Positions 1-46,213 of a stretch of 46,213 bases of DNA are shown one piece after another; position 1 is the first letter of the stretch, and every line of letters starts with the position of its first letter. Both the position numbers and the translations under genes were made by a program. Where the stretch lies: assembly GCA_030457025.1 (NCBI GenBank), contig JAKDSA010000019.1:1-46213 (forward strand), given 5' to 3'. The notes beneath the pieces were generated by a model. That model worked only from the letters and a program-made list of their open reading frames with translations, did not search any database and was not told the DNA's origin. Source of the DNA: Brevibacterium sp. Its GTDB lineage: Bacteria; Actinomycetota; Actinomycetes; Actinomycetales; Brevibacteriaceae.

Positions 1-1189
1 GATAACGGTCGGTCAGCCGCACACCGTTCTCCAAGCCAGCCACGAGCGCGAAGGGTTTGAAGGTCGAGCCTGGCTGCACATGACTCTGTGTCGAGGCGTT
101 GAATGCCTGGTCCAGGTAGTTCTTACCGCCGTAGAACGCTTCGATGCCGCCGGAGTCCGGATCGATCGAGACCAAGCCCGCCTGCAGCCCCTCGGGCTGG
201 TCAGGTGGCAAGTTCTTGATAGCCTTTTCGGCCGCCTTCATCCGATCCTCGTCGAAGGTGGTGGTGATGTTGTAGCCACCGCGGTCCAGCTGGGCTTCAT
301 CGATGTCGAGTTTATTCAGGGCTTCACGCCGGACGAAGTCCCACATGTAGCCGGTTTGGCCCTTGAGGGATGCCTCTTTGTTGGCCTTCTTCACCTCGGG
401 CATCTTGATCTTGGCGGCCTGCTCCTCGGTGATGAAGCCTTCGTCTGTCATCGACTCCACAACGTAGTCGAAGCGAGCTTTGTAGGTTTCCGGGCTCTCC
501 GCCGGATCGGCTGCGCCCGGACGCTGAATCATCGCGGCGAGAAGTGCAGATTCGCTGACGTCGAGGTCCTTCGCCGACTTGTCGAAGTAGTTCTGGCTGG
601 CGACCTCAATGCCGTAGGACCGACGACCCAGATAGATCGTATTCAGATAGTTCGCGAGGATCTCGTCCTTGCTCTGCTGCTGGTCGATCTTGAGAGAGAT
701 GAACATTTCCTTGACCTTGCGATCCAGAGAATGTTCATTGGTCAGGTAGAAGTTCTTCACGTACTGCTGTGTGATCGTCGAACCGCCGCCCGCGTACTGG
801 TTCGTGGCGACACCGATAACGGCACGGGAGATTCCCTTGATCGAGATTCCGCGGTTCTCGTAGAACGAGGTGTCCTCAGCGGCGATGGCTGCCTTGCGCA
901 TCGGTTCGGAGATCTCATCGATGGGCACCGACTTGCGGTCTTGGACCTTGTACTGACCGATCGGCGTCTTGCCATCGTTGTAGTAGATGGTCGAAGTCTG
1001 ACCTGTGGCCTCGATGTTGGGCTCAGGGACGTCTGTGACGGCGTAGCCGATGGAGAAAAGCACGCACAGGGCGATGATGATGCTGAGTCCGCCCACGACG
1101 AGCAGCCGGATACTCGGCAGAAAACGGGTCCATCCGCTCACACCTCGGCGCGGATAGTTGAGAATGTTCTTTGTTTGTCCCTTAGCCAC
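1..1189 (-). CDS. Class A penicillin-binding protein, 3' end cut by window edge
   Basis: Bifunctional peptidoglycan glycosyltransferase/transpeptidase, membrane-anchored with its catalytic domains outside. I translated it by hand because it runs off the left edge. It starts at a GTG (1187-1189) preceded by GGAGG. A short basic cytoplasmic tail is followed by one membrane segment (about residues 28-50). A GT51 glycosyltransferase domain follows, with AAEDTSFYENRG (catalytic Glu about 105), GGGSTITQQ, and the RKVKEM and ILANYLNTIYLG signatures. The start of the transpeptidase domain carries QPGSTFKPF (nucleophile Ser375, Lys378 of SxxK). Only about 20 residues follow the nucleophile, so the rest of the transpeptidase domain lies outside the window. 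The family assignment is very secure; which paralogue it is cannot be told. Confidence 0.95.
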   Translation of the reverse strand, partial: MAKGQTKNILNYPRRGVSGWTRFLPSIRLLVVGGLSIIIALCVLFSIGYAVTDVPEPNIEATGQTSTIYYNDGKTPIGQYKVQDRKSVPIDEISEPMRKAAIAAEDTSFYENRGISIKGISRAVIGVATNQYAGGGSTITQQYVKNFYLTNEHSLDRKVKEMFISLKIDQQQSKDEILANYLNTIYLGRRSYGIEVASQNYFDKSAKDLDVSESALLAAMIQRPGAADPAESPETYKARFDYVVESMTDEGFITEEQAAKIKMPEVKKANKEASLKGQTGYMWDFVRREALNKLDIDEAQLDRGGYNITTTFDEDRMKAAEKAIKNLPPDQPEGLQAGLVSIDPDSGGIEAFYGGKNYLDQAFNASTQSHVQPGSTFKPFALVAGLENGVRLTDRY

Positions 1190-1473
1190 CCAAGGTCCTC
1201 CAGGTCAGTTTGCCTGCCGCAATGCGTGGCGACGAGGTTCGATAAGGTCACACGTGGCTTTCAGTGTGGCACGCATTCTTTGGAACACGATGAAAATCCT
1301 CTGAATCCGACGACCGTCCATCCCATATATTACTGACAAATACAAACGAGTAGCCCGGCGCATGTGCTCTCACCAGGCATTGTGCCGTCTGGTCGGACAA
1401 GCAACCACATCCAGTGCCGAATTGCTCACATTCAGCCACATTTTCAACTATCAGCCGCCGGTGGGCCCAGCCC
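1190..1473. other. Intergenic region upstream of the PBP gene
   Basis: Gap of 284 bases between two minus-strand genes. It must contain the PBP promoter. I see an AT-rich stretch near 1322-1350 but no convincing -35/-10 pair, and no terminator hairpin after the acyl-CoA synthetase. Confidence 0.5.
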
Positions 1474-3180
1474 TCAGCCCTTGAGGTTGAAGTCCGTGTC
1501 GGCGTACTCCTTGCCTTCGACTCCCGGCTCACCGCTGAACGGGTGCAGCTGGTCCTCGCGAGCACGAAGCTCGACGCGGCGGATCTTGCCGGAAATCGTC
1601 TTCGGCAGCTCCGAGAATTCGAGCCGGCGGATCCGCTTGTAGGGGGCGAGGTGCTCACGGCAGTAGGCGAGGATGTCCCGCGCGGTGTCCGCGTTGGCCT
1701 CGAAGCCGCCGGCCACAACGACATAGGCTTTGGGAACCGCGAGACGCACAGGATCCGGCGAGGGGACCACAGCCGCCTCGGCGACGGCCTCGTGCTCAAT
1801 GAGCACACTCTCGAGTTCGAATGGGGACAGTCGGTAGTCACTGGCCTTGAATACGTCATCGGCTCGACCGACGTAGGTGATGTAGCCGTTCTCGTCGCGC
1901 TCGGCCACGTCACCGGTGTGATAGACGCCGTCGGCGAACGCCTCGGCGGTCTTCTCCTCGTTGGACCAGTAGCCGCTGGTCAGTCCCAGAGGGCGCGGAT
2001 CCAGGCGCAGGCAGATCTCACCCTCATTACCCTCTTCACCGGTCGCGGGATCGATGAGGACCACGTCGTAGCCAGGCAGCACCTTGCCCATGGAACCGTA
2101 TTTGAGTTCCTGATCAGGGGAGTTGCCGACCTGCAGGGTCGTCTCGGTCTGGCCGTATCCGTCGCGGATGAGCACACCCCACTCCTGCTGGACCCGGTCG
2201 ATGACCTCCGGGTTGAGGGGTTCACCGGCGCCCAGAGCGATCTTCGGAGGGGTTCTGAGGTGTTTCAGATCCGCCTGGATGAGCATGCGCCACACGGTCG
2301 GTGGTGCGCAGAAGCTCGTCACACCGACCCGATCCATGGTCTCCATCAGCGCATTCGCGTCGAAGCGCGTGTAGTTGTAGAGGAAGACGCAGGATTCGGC
2401 GATCCAGGGGGTGAAGATGTTCGACCAGGCATGCTTGGCCCAACCGGGTGACGCGACATTGAGGTGGACGTCTCCGGGCCTCAGGCCCATCCAGTACATC
2501 GTGGACAGGTGGCCGATCGGGTAGGACACATGTGAGTGGGCGACCATCTTCGCCTTTGAGGTCGTGCCCGAGGTGAAGTAGAGGAGGAGCAGATCGTCGG
2601 CGCGCGAGGAGCCCTGCGGGTCGAAGCTGGTCTCCTCCTCATCGGCGTCGACGTAGCTGTAGTCCTGCTGGCGCTTGGCCTCGTCACCGACGACGATGCG
2701 CACCACCTCGGCGTCGACATCATCGAACTTCGCGGCATCCTCAGCGCCGGCGATGACGAATTCGGCCTTGCCGCGCTCGACCCGGTCGGTGAGATCGATG
2801 GGACCCAACTGAGTGGTCGTGGGCAGGAGGACCGCGCCGAGTTTGATGCCGGCGAGCATGGTCTCCCAGAGTTCGACCTGGTTGTTGAGCATGATCATGA
2901 CGTGGTCGCCGCGCTTCACTCCGGAACGGCGGAGGAAGTTGGCCACCTGATTCGAGCGGCGGGAGAGCTGGGCATAGCTCCACTTGCCCTCGGTGCCATC
3001 CTGCTCGACGATCCACAGGGCCGGGCTGTCGTTGCCCTCGGCAATTTTGTCGAACCAGTCGATTCCGAAGTTGAAGTGATCGAAATGCGGCCATTCGAAG
3101 CCCTCGCCGGCCGCAGCAGCATCGCTGCGCAGTTCGATCAGGTTGTCTCTGGCTGCACGGAACTCGTCGGTCACAGTCAT
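1474..3180 (-). CDS. AMP-forming acyl-CoA synthetase (ANL superfamily)
   Basis: Adenylates a carboxylic acid and transfers it to CoA; cytoplasmic. The chosen start is ATG 3178-3180 (MTVTDEFRAARDNL), which has GAGGAG about 7 bases upstream. A longer in-frame extension lacks a ribosome site. The protein is 568 aa, normal for the family. Visible motifs are the phosphate loop YFTSGTTSKAKMVAH (about residue 200), DGYGQTE in the adenylation core, YHTGDVAERDENGYITYVGRADD before the hinge, and LPKTISGKIRRVEL with the catalytic lysine near the C terminus (about 530). WPHFDHFNFGIDWFDKIAEGN at the N terminus resembles medium-chain or acetyl-CoA-synthetase-like members. The substrate cannot be read from sequence. 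It stands alone, with gaps on both sides. Confidence 0.92.
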   Translation of the reverse strand: MTVTDEFRAARDNLIELRSDAAAAGEGFEWPHFDHFNFGIDWFDKIAEGNDSPALWIVEQDGTEGKWSYAQLSRRSNQVANFLRRSGVKRGDHVMIMLNNQVELWETMLAGIKLGAVLLPTTTQLGPIDLTDRVERGKAEFVIAGAEDAAKFDDVDAEVVRIVVGDEAKRQQDYSYVDADEEETSFDPQGSSRADDLLLLYFTSGTTSKAKMVAHSHVSYPIGHLSTMYWMGLRPGDVHLNVASPGWAKHAWSNIFTPWIAESCVFLYNYTRFDANALMETMDRVGVTSFCAPPTVWRMLIQADLKHLRTPPKIALGAGEPLNPEVIDRVQQEWGVLIRDGYGQTETTLQVGNSPDQELKYGSMGKVLPGYDVVLIDPATGEEGNEGEICLRLDPRPLGLTSGYWSNEEKTAEAFADGVYHTGDVAERDENGYITYVGRADDVFKASDYRLSPFELESVLIEHEAVAEAAVVPSPDPVRLAVPKAYVVVAGGFEANADTARDILAYCREHLAPYKRIRRLEFSELPKTISGKIRRVELRAREDQLHPFSGEPGVEGKEYADTDFNLKG

Positions 3181-3308
3181 GATGGTCTCCTCACATCGTC
3201 GCCGGCGCCACACCATGTGACGACAAGCACAAACATACGCGATTTACGAAGCTATCAGTTGCTGTGCCGATGACAACAGGCGGGGGCGGCGCCGTGGTGA
3301 ATTTCCGG

Positions 3309-4811
3309 CTAGGGCTGCTCGTCAGGCTCCGAATCAGCGGGCTTGTTCTCGGCCCACCACTGCAGCAGGACTTCTTCGGCGCGCTCGGGCCCCAGCGGGC
3401 CGTTCTCCATCCGCGCCTCGAGCAGGTGCTTGTAGGCCTTGCCCACCATCGGTGAGGGTTTGATGTCGAGGATGGCCATGATCTGACGACCGTCGAGGTC
3501 GGGGCGGATTGCGGCGAGTTCCTCCTGTTCGCTCAGCTTCTCGATCCGGTGCTCCAGATCGTCGTAGGCGAACGCGAGCCGATCGGCCTTCTTCTTGTTC
3601 CGGGTGGTGACATCTGCCCGGGTGAGGATGTGCAGGCGGGACAGCAGCGGACCGGCGTCGGTGACATAGCGGCGCACGGCCGAATCGGTCCATCCGGCAT
3701 CGCCGTAGCCGTAGAAGCGCAGGTGCAGCTCAACGAGGCGACCGACGGCCTTGGTCGTGTCCTTGTCGAAGCGCAGCGCCTTCATCCGCTTCGCGGTCAG
3801 CTTCGCGCCGACGGCATCGTGGTGATAGAAGGTGACGGCACCGCCGGGGGCGAATCTGCGGGTCGCGGGTTTGCCCACGTCGTGCATGAGTGCCGCGAAC
3901 CGGACCACGAAGTCCGGGACACCGAGGTGGTTGGGGTCATCCGAGCTCATCCCCGCCTCGCGCTGTTTGGCGGCATACTGCTCTTCGAGTTCAACGGCCT
4001 GCCGCAGCACGGTCAGTGAGTGCTGGTAGACGTCCTTGTGGCGGTGATGCTCATCGGTCTCCAGTCGCAGACCGGCAACTTCGGGCAGCACATGATCGGC
4101 AACATCGGTGCGCACCAGCAGATCGATGCCTGCAGCCGGATCGATGCCGGTCATGAGTTTGAACAGCTCCACCTGGATGCGTTCGGCGGAGATGATCGCA
4201 ATTCGATCGGCCATGTTACGCATAGCCGCTTCCACCTCGGCGACGGGATCGAGGCCCAGCTGAGCGGCGAAACGGGCGGCGCGCATCATGCGCAGCGGAT
4301 CATCGGAGAACGAATCCGCGGCCGTACCCGGGGTGCGGATGACACCCTCGATGAGGTCGGTGAAGCCCTGATGAGGATCGACGAAGGTCATCGCCGGCAG
4401 ACGGATCGCCATCGCACCGATTGTGAAGTCGCGTCGGACGAGGTCAGCGTCGAGATCTGTGCCGAATTTCACCGTCGGCTTGCGAGAATCCGGGTCGTAG
4501 GCCTCGGCGCGGTAGGTGGTGATTTCGATCTGCACACCCGATTTGATGGCGCCGATGGTGCCGAACTCCCGGCCGATGTCCCAGTGCGTGTCCACCCAGT
4601 CGGAGATGAGACCGAGGATGTCATCGGGGCGCGCATCCGTGGTGAAGTCGAGATCGGGCATGGGACGCCCCAGCAGGGCGTCGCGGACGGAACCGCCGAC
4701 GAGCGCGAGTTCGAATCCGGCCGCGGCGAAGCGCTTGCCCAAGGGTCCGAGGATGTTCTCGAGCTCATCGAGCTTGTCGTACAGACGGGCGTGCGCGGTC
4801 TTCGGGTCCAC
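3309..4811 (-). CDS. cca: CCA-adding tRNA nucleotidyltransferase with HD domain
   Basis: Adds or repairs the 3' CCA of tRNAs from CTP and ATP. The GTG start (4809-4811) has GGAG four bases upstream. The 500-aa protein begins with a class II nucleotidyltransferase head: LVGGSVRDALLG is the flexible loop and DLDFTT carries the metal-binding aspartates. The RRDFTIGAMA and DDPLRMMRAARFAAQLG motifs follow, then an HD phosphohydrolase-like domain (FAALMHDVGKPATRR). This is the architecture of actinobacterial PcnA/Cca (Rv3907c). It is divergent from the NUDIX gene across 120 bases, as in mycobacteria. At least one tRNA in this window (tRNA-Ile at 35120) has no encoded CCA and would depend on it. Confidence 0.95.
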   Translation of the reverse strand: MDPKTAHARLYDKLDELENILGPLGKRFAAAGFELALVGGSVRDALLGRPMPDLDFTTDARPDDILGLISDWVDTHWDIGREFGTIGAIKSGVQIEITTYRAEAYDPDSRKPTVKFGTDLDADLVRRDFTIGAMAIRLPAMTFVDPHQGFTDLIEGVIRTPGTAADSFSDDPLRMMRAARFAAQLGLDPVAEVEAAMRNMADRIAIISAERIQVELFKLMTGIDPAAGIDLLVRTDVADHVLPEVAGLRLETDEHHRHKDVYQHSLTVLRQAVELEEQYAAKQREAGMSSDDPNHLGVPDFVVRFAALMHDVGKPATRRFAPGGAVTFYHHDAVGAKLTAKRMKALRFDKDTTKAVGRLVELHLRFYGYGDAGWTDSAVRRYVTDAGPLLSRLHILTRADVTTRNKKKADRLAFAYDDLEHRIEKLSEQEELAAIRPDLDGRQIMAILDIKPSPMVGKAYKHLLEARMENGPLGPERAEEVLLQWWAENKPADSEPDEQP

Positions 4812-4914
4812 CGAGCTCCTTCGTGTTCTACCGTGTTCGTTCCGATCGGAGACGACTCATCTACAGCCGAGTCCAGCCTACCGGGAGCGCGTCCAACGAC
4901 ACTTCCAAGAATCG

Positions 4915-4928
4915 CCTACTAAGGTAGG
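4915..4928 (+). promoter_or_regulatory. Small inverted repeat over the NUDIX ribosome site
   Basis: CCTAC-taag-GTAGG is a 5-bp perfect inverted repeat whose right arm runs into the GGAG Shine-Dalgarno (4927-4930). It could modestly mask the ribosome site; this is an inference from the sequence only. Confidence 0.3.
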
Positions 4929-4931
4929 AGA

Positions 4932-5420
4932 ATGACCACACCGATGCCCAAGCCGGGACCCAGGGCGTCCCGTCGCACCACGGTTGAGGAGATTTCCGCC
5001 GGGGGCATCGTCGTCGACTTCACTCGCCCGGAGCTGACTGTGGCCGTGATCGCCCGGATCAACCGGGCGGGACGCATCGAGTGGTGCCTTCCCAAGGGCC
5101 ACCTCGAAGGAGTCGAGACCCCCGCCGAGACGGCCCGACGTGAGGTGGAGGAGGAGACCGGGATCTGCGGGCAGATCGTCTGTCCCCTGGGCACCGTCGA
5201 TTATTGGTTCACGGTGACCGGAATCCGGGTCCACAAACTCGTCCACCATTTTCTGCTGCGTGCGCGGTCGGGGACGTTGACCGTGGATAATGATCCTGAC
5301 CAGGAAGCGCTCGACGCCGCGTGGATTCCGTTCAACGATCTGCGCTCCCGGCTCTCCTTCGCCAACGAACGCCGCATCGTTTCCGCCGCCCGCCCGATGG
5401 TCTCCCGATTGGAGTCGTGA
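4932..5420 (+). CDS. NUDIX hydrolase (MutT4-like)
   Basis: Nucleoside-diphosphate-linked pyrophosphohydrolase of 162 aa. It carries a complete Nudix box, GHLEGVETPAETARREVEEETGI (about residues 56-78), matching Gx5Ex7REUxEExGU. The gene sits between cca and the DUF6049 gene, the position of mutT4 (Rv3908). The substrate is not predictable. GGAG at 4927-4930 is only one base from this ATG, so the in-frame ATG at 4944, about 13 bases downstream of GGAG, is a possible alternative start. The stop overlaps the next gene's GTG start (GTGA), implying translational coupling. Confidence 0.92.
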   Translation: MTTPMPKPGPRASRRTTVEEISAGGIVVDFTRPELTVAVIARINRAGRIEWCLPKGHLEGVETPAETARREVEEETGICGQIVCPLGTVDYWFTVTGIRVHKLVHHFLLRARSGTLTVDNDPDQEALDAAWIPFNDLRSRLSFANERRIVSAARPMVSRLES

Positions 5421-7702
5421 AACCCATCAGTCAAATGCGTTTCCTTCTCGCCCTGCTGAGCACTGTCCTTCTGCTCGCAGGGTCAGTTTTCGCATTTCCG
5501 CTCATGGGCTCGATGCCCGCTGCTGCAGCCACGGGTACCGGTGCGAACGGTGACGGATCGAGCACCGGCGTCTCGATCACCCTCGACGAGGTGACGCCCT
5601 GGGTCGATGAGAAGGGCACTCTGAAGGTGCGCGGCCTGATCACGAACTCCACAGATCAGGCGATCTCCAATCCTGATCTGCGACTGGCGATGTCCACGGA
5701 TAAGCTCGATGCCGGACGCCGGATCGACAAATGGAAGACCGATCAGTCCCAGAACCGCAGGATCGCCGACCTCGAGGACAACGGTCCCGACGCCCGCAAA
5801 GAGGCGGAGGAGTCGGGCGAGGAGTCAGACCCGATGACCACGGTGGATGCGGCCTTCGACGATGAGATCGAGGCCGGATCCTCCGCGGAATTCACGTTCT
5901 CCGTGCCCGCAGAGCAGCTTGGTCTGCGGAAGTCCTCTCCAGTCTCGACCTGGGGCCCGCGCGGCCTGAGTGTGCAGGTGGGCGATGCCTCTGGGCTGCT
6001 CGCGTCCGCAGTCGGCTTCTCCACCTGGTACCCGAGCCCGAAATTCGACAAGACCAAGGTCAGCATCCTCGCCCCCGTCACGCTGCCGGACCACACCAGC
6101 GACGGAATCATCGACCCCGACGAGCTCGAGAAAGCCATCGGCAAAGGCGGTTCTCTGTCCACGATCATGAACGTCCTCGACACTCCCGGCGTCGGCATCG
6201 CACTCGACCCCCGGGTCGTCGCCTCCTTCGAATCTGCTGTGGCCGAACCATATTCGGAAAACGACGGAGCAGATTCCGAAGAGGCCGAGGAACCCTCCCC
6301 ACAGGACACTGAAACCGCGACCACAGGGCGCGATGCCGAAGACACCGATCCCGGTGCGAACTCCGAAGCCGACGAAGAGCAGCGCAAAGTCCTCGACACC
6401 TGGTACCACGACTTCCTCGACGAGGCGAAGTCGCACACCGTCATCGCTCTGCCCTACGGCGATCCCGACCAAGCGTCGCTGCTGGGCAGCGACCTGAAAA
6501 GTCTGGGCACGTTCGCGCAGAAGCAGAGGAAGATCGTCAAGGATGTCTTGCCGAAGGCCAAGACCGACATCGCCTGGCCCATTGCCGGCTCTGCACAGCG
6601 CGATCAGCTCGATGACTTCGCCGACGCGGGTGATCAGACAGTGATCCTCAGCAATGCCCAGCAGCCGTCGCTGACCGGTGTCCACGACGACGCGCATTCG
6701 AAGACCCGGATCACCTCGGATGCACAGGAGTCGATCGACACTCTGATCAGCGATTCGGCTCTCGCGCAGCAGAGCGCTCAGATCATCGAGTCCACACATC
6801 CGGCCTCCGACATCTCGGAATTGGTGGCCACGACTGCCGCAATCCAAGCGGAGGCACCCTACGACTCACGGCATCTGCTGCTGCCCATGCCACGTACTGC
6901 GGCCTCGGCGAATTGGGAGAAGACGGTCGAGGCCATCGCGGACGCGCCCTGGGTCGATCCGTCCGGTGTCGATGAACTCCTCGACACTGACGTCGCGCCC
7001 CGCGGTGTGCTGCAACCGCCGAAGGATCCGAAGAGCATCGGTGCGAAAACCGTGCAGAGCCTCACGCAGACGCGGGCCACCCAGAAGAGGTTCAACAGTG
7101 TCTTCTCCGATCCGGAGAGCGCGGATACTCGACTGGACAGGGAGCTTCTCAGCTGCACCTCGGTCGCGTGGACCCTGGGCGGCAACGCCAAACGCTGCGC
7201 CGACGATGCCCAAGCCGCGAGTGAGAAAGTGATGAACAGCATCTACCTCGAGAAGGGTTCCTCGGTGTTGCTCGTCACCGGTGAGGAGACGACGATCCCG
7301 GTCACGATTGTCAATGATTCCCCCGCAGACGCGACGATGAGCATCCGGATGAAGCCGAAGACTCCACAGCTGCGGGCCGAGCCCACTGAGACCGTCGTCG
7401 TGCCCGCTCAGGAGACCATGCGCGTCGACGTTCCCGTCGAGGGCATCGCCAACGCTGATGTGCCGACGACGATCGAGATGATCGCCGCCGATGACTTCGT
7501 CCTGCCGAAGAGCGAGACGCTGCTCGTCAGGGTGCGGGCCGATTGGGAGAACATCGGCACGGCCGTCATCGGATTGGGCCTGGCCGCCGTCTTCGTGATC
7601 GGCTTGATCAAGACGATCTCACGCGGACGCAGGAAGATCCCCGAACAGCAGCTGGCCGATGCGATGGCACGCGCGAAGAACGACGAATCGGAAACGAGGT
7701 AG
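5417..7702 (+). CDS. DUF6049 family secreted/membrane-anchored protein
   Basis: Large envelope protein of unknown function (761 aa from the GTG at 5417) and the positional equivalent of Rv3909. It begins with a signal-peptide-like stretch (RFLLALLSTVLLLAGSVFAF, ending near AAAA). It then has a long extracytoplasmic region, including an acidic Glu/Asp/Ser-rich insert (about residues 275-325). One C-terminal membrane helix (IGLGLAAVFVIGLIKTI) and a short basic cytoplasmic tail follow, so the bulk should face outward. The start overlaps the NUDIX stop by four bases and GGAG lies at 5411-5414; ATG 5435 is an alternative. The gap to murJ is only 3 bases. Its conserved place beside MurJ suggests a cell-envelope role, which is inference. 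Confidence 0.85.
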   Translation: MKPISQMRFLLALLSTVLLLAGSVFAFPLMGSMPAAAATGTGANGDGSSTGVSITLDEVTPWVDEKGTLKVRGLITNSTDQAISNPDLRLAMSTDKLDAGRRIDKWKTDQSQNRRIADLEDNGPDARKEAEESGEESDPMTTVDAAFDDEIEAGSSAEFTFSVPAEQLGLRKSSPVSTWGPRGLSVQVGDASGLLASAVGFSTWYPSPKFDKTKVSILAPVTLPDHTSDGIIDPDELEKAIGKGGSLSTIMNVLDTPGVGIALDPRVVASFESAVAEPYSENDGADSEEAEEPSPQDTETATTGRDAEDTDPGANSEADEEQRKVLDTWYHDFLDEAKSHTVIALPYGDPDQASLLGSDLKSLGTFAQKQRKIVKDVLPKAKTDIAWPIAGSAQRDQLDDFADAGDQTVILSNAQQPSLTGVHDDAHSKTRITSDAQESIDTLISDSALAQQSAQIIESTHPASDISELVATTAAIQAEAPYDSRHLLLPMPRTAASANWEKTVEAIADAPWVDPSGVDELLDTDVAPRGVLQPPKDPKSIGAKTVQSLTQTRATQKRFNSVFSDPESADTRLDRELLSCTSVAWTLGGNAKRCADDAQAASEKVMNSIYLEKGSSVLLVTGEETTIPVTIVNDSPADATMSIRMKPKTPQLRAEPTETVVVPAQETMRVDVPVEGIANADVPTTIEMIAADDFVLPKSETLLVRVRADWENIGTAVIGLGLAAVFVIGLIKTISRGRRKIPEQQLADAMARAKNDESETR

Positions 7703-7705
7703 GAC

Positions 7706-9319
7706 TTGTCCGATCTTTCATCATTGGCCAAATCATCGGCCATCATGACCGCGGGAACCCTGACTTCGCGTGTGTTGGGCCTGGTCAAGGCTTCCCTGCT
7801 GGCCACGGCGATCGGAGTGAATTTCGTCCAGGCCGATGCCTTCGATGTGGCGAACAAGGTGCCCAACACCCTCTATATGCTGCTGGCCGGCGGCGTGGTC
7901 AATGCCGTCCTCGTCCCGCAGCTGGTGCGAGCCTCGAAGAGGAAGGACGGAGGCGAAGACTACACGAATCGCCTGCTGACCCTGTCGTTCATGATCCTCG
8001 CGGCAGTGAGCATCATTGCGACGCTCGCCGCCCCGGTCCTCGTGTGGCTCTACTCTTCAGGGTGGGGCCCGGATCAGATGGCCTTGGCCACGGCCTTCGC
8101 CTTCTGGTGCCTGCCTCAGCTGTTCTTCTACGGCCTCTACACACTCCTGGGGCAGGTACTCAACTCCAAATCCTCCTTCGGCCCGTACATGTGGGCACCG
8201 GTGCTCAACAACATCGTCGCCATCACGGGTCTGCTCATCTTCATCATCGTCTTCGGTACGAACGATGCGTCCCCTCATGGACTGAGCACCTGGACGCCGG
8301 ACAAGATTGCTCTCATGGCCGGCTCGGCCACTCTGGGCGTCGCCGCTCAGGCTCTCATCCTGATCTGGCCGCTGAAGCGCATCGGTTTCAAATACCGGCC
8401 CACCTTCGGCTTCCGCGGAGTCGGTCTGGGCACCGCCGGCAAGGTGGCTTTCTGGACCTTCGCGGCGATGCTCATCGGCCAGATCGGCTTCCTCATCATC
8501 TCGCGTGTTGCCGCCGGGGCGTCGGTTCCCGGAGAGGGCAATGCCTCGAACGCTGCCTATTCCTATGGCTATCTCGTCTTCATGCTCCCGCACTCACTCA
8601 TCGCGGTGTCGCTGGCCACGGCGCTCTTCACTTCCCTGAGCAGGGATGCCGCGAACAACGACACAAAGGCGGTCATCGGCGACTTCTCCATGGGTGTGCG
8701 CATGGTCGGACTCGTCAACTCCTTTGCCGTGGCAGCTCTCATCGTGCTCGCCTCCCCAGTGGCGATGATCATCGCCGGTGATGGTCGCGAACAGGCCATG
8801 GCCGTGGGGCTGGTCATCATCGCCATGGTGTTCGGTCTCATTCCATTCAGTGCCAATTACCTGGCACAGAGGGTCTTCTATGCCTATGAAGATGCGAAGA
8901 CTCCGTTCCTCATCCAGCTCCCACAGGTGATCTTCCAGTCCCTGGCGGTTCTCTCGGCCTCGATCTTCCCGAAGTCGGTCACGGTCGCCATCATCGGCTT
9001 GACGATGAGCCTGGGATATCTGTTCGCCATGATCCTCTCATTCTGGCTTCTCTCAAAGCGCCTCGGCGGGATTGATCTTCGCGCCATCCTGGTCGCTCAC
9101 ATGAAGTTCTTGGTAGCAGCGCTGGTTGCCGGAATGGCAGGTTATGGGCTTCTCTTCTTCTTCCCGGACTTCGCCCTGGCTGGCCGGTGGCAGGCATTCG
9201 TCTCCGCTGCCGGAGTCGGCACTCTCATGCTCATTGTCTTCTTGGGAGCATGTTATTTGCTGAAAGTCAGAGAGTTGCATTCGATTATTGGCGTCGTTGC
9301 TGGAAAACTAAGAAAATAG
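7706..9319 (+). CDS. murJ: Lipid II flippase MurJ (MviN family), stand-alone
   Basis: Flips the peptidoglycan precursor lipid II across the membrane. This is a 537-aa polytopic protein of the MviN/MVF family with about 14 hydrophobic segments. Family signatures are the N-terminal TLTSRVLGLVKASLLA and the DAFDVANKVPNTLYMLLAGGVVNAVLVP region. The start is a TTG (7706) with GAGGTAGG just upstream; ATG 7748 would remove the first 14 residues. In M. tuberculosis the homologue (Rv3910) is one long polypeptide with the pseudokinase at its C terminus. Here MurJ ends soon after its last membrane segment (VRELHSIIGVVAGKLRK) and the pseudokinase is a separate gene 25 bases on. Confidence 0.95.
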   Translation: MSDLSSLAKSSAIMTAGTLTSRVLGLVKASLLATAIGVNFVQADAFDVANKVPNTLYMLLAGGVVNAVLVPQLVRASKRKDGGEDYTNRLLTLSFMILAAVSIIATLAAPVLVWLYSSGWGPDQMALATAFAFWCLPQLFFYGLYTLLGQVLNSKSSFGPYMWAPVLNNIVAITGLLIFIIVFGTNDASPHGLSTWTPDKIALMAGSATLGVAAQALILIWPLKRIGFKYRPTFGFRGVGLGTAGKVAFWTFAAMLIGQIGFLIISRVAAGASVPGEGNASNAAYSYGYLVFMLPHSLIAVSLATALFTSLSRDAANNDTKAVIGDFSMGVRMVGLVNSFAVAALIVLASPVAMIIAGDGREQAMAVGLVIIAMVFGLIPFSANYLAQRVFYAYEDAKTPFLIQLPQVIFQSLAVLSASIFPKSVTVAIIGLTMSLGYLFAMILSFWLLSKRLGGIDLRAILVAHMKFLVAALVAGMAGYGLLFFFPDFALAGRWQAFVSAAGVGTLMLIVFLGACYLLKVRELHSIIGVVAGKLRK

Positions 9320-9344
9320 CCTGCGCATTGAAGCCCCTCTGGAG

Positions 9345-11852
9345 GTGGTCACCCTGATCGATATCGAACCCGGCATGGTTGTTGCCGGTCGTTACGTCGT
9401 ATCAACGGTCGACCGCTGGTGGCTCGAGGACAAACCGCAGGCGGGCGCCGTATGTACGGCCCTCGACGCCATCCTCGATGAACCCATGCTCATCCACGTC
9501 GCCGATGGCGATGGATCCACAGATGTGCTCGAGGCGGCGCGACGGGTCTCCATCCTCGGCGACCATCGCATTGCCCCCACCCTGGATGTCGGTCATTCGA
9601 ACGGACTCGACTATGTCGTGTCCAAACGCATCGCCGTGACCACGCTGGGCGAGATCCTGCCCAAATCCCCGCTCCCCATCGATGCCGCTCGCGCGCTCAT
9701 TGGCGAGATCGGGACAGTGATGGTCACGGCAGCCCGACGCGGTCTCTTCCACATGTTCCTGCGCCCGAACACGGTGGGAATCACGACCAAGGGCACCGTC
9801 CTCGTCTCGGGCATCGGCATCGACGCCGCTCTGGCCCTGGGCACAGGAGTCATCCAACCCGAGGACTACACACCCACGAAGGCATCTCGAGCGGATGCGC
9901 TGGGCCTCATCCGGCTCCTCTATGCCGCGATCACCGGCTATTGGCCCGCCGATGATCCTTATAACGGGATACCCGCCGCTGGTCGGGAGAATTCTCGCAT
10001 CGCACGGGCCAAGTCCCTCAACCCCGATATCTCCAATGAACTCGACGACTTCGTCAGCGGTATCCTCACCGGGTCCGATCCGGGCCCAGGTTCTGTGGCC
10101 GAGGTGCTAGGTTACCTTGACGAGTGGGATGCCGAGCTGCTGCGTTACGTCAACCGTGCTCCGGTGCTCGACAACGACAGTGTCTTCAACCAGTCACCAC
10201 GCAGCTTCGATGAGGCGACGAGCCTGCCCACGCCACGATCGTCGTCGATGGGCACGAACACTGCGAACACCGCCAGCGATGACCAGGTCAAGGCAGCTCT
10301 GGTTCGCATCGGCATCACCCGTCCGGGAACTCGCGGACTGGCCGTGGGCGTCGCGGGCAAGACGACCGGACAATATGCAGACCAGATGCAGATGCGTGAG
10401 GCTTCAAGCTTCCCGATCGGCAAAGATCAGCTCGACAATGCCGCCCAGGACTGGGAGGAATGGGAGCCGGAGCAGACCTATTCGCAGTACTCCGCCTACG
10501 CAGACCACGAATACGACGAGAATCTGACGTCTCCGATCATGAATCGTGACGCTCAGGATTCGGATCCCGACACCCAGGCCCTCGACGTCGTTTCCGAGGA
10601 CAGCACTGAAGAGGCCGAGGACGACAATGACACCCGCGTCATCATGGACGATGAGGATGACGGGTCGTGGTTCCTCGGCGGGATGTTCGAGACCAACGAA
10701 CAGCAGCGTGAACACCAGCTGCGCGAATACGAACGTGAACGCCGCATCGCCAAGGCCAAAGAAGACGAGGCACGTCGACGCATCGCCGCGCTCGAGGCGG
10801 CCTCGACCTCCAAACAGCAAGAGGCCAACGCCGCCACACCGTCCAAGCAGGTGCGCAGGCTTTCACCCACTTCCGTCGATGAGTCAGAAGCCGATCCGTC
10901 TCGTTCAACAGCGCCTGTTCCCGCGGTCTCACCGAAGCAGCAGCCCAACGACGATTCTGCAGCTGGAGACAGGGTCGGATCCGCGAAGAATGCGGGCACG
11001 GCAGCTGTCGGGGCGAATGGAGCTGCTGTCGGCGCAGGTGCGGCGGCCGGGGTCACTGAGTCCTCCAAGGCGACTGGTTCTGCGAGCAAGAAGGGAACTG
11101 CAGGCAAAAAAGGATCTGAAGAGGCGGATACCTCGACCGGTCGTGCGGCTGCCGGCTCGTCCGGAGGTGCGACGGCTGGCGGTGCGGCAGCTGGCGGCGC
11201 TGCTTCCGGAGGATCTGCGAACCATGATGACAACCCGGATGACGACGAAGCGAATTCGCGAAAGCCGTTCGCCTGGCTGGTCCTTGCGCTGGTGGTCGTT
11301 GCCGCCATCGTGATCTCGATCGCCGTCTTCAACTTCAATTCCGGCGAAGTGGATCCCCAGGACGTCGCTGAGACTTCGGCCCCGGCCAAGACGGACGACG
11401 GCCAGGACAAGAAGACAGAAGAGCCCAAGCCGGATCCACCGAAGATCGACACGGTGACGGCGCTTGATCCCGAGGGCGACAATGAGGAGAACAACGCCGC
11501 TGCCGAAGACGTCATCCCCGAAACGAAGGGGTCGTGGGAGACCGACCGCTATAATACGGCTGCGTTCGGCAACCTGAAGTCCGGCCTTGGGCTGCTGTTC
11601 GAGCTCGAAGACAAAACAACGGTGAAAGAGGTCGAGGTCAAGTCCTCGAACTCAGGCGGATCCTTCGAGATTCGCGACGGTTCTGACCCGGAAGATTCCG
11701 AGAAGGTGGGCGAAGGGGAATTCGACTCGGATGGTGTCACGATCAAGCTTGATGATGGCGTCGAGACGGACAACCTGATCCTCTGGGTGACTGAGCTGCC
11801 ACCAGACGAGGGTGGCTTCCGCGCCGTCATCAACACCGTCGATTTCAAGTAG
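9345..11852 (+). CDS. Membrane-anchored pseudokinase (C-terminal half of Rv3910-type MurJ)
   Basis: Protein of 835 aa. Residues about 10-270 form a Ser/Thr-kinase-like fold without catalytic residues: the HRD-like segment reads HMFLRPNTV and the DFG position reads SGIGID, so it should not phosphorylate. A long linker follows (about 290-635), acidic first, with a charged helical part (EQQREHQLREYERERRIAKAKEDEARRR), then Ala/Gly/Ser-rich. One membrane helix (about 642-664, FAWLVLALVVVAAIVISIAVF) precedes an outer domain (about 690-835) ending in a beta-rich module like the C-terminal domain of Rv3910. In mycobacteria this pseudokinase, once phosphorylated, binds FhaA to restrain MurJ; a similar role here is inference. 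The GTG start overlaps the GGAGG motif (9341-9345), so a CTG at 9354 with ideal spacing is a real alternative. Confidence 0.85.
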   Translation: MVTLIDIEPGMVVAGRYVVSTVDRWWLEDKPQAGAVCTALDAILDEPMLIHVADGDGSTDVLEAARRVSILGDHRIAPTLDVGHSNGLDYVVSKRIAVTTLGEILPKSPLPIDAARALIGEIGTVMVTAARRGLFHMFLRPNTVGITTKGTVLVSGIGIDAALALGTGVIQPEDYTPTKASRADALGLIRLLYAAITGYWPADDPYNGIPAAGRENSRIARAKSLNPDISNELDDFVSGILTGSDPGPGSVAEVLGYLDEWDAELLRYVNRAPVLDNDSVFNQSPRSFDEATSLPTPRSSSMGTNTANTASDDQVKAALVRIGITRPGTRGLAVGVAGKTTGQYADQMQMREASSFPIGKDQLDNAAQDWEEWEPEQTYSQYSAYADHEYDENLTSPIMNRDAQDSDPDTQALDVVSEDSTEEAEDDNDTRVIMDDEDDGSWFLGGMFETNEQQREHQLREYERERRIAKAKEDEARRRIAALEAASTSKQQEANAATPSKQVRRLSPTSVDESEADPSRSTAPVPAVSPKQQPNDDSAAGDRVGSAKNAGTAAVGANGAAVGAGAAAGVTESSKATGSASKKGTAGKKGSEEADTSTGRAAAGSSGGATAGGAAAGGAASGGSANHDDNPDDDEANSRKPFAWLVLALVVVAAIVISIAVFNFNSGEVDPQDVAETSAPAKTDDGQDKKTEEPKPDPPKIDTVTALDPEGDNEENNAAAEDVIPETKGSWETDRYNTAAFGNLKSGLGLLFELEDKTTVKEVEVKSSNSGGSFEIRDGSDPEDSEKVGEGEFDSDGVTIKLDDGVETDNLILWVTELPPDEGGFRAVINTVDFK

Positions 11853-11939
11853 ACGCTTCGACCAGACCTATCCTCCTCGGTCACTCGAGGCCGACTTCGG
11901 GCTCGGGAAAGACGACGAGCCTCGCCTGCGAGCAGGTGC

Positions 11940-11965
11940 GGAATAGTCGCCACCGCCGTACCGTT
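11940..11965 (+). promoter_or_regulatory. SigR/SigH-type promoter of trxB
   Basis: GGAAT (11940-11944), exactly 18 bases, then GTT (11963-11965). This is the -35/-10 signature of the thiol-oxidative-stress ECF sigma factor SigR (SigH in mycobacteria and corynebacteria), whose classic target is the trxBA operon. Transcription would begin around 11972, about 70 bases before the trxB ATG. The motif match is exact; its use is inferred. Confidence 0.75.
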
Positions 11966-12042
11966 ACACGTACGATAGCCATTCTGTGCCGCCACCGAGC
12001 GGGGCACTGAGAACACAGCGAGCAGAAACAGGGAAATTTCAC

Positions 12043-13038
12043 ATGACTGATACACAATTGGTGATCATCGGGTCGGGTCCGGCCGGGTACACCGCGGCTG
12101 TCTACGCGGCTCGTGCGAATCTTTCGCCCGTGGTCATTGCAGGTTCTGTGACCGCTGGTGGTGAACTCATGAACACCACCGACGTCGAGAATTACCCCGG
12201 ATTCCCGGCTGGCGTGCAGGGACCAGAGCTCATGGAGAGCATGCGCGAGCAGGCTGAGAAGTTCGGCGCCGAGGTGATCTACGACGACGTGGCAACCCTC
12301 AAGCTGGAACCCGGCGCACATCAGATCGAAACGGCGCTCGGCGCCAGGTACACGGCTCAGGCCATCATCCTCGCCACAGGCTCGGCATACCGCGAACTCA
12401 ATCTTCCCAACGAAAAGAAACTGTCCGGTCGCGGCGTCAGCTGGTGTGCGACCTGTGACGGGTTCTTCTTCCGAAATCAGCACATCGCAGTCGTCGGTGG
12501 CGGTGACTCTGCTCTCGAAGAGGCAACATTCCTCACTCGTTTCGCATCCAAGGTGACTCTGATCCACCGTCGCCAGGAGCTCCGAGCTTCGCAGGCAATG
12601 CAGGATCGGGCAGCTGCTGATGAGAAGCTCGAATATCTCCTCGACAGTGAGGTCGCTGAAATACAGGGTGACGACTCATTGACCGGCCTCACGGTCCGCA
12701 ACACCGTCACCGACGAGTTGTCCGAACTGCCGGTTACGGGCCTGTTCGTGGCGATCGGCTCCGACCCTCGCACCAGTCTCTTCGCCGATCAGCTCTCGAT
12801 GCGTCCCGACGGCTATCTCAACGTCGAGGGACGCACCTCCAAGACCGCGGTCGAGGGCGTCTTCGCCGCGGGAGACGTCATTGATTCTGTCTACAGGCAG
12901 GCCATCACGGCTGCGGGATCGGGATGCTCCGCCGCACTCGACGCAGAGCACTATCTTGCCGATCTCGACGCTGTGGCAAAGCAGGCTCAGACCGTAGCGC
13001 CTGACGCTGCACCGGCAACAGCGCCGGTCGCCTCCTGA
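12043..13038 (+). CDS. trxB: Thioredoxin-disulfide reductase
   Basis: NADPH- and FAD-dependent reductase that recharges thioredoxin; cytoplasmic. It is 331 aa. The N-terminal FAD site is VIIGSGPAGYTAAVYAAR, the redox pair is WCATCDG (Cys135/Cys138), the NADPH fold is VVGGGDSALEEA with HRRQELRAS, and the second FAD signature is GVFAAGDVIDSVYRQAITAAGSG. A short Ala/Pro-rich tail (QTVAPDAAPATAPVAS) extends beyond the usual end. The ATG at 12043 was chosen because homology begins there; the ribosome site (AGGGAAA) is moderate. trxA follows 139 bases later with its own matching promoter, so the two need not be one transcript. A SigR-type motif precedes the gene. Confidence 0.97.
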   Translation: MTDTQLVIIGSGPAGYTAAVYAARANLSPVVIAGSVTAGGELMNTTDVENYPGFPAGVQGPELMESMREQAEKFGAEVIYDDVATLKLEPGAHQIETALGARYTAQAIILATGSAYRELNLPNEKKLSGRGVSWCATCDGFFFRNQHIAVVGGGDSALEEATFLTRFASKVTLIHRRQELRASQAMQDRAAADEKLEYLLDSEVAEIQGDDSLTGLTVRNTVTDELSELPVTGLFVAIGSDPRTSLFADQLSMRPDGYLNVEGRTSKTAVEGVFAAGDVIDSVYRQAITAAGSGCSAALDAEHYLADLDAVAKQAQTVAPDAAPATAPVAS

Positions 13039-13116
13039 CAGCTCACCGTCCGGCGGATTCATCGCCAACGAAGCGCTCGGCGCTCACGCCTGACGAGAGC
13101 TCAAGAACCGCGCTGG

Positions 13117-13142
13117 GGAATGAAACTCGCACAATGGCTGTT
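13117..13142 (+). promoter_or_regulatory. SigR/SigH-type promoter of trxA
   Basis: GGAAT (13117-13121), exactly 18 bases, then GTT (13140-13142), ending 35 bases before the trxA ATG. It is a second exact copy of the motif seen before trxB, which supports both as real promoters. Confidence 0.75.
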
Positions 13143-13177
13143 TCCGCTAGAGAACATTATCAAGAGAAAGGTTGCTC

Positions 13178-13495
13178 ATGTCGACAGAAGTCACTGATGC
13201 CACGTTCGAAGAGACCGTATTGAAGTCCGACAAGCCAGTGCTCGTCGATTTCTGGGCTCCCTGGTGCGGCCCCTGCCGCATGGTCAGCCCGATCGTTGAC
13301 CAGATCGCGGAAGAGAACACCGAGAAACTCAACGTCGTCAAGGTCAACACTGACGAGAACCTCGAAATAGCGAGCAAGTATGGGATCACCTCGATTCCTG
13401 CGCTCTACGTCTTCAAGGATGGTGAGGTGGCCAAGACCATCATCGGTGCACGGCCGAAGCCGGCGCTTGAAGATGAGCTCTCCGACTTCATCTGA
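13178..13495 (+). CDS. trxA: Thioredoxin
   Basis: Small cytoplasmic dithiol-disulfide oxidoreductase of 105 aa, full family length. The active site is WCGPC (Cys30/Cys33) in the conserved LVDFWAPWCGPCRMVSPI context, and the cis-proline loop is SIPALYVF. The ATG at 13178 is preceded by AGAAAGG; a TTG two codons earlier is less likely. It partners the trxB product and corresponds to trxC (Rv3914) in the mycobacterial order. Confidence 0.97.
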   Translation: MSTEVTDATFEETVLKSDKPVLVDFWAPWCGPCRMVSPIVDQIAEENTEKLNVVKVNTDENLEIASKYGITSIPALYVFKDGEVAKTIIGARPKPALEDELSDFI

Positions 13496-13504
13496 TCGAG
13501 TTCC

Positions 13505-13536
13505 AAGGCGCCTGTTGTACGATCAACAGGCGCCTT
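13505..13536 (+). terminator. 13-bp hairpin between trxA and cwlM
   Basis: Perfect stem AAGGCGCCTGTTG / CAACAGGCGCCTT with a 6-base loop (TACGAT). It begins 10 bases after the trxA stop and ends 12 bases before the cwlM ATG. No T-run follows, so it may end trxA transcription imperfectly or act as a translation or attenuation structure for the next gene. Confidence 0.7.
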
Positions 13537-13548
13537 CGGTGTATCCAC

Positions 13549-14733
13549 ATGGCAGACAGGAACTTTCAGAACCTCGCACAGCAGATTGGCATGGCATTGA
13601 TTCACAACCAACACCCGCAGTTCTCACGCGGGGACAGCTCTGAGGTGTTGCCCACCATCAAATCTCAGATGGCTCGTCTGGGACTCAATGTCGGTCAGGC
13701 CGAATCGGCGGAGTTCGATCGAGCCTTCGAGCTCGGTGTTCGGCAGTTCCAACAGGTCCGAGGAATCCTTTGCGACGGTGTGATGGGCTCAGAGACCTTT
13801 TCCGAGCTCGAACGGGCTCGATATCAGCTAGGCGACCGAGTGCTACGCTACGACCCCGTCAGAGTCCTTACAGGGGATGATGTACTCAGACTTCAGCGGA
13901 CCCTCGCCGGCCTGGGGTTCTACGCGGGCCGCATGGACGCAGAATACTCCGCAGTCACAGAATCCGCAGTCAAAGAGCTCCAGATGAGCCTCGGCACCAA
14001 AGTCGACGGCGTAGCGGGACCTCAAACACTGCGCGGACTCGACGCCATCGATCGAAAGCAGGACACCGGCAATCTCTTCGCTCTCGAAGAACGAGCGCGA
14101 GTAGCAGCAAGCGGAACATCGCTCGCAGGTCGGACCTTCGTCATTGAAGCAGCAACTACAGTTGTAGATTTCGAGACTTTGCCGATGACCATCGAACAGG
14201 CCGATACGGAACGCAGCATCACCACGAATATAGCAAGCCGGCTTGCTGGCCGCCTCGAAGCAGTGGGTGCCGGCGCCATCGTCCTCCACGGCGACGCTGT
14301 CGAAGTCAACAAAGCAGACCAGCTTGGTGCTTCTGCCGTCATTACCGTGACCGCAGATATCAACAAGTCCAAAGAAGCGAACGGGGTCGCGACATTCTAC
14401 TTCGGCCATGAGACTCATTCCGATATCAATTCCCCTACCGGCGCGCGTCTGGCAGAGCTCATCCAAAGCGAGCTCACGGCTCGGACGGGCATGAGGGACT
14501 GCAGGAGTCATGCACGTACCTGGTCGTCGCTGAAGCGACTGCGCACCCCCAAGGTTCACGTCGTGGCCGGTTACCTCACCAACCTCAACGATCTCGATAA
14601 CCTCCAAGACGCTAACGTTCGAGATGCGATTGCGGACGGTATTGCCGCTGGTCTGCAGCGACTGTACGTCCGAGAGGACTCAGATCCCGAAACGGGGACA
14701 CTCAGCCTGGCACAGATCAAGGCGTACAACTGA
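13549..14733 (+). CDS. cwlM: CwlM-like protein: peptidoglycan-binding domains plus degenerate amidase domain
   Basis: Protein of 394 aa. Two PG_binding_1 repeats (about residues 35-90 and 105-175, with FQQVRGILCDGVMGSETF and LQMSLGTKVDGVAGPQTL) are followed by an Amidase_3-like domain (about 185-385). In active zinc amidases the first strand reads DPGHGG and a later one SIHAN. Here they read VIEAATTVV and VITVTADINKS, so at least two zinc histidines appear to be missing. The mycobacterial homologue CwlM (Rv3915) is a cytoplasmic regulator of MurA rather than a hydrolase; no signal peptide is visible here either, which fits. The gene follows trxA as in mycobacteria. The start is uncertain: ATG 13549 has no clear ribosome site and sits just after a strong hairpin. 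Confidence 0.88.
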   Translation: MADRNFQNLAQQIGMALIHNQHPQFSRGDSSEVLPTIKSQMARLGLNVGQAESAEFDRAFELGVRQFQQVRGILCDGVMGSETFSELERARYQLGDRVLRYDPVRVLTGDDVLRLQRTLAGLGFYAGRMDAEYSAVTESAVKELQMSLGTKVDGVAGPQTLRGLDAIDRKQDTGNLFALEERARVAASGTSLAGRTFVIEAATTVVDFETLPMTIEQADTERSITTNIASRLAGRLEAVGAGAIVLHGDAVEVNKADQLGASAVITVTADINKSKEANGVATFYFGHETHSDINSPTGARLAELIQSELTARTGMRDCRSHARTWSSLKRLRTPKVHVVAGYLTNLNDLDNLQDANVRDAIADGIAAGLQRLYVREDSDPETGTLSLAQIKAYN

Positions 14734-14748
14734 GATATCGTCATCTTC

Positions 14749-14764
14749 TGTTTCACGTGAAACC
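14749..14764. other. parS site 1
   Basis: TGTTTCACGTGAAACC: 15 of 16 matches to the parS consensus TGTTTCACGTGAAACA, with an exact 14-bp palindrome core. It lies 16 bases after the cwlM stop. Confidence 0.93.
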
Positions 14765-15134
14765 GTCCGTTCACTCGTTCAGCTGACAGGTCACGTCCAC
14801 AGCCCGGAGTGGCACCACATCACTCCCTACTGGGACGACGGATTCTCGTCATCCTCACACACCCCGCCGGTGAGAACCCTCAAGATTGCACCTGTTTTCT
14901 CCCCGCCTCCGTGACCGCCGCAAGGATCCCGAGTAGTCTCGAGGTGTCTGCTGTGCTCAGTGTCATGCCTATGGCCGACTCTCGGCGTATACCGCGCCTC
15001 GCATTCTCATGATGAGTCGTTCGCATTCGACTTTCGGTGCGGACGCGGCCATACAACGAATAGAACCATAGAACTCGCAATGCAATGGGCGTCCTAGAAG
15101 CCGTACATCTATTCTTGTGGTGATTCCAGAAGGA

Positions 15135-15150
15135 TGTTTCACATGAAACT
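15135..15150. other. parS-like site 2 (degenerate)
   Basis: TGTTTCACATGAAACT: 14 of 16 matches; the central CACGTG is CACATG. Confidence 0.65.
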
Positions 15151-15334
15151 CGGCTGGTGGAGTCTCGGCGTTCTGCACAGATCACACCGGGTCCGGAGAC
15201 GTGCTGGCCAACCCCACACGCGGTGCCGGCAGTCGAGGCGACTTCAACAACCGGAACGGCTCGATACTATGCACTGGAGCACTGTCGTCATGGTTCATTC
15301 CGACTGGAACAGGTGACTCAACAATAAGATACGT

Positions 15335-15350
15335 TGTTCCACGTAAAACG
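15335..15350. other. parS-like site 3 (degenerate)
   Basis: TGTTCCACGTAAAACG: 13 of 16 matches to the consensus. Confidence 0.55.
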
Positions 15351-15533
15351 GAGGCCAACTAGAGGATTCGCCCAGCGAACCCTAATGCATTGGCCGCAGT
15401 AACGCTTCCTGGGACACTTCCTCAGAACTGACTTGTCAACAAGGAACACAGCCGTCCACCGGGGCGCTTCAGAGCCCGCTTTCACCGTTCCGGAAAACCC
15501 ATACACACTAGTACGCATGCTTGCGGCGAAGCT

Positions 15534-15549
15534 CGTTCCACGTGAAACA
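15534..15549. other. parS-like site 4
   Basis: CGTTCCACGTGAAACA: 14 of 16 matches with an intact CACGTGAAACA right half. Confidence 0.8.
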
Positions 15550-16088
15550 TTATCACCGGCGGTCACCGTCAATAGTGTTCGGAGTATTGATAGGCCGCCT
15601 GGATCCGGTCGTCCGGGAGCGGCAACGACTACATCTAGCTGCAAGCCTTTGGCAAGATCATGGGTTGTCTCAGACGATTAGTTGCTACTGATCATGTGTG
15701 AGGTGGCGATCGCTGCTGTTCGTTCCGGCGCCAATCGTCCTCGCCCGCCCGGAGCATCGGGCCGCAGATTTCGACAAGGACCTATCGGAAATTCAGCGGC
15801 GCCAACGTGCTGGCCTTGGAAGAGACACCGCAGCGATGTCTGTGGTCCCACCACTGGGACGGAGACGTTGTCGCCAGCACCAAAGTGGATTTCCGTTACG
15901 CCTGGGGCCCGTTCCCCTTACCTCTTGCCCATACAAAGGGACCACGGAGTGAAGGGTAACTGCAGAGTCAGCATAACAACGTTGACAGCCTCAGCCCCAT
16001 GTCCGGTGGTCCCACGGGGAGATGCTGATGGTCCGAACCGGGCCCAAGATGGTTGGCCCTGTGCGCATTCCCATGTTGCGGATTCTCA

Positions 16089-16104
16089 TGTTCCACATGA
16101 AACG
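16089..16104. other. parS-like site 5 (degenerate)
   Basis: TGTTCCACATGAAACG: 13 of 16 matches. Confidence 0.55.
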
Positions 16105-16308
16105 TTGAAGACGATCCCGATTTCACACGCAATTTGCCTTTCACAGCACGGCATCTGGCGACAACACTAATCGGAAGAATGACGTAGTTGCGATCAAACA
16201 CCTCAATATTCGTTCCTTGCCGGACCGGAGAAGCGCGGTGCCGGTTCACCTGAGTCGAATGTGACCAAAGATTACCCAATGTCATCGGCCGTCCGATGTC
16301 GGTTTCGT

Positions 16309-16324
16309 AGTTTCACGTGAAACG
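16309..16324. other. parS site 6
   Basis: AGTTTCACGTGAAACG: exact 14-bp palindrome core with only the outermost bases differing. Confidence 0.9.
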
Positions 16325-16514
16325 GGATCGCCAGGTCCACCGGTTCCAATTCGACGTTTCTGTATCCGCAGACCGACAGGTTGCGCACGGCGACGGTTCA
16401 GCCGATTCAGCGAATGGACCCATTCGATAGCTGCGCGCGAGAGGTGGAAGCTAATGCTTGAGATGATCACAATCCGGGACTGCGGCTACGGAATAACCGT
16501 CCTGGTCCGTGCAT

Positions 16515-16530
16515 CGTTTCACGTGAAACG
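16515..16530. other. parS site 7
   Basis: CGTTTCACGTGAAACG: perfect 16-bp palindrome with an exact 14-bp core. Confidence 0.92.
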
Positions 16531-16650
16531 TGTGAAAACGCTACATGCTCCGCTTCGAATCGAAACAAATACTTCCCCGAAGCCAGAATCGACCCCATCC
16601 TGTCGCGCGATAGATAGCCACGATCGGCATCCTGCGCCCTCTCCAAACCT

Positions 16651-16666
16651 GGTTTCACGTGAAACA
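16651..16666. other. parS site 8
   Basis: GGTTTCACGTGAAACA: 15 of 16 matches with an exact 14-bp core. Confidence 0.92.
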
Positions 16667-16921
16667 TACACCTGCAAGAGGGTCCAAAAGAGATAGACTA
16701 AGAGCCGACAGTCACCATTCGGGCCTAGAAGTAGCACCAAGAAACGAACCTCACTCACCGATCAGCCCCGGGTACTTAAACAACACCAATGAACGACTGC
16801 CGGGTAGAAGCCGTTCCAAGATCTGTCCGACCACTTCTACGAACGAAGCCGAATGGTTCCGGTCGATCACACTCTCTCTACTCCACAGTCGTCAACTGGC
16901 ACGGCGCGCACTTCTTAGCAT

Positions 16922-16937
16922 AGTTTCACGTGGAACA
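16922..16937. other. parS-like site 9
   Basis: AGTTTCACGTGGAACA: 14 of 16 matches; one change in the right arm. Confidence 0.78.
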
Positions 16938-17032
16938 TCGGGAGCAATCAAGGGCTTATGCAACACGGGTCAAGCGTGGTCATCGAAGGGTCCGGAACCG
17001 ACTACCCCCAACCTCCCATGTCTACCTCAACA

Positions 17033-17048
17033 TGTTGCATGTGAAAGG
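17033..17048. other. parS-like site 10 (very degenerate)
   Basis: TGTTGCATGTGAAAGG: 12 of 16 matches. Included because of its position among better sites; alone it would not be convincing. Confidence 0.35.
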
Positions 17049-17288
17049 CTCACGCTATTGGGACCCACCTGAATTGGAGTCCAGCCTCGTCCGTTGATGA
17101 ACCGAAGTACGCCGATTCGGCGGCAGTTCGTGCCGATCTACGTATAGTGAAAGCAATCCCCACCTGACCGCCAGCGGGGTATGTCGTGCGTGCAGCTCAA
17201 GGCATCGGATCAGGCGCCAATCGCTTCTATACTCATCGGCTCAAACACCCATGAGCACTTGGGTTGATGGGCTCTCGATTATATCTAC

Positions 17289-17304
17289 GGTTTCACGTGA
17301 AACA
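17289..17304. other. parS site 11
   Basis: GGTTTCACGTGAAACA: identical to site 8, with an exact 14-bp core. Confidence 0.92.
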
Positions 17305-17502
17305 GATACCCGATGGTCCTCACATAGGTAGGATTGTCTTCATCAAAAGAAGATGGAGAGTGCCAAACTCGGTCGCGCCATCGTCGTGGGTACGCACGAG
17401 GCAGACACAGCGTCTAGAGTGCCATTAATTGAAGCGCCAACCTACAAAGACGAACCGCTGGACGAATTTCTCGAATGGATTTTCGCAAGCCCACCACTTG
17501 AG

Positions 17503-17518
17503 GGCTTCACGTGAAACA
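17503..17518. other. parS-like site 12
   Basis: GGCTTCACGTGAAACA: 14 of 16 matches with an intact right half. Confidence 0.8.
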
Positions 17519-17711
17519 CGACAGTCCTATTGACACACAATGAAGTAGTTGATCGGCAGAAGTGTGATCATCGCAGAGAGTCACAGGGAATCGACACGGC
17601 GTCGTTCATCCCACAGGCACCGAAAGTGCCCTACACAAACATGCGTCATCAGGAGCTTGCACTTCATTGACTATGAAACACATAGCCTCGACACCGGGGA
17701 AGAATACCAAG

Positions 17712-17751
17712 AGGGCGGGTGAGAAGACCTTCATGCCTTCTCACCCGCCCT
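17712..17751 (-). terminator. Terminator of the parAB operon
   Basis: A 15-bp perfect stem, AGGGCGGGTGAGAAG / CTTCTCACCCGCCCT, with a 10-base loop, 22 bases beyond the parB stop. On the minus strand it is followed by the moderately T-rich CTTGGTATTCTT. Confidence 0.85.
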
Positions 17752-17773
17752 ATTTCACACGGTTCGACAATCG

Positions 17774-19642
17774 TCACTCAGTAGGAGACTCCACGCCAAG
17801 CAGACTCAGGATTCGATCCAGATCAGTCTGGTTCGCAAATTCCACGCTCAGCTTGCCCTTCTTCTTTCCCACCGTGATGTTGACCTTAGTGTCCAAACGA
17901 TCACCAAGCCGCTCGGCAACCTCAATGAACTGAGGCGACACCCGCGACGTTGCACGTGAAACATTCACAGCATCACCACGGTTGAGCAATACCACAGCTT
18001 CCTCAGACGCACGCACTGAAAGGCCTTCGGCGACGATCCGCTGGGCAAGGACCTCCATATGCTCAGGCTCACGCAGCCCCAAGATCGCTCGAGCATGCCC
18101 TGCCGAAATCACGCCCGCAGCTACACGGCGTTGAACCAGAGGCGGCAATCGGAGAAGACGTAAAGTATTCGATATCTGTGGTCGCGATCGACCAATCCGT
18201 TCCGAAAGTTCTTCCTGCGTACAACCAAAGTCCTCAAGCAGCTGACCATAGGCCGCAGCTTCCTCCAAAGGATTCAGTTCTGCTCGGTGCAGGTTCTCCA
18301 GAAGGGCATCCCGCAGCATGTCGGTGTCATCGACATATCGGATAATCGCAGGAATCGTCGAAAGACCGGCGTCCTTTGTCGCCCGGAGACGACGTTCACC
18401 CATGATGAGTTCGAAGCGTTCCGGATCGCCGGGTTTCTGACGGACAACGACAGGTTGCAGCACACCGATCTCACGGATGCTGTGGACAAGCTCGCTCAGC
18501 TGGTCTTCATCGAAGAACGTGCGAGGCTGGCGAGGATTGGCCTCAATCAGTTCAACGTTGACCTCCCCGAATTCCGTATCGGGGATCGAGTCCACACCAG
18601 TGTTCTCGCCGTTTGCTTCGGGAGCCGACTGATCATCATCCTCGTCGGAAGCGGAGCTTGCAGAGGAAGCTGAAGAGCCCGAGACAGCTTCTACTTCTTC
18701 TGTAGTTTCGACATCGCCCGACTCTTGCTCGTCCTGTGCCTTGTCAAAGACTTCATGGCCCGATCGGTAGACCCCGGGATGGGTTTCCGAAACGTCATCG
18801 GCCTGGGGGGATTCTTGATCCGCCCGATCGACATCCGGATCGACAGTGGTGGCTCCCGTATCAGGTTCAGTGATTCCTACGGCGGGTGCGCCTACTGTTG
18901 AGCTGTTTTGGACCTCAAGGTCCTGTGTGGCTTCGGCAGGCTCACTCTCAGACGACGAAGCAGAAGACACACGAGTCGTTGCTTCGGTGGGTTTGACCGA
19001 TGGGCTCGAACCGTCTGGGGCGGCGTTCGTGCCCTTCCGGGACGACTCCTTGGCTTGCGACTTCGCTCCCACCAATTCTGGATCGGCCGAGTGCACATTC
19101 GTTGTCTTCGCCGCAGCCGATTTCGGCCCGGCTGCTTTCGCCGCAGCCGATTTGTTCGCTGCCGAGTTTGTCGGGGCTGCTTTCGCCGCGGCTGGTTTCG
19201 TGGTTGTCGGGGACATGCCAGCCGGCTTCTCCGTGGTGGTTTTGGTTCCAGGGGACTTGGGCTGTGCCCGTCCACTTTTCGCTGCATTGCCGGACGTGGA
19301 CTTTTTACTCGCGGCCTGAGGACCGCCCGACTTCGTCGAGGCTGATCCTGATGTGTTCTTCGAAGGAGCAGACCCTGAGTCGGGTGCGGACTGCTCCGGC
19401 GTCTTTGCAGCCGCGGACTCTGCTGTGGATCCGGATTTGGGCTTACGCCGGCGGGAAGACTGCATTGAGGCCGCGGGATCCGTACGAGCGGTACGAGGTG
19501 CCTTCGCCTCTTCCGCACTGTGATTGTTCTCTTCTGCTTCACCCCCGGAGAAGAAGACGTCCACCGGACGGTCGCTCGACGCCGAATCCGGGATCAGAGC
19601 GCCGAGCCCACGACCCAAACCACGCTTTCTGCGTTCAGCCAC
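17774..19642 (-). CDS. parB: Chromosome-partitioning protein ParB with a very long charged linker
   Basis: CTP-dependent clamp that loads at parS and recruits SMC and ParA. The N-terminal ParA-contact motif (RRKRGLGRGLGALIP) opens the protein. About 325 low-complexity residues follow: roughly 50-215 rich in Lys/Ala/Ser/Pro, and 225-350 rich in Asp/Glu/Ser. The ParB core begins near residue 364 (NPRQPRTFF) with the CTP-binding motifs GERRLRA (about 415) and ENLHRAELNPLEEA (about 449). The helix-turn-helix (TQEELSERIGRSRPQISNTLRLL) and a C-terminal dimer domain complete it. At 622 aa it is nearly twice the usual 300-350. The start overlaps the parA stop by 8 bases. A parS-like sequence lies inside the gene. 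The identity is certain; the role of the linker is unknown. Confidence 0.97.
   Translation of the reverse strand: MAERRKRGLGRGLGALIPDSASSDRPVDVFFSGGEAEENNHSAEEAKAPRTARTDPAASMQSSRRRKPKSGSTAESAAAKTPEQSAPDSGSAPSKNTSGSASTKSGGPQAASKKSTSGNAAKSGRAQPKSPGTKTTTEKPAGMSPTTTKPAAAKAAPTNSAANKSAAAKAAGPKSAAAKTTNVHSADPELVGAKSQAKESSRKGTNAAPDGSSPSVKPTEATTRVSSASSSESEPAEATQDLEVQNSSTVGAPAVGITEPDTGATTVDPDVDRADQESPQADDVSETHPGVYRSGHEVFDKAQDEQESGDVETTEEVEAVSGSSASSASSASDEDDDQSAPEANGENTGVDSIPDTEFGEVNVELIEANPRQPRTFFDEDQLSELVHSIREIGVLQPVVVRQKPGDPERFELIMGERRLRATKDAGLSTIPAIIRYVDDTDMLRDALLENLHRAELNPLEEAAAYGQLLEDFGCTQEELSERIGRSRPQISNTLRLLRLPPLVQRRVAAGVISAGHARAILGLREPEHMEVLAQRIVAEGLSVRASEEAVVLLNRGDAVNVSRATSRVSPQFIEVAERLGDRLDTKVNITVGKKKGKLSVEFANQTDLDRILSLLGVESPTE
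17948..17963. other. parS-like site 13, inside parB
   Basis: CGTTGCACGTGAAACA: 14 of 16 matches to the consensus (15 if the fifth base is free, as in the Bacillus consensus). It lies in the C-terminal coding part of parB. Confidence 0.78.
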
Positions 19643-20531
19643 GATTTACTCCTCGTTGTGCAATTTCTTCGGCTGCTTCCCGATAGGACAAAGCGCCACT
19701 GGAATGGGGGTCGTACGAAATGACGGTCTGCCCATAGCTCGGAGCCTCCGAAATGCGCACGGAGCGTGGAATCGAGGATGACAGAACCTGGTCGGGGAAA
19801 TGAGAGCGAACGTCATCTGCGACCTGAGCGCTGAGGTTGGTCCGGCCGTCGTACATCGTCAGCAGAATCGTGCTGATCGACAGTTTGGGGTTGAGATGCT
19901 TCTGGATGAGCTGAATGTTCTTCAGCAGTTGACTCAATCCCTCAAGAGCATAGTATTCACACTGAATCGGGATGAGAACCTCACGCGCCGCAACGAACGC
20001 GTTGACTGTCAGCAGTCCCAAGCTCGGCGGACAGTCCACGATCACGTAATCCACACGATGTCCCGCTGCGGACTCTTCATCAAGATAAGCAGCCAGAGAT
20101 CTCTGAAGACGCTGTTCACGAGCGACAAGTGACACCAGCTCGATCTCGGCTCCGGCCAAATCAATCGTCGCAGGAACACACTTGAGAGTGTCGAAATCCG
20201 GGCATTGGGCAACTGCCTCACGCATGGGAACGTCGTCGATGATCACGTCGTAGATGCTGGTGACTTCGGAATAGTGGTCAATACCCAGAGCGGTACTTGC
20301 ATTGCCCTGAGGATCAATGTCGATCAGCAGAACGTTGAGGTTCTGATTGGCCAACGCGGCGGCGATATTCACGGCAGTGGTCGTCTTCCCGACGCCGCCC
20401 TTCTGGTTGGCGACCGTGAAGACCCGAGTGGAGTCGGGTTGTGGAAAACTCGCTTGGGACAGACGATCGGCGCGACGATTGTCGCGCGCGATAGCAGCAC
20501 CTATGGGAGACGACTCGTCCATGATCGGCAT
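19635..20531 (-). CDS. parA: Chromosome-partitioning ATPase ParA
   Basis: Walker-type DNA-binding ATPase that moves ParB-parS complexes. The deviant Walker A ANQKGGVGKTTTAVNIAAAL (about residues 41-60) with the signature lysine, the DIDPQGNAST motif, the Walker B VIVDCPPSLGLLTVNA and the C-terminal YREAAEEIAQR helix are all present. I chose the ATG at 20531 (298 aa) because GGAG lies 8 bases upstream. In-frame GTG 20561 and ATG 20552 exist but lack a ribosome site. The N-terminal tail before the ATPase core is about 35 aa. It overlaps parB by 8 bases, so the two are coupled. Confidence 0.96.
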   Translation of the reverse strand: MPIMDESSPIGAAIARDNRRADRLSQASFPQPDSTRVFTVANQKGGVGKTTTAVNIAAALANQNLNVLLIDIDPQGNASTALGIDHYSEVTSIYDVIIDDVPMREAVAQCPDFDTLKCVPATIDLAGAEIELVSLVAREQRLQRSLAAYLDEESAAGHRVDYVIVDCPPSLGLLTVNAFVAAREVLIPIQCEYYALEGLSQLLKNIQLIQKHLNPKLSISTILLTMYDGRTNLSAQVADDVRSHFPDQVLSSSIPRSVRISEAPSYGQTVISYDPHSSGALSYREAAEEIAQRGVNRG

Positions 20532-20597
20532 TCGGCGCACTCCATCATCCATTGGTTTCACAAAGCTATACTCAGCCTAGACCAAATCTACTTCGTA

Positions 20598-21236
20598 CTA
20601 TTTCTTGGCTATCTCGACGACACGGCTGGGGACATCGAGTATTCCACCGTCGATGACGTGAATCGTCGGCTGGGTCAGTCGATACCGTTTCAACAGCTTC
20701 TTCGTCTTCGCCAATTCAGCTTCGACCGAGGCACCCTTGAGCGCGAGGATCCGCCCGTCAGGACCCATCACTTCGTGGGTCCATTCGATGAGAGTCGTCA
20801 TCGCTTTGACCGCGCGAGCGGTCACAACGGTGAACATCTCCTCATCAACGAGTTCCTCAACCCGAGCGCGGACGATGCGCACGTTGTCCAGTCCCAGATC
20901 GTCGATGACCATCTTCAGCCATTCGACCCGACGCTCCATCGGCTCGATGAGGACGACCTGTGCTTGAGGACGAAGCAGAGCAATCGGAATCCCGGGCAGA
21001 CCAGCCCCGCTGCCGACGTCGCCGACGACATCGCTGTCGTCAATGAACTCGGCGACGACAGCACAGTTGAGGATGTGCCTGGTCCAGAGTCTGTCGATCT
21101 CACGCGGACCGATCAGTCCCCATTCGATGCCGGTGGTCGCCAGATGCTGGGCATACCGGACAGCCGCGGGGTAGGCAGCTCCGAAGTACTCTTCGGTGCC
21201 TGCTGGGGGAACTTCGAGAGCGGAAAGGTCAGTCAT
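20598..21236 (-). CDS. rsmG: 16S rRNA (guanine527-N7)-methyltransferase RsmG (GidB)
   Basis: SAM-dependent methylation of G527 in 16S rRNA; loss gives low-level streptomycin resistance in other bacteria. It is 212 aa from ATG 21236. The SAM loop is VVGDVGSGAGLPGIPIAL (about residues 70-88), followed by LIEPMERRVEWLKMVIDDLGLDNV and VTARAVKAMTTLIEW. The start overlaps the jag stop by 8 bases (ATGACTGA). It lies between jag and parA as in most actinobacteria. Confidence 0.96.
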   Translation of the reverse strand: MTDLSALEVPPAGTEEYFGAAYPAAVRYAQHLATTGIEWGLIGPREIDRLWTRHILNCAVVAEFIDDSDVVGDVGSGAGLPGIPIALLRPQAQVVLIEPMERRVEWLKMVIDDLGLDNVRIVRARVEELVDEEMFTVVTARAVKAMTTLIEWTHEVMGPDGRILALKGASVEAELAKTKKLLKRYRLTQPTIHVIDGGILDVPSRVVEIAKK

Positions 21237-21810
21237 GGGCCGGACGGACGAGCACATGCCGGCCGTCACCCTCGCCTTCGGACTCCGACACCAATCCAGC
21301 CTGAGCAACCTGATCGTGGATGATCTTGCGTTCAAAGCTGTTCATCGGCTTGAAAGCGAACTCTTCGCCTGATGCCTTGACATCCTCGATTGCTCGCTGA
21401 GCCTTCTTGATGAGCTCGTCGCGACGACTATTGCGGAAACCGTCGATGTCGAGCATCAGCCAGGATCGCTGCCCGGTGCTCGTCTGGACAGCCAGACGGC
21501 TGAGTTCCTGCAGAGCACCGAGGGTCTTGCCATCCCGACCGACCAAAGTGCGAAGGTTGGAATCTGCCTCATCCTCGCAGACGACAGACAGCTGAGCACG
21601 TCCATCCCCGACGTCGATGTCGATGTCGCCATCGATGTCAGCGAGGTCCATCAGCTCTTCGAGGTAGTCCGCTGCGATCTCTCCCTCTTCTTCGAGGAGC
21701 TCGGCTCTCGTCGGCTTCGCAGTTTTATCGGCACCGTTGTCTGCGGCACCCGCGTCGACAGTCGTGTCGACATTCTCATCGACAGTCGTGTCGACATTCT
21801 CTTCAGTCAT
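21229..21810 (-). CDS. jag: Jag/KhpB RNA-binding protein (KH and R3H domains)
   Basis: Single-stranded RNA-binding protein of 193 aa. The Jag-type KH domain has LVGRDGKTLGALQELSRLAV, and the R3H domain has MNSFERKIIHDQV. The acidic N terminus contains a perfect peptide duplication (ENVDTTVD twice) encoded by a 24-base tandem repeat. The start has GAGGAAG upstream. It lies 9 bases after yidC and overlaps rsmG. KhpB homologues affect cell-division gene expression in firmicutes; its role in actinobacteria is less clear. Confidence 0.94.
   Translation of the reverse strand: MTEENVDTTVDENVDTTVDAGAADNGADKTAKPTRAELLEEEGEIAADYLEELMDLADIDGDIDIDVGDGRAQLSVVCEDEADSNLRTLVGRDGKTLGALQELSRLAVQTSTGQRSWLMLDIDGFRNSRRDELIKKAQRAIEDVKASGEEFAFKPMNSFERKIIHDQVAQAGLVSESEGEGDGRHVLVRPAHD
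21755..21802. repeat. Two tandem 24-base units at the start of jag
   Basis: Units 21755-21778 and 21779-21802 differ only in the last base and encode the doubled ENVDTTVD peptide. This is a recent in-frame duplication prone to slippage. Confidence 0.85.
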
Positions 21811-21819
21811 CGTTCTTCC

Positions 21820-22782
21820 TCAGCGCTTCTTGTTCTTCTTGCGGTTCTTACTCACCGGCTGCTGCCGTTGACGGCTCTGATTCGGGGCTTCTTCAACGGC
21901 TGTGTCGCTGCCGCCCTTGATCTCAGGCTGTGCAACGGGCTTGCCCTTGCGTGCCTTGCGCTCCAGCATCTCCTTCTCGGCTTTGGAGCCGGGGGCTGGC
22001 ATATTGCGGATGACCACGTGCTGCTGGCACATCGTCCACGTGTTCGAGACGAGCCAGTAGAAAAGAACGCCGAGCGGGAAGTAGAGACCACCGAAGCCGA
22101 AGACGACAGGCATCACGTAGAGGAGCATCTTCTGCGACTGCATCATCGGGTTCGCCATAGCCGACTCCGACATGTTCTTTGCCATCATCTGCTTCTGGGT
22201 GATGAACATCGTCGAGGCCATGATCACGATAAGCACGCCGGTCAGGAGTTTGACGCCGATTCCCGGTGTCTCCAAGAACGTCGCGGACAAGGAAATCCCG
22301 AAGACCGTGGACTGCTCGGCCTGTTGAGCCAGGGTCTGGGTGAAACCGCCGATGGCTCCGACCGACCCATCGGCTACCTTCGGCATGTTGTGGATAACAC
22401 GGAAGAGAGAGAAGAAGATCGGCATCTGCACAAGAAGGGGCAGACACGAGGCCCAGGGGCTGGTCTTGTTGTCGCGGAACAGACTCATCTGCTCTTCGGC
22501 CATGGCCTGACGCGAGTACTGATCCTTCTTGCCCTTGTACTTGGCCTGCAGGCGCTGAATCTGAGGCTGCAGCAGCTGCATCTTCCGCTGGGACTTGATC
22601 TGGTAGACGAACAGCGGAATCAGGATCGCACGGATCACCAGAGTCAGACCCGCGATCGACAGAACCCAGGTCCAACCATTGGCGGCCGGCAGACCGATCG
22701 CAGTGAAGATCTCGTGGAAGATCGCGAGGATCCAAGCAACTACCCACTGCAGCGGGTAGAGCAGCTTGTCCATCCAGTCCAT
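21820..22782 (-). CDS. yidC: Membrane protein insertase YidC
   Basis: Oxa1/Alb3-family insertase of 320 aa. It has five hydrophobic segments. The conserved positively charged groove residue sits in LTLVIRAILIPLFVYQIKSQRKM. A cytoplasmic coiled hairpin follows (LQPQIQRLQAKYKGKKDQYSRQAMAEEQMSLF), then SCLPLLVQMPIFFSLFRV, and a very basic C-terminal tail (SKNRKKNKKR) for ribosome contact. The ATG is preceded by GAGGAGT. It lies between yidD and jag in the conserved rpmH-rnpA-yidD-yidC-jag order. Confidence 0.97.
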   Translation of the reverse strand: MDWMDKLLYPLQWVVAWILAIFHEIFTAIGLPAANGWTWVLSIAGLTLVIRAILIPLFVYQIKSQRKMQLLQPQIQRLQAKYKGKKDQYSRQAMAEEQMSLFRDNKTSPWASCLPLLVQMPIFFSLFRVIHNMPKVADGSVGAIGGFTQTLAQQAEQSTVFGISLSATFLETPGIGVKLLTGVLIVIMASTMFITQKQMMAKNMSESAMANPMMQSQKMLLYVMPVVFGFGGLYFPLGVLFYWLVSNTWTMCQQHVVIRNMPAPGSKAEKEMLERKARKGKPVAQPEIKGGSDTAVEEAPNQSRQRQQPVSKNRKKNKKR

Positions 22783-22955
22783 TCAGTACTCCTCGTTACA
22801 ACGATTCTTCACGATCGTTCATTTTGCCATTGTTCTCGGTCGGTCGCGACACAGGATTCCCGGTCCCGCTCTCGTACTGGCCCTAGGCGTCAGCCTCCGT
22901 ACTGTTCGTGATGCACAGATGCGCTGAGCATCTGCGGTACACACATCGATGATCG

Positions 22956-23309
22956 TCAGCGGCCCTCATCGTCATGCATCGAAACGGAGCGGGCCTGGCG
23001 CGCTGAACCGGGAACATGGTCCACCCCGCCATGGGAAAAGGGATTGCATCGTAGTATTCGCCATCCAGTTAACACCATTCCCTTGAGAACTCCGTGTATC
23101 TCGAAGGCTTCTAGGCCGTACATCGAGCAGCTGGGATAGTACCGGCAGACCTGTCCGTACATCGGAGACACCACTGCACGATAGGCTCTGATGAACCACA
23201 CGAATGGTATGCGTGGCCCGACTCGGATCACCCACCAGACTGTGGGCCAGAAACCGGCCGGTCTGCGAGGCACCTCCGATGGGTGCTTCAGATCATGTTC
23301 GGCGTCCAC
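22956..23309 (-). CDS. yidD: Membrane protein insertion efficiency factor YidD
   Basis: Small amphipathic membrane-associated protein of 117 aa. It carries the family core RAYRAVVSPMYGQVCRYYPSCSMYGLEAFEIHGVLKGMVLTGWRILRCNPFSHGGVDHVP with the conserved cysteines. The GTG start lies inside the 3' end of rnpA (17-base overlap), suggesting coupling. A 173-base gap separates it from yidC. Confidence 0.94.
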   Translation of the reverse strand: MDAEHDLKHPSEVPRRPAGFWPTVWWVIRVGPRIPFVWFIRAYRAVVSPMYGQVCRYYPSCSMYGLEAFEIHGVLKGMVLTGWRILRCNPFSHGGVDHVPGSARQARSVSMHDDEGR

Positions 23310-23658
23310 GGCTGTCTAGCTTCTTCTGCGCCTTGTCCATCAGCATCGTGACCTCGGACTCAAGCTCTGCGAATTCCGCTTCGGCTGCATGCGGCAATGC
23401 TCTGACCACGAACAGAGCGCCGGGATCAAGCTCGTCCAGTCGGACTCGCATGATCTCTCGAAGGCGACGTTTCACTCGGTTTCGGCGAACGGCGTTTCCA
23501 ACAGCCTTGGATACGATGAAACCCACGCGCGCAGCGTGGGAATCATCACTATCTATCAGGCTGTGCGCCATCAAATGGTCCGAGCGCACGCGGACACCAG
23601 CTTTGAAGACTCTTCTGAAGTCGTCGCCGCTGCGTATCCGGTGAGCCGCGGTGATCAC
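23293..23658 (-). CDS. rnpA: Ribonuclease P protein component
   Basis: Protein subunit of RNase P, which trims the 5' leader of tRNAs. It is 121 aa, with FRRVFKAGVRVRSDHLMAH and the RNA-binding RNR motif AVGNAVRRNRVKRRLREIMR. The GTG start is 2 bases after the rpmH stop, an arrangement typical of the rpmH-rnpA operon. Confidence 0.96.
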   Translation of the reverse strand: MITAAHRIRSGDDFRRVFKAGVRVRSDHLMAHSLIDSDDSHAARVGFIVSKAVGNAVRRNRVKRRLREIMRVRLDELDPGALFVVRALPHAAEAEFAELESEVTMLMDKAQKKLDSRGRRT

Positions 23659-23660
23659 AC

Positions 23661-23798
23661 TTATGCCGAAACTTCGGCACGTCCCTTACGACGACGTGCG
23701 GCCAGGATCGAACGGCCCGCACGGGTGCGCATACGCAGACGGAAACCGTGCTTCTTGGCACGCTTGCGGTTATTGGGCTGGAAAGTACGCTTACTCAC
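23661..23798 (-). CDS. rpmH: 50S ribosomal protein L34
   Basis: I translated this 45-aa protein by hand: it begins [20 protein letters not shown], continues with [20 protein letters not shown] and ends AEVSA. This is the complete L34 family sequence. The GTG start has GGAG 7 bases upstream. It is the first gene of the leftward operon and is divergent from dnaA. Confidence 0.98.
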
Positions 23799-24207
23799 TT
23801 CAAGTCTCCGATGTCTAGGTTGCGGTCGAACGACGGTGCGTTCTCACAAAAAACGGCGGTACAGGTCTCGACCGCCGAGCACTCCTGTGCATAAGAGCCA
23901 AAAGATATTCAAGATAATCGGATGAAGCCCGGTACACAGGACACTCCACCTTAGCGAAGGGCAAAGTTGCTGGTCAAACTCGATTCGGATGTTTCACGTC
24001 ACTGTCACCAACTGCCAGCCAAAATTCATCGTCTGCACATCCGCGGTCTTCCACAAGTAACAAGCGTGTAGTTTTCCACATAGTTATCCACCCGTGTGGA
24101 TGATTGCTGGGTTGACTCGCCAGTTCTCCACAAACTGTGGAAAACTATGTGGAAGTCATACACAGGTGTGGACCACGCCAAGAAAGAACGACGAAGACGG
24201 AGAAAGA
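23799..24207. other. Divergent rpmH/dnaA upstream region with a DnaA-box cluster
   Basis: 409 bases without a gene. The dnaA-proximal part holds DnaA-box-like 9-mers: TTTTCCACA 24072-24080, TTATCCACC 24084-24092, TGTGGATGA 24095-24103, TTCTCCACA 24124-24132 and TGTGGAAAA 24136-24144, each one base from TTATCCACA on one strand. TAGTTTTCCACA (24069-24080) and TGTGGAAAACTA (24136-24147) form a 12-bp inverted repeat. The cluster probably serves dnaA autoregulation and/or part of the origin. The promoters of both genes must lie here, but I could not identify them with confidence. Confidence 0.8.
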
Positions 24208-25848
24208 TTGACAGTGTCGAATTCCAAAAATGAGCTCATCAGCCAATGGCGGACGGTGGTCTCGACCCTGGATCAGGACGCCAGTCTGACCGCCCATCAG
24301 AAGGGCTTCCTCTCCCTGGCTGTGCCCAGAGCTCTCGTCGACAACGCGCTGGTCCTTCTCGCGGTCCGTGATGAGCACACCCGCAGGACCATTGAGACAC
24401 GCCTTCTCGGGCCTCTGACCGCGGAGTTCTCCCATGTTCTTGGCTTCGAAGTGACGTTCGGCTTCGTCGTCGATCCGGAACTCGACGTACCGATCAGGTT
24501 CGAAGATCTCATCGGCGAGCCCACACCAGGCTCACCGATCGAAATCGATCCGGAGACCTCCACCTCGGCGATGGGATCCACTGGATCACCGGCCAATGCA
24601 CCATCGCAGGCCCCAGCGCCTGAGGCTCAGATCCCTGCCCCCTACAACCGTGCACCCCACCCACAGCCGCAGGCACCCAGGTACGATGCCTCCGGGCCGG
24701 CACCCGGCAACGGGGCGCCTGCGGAAAGAACGGCGCGAGAGATGAAGATCGCCGAGGCGACCGCCGCCCAGTCCGTTCCACCGGTCGAGGTTCCCGGCGT
24801 CGCCCAGCTCAACCCGAAATACACCTTCGACACGTTCGTCATCGGCGCATCCAACCGCTTCGCTCATGCAGCGGCATTCGCCGTGGCCGAGGCACCAGCC
24901 AAGGCCTACAACCCGCTGTTCATCTACGGCGATTCGGGTCTGGGCAAGACACACCTCCTGCATGCGATCGGCTACTACGCGACGCAGCTGTTCCCCGAGA
25001 TCCGAGTGAAATACGTCTCGAGCGAAGAGTTCGTCAACGATTTCATCAATACAATCGGCTCGTCGAAGACCTCGAACTCTCTGCGCCCGGCGTTCCAGCG
25101 TCGCTACCGTGAAGTCGACATCCTGATGATTGATGACATCCAGTTCCTGCAGGGCAAGGATGCGACGGTCGAGGAGTTCTTCCACACTTTCAATGCTCTG
25201 CACAATGAGGTGAAACAGGTCGTCATCACCTCCGACCAACCGCCGAAGAAGCTCAAGGGCTTCGAAGAACGGTTGCGCTCACGCTTCGAATGGGGCCTCC
25301 TGACCGATGTCCAGCCACCGGACATGGAGACGCGCTTCGCAATTCTGCGTCGCAAGGCAGCCGGCGAGCAGCTCGACGTTCCCAATGACGTCCTCGAATA
25401 CATCGCCTCGCGGATCTCGTCGAACATCCGTGAACTCGAGGGCGCGCTGATTCGCGTCACCGCCTTCGCGAACCTCAACGATCAGCAGGTCGACGTCAGT
25501 CTGGCCGAGACCGTCCTCAAGGACTTCATCACCGAGGACGACACCCCGGCCATCTCCGCCGCCGACATCATGGGCCAGACCGCCGCCTACTTCAGCCTCA
25601 CGCTCGATGATCTGTGCGGCACGTCCCGCTCTCGGACCCTGACCACCGCTCGTCAGATCGCCATGTATCTGTGCCGTGAGCTCACGGAGCTGTCGCTGCC
25701 GAAGATCGGTCAGGCCTTCGGCGGGCGCGACCACACCACCGTGATGCATGCGAACAAGAAGATTCGAACTCAGATGGCTGAGCGACGGGCGGTCTACACT
25801 CAGGTCACCGAATTAACAAACCGCATTAAACAGCAACATCGCCTATAG
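24208..25848 (+). CDS. dnaA: Chromosomal replication initiator DnaA
   Basis: AAA+ initiator that binds DnaA boxes and melts the origin. It is 546 aa from TTG 24208, which has GGAG five bases upstream; GTG 24214 is an alternative, and the open frame further upstream has no ribosome site and overlaps the box cluster. Domain I is [16 protein letters not shown] onward, and domain II is a Pro/Ala-rich linker (about residues 110-195). The AAA+ domain has Walker [15 protein letters not shown] (about 241) and Walker [14 protein letters not shown] (about 305). Domain IV ends with the DNA-binding signature [15 protein letters not shown] (about 504). Confidence 0.98.
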
Positions 25849-25865
25849 AACACGGTATACACATC

Positions 25866-25874
25866 TGTGGATAA
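25866..25874 (-). other. Consensus DnaA box
   Basis: TGTGGATAA is the exact reverse complement of TTATCCACA, located 18 bases after the dnaA stop. Confidence 0.88.
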
Positions 25875-26056
25875 CCATGGGGACAAACCGCGTAACCTGG
25901 GGATAGAATGGTGGATAACTCCACGAGGTGAGTGGACGGATGTGAACTACATGGATGTGCTTACCCAAGCGCCCACCGAAGGCTGCGTGAGCGTACACAG
26001 GGGATCCACACCCATGGGGATCGCTCAGCCCTTGATTACTCGGGCGTAACCGATAG

Positions 26057-26065
26057 TTGTCCACA
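26057..26065 (+). other. DnaA box, mycobacterial form
   Basis: TTGTCCACA, one base from the E. coli consensus, next to TACTCCACA (26066-26074) and an AT-rich stretch. Confidence 0.8.
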
Positions 26066-26389
26066 TACTCCACAGGTGCTAATACTTCTACTCTATGAAT
26101 TGAAGTTGTAAGAGGGTGACCGCCACCGACTGCATCGGCTCGGTCGGGAAGCTCTCGAGCACGAGCTCGGCAGGAACTCGGGACACTGTCAGTTATTCGA
26201 ACACAGCGTTACGGTCGATTCTCGAATGCGAGATCTCTGAGGCCTGGGGCCGAGAGGGGCGCCTGACCGATCATCATGTTGGCTGCCCAATGCCGGGAAG
26301 CTGAGATTTCGGATAGGCTGTGTAAAGTTTTCCGAGCAACCTCACGCCAGTGTCTTGAGTACGTCGGGTGGCCACCCCGAAGGAGTAAA

Positions 26390-27529
26390 GTGAACGCCGA
26401 AACATCTCCCCTGAAGTTCAAAGTCAATCGCGACGTCCTTGCCGATGCAGTGACCTGGGCAACCAAGACTCTCCCCAGTCGTCCGTCCGCACCGGTTCTC
26501 ACCGGCATCCTCATCACCGCCGAGGCCGGTGGGACCGTCCGTCTCTCCGTCTTCGACTACGAGGTCTCCTCCCGAGTCGAGATCGCAGCCGACGTGGTCA
26601 CTCCCGGCACCGTTCTCGTCTCCGGTCGACTCCTCGCCGATATCTCGAAGGCGCTTCCGAACCAGGAAGTCACCCTTGAACAGATCGATTCGAAGGTCGA
26701 CGTCACGTGCAGCTCCTCTCGGTTCTCGCTGATGACGATGCCAGTGGGCGAATACCCATCGTTGCCTCAGGTTCCCGACGCTTCGGGAACCGTTTCGGCC
26801 GGCGAATTCCAGAACGCCGTATCTCAGGTCACGATCGCGACGTCGAAGGATGACACACTGCCGATCCTGACCAGCGTGCGCGTTGAGATCGAGGGCGAGA
26901 AGGTCACACTTCTGGCCACCGACCGCTATCGGCTCGCTGTCCGTGAGTTCACCTGGAACCCTGGTCGACCCGATGTCTCTGCAGTCGCACTTCTGCGCGG
27001 TCGGACACTTTCGGATGTCTCGAAGTCCCTCGGTGGGGATGTCACGATCGGCCTGAGCAACGATGAGGGCAAGGATCTCATCTCCTTCACCTCGGCGGGG
27101 CGAGTCACGACATCACTGCTCGTCGAGGGCGAATACCCCAAGGTGCGTTCCCTGTTCCCCGATTCGGTTCCGATCCATGCGATCGTCGAAACAGGTGTGC
27201 TGCGTGAAGCAGTCCGTCGTGTCTCGCTCGTGGCCGAACGAAACACTCCGCTGCGATTCGAGGTCAGCGACGGAATGCTCACCCTCCACGCTGGTACCGG
27301 TGACGATGCTCAAGCATCGGAAGCCGTCGAGGCGGTGCTGCAGGGTGACCCCATCACCGTTGGCTTCAACCCGCACTACATCGCCGAAGGTCTGGCCGCG
27401 ATCGAGAGCCCGTACGTGAATTTCTCGTTCACCCAGCCGATGAAACCCGTCATCATCTCAGGACAGAAGGATCTGGAATCATCGGCCGACGAGTCGTATC
27501 GATACCTGCTCATGCCAACGCGTATCTGA
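26390..27529 (+). CDS. dnaN: DNA polymerase III beta sliding clamp
   Basis: Ring-shaped processivity clamp of 379 aa from GTG 26390, which has AGGAG four bases upstream; the longer upstream frame lacks homology. The three-fold clamp domains are visible: KFKVNRDVLADAVTWATKTLPSRPSAPVLTGI at the start, TVSAGEFQNAVSQVTIATSKDDTLPILTSV in the middle, and EGEYPKVRSLFPDSVPIHAIVETGVLREAVRRVSLVAE later. The C terminus SYRYLLMPTRI resembles the canonical MPxR-type end. recF begins on the base after its stop. Confidence 0.97.
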   Translation: MNAETSPLKFKVNRDVLADAVTWATKTLPSRPSAPVLTGILITAEAGGTVRLSVFDYEVSSRVEIAADVVTPGTVLVSGRLLADISKALPNQEVTLEQIDSKVDVTCSSSRFSLMTMPVGEYPSLPQVPDASGTVSAGEFQNAVSQVTIATSKDDTLPILTSVRVEIEGEKVTLLATDRYRLAVREFTWNPGRPDVSAVALLRGRTLSDVSKSLGGDVTIGLSNDEGKDLISFTSAGRVTTSLLVEGEYPKVRSLFPDSVPIHAIVETGVLREAVRRVSLVAERNTPLRFEVSDGMLTLHAGTGDDAQASEAVEAVLQGDPITVGFNPHYIAEGLAAIESPYVNFSFTQPMKPVIISGQKDLESSADESYRYLLMPTRI

Positions 27530-28654
27530 ATGTGGATATCCCGACTTTCACTGCGTAACTACCGGTCATATCCCGAGCTCGACCTGGAGTTCGAACCCGG
27601 AGTCACCACATTCGTGGCCGACAACGGGACCGGCAAGACCAATATCGTCGAAGCCATCGGGTATCTGGCCCATCTGCGTTCTCACCGGGTGGCCTTCGAT
27701 ACGCCTCTGGTCAACGAGTCTGCGCAGACGGCGACCGTGTCGGCTCTCGTGAACCGCGATCAGCGTCACGCCACAGTCGAAGTCTCGATCCAGTCGAAGG
27801 GTGCCAATCGGGCACGAGTCAACCGAACACCTGTGAAGATGAAGGAGATACTGGGGCTCGTCTCCTGTGTCGTCTTCGCTCCTGAGGACCTGAGTCTTAT
27901 CCGGGGTGAGCCAGCGGAACGACGGTCGTGGATCGACACCTTGGTCGTGTCGCGCAATCCTCGCTATTCCTCGGTGATCACCGATTTCGAACGTGCTCTC
28001 AAGCAGCGCAATGCGCTGCTCAAACGTCTGCGCGAGGACCGCGACCCCGGCCTTGAAGCAACCTTGGACATCTGGAACATGGCCTACGCGGATTCCGCCT
28101 CGGAGCTGGTGTTCGGTCGGCAGAAGGTCCTCGCCGACATCGTTGAACCGCTGCAGAGCAACTTCGCCCATATCGCCGCCGACGCTCGGCTGGAGCGCCA
28201 GGGGATCAAAGCTCGCTACGATTCGCGCATCGACTATTCGCAGGCGGAGTCCGCCGCCGAATGCAGAGAGCTGCTGCTGGCCGCCCTCGAACGCAGACGC
28301 ACCACTGAGATCGAACGCGGTGTGACCCTGCATGGTCCCGGCCGGGACGATCTGGCGCTGACGATCGGCGATCATCCGGCGAAGGGCTACGCCTCACATG
28401 GCGAGACCTGGTCCTTGGCCCTGGCGATGCAGCTGGCCGGGTGGGATCTGCTCAGTTCCGATGCCGGGTCGGTCGCCGAGGAACCGGTCCTCGTCCTCGA
28501 CGATGTCTTCGCCGAACTCGACACCGGACGTCGCAGCAGACTGGCATCGCGGATCACCGAAGCCGAGCAGGTATTCATCACCGCAGCCGTCGACGGGGAC
28601 CTGCCCGAGGGGCTTGAAGGCCGGCGAATCGGTCAGGAGAGTCTGGCCCCGTGA
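27530..28654 (+). CDS. recF: DNA replication and repair protein RecF
   Basis: SMC-like ATPase that loads RecA at gaps through RecOR. It is 374 aa. Walker A is VADNGTGKTNIVEAI (about residues 29-43), the ABC signature region is TLHGPGRDDLAL, and Walker B is VLVLDDVFAELD. The N terminus MWISRLSLRNYRSYPELDLEF is typical. The ATG abuts the dnaN stop with no separate ribosome site, so it is probably translated by coupling. No gnd gene intervenes, unlike in streptomycetes. Confidence 0.97.
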   Translation: MWISRLSLRNYRSYPELDLEFEPGVTTFVADNGTGKTNIVEAIGYLAHLRSHRVAFDTPLVNESAQTATVSALVNRDQRHATVEVSIQSKGANRARVNRTPVKMKEILGLVSCVVFAPEDLSLIRGEPAERRSWIDTLVVSRNPRYSSVITDFERALKQRNALLKRLREDRDPGLEATLDIWNMAYADSASELVFGRQKVLADIVEPLQSNFAHIAADARLERQGIKARYDSRIDYSQAESAAECRELLLAALERRRTTEIERGVTLHGPGRDDLALTIGDHPAKGYASHGETWSLALAMQLAGWDLLSSDAGSVAEEPVLVLDDVFAELDTGRRSRLASRITEAEQVFITAAVDGDLPEGLEGRRIGQESLAP

Positions 28655-29163
28655 GCGGCATCGAGAAGGACACCTCCACTCCGGTCGCGGCTCTCGAGGC
28701 CCTGGACCGGGTGCGTCGGATGGAAGCGACCGAGGCGAAGTTCGTCCGCAGCCGCCGACGGTCACGACTGCGCGGGGAAGCCATCTACTCGTCGGCGGGC
28801 AAAGACAAACGTGATCCTGCAGCGATCTCATCGGCGCTGGGCAAGCTGATCTCCGCCCGAGGCTGGTCGTCGTCGATCGACATCGGCAAGGTGCTCGGCC
28901 GGTGGCCGGATCTGGTGGGAGAACAGGTGGCGATGCACTGCAAACCCGTCGACTTCTCCCCTCCGCTCCTGATCATCGCGGCGGACTCAACCACCTGGGC
29001 GACTCAGCTGCGAGTCCTCAAGCCCACGATCCTGAGAGCATTGGAGGCAGGTCTCGGCTCACAGACCATCACGGAGATCGAGATCCGCGGGCCGCGGGGG
29101 CGCAGCTTCAAGAAGGGCCGGCGCAGCGTGTCCGGTCGGGGCCCACGGGACACCTTCGGCTGA
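28651..29163 (+). CDS. dciA: DciA-family (DUF721) replicative helicase loader
   Basis: 170-aa protein of the DUF721 family, positionally equal to Rv0004, whose family (DciA) loads the DnaB helicase in bacteria lacking DnaC. The core LGKLISARGWSSSIDIGKVLGRWPDLVGEQVAMHCKPVDF and LLIIAADSTTWATQLRVLKPTIL is visible, with a basic tail (RSFKKGRRSVSGRGPRDTFG). The GTG start overlaps the recF stop (GTGA). Confidence 0.93.
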   Translation: MSGIEKDTSTPVAALEALDRVRRMEATEAKFVRSRRRSRLRGEAIYSSAGKDKRDPAAISSALGKLISARGWSSSIDIGKVLGRWPDLVGEQVAMHCKPVDFSPPLLIIAADSTTWATQLRVLKPTILRALEAGLGSQTITEIEIRGPRGRSFKKGRRSVSGRGPRDTFG

Positions 29164-29371
29164 GTCTCGGAAGTCCGCTGAACTCCGGGTTCGGCCCAGC
29201 TTCGGCGGATGAAGAATTGAGTCGGCGCGAAGACAGATCCGAAAAACCATAGAGGGCCTTAAACGGCGATAGCCGATCCCGTTCGTGCCCGGGGGTACAC
29301 GAGAGGCTTCAAAAATCCGGAAATGCACCTTAAAGAGCCGCTTACGGGCATTTCTGGCCCTGGCGCGGTAG

Positions 29372-31408
<2,037 letters not shown>

Positions 31409-31517
31409 TCCTCACCGTCGGTTCTCGGCTGCTGTCGGGAGTCGACGGTCATCCTGACTCTCATGAATTCATTCACCGCCGTGCTGCGCGGATCAAGACA
31501 CAAGGGAAGAGCCCACA

Positions 31518-34076
31518 TTGGCTGACGAAAACGATATCGGAACCGAAACCAACCGTACTGAACAGGTTGATCTCAACCTGGAGATGCAGAGGTCGTACCT
31601 CGATTATGCGATGAGCGTGATCGTCGGCCGTGCCCTGCCTGACGTCCGCGATGGACTCAAGCCTGTCCACCGACGCGTGCTGTACGCGATGTTCGACGGC
31701 GGCTACCGGCCGGACCGCAACTTCTCGAAGTGCTCACGCGTCGTCGGCGACGTCATGGGCCAGTACCACCCGCACGGTGACACGGCGATCTACGACGCCA
31801 TGGTCCGACTCGTGCAGCCGTGGACGATGCGCTACCCGCTCGTCGCCGGACAGGGCAACTTCGGCTCTCCGGGTGACGACGGTGCGGCTGCGCCACGTTA
31901 TACCGAGTGCAAGATGGCTCCCCTGGCCATGGAGATGGTCAGGGACATCGAAGAGGGCACCGTCGACTTCCAGGACAACTACGACGGTCGCAACCAGGAG
32001 CCGACGGTTCTGCCCTCGCGGTTCCCGAACCTGCTGGTCAACGGTTCCTCGGGGATCGCGGTGGGCATGGCCACGAACATCCCGCCGCACAACCTCCGTG
32101 AGGTTGCGGCCGGAGCTCAGTGGCTGCTCTCCCACCCCGAAGTCAGTAAGGAAGAGGCGCTGGAGGCGCTGCTCGGCATCGTCAAGGGCCCCGACTTCCC
32201 GATGGCTGCGACGATCCTGGGGCGCAAGGGCATCGAGGACATGTACCGCACCGGTCGCGGTTCGATCACGCAGCGGGCTGTCGTCGAGGTGGAGGAGATC
32301 CAAGGACGCACCTGCTTGGTCGTCACGGAACTGCCGCATATGGTCAACCCTGACACCCTGGCCGCGAAGATCGCCTCCTACGTCAAGGACGGCAAGGTCG
32401 CCGGCATTGCGGACCTCCGTGATGAGTCCTCGGGACGCACGGGTCAGCGCCTGGTCATCGTGCTCAAGCGCGATGCGGTGGCGAAGGTCGTGCTCAACAA
32501 CCTCTACAAGCACACCTCGCTGCAGGAGAACTTCTCTGCGAACATGCTGGCGATTGTCGACAGTGTGCCGCGCACACTCAGCCTGGACTCGTTCCTGCGC
32601 CTGTGGGTCAAGCACCAGATCGAAGTGATCGTCCGGCGCACCGAATTCCGTCTGCGCAAGGCCGAGGAGCGCGCGCATATCCTGCGTGGCTACCTCAAGG
32701 CACTCGATGCCCTCGACGAGGTCATCGCTCTGATCCGTCGTTCACCCTCGTCTGATGAGGCTCGTACCGGGCTGATGGAACTCCTCGAGGTTGATGAGAT
32801 TCAGGCCAATGCCATTCTTGATCTGCAGCTGCGCCGCCTTGCTGCCCTGGAACGCCTGAAGATCCAGGAAGAGGCCGACAAGATCGAACAGCAGATCGCT
32901 GAGTTCAAATACATCCTCGCGACTCCCTCCCGTCAGCGCGAGATCGTGTCGGAAGAACTCGACGAGATCGTCGAACGCTACGGTGACGACCGTCGGACCA
33001 GAATCCTGGCCGGATTCGACGGAGATGTGTCGATGGAAGACCTGATTCCGGAGGAAGAGGTCGTCGTCACCATCACCCGCGGCGGATATGCCAAGCGCAC
33101 ACAGAACCACCTCTACCGGGCACAGCACCGTGGTGGTAAGGGCATCAAGGGCGCAAACCTGCGCGGAGACGACGTCGTCGAGCAGTTCTTCGTCACCTCC
33201 ACACACAACTGGCTGCTGTTCTTCACGAATACCGGTCGTGTCTACCGGGCCAAGGCCTATGAGCTTCCAGAAGGTTCACGAGATGCCAAGGGTCAGCACG
33301 TAGCGAACCTGCTCGCTCTGCAGCCGGGAGAAACGATCGCCAAGGTGCTCTCCATCCGTGACTACGAGGAAGCTGACTTCCTCATCCTGGCCACGCAGTC
33401 CGGTGTCGTGAAGAAGACGCGTCTGAGTGAGTATGACTCGAACCGCACGGGCGGCGTCATCGCGATCAACCTCCGTGAGTACAAGGGGCAGCCAGATGAG
33501 CTGGTCTCGGCACGGATCGTCAGCTCCGAGGACCACCTCCTGATGATTTCCCGCAAGGGAATGTCGATCCGGTTCGCGGCTGACGATGACTCGATTCGCC
33601 CTCTGGGCCGAGTCACCGGCGGTGTGACCGGAATGAAGTTCAAGGGCGATGACGAACTGCTGACCATGGATGTCATCCAGCCCGACACCTTCGTCTTCGT
33701 CGTGACAGAGGGCGGCTATGCCAAGCGGACTCCGGTCGACGAATACCGTGTGCAGGGCCGTGGCGGCCTGGGAATCCGGGTTGCCAAGATCACGGAGCAG
33801 CGCGGAGACCTGGTGGGTGGACTGATCGTCGATGAGGGAGAAGAAGTCCTCGTCGTCATGGAACGCGGTAAGATCGTACGGTCGAATATCGATGAAGTTC
33901 CGGCTAAGGGACGCAACACGATGGGTGTGGTGTTCGCGAAACCGGGCAAGAATGATCGTATTATCGCTGTAACGCGTGGACCCGAGACCGTGGTCGAAGA
34001 ACTTGACGAAGAAGCTGAGGAACCGGAGGGTGAGGACGTAGAGCCTCAGACCGGCAGCGAGGATGTGGAAGAGTGA
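31518..34076 (+). CDS. gyrA: DNA gyrase subunit A
   Basis: DNA-cleaving subunit of gyrase, 852 aa from TTG 31518 (GGGAAGAG upstream). The quinolone-resistance region reads [14 protein letters not shown]: Thr89 aligns with E. coli Ser83, keeping a hydroxyl, and Asp93 aligns with Asp87, so no classic resistance change is present. The catalytic Tyr128 is in AAPRYTE. The tower and coiled coil follow, then the C-terminal beta-pinwheel with a GyrA-box-like HRGGKGIKG. The acidic tail ends [18 protein letters not shown]. No intein is present. The stop overlaps the next gene's GTG. Confidence 0.98.
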
Positions 34077-34909
34077 GCGACAACAAACAGCCAGGCTCAG
34101 GCAAGATCATACGCACGTCCAGTGGCTCCACCCGCTTGACAGCAGGATCGTCGAAGAACGGGGAGAAGGCTGATCCGTCGGCCGGTTCCGATAATTCGTC
34201 GGGTTCGGGTAACTCGTCGGGTTCGGGCAACTCGGACAAAGCGCCCGACAGGTCCCAAGTGGTGACTCCTCCTGCTCCGAAGGCCTCACCGAAGCCCAAC
34301 AGGGCTCCTTCGCCCGGGCAGCCCTCCGGCGGTTCGACTGCGGCCGGACAGCCTTCGGCAGGAACCGCCTCCGGAGGCTCCGCGCCCTCGAGCCAGGCAA
34401 CCGGGTCACAGAGCTCCTCGTCCGGAAGCGGTCGAGCCACCTCGGCGATGGGATCGGCGACCAACACCGTTCGCGCCAGCTCCGGCAGCGTGAAAATGGG
34501 CGTCAAGAACATGGTCGACAGCGGCAAGGGCAACAAAAAGAAGAAGGGCCCGCGTACGGTTCGCCTCACCGTGTCGGCAGTGGACCCATGGTCGGTCATG
34601 AAGATGTCGTTCCTCATGTCCGTAGCCATCGGCATCGCCACCATCGTGGCCTTCATCGTGCTCTGGATCGTCCTCCAGGCCACGGGCGTCATGAGCGGGC
34701 TGGAATCGACCGTGGGTGAAGTCGCCGGAGCGGAGTCGGCTGAGAAGATCATCGGGATCTTCGGATTCGGCCGGGTTGTTGCGGCCGGCTTCATCATCGC
34801 CGTCATCAACATCGTCCTGATGACGGCACTGTCGACTCTGGCCGCGTTCATCTACAACATCGGATCCCTCATCGCGGGCGGGTTCCACCTGACGCTGACC
34901 GACGACTGA
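34073..34909 (+). CDS. DUF3566 membrane protein
   Basis: 278-aa protein in the place of Rv0007, directly after gyrA in actinobacteria. The first about 155 residues are a disordered Ser/Gly/Pro/Ala-rich cytoplasmic stretch with the repeat NSSGSG. The DUF3566 domain follows: [34 protein letters not shown], a second membrane helix ([36 protein letters not shown]), and the conserved end. The GTG start overlaps the gyrA stop by four bases. The function is unknown; co-transcription with gyrase is likely. Confidence 0.92.
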
Positions 34910-34948
34910 GATCCGCGCCATCCCTGCTTCGGCAGCAGTCAGCTCCAC

Positions 34949-35005
34949 CTGCCTGACGGCGACCTGGATTCCCCTGCGCGGGGATTTCGCGTCGCCGTCA
35001 GGCAG
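34949..35005 (+). terminator. Strong hairpin ending the gyrBA/DUF3566 operon
   Basis: Outer stem of 15 bp, CTGCCTGACGGCGAC (34949-34963) with GTCGCCGTCAGGCAG (34991-35005), enclosing a smaller TCCCC-tgcgc-GGGGA hairpin. It lies 40 bases after the DUF3566 stop. There is no long T-run, as is common in actinobacteria. Confidence 0.85.
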
Positions 35006-35119
35006 TTGATAGACTCATGGTTGCAAAAGGCGAGGTCATGTGAGGCGAGTCACTGTCAGCCGATTTGTGTTGGAATGGCCCGTTGGGTATCGTTTTACTT
35101 CGGGTTCACCCCCTGAAAA

Positions 35120-35193
35120 GGGCCTATAGCTCAGGCGGTTAGAGCGCTTCGCTGATAACGAAGAGGTCCCTGGTTCAAGTCCAGGTAGGCCCA
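35120..35193 (+). tRNA. tRNA-Ile (GAT anticodon)
   Basis: 74-base cloverleaf. The acceptor GGGCCTA pairs with TAGGCCC, the anticodon stem is CTTCG/CGAAG with loop CTGATAA (anticodon GAT), the T arm is CCTGG-TTCAAGT-CCAGG, and the discriminator is A. CCA is not encoded. This is the standard tRNA after the gyrA block in actinobacteria. Confidence 0.97.
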
Positions 35194-35212
35194 CATCCTT
35201 TCGAGGAGGATC

Positions 35213-35329
35213 ATGAAGAAATGGATTCTCAGTGGTCTCACACTAGTGGGACTCGGAGTTTTCTTCCGGTGGCGGCACAGTAATCTCAGTGCCCAAGCCG
35301 AATGGTCTGAACACACCGACTCGGTGTGA
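35213..35329 (+). CDS. DLW-39 family micropeptide
   Basis: 38-aa protein: MKKWILSGLTLVGLGVFFRW, then RHSNLSAQAEWSEHTDSV. It matches the actinobacterial DLW-39 family, about 39 aa with a hydrophobic N-terminal segment and a C-terminal xxW-[ST]-E-x-TDSV motif; here DLW reads AEW. The ATG is preceded by a strong GAGGAGG. It sits between tRNA-Ile and tRNA-Ala, the family's usual place. The function is unknown; one membrane-inserting helix (about residues 4-18) is likely. Confidence 0.85.
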   Translation: MKKWILSGLTLVGLGVFFRWRHSNLSAQAEWSEHTDSV

Positions 35330-35344
35330 AGGTGAATCCCTTTT

Positions 35345-35420
35345 GGGGGTATGGCGCAATTGGTAGCGCATCTGCTTTGCAAGCAGAGGGTTAGGGGTTC
35401 GAGTCCCCTTACCTCCACCA
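35345..35420 (+). tRNA. tRNA-Ala (TGC anticodon), copy 1
   Basis: 73-base cloverleaf plus an encoded CCA (35418-35420). The acceptor GGGGGTA pairs with TACCTCC, the anticodon stem TCTGC/GCAGA has loop TTTGCAA (anticodon TGC), and the T arm is AGGGG-TTCGAGT-CCCCT. Confidence 0.97.
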
Positions 35421-35424
35421 GATG

Positions 35425-35461
35425 ACGAAGGCTCCGGACCGGATCGGTTCGGAGCCTTCGT
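35425..35461 (+). terminator. Hairpin after tRNA-Ala copy 1
   Basis: 12-bp stem, ACGAAGGCTCCG (35425-35436) with CGGAGCCTTCGT (35450-35461), 13-base loop, starting 5 bases after the encoded CCA. It is probably the tRNA transcript terminator. Confidence 0.8.
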
Positions 35462-35532
35462 GGTTCTGGAGGGTCCGATCTCTGCTGCCGACGGCGATGA
35501 CGGCAGGCTTCTCTCGATATTCCCACGATCAC

Positions 35533-35558
35533 GGAATAAGCTGATGTGGATTGCCGTT
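35533..35558 (+). promoter_or_regulatory. SigR/SigH-type promoter of the DHA2 transporter
   Basis: GGAAT (35533-35537), exactly 18 bases, then GTT (35556-35558), ending 60 bases before the transporter ATG. It has the same form as the motifs before trxB and trxA. Confidence 0.6.
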
Positions 35559-35618
35559 GATCTCTTTGTCCGCGCAGAGTCGGTTGCTGCCTGCGGTATC
35601 CCGTCCCGGTCCGGGGCG

Positions 35619-37148
35619 ATGACAGACCTTTTCGATCGGAGCAACTCTTTGTCCAGCGACACCTCACCGTCCCGTCCCGACGACTCGCGGGCCGACTCCA
35701 TCGATCCTGCCGGGATGCGGGTGATCTGGCTGCTTCTGGTGGCCGCCTTCGTCGCGATCCTCAACGAAACGACGATGGCCATCGCGATCCCCGAGCTCAA
35801 CGCCTCACTTGGGATCCCTCCGGAGCTCGGCCAGTGGCTGACAAGTGCGTTCATGCTGACCATGGCCGTCGTCATCCCCACAACCGGTTTCCTCCTGCAG
35901 CGCTTCACCACCCGCCAGATCTTCCTGGCAGCGATGATCCTGTTCTCCTCCGGCACCCTGATCTGCCTGGTGGCTCCCGGATTCGCTGTCCTGCTCGTGG
36001 GACGCGTGGTCCAGGCCGCCGGCACCGGCATCATGATGCCCCTGCTGATGACGACGATGATGAATGTCGTCCCGCCTCATTCGCGTGGGCGGATGATGGG
36101 CCGGGTCGGCCTCGTCATTTCGCTTGCGCCCGCAATCGGTCCGACGATGTCGGGCATCGTCCTCGACTCACTCGGATGGCGCTGGCTGTTCGCCATCGTC
36201 CTGCCGATCGCGCTCGTCGCCCTCGGCCTCGGCGCCAAGTGGATGACCAACCTGGGTGAGAGCACGCACGCTCCGATCGATATGGTCTCCGTCGTACTCT
36301 CCGTCTTCGCCTTCGGCGGGATCGTCTTCGGACTCAGCCAGTTCGGTGGAGGCGACGGAGGGGGCTCCGCCAACTCTGCCTGGACTGCGATTGCTGCCGG
36401 ACTCGTGTTCCTGGCTCTGTTCGTCTGGCGTCAGCTGACTCTGCAGAAGGAGGACCGGGCGCTGCTGGACCTGCGTGTCTTCTCCGCGAAGAACTATGTC
36501 ATCGCGGTCGTCATCATGGCCGTCGTCTCGCTGGCCATGTTCGGCACCTTCTCCCTGCTTCCGCTGTACCTGCAGAACGTCGCCGGCCTCAACGCCACCC
36601 AGTCGGGCCTCGTCCTCCTGCCCGGGTCCATTCTCATGGGTGTTCTCGCTCCGGTGATGGGCCGCATCTATGACGCGCGTGGTCCCAGGACCCTGCTGAT
36701 CCCAGGTTCGGTCATGATCGCAGCGTCGATGTTCTCCTACTCCATGGTCGGGGTAGGTACGCCCACCTGGGTGCTCGTCGTCATCCAGACCGTGATGTCG
36801 CTGGGACTGGCGGCGTCGTTCACACCGCTGTTCTCGGCCTCGCTGGGGTCGCTGGAGCCGAAGCTGTACTCCCACGGATCTGCAGCGCTGAACACCATGC
36901 AGCAGGTGGCGGGGGCAGCCGGTACCGCGCTGCTCATCTCCATCTATTCTTCCGCTCTTCACTCCGGTGAGGCCGCAGGACGCTCTGTGGCGGAATCCGG
37001 TGCACCCGGAGCTCACAACGCCTTCCTGCTGGCCGCAGTCATCGCTCTGGTGCCCGTCGTGCTGTCGTTCTTCATCAAGAAGCCCGAAGACCAGGAGGAC
37101 GCCCCTGCCGAGGTGGTCCATTCGGTGACGGAGACACCTGCCGAGTGA
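35619..37148 (+). CDS. MFS multidrug-type transporter (DHA2, EmrB/QacA-like)
   Basis: Proton-driven exporter of the drug:H+ antiporter-2 group, about 509 aa with roughly 14 hydrophobic segments. Signatures: LNETTMAIAIPELNASLGIPPELGQWLTSAFML (the motif D1 region), an LLVGRVVQAAGTGIMMPLLMTTM stretch, SRGRMMGRVGLVISLAPAIGPTMSGIVLDSLGWRWLF (motif C), and a second half with LPLYLQNVAGLNATQSGLVLLPGS. The start is uncertain: ATG 35619 has a weak ribosome site, while in-frame TTG 35649 has GGAG seven bases upstream. The open frame further upstream overlaps a terminator and promoter motif and is not real. The substrate is unknown. The two tRNA-Ala copies bracket it. Confidence 0.9.
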   Translation: MTDLFDRSNSLSSDTSPSRPDDSRADSIDPAGMRVIWLLLVAAFVAILNETTMAIAIPELNASLGIPPELGQWLTSAFMLTMAVVIPTTGFLLQRFTTRQIFLAAMILFSSGTLICLVAPGFAVLLVGRVVQAAGTGIMMPLLMTTMMNVVPPHSRGRMMGRVGLVISLAPAIGPTMSGIVLDSLGWRWLFAIVLPIALVALGLGAKWMTNLGESTHAPIDMVSVVLSVFAFGGIVFGLSQFGGGDGGGSANSAWTAIAAGLVFLALFVWRQLTLQKEDRALLDLRVFSAKNYVIAVVIMAVVSLAMFGTFSLLPLYLQNVAGLNATQSGLVLLPGSILMGVLAPVMGRIYDARGPRTLLIPGSVMIAASMFSYSMVGVGTPTWVLVVIQTVMSLGLAASFTPLFSASLGSLEPKLYSHGSAALNTMQQVAGAAGTALLISIYSSALHSGEAAGRSVAESGAPGAHNAFLLAAVIALVPVVLSFFIKKPEDQEDAPAEVVHSVTETPAE

Positions 37149-37226
37149 ACTGAGGGTGAGCTGATCCAAGGTTCCTGCTCATCTGCGCGTGGCGCTGCGG
37201 ACAGGACCTGAACTAGAGTCGTCGTC

Positions 37227-38054
37227 GTGAATTCGAAACGCTGGCAGCACATCATGGAATGGCCCCTCGTGGTCGCCGCGCTCATCTTCCTCGGCGCCTA
37301 CAGCTGGCAGGTGATCGGACAGCCCACCGGCACACACGCCGAGATCGCTTTGGCATTGGTCATCGTCTCGTGGCTCGTGTTCGTCATCGACTACGTGGTC
37401 AGCCTCTTCCTCGCCGAGGTCCGCTGGAACTGGTTCCGTCACCATCTCTTCGATCTCGCCGTGATCGCCCTGCCGTTGCTGCGGCCCCTGCGCGTGCTGC
37501 GGGCCATTACGGTCCTGCACATCCTCAACCGCACCGTTGGCACTGCCGTGCGTGGTCGGATCCTCATCTATACGGCCTCGGCGTCAGCACTGCTTGTCTA
37601 TGCTGCGGCACTCGCCGTCCTCGACGCCGAACGCGGAACCGAATCGGCGATCAATTCCTTCGCCGACGCGATCTGGTGGGCTTTCGTCACCGTGACCACG
37701 GTCGGCTACGGGGATATGGCACCGGTGAGTGGTTTTGGGCGGGTGCTCGCTGTCTTCTTGATGCTTGGTGGGATTGCCCTACTCGGCGTCGTCACCGGGA
37801 CGCTGGCCTCCTGGATCGTCGAAAAGGTCTCAACGGATGCGGAGGAGAACCAATCGGCCACCGTCGCCCACATCCACGCCCTCGAACAGACGATCGAGGC
37901 GTTGGCGCTTCAGATCGAAACCATTGGCGGAGAGGCGAGGACAGGATCGGAAACGCCGAGTCGGACCGGTGATCGAAGCAACGCCTCGAGACCTATCGGG
38001 CGTGGCCAAGAATCTTCGGTGATCGATCCGGTCGCTTCCGCAGACCGGTGCTGA
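37227..38054 (+). CDS. Voltage-gated-like potassium channel
   Basis: 275-aa membrane protein with six hydrophobic segments. The selectivity filter is TTVGYGD (about residues 157-163) in the pore-loop context SFADAIWWAFVTVTTVGYGDMAP. A voltage-sensor-like fourth segment carries spaced arginines (RPLRVLRAITVLHILNR). After the last helix comes a short cytoplasmic tail with a coiled-coil-like stretch (AHIHALEQTIEALALQIETIGG), probably for tetramer assembly, then a disordered end. The start is GTG 37227; no strong ribosome site is visible. It belongs to the bacterial ion-transport (Kv-like) family. Confidence 0.92.
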   Translation: MNSKRWQHIMEWPLVVAALIFLGAYSWQVIGQPTGTHAEIALALVIVSWLVFVIDYVVSLFLAEVRWNWFRHHLFDLAVIALPLLRPLRVLRAITVLHILNRTVGTAVRGRILIYTASASALLVYAAALAVLDAERGTESAINSFADAIWWAFVTVTTVGYGDMAPVSGFGRVLAVFLMLGGIALLGVVTGTLASWIVEKVSTDAEENQSATVAHIHALEQTIEALALQIETIGGEARTGSETPSRTGDRSNASRPIGRGQESSVIDPVASADRC

Positions 38055-38429
38055 TCTGGACATCCCCGTGACCACCGGTTCGGCGGCCACGGGAATCGCC
38101 ACCGACGAACGCGCGTCGGTGTCGGGTCGCAGACTGAAGGAACTCGATCGGAACTGAGGAAGAACTCATGACCGTGGAGATCAGACCCGCGACAACAGGA
38201 CTCTTCGACGATGCGGACACAGAGAGAGGTACCCCATCCTCGGCGAAGTGGAGCCGTGATCCAACTTCAGCCTGTGCACTCGAGGGGAAGGGAAGTTTCG
38301 CGAAGGTCGACGTCACCGGCTCGAAGGCGGGGGTGCCAAGCGTGTGGTGATGAGCCTGAACGGATCTTCATTGCTCTCTTCCGATTGCGCATGCACTGGG
38401 CAAACGGGTAATATCGGTCTGTGCTCTGA
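38055..38429. other. Non-coding gap with probable gene debris
   Basis: 375 bases between the channel gene and tRNA-Ala copy 2. The only coding-like trace is the short N-acetyltransferase-like fragment at 38168-38350; I see no hairpin or promoter that I would defend. Confidence 0.5.
38168..38350 (+). pseudogene. Possible remnant of a GNAT-type acetyltransferase gene
   Basis: An open frame of 60 codons begins with MTVEIRPATTGLFDDADTER behind GAGGAAG. The opening resembles the N terminus of GNAT family acetyltransferases (V-x-I-R-P-A-T followed by a helix), but what follows does not continue the fold and ends 80 bases before tRNA-Ala copy 2. It is either a truncated remnant or chance; I could not identify a matching downstream piece. 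Confidence 0.3.
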
Positions 38430-38502
38430 GGGGGTATGGCGCAATTGGTAGCGCACCTGCTTTGCAAGCAGGGGGTTAGGGGTTCGAGTCCCCTTACCTC
38501 CA
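38430..38502 (+). tRNA. tRNA-Ala (TGC anticodon), copy 2
   Basis: 73 bases, identical to the copy at 35345 except for one compensated base pair at the top of the anticodon stem (T-A in copy 1, C-G here). CCA is not encoded. The flanks differ completely from copy 1. Confidence 0.97.
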
Positions 38503-38535
38503 CTCGAGAAGCGATTGAGACAGCACTCGTAAAAG

Positions 38536-38578
38536 AAGATCCCGCCGACAGCGATATGGACGCTGTCGGCGGGATCTT
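38536..38578. terminator. Bidirectional terminator between tRNA-Ala copy 2 and the aldehyde dehydrogenase
   Basis: 18-bp perfect stem AAGATCCCGCCGACAGCG / CGCTGTCGGCGGGATCTT with a 7-base loop (ATATGGA). It is flanked by A-rich sequence on the left and TTGTCT on the right, between convergent transcription units, so it can serve both. Confidence 0.88.
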
Positions 38579-38665
38579 TGTCTGGGTTCTGTCCCCCATG
38601 TGAGTCAGGACGGTGGTTCCGTGTCGATTCCGAGCAGGGTCGACTCTGCTCGGAATCGTGTCGGA

Positions 38666-40039
38666 TCAGGCGTGGACGCGGATGAGGTGCTCGTTCGTGA
38701 ACGCCTGGAATGCCCACTGGGCGTTCTCGCGGCCGTAACCCGAGCGGTTGATGCCGCCGAATGGGTATTCGGGACCGGACTCCATGTGGGAGTTGATCAG
38801 CGTCATGCCGGCGTTGATCTTGGCACCGAACTGCTGACCCTTCTCGAGGTCATCGGTCCACACCGAACTCATGAGGCCGTATTCGGTGTCATTGGCCAGA
38901 CGCAGTGCATCCTCTTCGTCCTTGGCCCGGTAGACCATGACCGCAGGACCGAAGAGCTCGTTGCAGCCGAGGTCGGATTTCGGATCGATGTCGGAGATCA
39001 CGGCCGGGGACATGAACCAACCCGGACGGTCGAGCTTCTTGCCGCCGGTGTGCAGTGTGGCACCATCGGCCACGGCCTTGTCGATCATGGCCACGATGTC
39101 ATCGCGAGCGCCCTCGGATGAGACCGGGCCCATGCCGACGTCCGGGTCATCGAATGTCGAGACCTTCGTCGCCTCGGCGGCCTTGACAGCCTCGGCGAGG
39201 AACTCGTCGTAGAGATCATCGACGACGATCATGCGCTTCGGCGAGGTGCAGACCTGACCGGCATTCGCCAGACGCAGGCCGACGAGCTTCTTCGCCAGTG
39301 CGGGCACGTCCTTCGAATCGAGGACCACGGCAGGATCGTTGCCACCGAGTTCGAGGACGGCGCGCTTGTAGTATTTGGCGGCGATGGAGGCCACAGAGGC
39401 ACCGGCACCCTCGGATCCGGTGAGCGAGAAACCCTTGACGCGGAAGTCCTTGAGGACCTCCTCGGCGTGGGAGCTGTCGAGGTAGATGTTCTGGTAGACG
39501 CCCGTGGGCAGACCCGCCTCGGTGAGGAGATCTTCGAAGTACTGTGAGGACTTCGGGCAGATCGAGGCCTGCTTCATGATGATCGCGTTGCCGACCATGA
39601 GGTTGGGCAACACGAAACGTGCGATCTGGTTGTAGGGGAAGTTCCACGGCATGATGCCCAGCAGCACACCCAGCGGCTGGTGGCGGACATAGCTGCTGGC
39701 AGCACCGGCGGCAGCAAGATGTGTGGGAGCCAAATGAGTCTCGGCGTTGTCGGCCATCCACCGTGCCGTGCGAGCAACCTTGTCCACCTCGCCGAGGCCC
39801 TGCTTCTTGACCTTGCCCATCTCACGGCCGATGATGTCAGTCATCTCATCGGCATTGGCGTCGACGAGGTCTGCGAACTTCCGGAGGATCGTGGCGCGCT
39901 CGTGCAGCGGCGTCTCCTTCCACGCAAGATGAGCTTCGTGGGCACGATCGATGTAACCGGGAATGTCTTCCTTGGCGACGGAGGCGAACTCCTCCTCGAC
40001 CTCACCGGTATTGGCATTTGTGACTGCGAACTTGCTCAT
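38666..40039 (-). CDS. NAD(P)-dependent aldehyde dehydrogenase (succinate-semialdehyde dehydrogenase-like)
   Basis: Oxidises an aldehyde to an acid. It is 457 aa from ATG 40039 (AGGAC upstream; a longer frame lacks homology). The cofactor region is GIMPWNFPYNQIARFVLPNLMVGNAIIMKQAS, with the nucleotide-binding FSLTGSEGAG. The general base Glu230 is in AVLELGGNDPAVV and the catalytic Cys264 is in NAGQVCTSPKR. FGPAVMVYRAKDEEDAL and FGGINRSGYGRE near the C terminus are also present. The length and the N terminus (FAVTNANTGEVEEEF) match short succinate-semialdehyde dehydrogenases, but the substrate is not certain. A SigR-type motif lies 41 bases upstream. Confidence 0.93.
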   Translation of the reverse strand: MSKFAVTNANTGEVEEEFASVAKEDIPGYIDRAHEAHLAWKETPLHERATILRKFADLVDANADEMTDIIGREMGKVKKQGLGEVDKVARTARWMADNAETHLAPTHLAAAGAASSYVRHQPLGVLLGIMPWNFPYNQIARFVLPNLMVGNAIIMKQASICPKSSQYFEDLLTEAGLPTGVYQNIYLDSSHAEEVLKDFRVKGFSLTGSEGAGASVASIAAKYYKRAVLELGGNDPAVVLDSKDVPALAKKLVGLRLANAGQVCTSPKRMIVVDDLYDEFLAEAVKAAEATKVSTFDDPDVGMGPVSSEGARDDIVAMIDKAVADGATLHTGGKKLDRPGWFMSPAVISDIDPKSDLGCNELFGPAVMVYRAKDEEDALRLANDTEYGLMSSVWTDDLEKGQQFGAKINAGMTLINSHMESGPEYPFGGINRSGYGRENAQWAFQAFTNEHLIRVHA

Positions 40040-40079
40040 GAAAAGTCCTCTCGCGCGTAGGAATCGACTTTGTGGTCTC

Positions 40080-40105
40080 AACAAGAACAATGACGTGCGC
40101 ATTCC
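40080..40105 (-). promoter_or_regulatory. SigR/SigH-type promoter of the aldehyde dehydrogenase
   Basis: On the minus strand, GGAAT (40105-40101), exactly 18 bases, then GTT (40082-40080), ending 40 bases before the ATG. It is the fourth exact copy of this motif ahead of a gene in the window. Confidence 0.6.
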
Positions 40106-40157
40106 TCAAGGGCAAGTCGGTCTCAAATTCAGTCTGTCTCGCAGAGACTGAAGTGCT

Positions 40158-40584
40158 TTGAAGACGCAGGGGACAACGCTGTCCCAGCCACGCAAACTGA
40201 AGTGCTTCGTCGCCGTCTCCATCGACGGCTTCATCGCCGGCCCTGACGGGACGCTGGCACCGTTTCGATACGGTCGTGGAGGGCTGAGGATCCTTTGCGA
40301 TCGGTCTTGCCGCAGGACTACCGGATGCCTACCCGCATCTGCGTCATCTCGTGGTCTCTACCCCGCTCGACTCGGTTCCCGGTTCTGCTGTCGAAATCGT
40401 CAGAGACGATCCTGTGCAGCGGATTCGAGAGCTCAAGGCCGAACCGGGCAAGAACATCTGGCTCGTCGGCGGAGGAGCGCTGGCCTCGAGCTTCGACACA
40501 GAGGCCCGGACGACTACCGAGGTGAGAGCCTTTCCCGGCGGAATGACCTTACTGTGCTACTCCCGATCAGGCGATGGCGTCTGA
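40158..40584 (+). pseudogene. Decayed dihydrofolate-reductase-like (RibD C-terminal family) gene
   Basis: Three pieces of one family appear in different frames. First, KLKCFVAVSIDGFIAGPDGTLAPF (40194 onward) is the N-terminal strand and loop of RibD-C/YwjB-type reductases. Then, from about 40351, comes VSTPLDSVPGSAVEIVRDDPVQRIRELKAEPGKNIWLVGGGALASSF, the middle of the same fold including the GGG turn. Last is FPGGMTLLCYSR, resembling the family's C-terminal strand. The frame changes between the first and second pieces, and parts normally between them are missing. The total length is well short of an intact gene (about 180-200 codons). It is convergent with, and slightly overlaps, the MFS gene at 40567. 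Confidence 0.75.
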
Positions 40585-41814
40585 GGACTGTTCGAACGTC
40601 GCGACACCGATGCGAGCACTCCAGACTCGTTCGACCCGGATCGCGACTGCGACGAGGACCAGGGAGGCCAGGGCGAGGAGGATCGCGACGACGAGGGGAG
40701 CCTTGAATCCCCAGCCGAGTGCGATGACGCCGGCACCGAGTGCCGGTCCGATGGCATTGCCGACGTTGAACGCCGAGGTGTTCACGCTGGCGGCCAGCGT
40801 CGGTGCCTGGGTGGCGATCTGGAATACGCGGGCGTTGAGCGCCCCCGCGATCGAGAAGCCGCTGGCACCGATGAGGACGATCATGACGATCGCCGCCCAG
40901 CCGGTGTCGGCCACCAGCCACAGGGCGAAGAGACTCAGCGCCAGAGCGGCGAGGCTGCCGATGATATTGCCGAAGATGTTCCGATCGGCGAAGCGACCGC
41001 CCACGACGACTCCGATGAGGGCGCCGATGCCGAAGGCGGCCAGGACTGCGGGGACGAGGTCGTGAGAGATCCCCGCCACCTGGGTGAGCAGGGGCGAAAA
41101 ATAGGAGAATGCGGCGAAGACCGAGGCCTGGAACAGTGCCGTCGTTGCCAGAGCCAACCAGATTCGAGGACCCTTGAATGCTGTGAGCTCGGCCTTGAGG
41201 AGTGTGGTCAGGTGGTGGCTTGACCCGGTATCTTCGTCGGTCGGGGTGCGAACTGTGAACGAGATGAGGACGGCGGCGAGAGCGGTGACGATTGCGACGG
41301 CCCAGAATGTCGCCCGCCATCCGTGCTGCGTGCCCACCCAGGTGCCCAAAGGCACGCCCACGAGGTTGGCAACGGTCAGGCCGCCGACGAGGCTGGACAG
41401 GGCACGACCATGCACCTCGGCGGGGGCGATGCGCGTCGTATGGACAGCAGCGACGGCCCAGAACCCGCCGCAGGCGATGGCCGCCAGGACACGGGTGATC
41501 ATGAGGATCGAATAAGTCGGCGACAGCGCGGCCACGATGTGCAGTGCGGAGAATGCGATGATCGAGATGATCATCGTCGCCCGACGAGGCAGCTTGAGCG
41601 TCAGCAGTGCCATGGTCGGCGCCCCGCCGATCATTCCCACGGCGAAGCCGGTGATGAGCAGGCCAGCCTGCGGGATGCCGACCTGCAGATCGGCACTGAT
41701 CGGCTCGAGGATCCCAGCGATCATGAACTCGCTGGTGCCGAGGCAGAAGATCACCGCTGCCAGGAGGTAGACCTGGGCCGGGACACGGACTCTCGTGGGA
41801 GTCGAAGTCGTCAC
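40567..41814 (-). CDS. MFS transporter (DHA1-type, AraJ/YdhP-like)
   Basis: 415-aa membrane exporter with about 12 hydrophobic segments. The start VYLLAAVIFCLGTSEFMIAGILEPISADLQVGIPQAGLLITGFAVGMIGGAP is characteristic of the sugar-efflux/chloramphenicol-resistance group (AraJ, Cmx, YdhP). The motif A region (LKLPRRATMIISI) and ISSSRV-like ILMITRVLAAIACGGFWAVAA follow. The GTG start (41814) overlaps the stop of the upstream tetR gene by four bases, so the two are one operon. It is likely controlled by that TetR. The substrate is unknown. Confidence 0.93.
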   Translation of the reverse strand: MTTSTPTRVRVPAQVYLLAAVIFCLGTSEFMIAGILEPISADLQVGIPQAGLLITGFAVGMIGGAPTMALLTLKLPRRATMIISIIAFSALHIVAALSPTYSILMITRVLAAIACGGFWAVAAVHTTRIAPAEVHGRALSSLVGGLTVANLVGVPLGTWVGTQHGWRATFWAVAIVTALAAVLISFTVRTPTDEDTGSSHHLTTLLKAELTAFKGPRIWLALATTALFQASVFAAFSYFSPLLTQVAGISHDLVPAVLAAFGIGALIGVVVGGRFADRNIFGNIIGSLAALALSLFALWLVADTGWAAIVMIVLIGASGFSIAGALNARVFQIATQAPTLAASVNTSAFNVGNAIGPALGAGVIALGWGFKAPLVVAILLALASLVLVAVAIRVERVWSARIGVATFEQSSDAIA

Positions 41815-42488
41815 TGTGCGCTGCTTTCGGTTGAGATCAGGTGTCCGGGTGATTCGGCACCATATCTGTGAGGTGGCGTGTGGTCGTGAAGTGCTGTGAG
41901 TCCCTCGGGCGTGCACAGTCCTTCGATGAACGCCGTTGCCTGAGCATGGACGCTGTCAGGGGGCATCACTCGTGCGGCGATCCTCAGACCGGCGAGCACA
42001 CTGTGAATGAGCTCGGCGTGCACCTCGGTGTCGAGGGAGGGTCGGATGTGGCCGTCGATTTGCCCGCGTTCGAGGACGATGCGGTAGGACTCCAGCCAGG
42101 CCCGGCGGTCGGGATCGAGGATCGTGCATACCGCGTCGACCTCGCGCCCCAGTTCGGCCGCAGTGTTCGCCGACAGGCATCCGACCCGGTTGTCGTCCTC
42201 ACACTGCTTGGACAGTTCCCCGCCGAGGCGGTCCATGATGAGTGCCGGGGCCGGTGCTGTCCCCGTGCGCAGTATCTCCCGGACTGGGATTCCGGACGAG
42301 GTGTAGTCGCGCAGGGCCCGGAGGAAGAGCGCATCGAGGCTGTCGAAGGTGTTGTAGAAGCTCGAGCGGCCGATGTTCGCGCGCTCACAGACCATACCGA
42401 CGTCGGTGCCGGTGTAACCATGTTCGCTGAAGACGGCGATGGCGGCGTTGATCACCGCATGCTCGTCGAAGGTCTTCTTCCTGCCCAT
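41811..42488 (-). CDS. TetR/AcrR family transcriptional regulator
   Basis: 225-aa ligand-responsive repressor. The N-terminal helix-turn-helix reads VINAAIAVFSEHGYTGTDVGMVCERANIGRSSFYNTFDSLDALFLRAL, and the C-terminal ligand domain resembles the TetR_C group in which CLSANTAAELG occurs. The start is ATG 42488 (MGRKKTFDE). A perfect inverted repeat lies 21 bases upstream and is probably its own operator. It is coupled to the downstream MFS gene, suggesting drug-inducible efflux with autorepression. Confidence 0.93.
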   Translation of the reverse strand: MGRKKTFDEHAVINAAIAVFSEHGYTGTDVGMVCERANIGRSSFYNTFDSLDALFLRALRDYTSSGIPVREILRTGTAPAPALIMDRLGGELSKQCEDDNRVGCLSANTAAELGREVDAVCTILDPDRRAWLESYRIVLERGQIDGHIRPSLDTEVHAELIHSVLAGLRIAARVMPPDSVHAQATAFIEGLCTPEGLTALHDHTPPHRYGAESPGHLISTESSAQ

Positions 42489-42508
42489 GGAATGAGCGTA
42501 GAATATTT

Positions 42509-42524
42509 TGGACACAACTGTCCA
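42509..42524. promoter_or_regulatory. Probable TetR operator
   Basis: TGGACACAACTGTCCA: 6-bp arms TGGACA / TGTCCA with a 4-base centre, 21 bases upstream of the tetR start and inside its promoter region. Its placement suggests autorepression of the tetR-MFS operon. Confidence 0.7.
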
Positions 42525-42535
42525 GTATTGATCTA

Positions 42536-42569
42536 TGTGTTCACGCACCAGTTGTGTTCACGCACCAGT
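42536..42569. repeat. Exact 17-base tandem duplication
   Basis: TGTGTTCACGCACCAGT occurs twice back to back (42536-42552, 42553-42569), just upstream of the tetR operator. Confidence 0.9.
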
Positions 42570-42744
42570 TTGCTCACCCTCAGCTGTCAATGGCCCCGAG
42601 TGCGCAACCCGAGGAAGTCTGATCCACACCGGACCGCTCGGGACTGAACGGTGGAGTCCTGCACAGACACAACAGGTGTAAGGTGGCGACAAGGAACGGT
42701 GGCACTATTCCGGGCGAGATATCCGGTCGGGGAGGGAAACACGC

Positions 42745-42954
42745 ATGAGTCCAGTGAGTAAGGAACGCAGGAAGCAGCTTCGTGACGATGATGCGAACTG
42801 GAAGCTGGGAATCTTCTACTTCTGCCCCCAGGACCCTGCGTTCCTGATCCCGAAGCGCGTGGGCATCGGATGGTCGTTCAACTACGGCAGCCCGTGGTCA
42901 CTGCTGTTCCTCATCATCGTCATCGCCCTCCTGGTCTGGGGCATATTCTTCTGA
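42745..42954 (+). CDS. Small DUF5808-domain membrane protein
   Basis: 69-aa protein with the DUF5808 pattern: a charged N terminus, DDANWKLGIFYFCPQDPAFLIPKRVGIGWSFNYGSPWS, and one C-terminal membrane helix (LLFLIIVIALLVWGIFF). The ATG has GGAGGGAAA upstream. The function is unknown. It stands alone between the tetR unit and a convergent DinB-like gene. Confidence 0.85.
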   Translation: MSPVSKERRKQLRDDDANWKLGIFYFCPQDPAFLIPKRVGIGWSFNYGSPWSLLFLIIVIALLVWGIFF

Positions 42955-42987
42955 CAACGAATTCAGGCGCCCAGCAGACTCGTCGGG

Positions 42988-43548
42988 TCAGGCACCCACA
43001 TCCTGCAGATGATGTCTGAGCTCATGCAGACCATAGCGCGTCAATGAGGTGAGCGTGAACTCGCGCCCATCGGAGCGGTAACCAGTGCGATCCCACTGTT
43101 CGTCGGTGATCTGAGCCAGATCAGCCGCATAGGCCAGGGCTGCCGCTCTCAGGTCCAGAGCCACCTCGGCGGGATTCTGGTGCCGATAATCGGATTCGAC
43201 TGCCACGGCATCGCCGTCGAAGTTCGGCAGGGTCGGAGCCGGCTGCGAGATGATCAGGCGCGTGCGCTCACGGAACAGGTCGAGGATATCGCGCACATGA
43301 GCCGCGTATTCGACGTCTGACCACCGATCCGGGCGAGGCCGAACGCCTGCATTCGCCCTGGCCAGCACCTCATCCCATTTCTCTGCGGACGCTGAGGCAA
43401 AGCTGGGGACTGCACTGACGTCCTCATCGCCGGTGAACCCGCACTCGGCGCACCCTGTCTCCAGCACGTCGGCCCAGTCCCGTGTGTCCGGTTCGATGTT
43501 CTGCGCATCGGGCTCGGCGCCCTGCGTATCTGGCCCGGTCTCACTCAT
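42988..43548 (-). CDS. DinB-like / mycothiol-dependent-family protein
   Basis: 186-aa protein of the DinB four-helix metal-binding superfamily. The helix with RPDRWSDVEYAAHVRDILDLFRERTRLI and the C-terminal YGLHELRHHLQDVG supply the usual metal-binding histidines. ECGFTGDEDVSAVP near the start carries a Cys pair with the family's typical ECGF sequence. Relatives act with mycothiol or bacillithiol, or have unknown functions. The start ATG 43548 was chosen at the homology boundary; a longer frame overlaps the DUF488 gene. It lies 65 bases after that gene and may be co-transcribed with it. Confidence 0.83.
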   Translation of the reverse strand: MSETGPDTQGAEPDAQNIEPDTRDWADVLETGCAECGFTGDEDVSAVPSFASASAEKWDEVLARANAGVRPRPDRWSDVEYAAHVRDILDLFRERTRLIISQPAPTLPNFDGDAVAVESDYRHQNPAEVALDLRAAALAYAADLAQITDEQWDRTGYRSDGREFTLTSLTRYGLHELRHHLQDVGA

Positions 43549-43613
43549 GCCATGCCCCTGTCCGCTCGTGGTGGTGTCTCCGACGTGGTCCGAACTGTCG
43601 TGTCGTGTGGCGA

Positions 43614-43979
43614 CTATTCTCTGTCCAGAACCTTCTTCAGCACCGTCGCATCGCTGATGTCGTCGCGCTTCGAGGCGGTCAGGAGGGTGAGTTTGTGCTT
43701 CTTCGCATAGTCCTTGAGCTGCTTGAGAGCCTCGGCATGGTCGTCGTTCTTGAGCTCCTCCCGGTAGCGCCGGGAGAACTCCTCGAACTTGTCGGGATCG
43801 TGTGAGTACCACTTGCGCAGATCGGACGAGGGAGCGAGATCCTTCAGCCAGTCGTCAAGCTTCGCCTTGTCCTTACTGATCCCGCGCGGCCAGATTCGGT
43901 CGACGAGGATTCGGGTGCCGTCACTGTTGACCGGGTCATCATAGATTCGACGAACCTGGACCTGATGCTGCTCTGACAT
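43614..43979 (-). CDS. DUF488 family protein (YeaO-like)
   Basis: 121-aa cytoplasmic protein with the full DUF488 signature: VQVRRIYDDPVNSDGTRILVDRIWPRGISKDKAKLDDWLKDLAPSSDLRKWYSHDPDKFEEFSRRYREEL, then LTLLTASKRDD. The ATG has a strong GGGAGGA. The biochemical function of the family is not established. Confidence 0.92.
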   Translation of the reverse strand: MSEQHQVQVRRIYDDPVNSDGTRILVDRIWPRGISKDKAKLDDWLKDLAPSSDLRKWYSHDPDKFEEFSRRYREELKNDDHAEALKQLKDYAKKHKLTLLTASKRDDISDATVLKKVLDRE

Positions 43980-44013
43980 GATCGTCCTCCCGTGTTATCG
44001 GCTGTCTGCCGTC

Positions 44014-44038
44014 GTGCTGACCTGTTGTGCTGACCTGT
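44014..44038. repeat. Short direct repeat upstream of the DUF488 gene
   Basis: GTGCTGACCTGT occurs at 44014-44025 and 44027-44038, and a shortened GTGCTGA recurs near 44077. It lies just ahead of the DUF488 start, in otherwise featureless sequence. Confidence 0.7.
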
Positions 44039-44196
44039 GGTCCCAATCTGTCGATCTGTCGTGGTGACTTCCTGTCGTGCTGATTTCAGTCTAAGACAGA
44101 AGAATTCAGACGCAAGGGGAAGCTCTGGGCCCCAGCTCCCGCCTGTTCGCGCGTAGACTCAAACGCTGGAGACCAGTGTGATGATGCGAGGAGACG

Positions 44197-44949
44197 ATGA
44201 CTGAGGATCCGAGGATCAACCGGCTCTTCCCCATCCAGGCGAAGGGACTGAGCCTGCAAGAAGCCCTGGCGTTTCCCAGCGGCGTCGGCCGGTGGGTGCG
44301 GGCAGTGTTCGTGGCTTCGGTCGATGGGGCTGCGACCGTGGCCGGTCACGCGGGAGGCCTGGGCAATGACATCGACAAACAGCTGTTCGCCCTCAACCGG
44401 GCCCTGGCAGATGTCATCCTCGTCGGCGCCGGTACCGCCAGGACCGAGATCTACGGTCCCGCTGAGGATGATCCCCAATGGCGGCATCTGCGCGATAACC
44501 GCAGTCCCACGGCACCCATGGCGGTCGTCTCACACAGTTTGGACCTCGACTTCTCCGCGTCGCTGTTCACCGAGGCTCCCGACTCCGCCAAGACCATCCT
44601 CATCACCTGCGCAGACGCTCCTGCTCGAGCGCGCGCGGCGGCGGCCGAGGTCGCCGAGGTGATCGTGGCTGGGCACTCGTCCGTGGACCTGAGCGCGGCG
44701 ATCGGCGCACTCCACAATCGTGGATTCGCTCGGATCGTATGCGAGGGCGGACCCCAGCTGTTCACCGATCTGCTGGAGGCCGGAGGCGTCGACGAGCTGT
44801 GTCTGACTCGCAGCCCAAATCTGGTTGCCGGAGCCGAGACGACCATCCTGCGTGGTGGCCAGTTCGAACCACCGATCGACCTCGAGCTGGAATCCCTCTA
44901 CGGCACCGAGGACGGATACCTCTACCTGCTCTACCGGCCCGTGGCTTGA
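44197..44949 (+). CDS. RibD C-terminal / pyrimidine reductase family protein
   Basis: 250-aa dihydrofolate-reductase-like NADPH enzyme. It has VRAVFVASVDGAATVAGHAGGLGNDIDKQLFALNRALADVILVGAGTARTEIYGP at the start of the fold, and IVCEGGPQLFTDLLEAGGVDELCLTRSPNLVAG in the middle, the RibD-C hallmarks. The deaminase half of RibD is absent. It could act in riboflavin or deazaflavin metabolism, but no pathway genes adjoin it. The ATG has GAGGAG. This is an intact relative of the decayed gene at 40158. Confidence 0.88.
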   Translation: MTEDPRINRLFPIQAKGLSLQEALAFPSGVGRWVRAVFVASVDGAATVAGHAGGLGNDIDKQLFALNRALADVILVGAGTARTEIYGPAEDDPQWRHLRDNRSPTAPMAVVSHSLDLDFSASLFTEAPDSAKTILITCADAPARARAAAAEVAEVIVAGHSSVDLSAAIGALHNRGFARIVCEGGPQLFTDLLEAGGVDELCLTRSPNLVAGAETTILRGGQFEPPIDLELESLYGTEDGYLYLLYRPVA

Positions 44950-45110
44950 GGTCCATGGAGTGAGGCGTCACGGGGCCGCGGGGGTGTAGGGATGAGCCGT
45001 GTGGGGTGCGAGAATGTGATTGGAGAGCCGAGCCTCATGATCTCGCGGTCGGGCATCTCTGATCTCAAAACCGGTGACCGCGGTAGCAGTGCACACCAGA
45101 CAGGACAGTG

Positions 45111-45701
45111 ATGACTCAAGCTCGTGAGACCAGACCACAGCCGGCCGCCGGTGCGGAGATCGGCTCACTCATCGGCGGGGCGTTCGGCCTCGTCTTCCTC
45201 ATCGTCAACAGTGCCCAGTTCTCGACTCTGGGACGCATTCTCGTGCTGGTGCTGGGAATCGCCGCCTTCGCCGTCATCGCGGTCTTCGCCGTCCGGCGAC
45301 TGGGCAGCATGAGGCGTGCCCAGGTCTCCTCGGCCGAGGGGCAGGATGAGGTCACGCCACGTCGGGCCGTGCCCTTCGGACGCAGCTATTGGATCATCGT
45401 GGCAGTCGAAGTGCTGGCGCTCTTCGGCGGATCCAGCCTGTTGAGCGGTCTCGGGCATCCCGAGCTCGGAGTGGCCTGGGTGGCATTCGTCGTTGGAACC
45501 CACTTCTATGCGCTCGGCCACGTGTTCAAGCTCGACCGGTTCCACGTTCTCGCCACAGTCGTCACACTGTGCGGCATTGCCGGCTTCATCGCCTTCTTCG
45601 CTTCGATCCCAGCATTCATCCCGATCTTCAGCGGAATCTTCTCCGGATTCGTGCTCCTGGCGTTCGGTCTCTGGGCGCTCGTCGCGGTCGACGGTCGCTG
45701 A
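45111..45701 (+). CDS. Polytopic membrane protein of unknown function
   Basis: 196 aa from ATG 45111 (AGGA five bases upstream; a GTG one codon earlier is also possible). About six hydrophobic segments are visible, beginning IGSLIGGAFGLVFLIVN and LVLVLGIAAFAVIAVFAV. Then come WIIVAVEVLALFGGSSLL, VAWVAFVVGTHFYALGHVF, and two more near the end (VLATVVTLCGIAGFIAFFA and FSGFVLLAFGLWALVAV). The GTHFYALGHVFKLDRFHVLATVVTL stretch is typical of small actinobacterial integral membrane proteins without an assigned function. I do not recognise a specific family. Confidence 0.8.
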   Translation: MTQARETRPQPAAGAEIGSLIGGAFGLVFLIVNSAQFSTLGRILVLVLGIAAFAVIAVFAVRRLGSMRRAQVSSAEGQDEVTPRRAVPFGRSYWIIVAVEVLALFGGSSLLSGLGHPELGVAWVAFVVGTHFYALGHVFKLDRFHVLATVVTLCGIAGFIAFFASIPAFIPIFSGIFSGFVLLAFGLWALVAVDGR

Positions 45702-45895
45702 GTCATCGGGTTCGGAAGCCCCCGACGGGTACCGTATACCGTGCTCCGTCTGTGCCTGGCTACGTCACCCCCATGCAAGTGCCGTACGTCCCGTGCGAGT
45801 CCCGGGCGGGCGTCAAAGTGGGCCCGCGATCGATCCTGAGTGAGAAATCGACCGCAGGTCCACAACGAATCTGAGTCTTTCTGCGAGAACTGGCA

Positions 45896-46213
45896 TCAGG
45901 AATTCGCGTCAGCGTTTGCACCATTTCCATTACTGGGACGAGCTTCGTACCAGTGATCAATGACCGGACTCAGAGCAAACAGCAAACCGCACACAAGGCC
46001 AGCTAGTACAGTTGCCATTACAAGTGATTCGACAATTGTCCAGTAGCCAATAGCTAAAATCGCAAAAGACAATATTAAAGAGACAGACTTATTGACAAAA
46101 TTTCCAGTAGGATTAACCTTTTCTACCAGAGAGTCAAATACTTCGCTCAGAATAAACCGGCTCTTCGTATTTGAGAGTGTAGAATCCGTGCGCGTCGCTA
46201 CCGGGAAATAGGT
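45896..46213 (-). CDS. Partial membrane protein gene, AT-rich, 5' part beyond the right edge
   Basis: I translated the minus strand by hand: 105 codons stay open from the window edge to a TGA (45896-45898). The visible protein has a soluble part (RFILSEVFDSLVEKVNPTGN), two adjacent membrane helices (about SVSLILSFAILAIGYWTIVES and MATVLAGLVCGLLFALSPV), then a short polar end (NGNGANADANS). Its codons are clearly AT-rich (TTA, ATA, AAT, TTT), unlike every other gene here, suggesting recent transfer. The continuous frame, hydrophobic pattern and clean stop support coding. The family is not recognised. Confidence 0.7.
   Translation of the reverse strand, partial: TYFPVATRTDSTLSNTKSRFILSEVFDSLVEKVNPTGNFVNKSVSLILSFAILAIGYWTIVESLVMATVLAGLVCGLLFALSPVIDHWYEARPSNGNGANADANS

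Follow-up and report, generated by a model that had tools for sequence, protein, structure and literature searches.

Several bacterial chromosomes carry clustered parS sites, and three described cases come closest to the locus reported here. In Myxococcus xanthus, 22 parS sites lie within 3 kb, about 4 kb upstream of parA, and ParB has been shown to bind the fragment in vitro (PMC3899335). In Corynebacterium glutamicum, ten sites (parS1-10) lie within 35 kb, nine of them intergenic, with enrichment of ParB and SMC, and a single parS is enough for wild-type-like growth (PMC7083940). In Caulobacter crescentus, the five strongest parS sites fall within 5 kb, about 8 kb from ori, and weak non-specific binding has been proposed as the reason for clustering; the same work names the expansion of bacterial centromere-like regions as an interesting question (PMC5815017). 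In the open-licence literature, no report of parS in Brevibacterium was found, and no such array was found for Brachybacterium, a genus that appears in the part of PMC4255298 available to us in a strain list only. An earlier reading of the DNA described here, made from the sequence alone, had held that actinobacterial parS sites are usually scattered singly, which is too general a statement.

The stretch analysed here, called the window, comprises 46,213 nucleotides of a draft Brevibacterium genome (3.42 Mb, 193 contigs, 89% complete). Within it, a 3040-bp interval extends from behind the stop of a cwlM-like gene (14733) up to the stop codon of parB (17774), and both genes converge on this interval, their stops facing it. 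The name cwlM is the label of the sequence-only reading, while parA (named from sequence and position) and dnaA and dnaN (named from sequence) are presumed identities. The features are as follows, those without a direction being marked unstranded.

13549 to 14733, forward strand: cwlM-like gene (peptidoglycan-binding and Amidase_3 domains; Pfam PF01471, PF01520), convergent with parB and flanking the array
14734 to 17773, unstranded: gene-free parS array, 11 sites with up to 3 mismatches (site scan, ORFs and Pfam)
14749 to 14764, unstranded: parS, 1 mismatch, full 14-bp core (scan)
15135 to 15150, unstranded: parS-like, 2 mismatches (scan)
15335 to 15350, unstranded: parS-like, 3 mismatches (scan)
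15534 to 15549, unstranded: parS-like, 2 mismatches (scan)
16089 to 16104, unstranded: parS-like, 3 mismatches (scan)
16309 to 16324, unstranded: parS, 2 mismatches, full 14-bp core (scan)
16515 to 16530, unstranded: parS, 2 mismatches, full 14-bp core (scan)
16651 to 16666, unstranded: parS, 1 mismatch, full 14-bp core (scan)
16922 to 16937, unstranded: parS-like, 2 mismatches (scan)
17032 to 17047, unstranded: decayed parS-like copy, 4 mismatches by our count (repeat search)
17289 to 17304, unstranded: parS, 1 mismatch, full 14-bp core (scan)
17503 to 17518, unstranded: parS-like, 2 mismatches (scan)
17712 to 17751, reverse strand: terminator-like hairpin behind parB, 17-bp stem (hairpin scan)
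17774 to 19642, reverse strand: parB (ParB_N, HTH_ParB and ParB_C by Pfam), with a linker of about 350 aa ahead of ParB_N
17948 to 17963, unstranded: parS-like site within the parB coding sequence, 2 mismatches (scan)
19635 to 20561, reverse strand: parA (ORF)
25849 to 26275, unstranded: dnaA-dnaN intergenic region with exact DnaA boxes at 25866 and 26057 (DnaA-box scan)

When the 46-kb window was scanned with the 16-bp palindrome TGTTTCACGTGAAACA at up to 3 mismatches, 12 matches were found against a mean of 0.07 in 100 shuffles, none of which reached 12 (0/100), so that the sites exceed chance as the sequence-only reading had maintained; the exact 14-bp core was likewise confirmed in the five sites at 14749, 16309, 16515, 16651 and 17289. 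Its count of twelve palindromes in the interval needs amending, in that eleven lie there and the twelfth (17948) lies inside parB, the number being restored if the decayed copy at 17032 is counted. Sites with up to 3 mismatches are spaced 136-555 bp apart with no fixed period. Its description of the interval as gene-free agrees with Pfam, which offered no credible match for any of the six ORFs (96-162 aa) that lie in the interval or overlap it: five had none, and one matched a reoviral family at E 0.055. A conserved gap protein was rejected on this lack of Pfam support, on spacer alignment of at most 2%, and on tblastx against the other gaps, which gave 6 short matches (11-49 aa), all to one sister-species pair. 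An RNA family was also rejected, as Rfam (E up to 0.1) matched only within dnaA across 13000-26500. Terminator-like hairpins in the region number 2 against 2.9 expected in shuffles. The partner ParB of the window has the usual ParB_N, HTH and dimerisation domains (Pfam), and a full-length SMC is encoded in the same genome.

The whole genome holds 17 sites with up to 3 mismatches, 12 in the window and 5 elsewhere, each of the five with 3 mismatches, and the reversed pattern, used as a control, gave 1 match; all ten sites with up to 2 mismatches (10/10) lie in the window, so that site density elsewhere is far lower. The chromosome record of B. sandarakinum has 12 of its 15 sites in the block (11 in the gap and one in parB), the other 3 having 3 mismatches. 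The window has four exact DnaA boxes, and two of these fall in the dnaA-dnaN gap, some 8 kb away from the array; this intergenic region is probably oriC. In this genome and its relatives, the sites are therefore concentrated near the probable oriC and parAB.

Among 60 family genomes searched, ParB was found in 59, and a region of about 20 kb was fetched for 58 besides that of the window. On a tree of five proteins (59 tips, printed without support values), the genus divides into two clades. Clade II contains 45 genomes, 42 of which have both gap edges on the contig, and in all of these (42/42) the gap measures 2010-4063 bp and holds 3-14 sites (median 10), with at least five in 41 of the 42. 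In 36 of these 42 intact-gap genomes, all genomic sites with up to 2 mismatches lie within the fetched region of about 20 kb, and in the other six (6/42) one lies outside it. The sequence-only reading had proposed a dedicated gene-free parS block beside parB, and such a block is thus common to one large clade, with nearly all genomic sites in it. In 37 of the 45 clade II genomes, the window included, the parA-parB stretch has a single site, located 186-192 bp ahead of the parB stop. Some genomes of this clade have both kinds, such as G058, with 9 gap sites and four sites in or upstream of parB.

The sister clade, clade I, comprises 11 genomes, eight of which have a gap of 25-840 bp with 0-2 sites and carry 4-5 sites in the parA-parB stretch; the others are G012 (gap 2240 bp, 6 sites), G037 (gap 1715 bp, 6 sites, genes without sites) and G027 (gap 154 bp). 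Two genomes are counter-examples to the array: G027 has no gap site and 13 sites with up to 2 mismatches scattered on eleven contigs, and G005 of clade II has only 3 gap sites. In three genomes of other genera (G061, G062 and G063), the parA-parB stretch carries 2-4 sites, and the gap 1, 4 and 0, respectively. This distribution leads us to infer that the in-gene sites are older and that the array came later, in one to three gains; the sites would probably have left the parA-parB stretch for a growing noncoding block next door.

The ParB linker measures 113-419 aa in the 44 genomes with a gap above 1.5 kb (at least 237 aa in 42 of them), 106-157 aa in nine measured genomes with shorter gaps, 247-474 aa in 34 Brachybacterium genomes and 31-155 aa in 16 other measured actinobacterial loci. 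A strict coupling between array and linker length was rejected on G012, whose linker has 113 aa beside a 2240-bp gap with 6 sites, and on G037 (175 aa), and the array and the long linker are thus associated only. In another genus, a set of 38 Brachybacterium genomes was analysed, parB being found in 34, and all of these (34/34) have 7-13 sites behind parB; the next mapped gene is 2.3-3.9 kb away in 32 of the 34 and 4.6 kb away in G082, while in G081 the array is split and lies farther off (the gap ORFs were inspected in one genome). In the B. epidermidis genome, 10 of 10 sites are located in this stretch behind parB. An unplaced Micrococcales locus (L045) has 13 sites across about 6.7 kb behind parB and one within parB. 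The other 26 non-Brevibacterium actinobacterial loci have at most two sites within 3.5 kb behind parB, nine of them having less than 3.5 kb of DNA there, and two loci (L031 and L033) have six sites each, spread over 2.5-3.6 kb upstream instead.

Across 44 gaps, 429 sites were collected, of which 374 keep CACGTG and 261 the exact 14-mer, and the parS sites are the sequence that these gaps share. A second motif was sought by eye among gap 8-mers after masking of parS, and nothing was conspicuous apart from words of the parB terminator stem; words of the window's hairpin at 17712 to 17751 recur among these enriched 8-mers. The sites avoid close neighbours: against a null in which the same number of sites is thrown into the same span, 29 of 357 Brevibacterium spacings fall below 100 bp where 107.6 +-7.5 were expected (40 non-redundant gaps with at least 5 sites), and the coefficient of variation is lower than random in 39 of 40 loci. 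In Brachybacterium, 12 of 289 spacings fall below 60 bp (71.5 +-6.5 expected) and 28 of 32 gaps are more even than random. The test counts recognisable sites alone, and spacings are partly inherited, so that loci are not fully independent. Over the 250 spacings of the multi-locus set, the median is 259.5 bp. Site positions also persist between close relatives. Seventeen pairs were aligned, seven of them with 4D identity of at least 0.83, and in six of these close pairs the sites in the same alignment column number 13 of 13, 10 of 11, 9 of 9-10, 10 of 10, 8 of 9 and 9 of 10; in the seventh (G047/G039) 3 of 12-14 sites coincide, and in the ten pairs that are more distant 1-8 do.

The DNA between the sites behaves otherwise. 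In the same six close pairs, the spacers are 46-73% identical against a shuffled baseline of 46-47%, where other intergenic DNA within the same 20 kb is 94-97% identical and 4D sites 83-87%; these values come from anchored alignments, two of the pairs having only 4 and 5 anchored spacers and G047/G039 being left out. By blastn, the same gaps are 0.60-0.73 identical where colinear, and for the window's own spacers, alignments to relatives cover 2% of the gap at most. A 400-kb control between G020 and G021 compared 65 intergenics, one being a piece of the array (38 more of unequal length were left out): the median identity is 0.967 and that of the array piece 0.755, below 56 of the other 64, while the eight that are lower still (8/64) may be replaced DNA.

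Raised divergence reaches into the flanking genes. Of 15 array-clade pairs, two lack far genes, and the results rely on the other 13, which share no genome although some tree paths overlap; they were preferred to a count of 49/49 from overlapping pairs, which was set aside. Relative to four other nearby genes, 4D divergence has a median of 2.95x in the C-terminal part of parB and 2.43x in cwlM, each above 1 in 12 of 13 pairs, the failing pairs being G049/G009 for the parB part (0.76x) and G051/G006 for cwlM (0.77x). With the 15 pairs pooled by distance, 4D divergence amounts to 0.33-0.37 over the first 900 bp towards cwlM, and towards parB to 0.31-0.42; in cwlM it drops from 0.365 adjoining the array to 0.193 at 0.9-1.2 kb (more distant genes 0.03-0.26), and along full-length parB it declines unevenly and partially, from about 0.37-0.41 to 0.26. 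By contrast, the medians for parA and rsmG are 0.97x and 1.02x among the 13 array pairs (exceeding 1 in 5/13 and 7/13) and 1.85x and 2.27x among clade I pairs, where parS is located in parA and parB and all four pairs (4/4) show the rise in both genes (Mann-Whitney p 0.006 and 0.002 between the clades). The raised zone thus differs with the position of parS, which, like the faster divergence around parS, is unusual. After correction, the near/far ratio stands at about 2.5 for far divergence of 0.11-0.22, 2.1-2.4 at 0.31-0.39 and 1.6-1.9 at 0.50, where the near value is close to saturation. Counted from the lowest 4D identity in G021/G020, cwlM ranks 1 of 62 genes at 98.5% protein identity or more, 4 of 112 at 97% or more and 23 of 176 at 90% or more. 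A weaker excess is seen in Brachybacterium, where the parB end exceeds the mean of other genes in 554 of 561 pairs, which have shared ancestry, and in 9 of the 9 non-overlapping pairs shown.

Taken together, the block is very probably the single main centromere of the chromosome, with about 11 evenly spaced parS sites some 8 kb from the probable oriC. As can be expected from general ParABS biology, ParB dimers would load as CTP clamps at each parS and slide into the spacers of about 250 bp, filling the block, and ParA would move the ParB complex while SMC would be loaded from one point. Transcription need not pass through the block, as the two genes beside it converge and both have it downstream. 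That it is instead an origin, a family of repeat elements or decayed gene DNA is very improbable: a long noncoding block near dnaA would suit such readings, but the two exact DnaA boxes are in the dnaA-dnaN gap and none is in the block, a fact on which a replication origin within the gap was rejected; the rest of the genome has no site with up to 2 mismatches, and no conserved reading frame was seen. Nor need the array be essential, because the sister clade is mostly without one and because one parS suffices in C. glutamicum (PMC7083940).

As to why the DNA near parS diverges fast, we propose that selection acts on the sites and their spacing only, and that the spacers therefore drift quickly. 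The explanation that the spacers are simply the region's only neutral DNA, while other intergenic and synonymous sites are held by selection, has somewhat less than an even chance. Spacers need no function, and for the genes it would invoke weak expression near parS through ParB spreading, with weak codon selection, which is possible since 4D G+C is lower in parB and cwlM (0.62 and 0.66) than elsewhere (0.74-0.85). Against it, rsmG and cwlM in G021 versus G020 have similar 4D G+C (0.62 and 0.61) yet 4D identities of 0.902 and 0.784, cwlM has the lowest 4D identity among the 62 highly conserved genes, and the eighteen convergent intergenics of this pair have a median identity of 0.942 against about 0.73-0.755 in the array.

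A bolder explanation, which we hold tentatively and place only slightly lower, is a bacterial 'centromere paradox', in which the ParB-parS complex, or the SMC loaded there, turns the DNA it covers into a mutation hotspot several kilobases long that moves with parS, so that site positions persist while the rest is rewritten between sister species. The partition complex might raise the local mutation rate if breaks or hindered repair result from ParB clamps, SMC or ParA-driven tension, and such a hotspot is compatible with the other two explanations. It accords with the raised 4D divergence in the parB end and cwlM, with the fall through cwlM away from the array, with parA and rsmG being raised in the in-gene-parS pairs and near 1x in the array pairs, and with the low rank of the array piece in the 400-kb control. 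However, a distinct mutation spectrum near parS was rejected on transition/transversion ratios (1.02 near, 1.20 far, 0.85 in murJ), the lower 4D G+C allows for a contribution of weaker codon selection, the contrast between clades amounts to a single evolutionary switch, and divergence declines through parB only partly and unevenly. Interspecies recombination that homogenises the rest of the region but is prevented near parS, where old divergence then survives, is unlikely to be the explanation. It would fit the raised block as a non-recombining segment, the mosaic value of murJ in one pair (0.426) and the fall of the near/far ratio with divergence; recombination as the only cause is nevertheless disfavoured because the excess persists at high divergence, though the ratio falls.

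The sequence-only reading had likened the block to a plasmid or eukaryote-style centromere, a likeness that is not supported: judged by their sequence, the sites are ordinary chromosomal parS and not iterons, and compact clusters are known near parAB or oriC. A plasmid iteron-type centromere, with short direct repeats at a fixed close period, is at odds with spacings of 136-555 bp, and a plasmid origin was rejected, the gap having no blastn match among 72,556 plasmid records. In a eukaryote-like regional centromere, function is not tied to a specific site sequence, and this comparison was likewise rejected, the parS sites being what the gaps share; the only likeness, one that the sequence-only reading had not claimed, is the fast divergence of the surrounding DNA while the sites are kept. 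One family thus shows a series from parA-parB sites with a short gap, through mixed forms, to a noncoding array with one in-gene site, and offers a natural comparison through which to ask what makes parS sites cluster, whether ParB clamp loading sets their spacing, and whether local mutation is altered by centromere complexes. If mutation lies behind the parS-linked divergence, bacterial mutation rate would have a regional determinant of which no description was found; neither a parS-linked mutation-rate hotspot nor such fast divergence of a bacterial centromere came up among the papers listed from the open-licence literature.

Among described systems, the array is best seen as a variant of known compact clusters, because M. 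xanthus has 22 sites in 3 kb. Both are compact and noncoding, with many parS sites in about 3 kb near parAB, whereas the M. xanthus cluster lies upstream of parA and not directly behind parB and has the consensus TGTTCCACGTGGAACG; no description of spacer evolution was found in the part of that paper available (PMC3899335). The C. glutamicum sites, ten in number, are similarly oriC-proximal and mostly intergenic, but are spread across 35 kb at 73 kb from oriC (PMC7083940), and those of Caulobacter differ in lying within essential or high-fitness-cost genes (PMC5815017). Brachybacterium shares the sites behind parB, the long ParB linker and the diverging spacers, while its sites are more degenerate (mostly 3 mismatches) and its next mapped gene is thioredoxin-like in 33 of 34 genomes, not cwlM. 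What is new relative to these systems, as far as our search extended, is the combination of evenly spaced parS sites and a 2.4-3-fold rise of synonymous divergence in the flanking genes with spacers that diverge faster than synonymous sites and most of the intergenic DNA compared.

A whole-genome scan of the Brevibacterium genome G027, allowing up to two mismatches to the 16-bp palindrome, returned 13 parS-like sites distributed over eleven contigs, only two of them near parB, and these scattered sites constitute a third type of layout. Another type of cluster is possibly represented by Actinotalea and Pseudactinotalea (L031 and L033), where each locus carries six parS-like sites placed upstream of parB, 2.4-6.0 kb from its stop codon. 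In one Brachybacterium (G081, locus L152), the sites fall into two groups, which extend from 3.1 kb to more than 6.9 kb after parB, a layout suggestive of an insertion of DNA within or ahead of the array. ORF fragments similar to a Mutator-type (IS256-like) transposase, named so by eye only, are found at 15600-16500 of the unplaced Micrococcales locus L045, within the parS region of about 7.5 kb that follows its parB.

In G051 and G006, a pair from the array clade, murJ shows a 4D divergence of 0.426, compared with 0.07-0.23 for other nearby genes of the same pair, and may have undergone gene replacement. Within dnaA, window positions 24925-24989 match the Rfam family AsdA, an antisense RNA to dnaA, at 33.1 bits, which is below the threshold of 52.

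The ParB encoded in the window has a low-complexity linker of about 350 aa, rich in A, S, T, P and K, which separates the N-terminal motif from ParB_N (in the stretch 18700-19640). Linkers are likewise long in Brachybacterium ParB; those of the 16 other actinobacterial loci measured span 31-155 aa.
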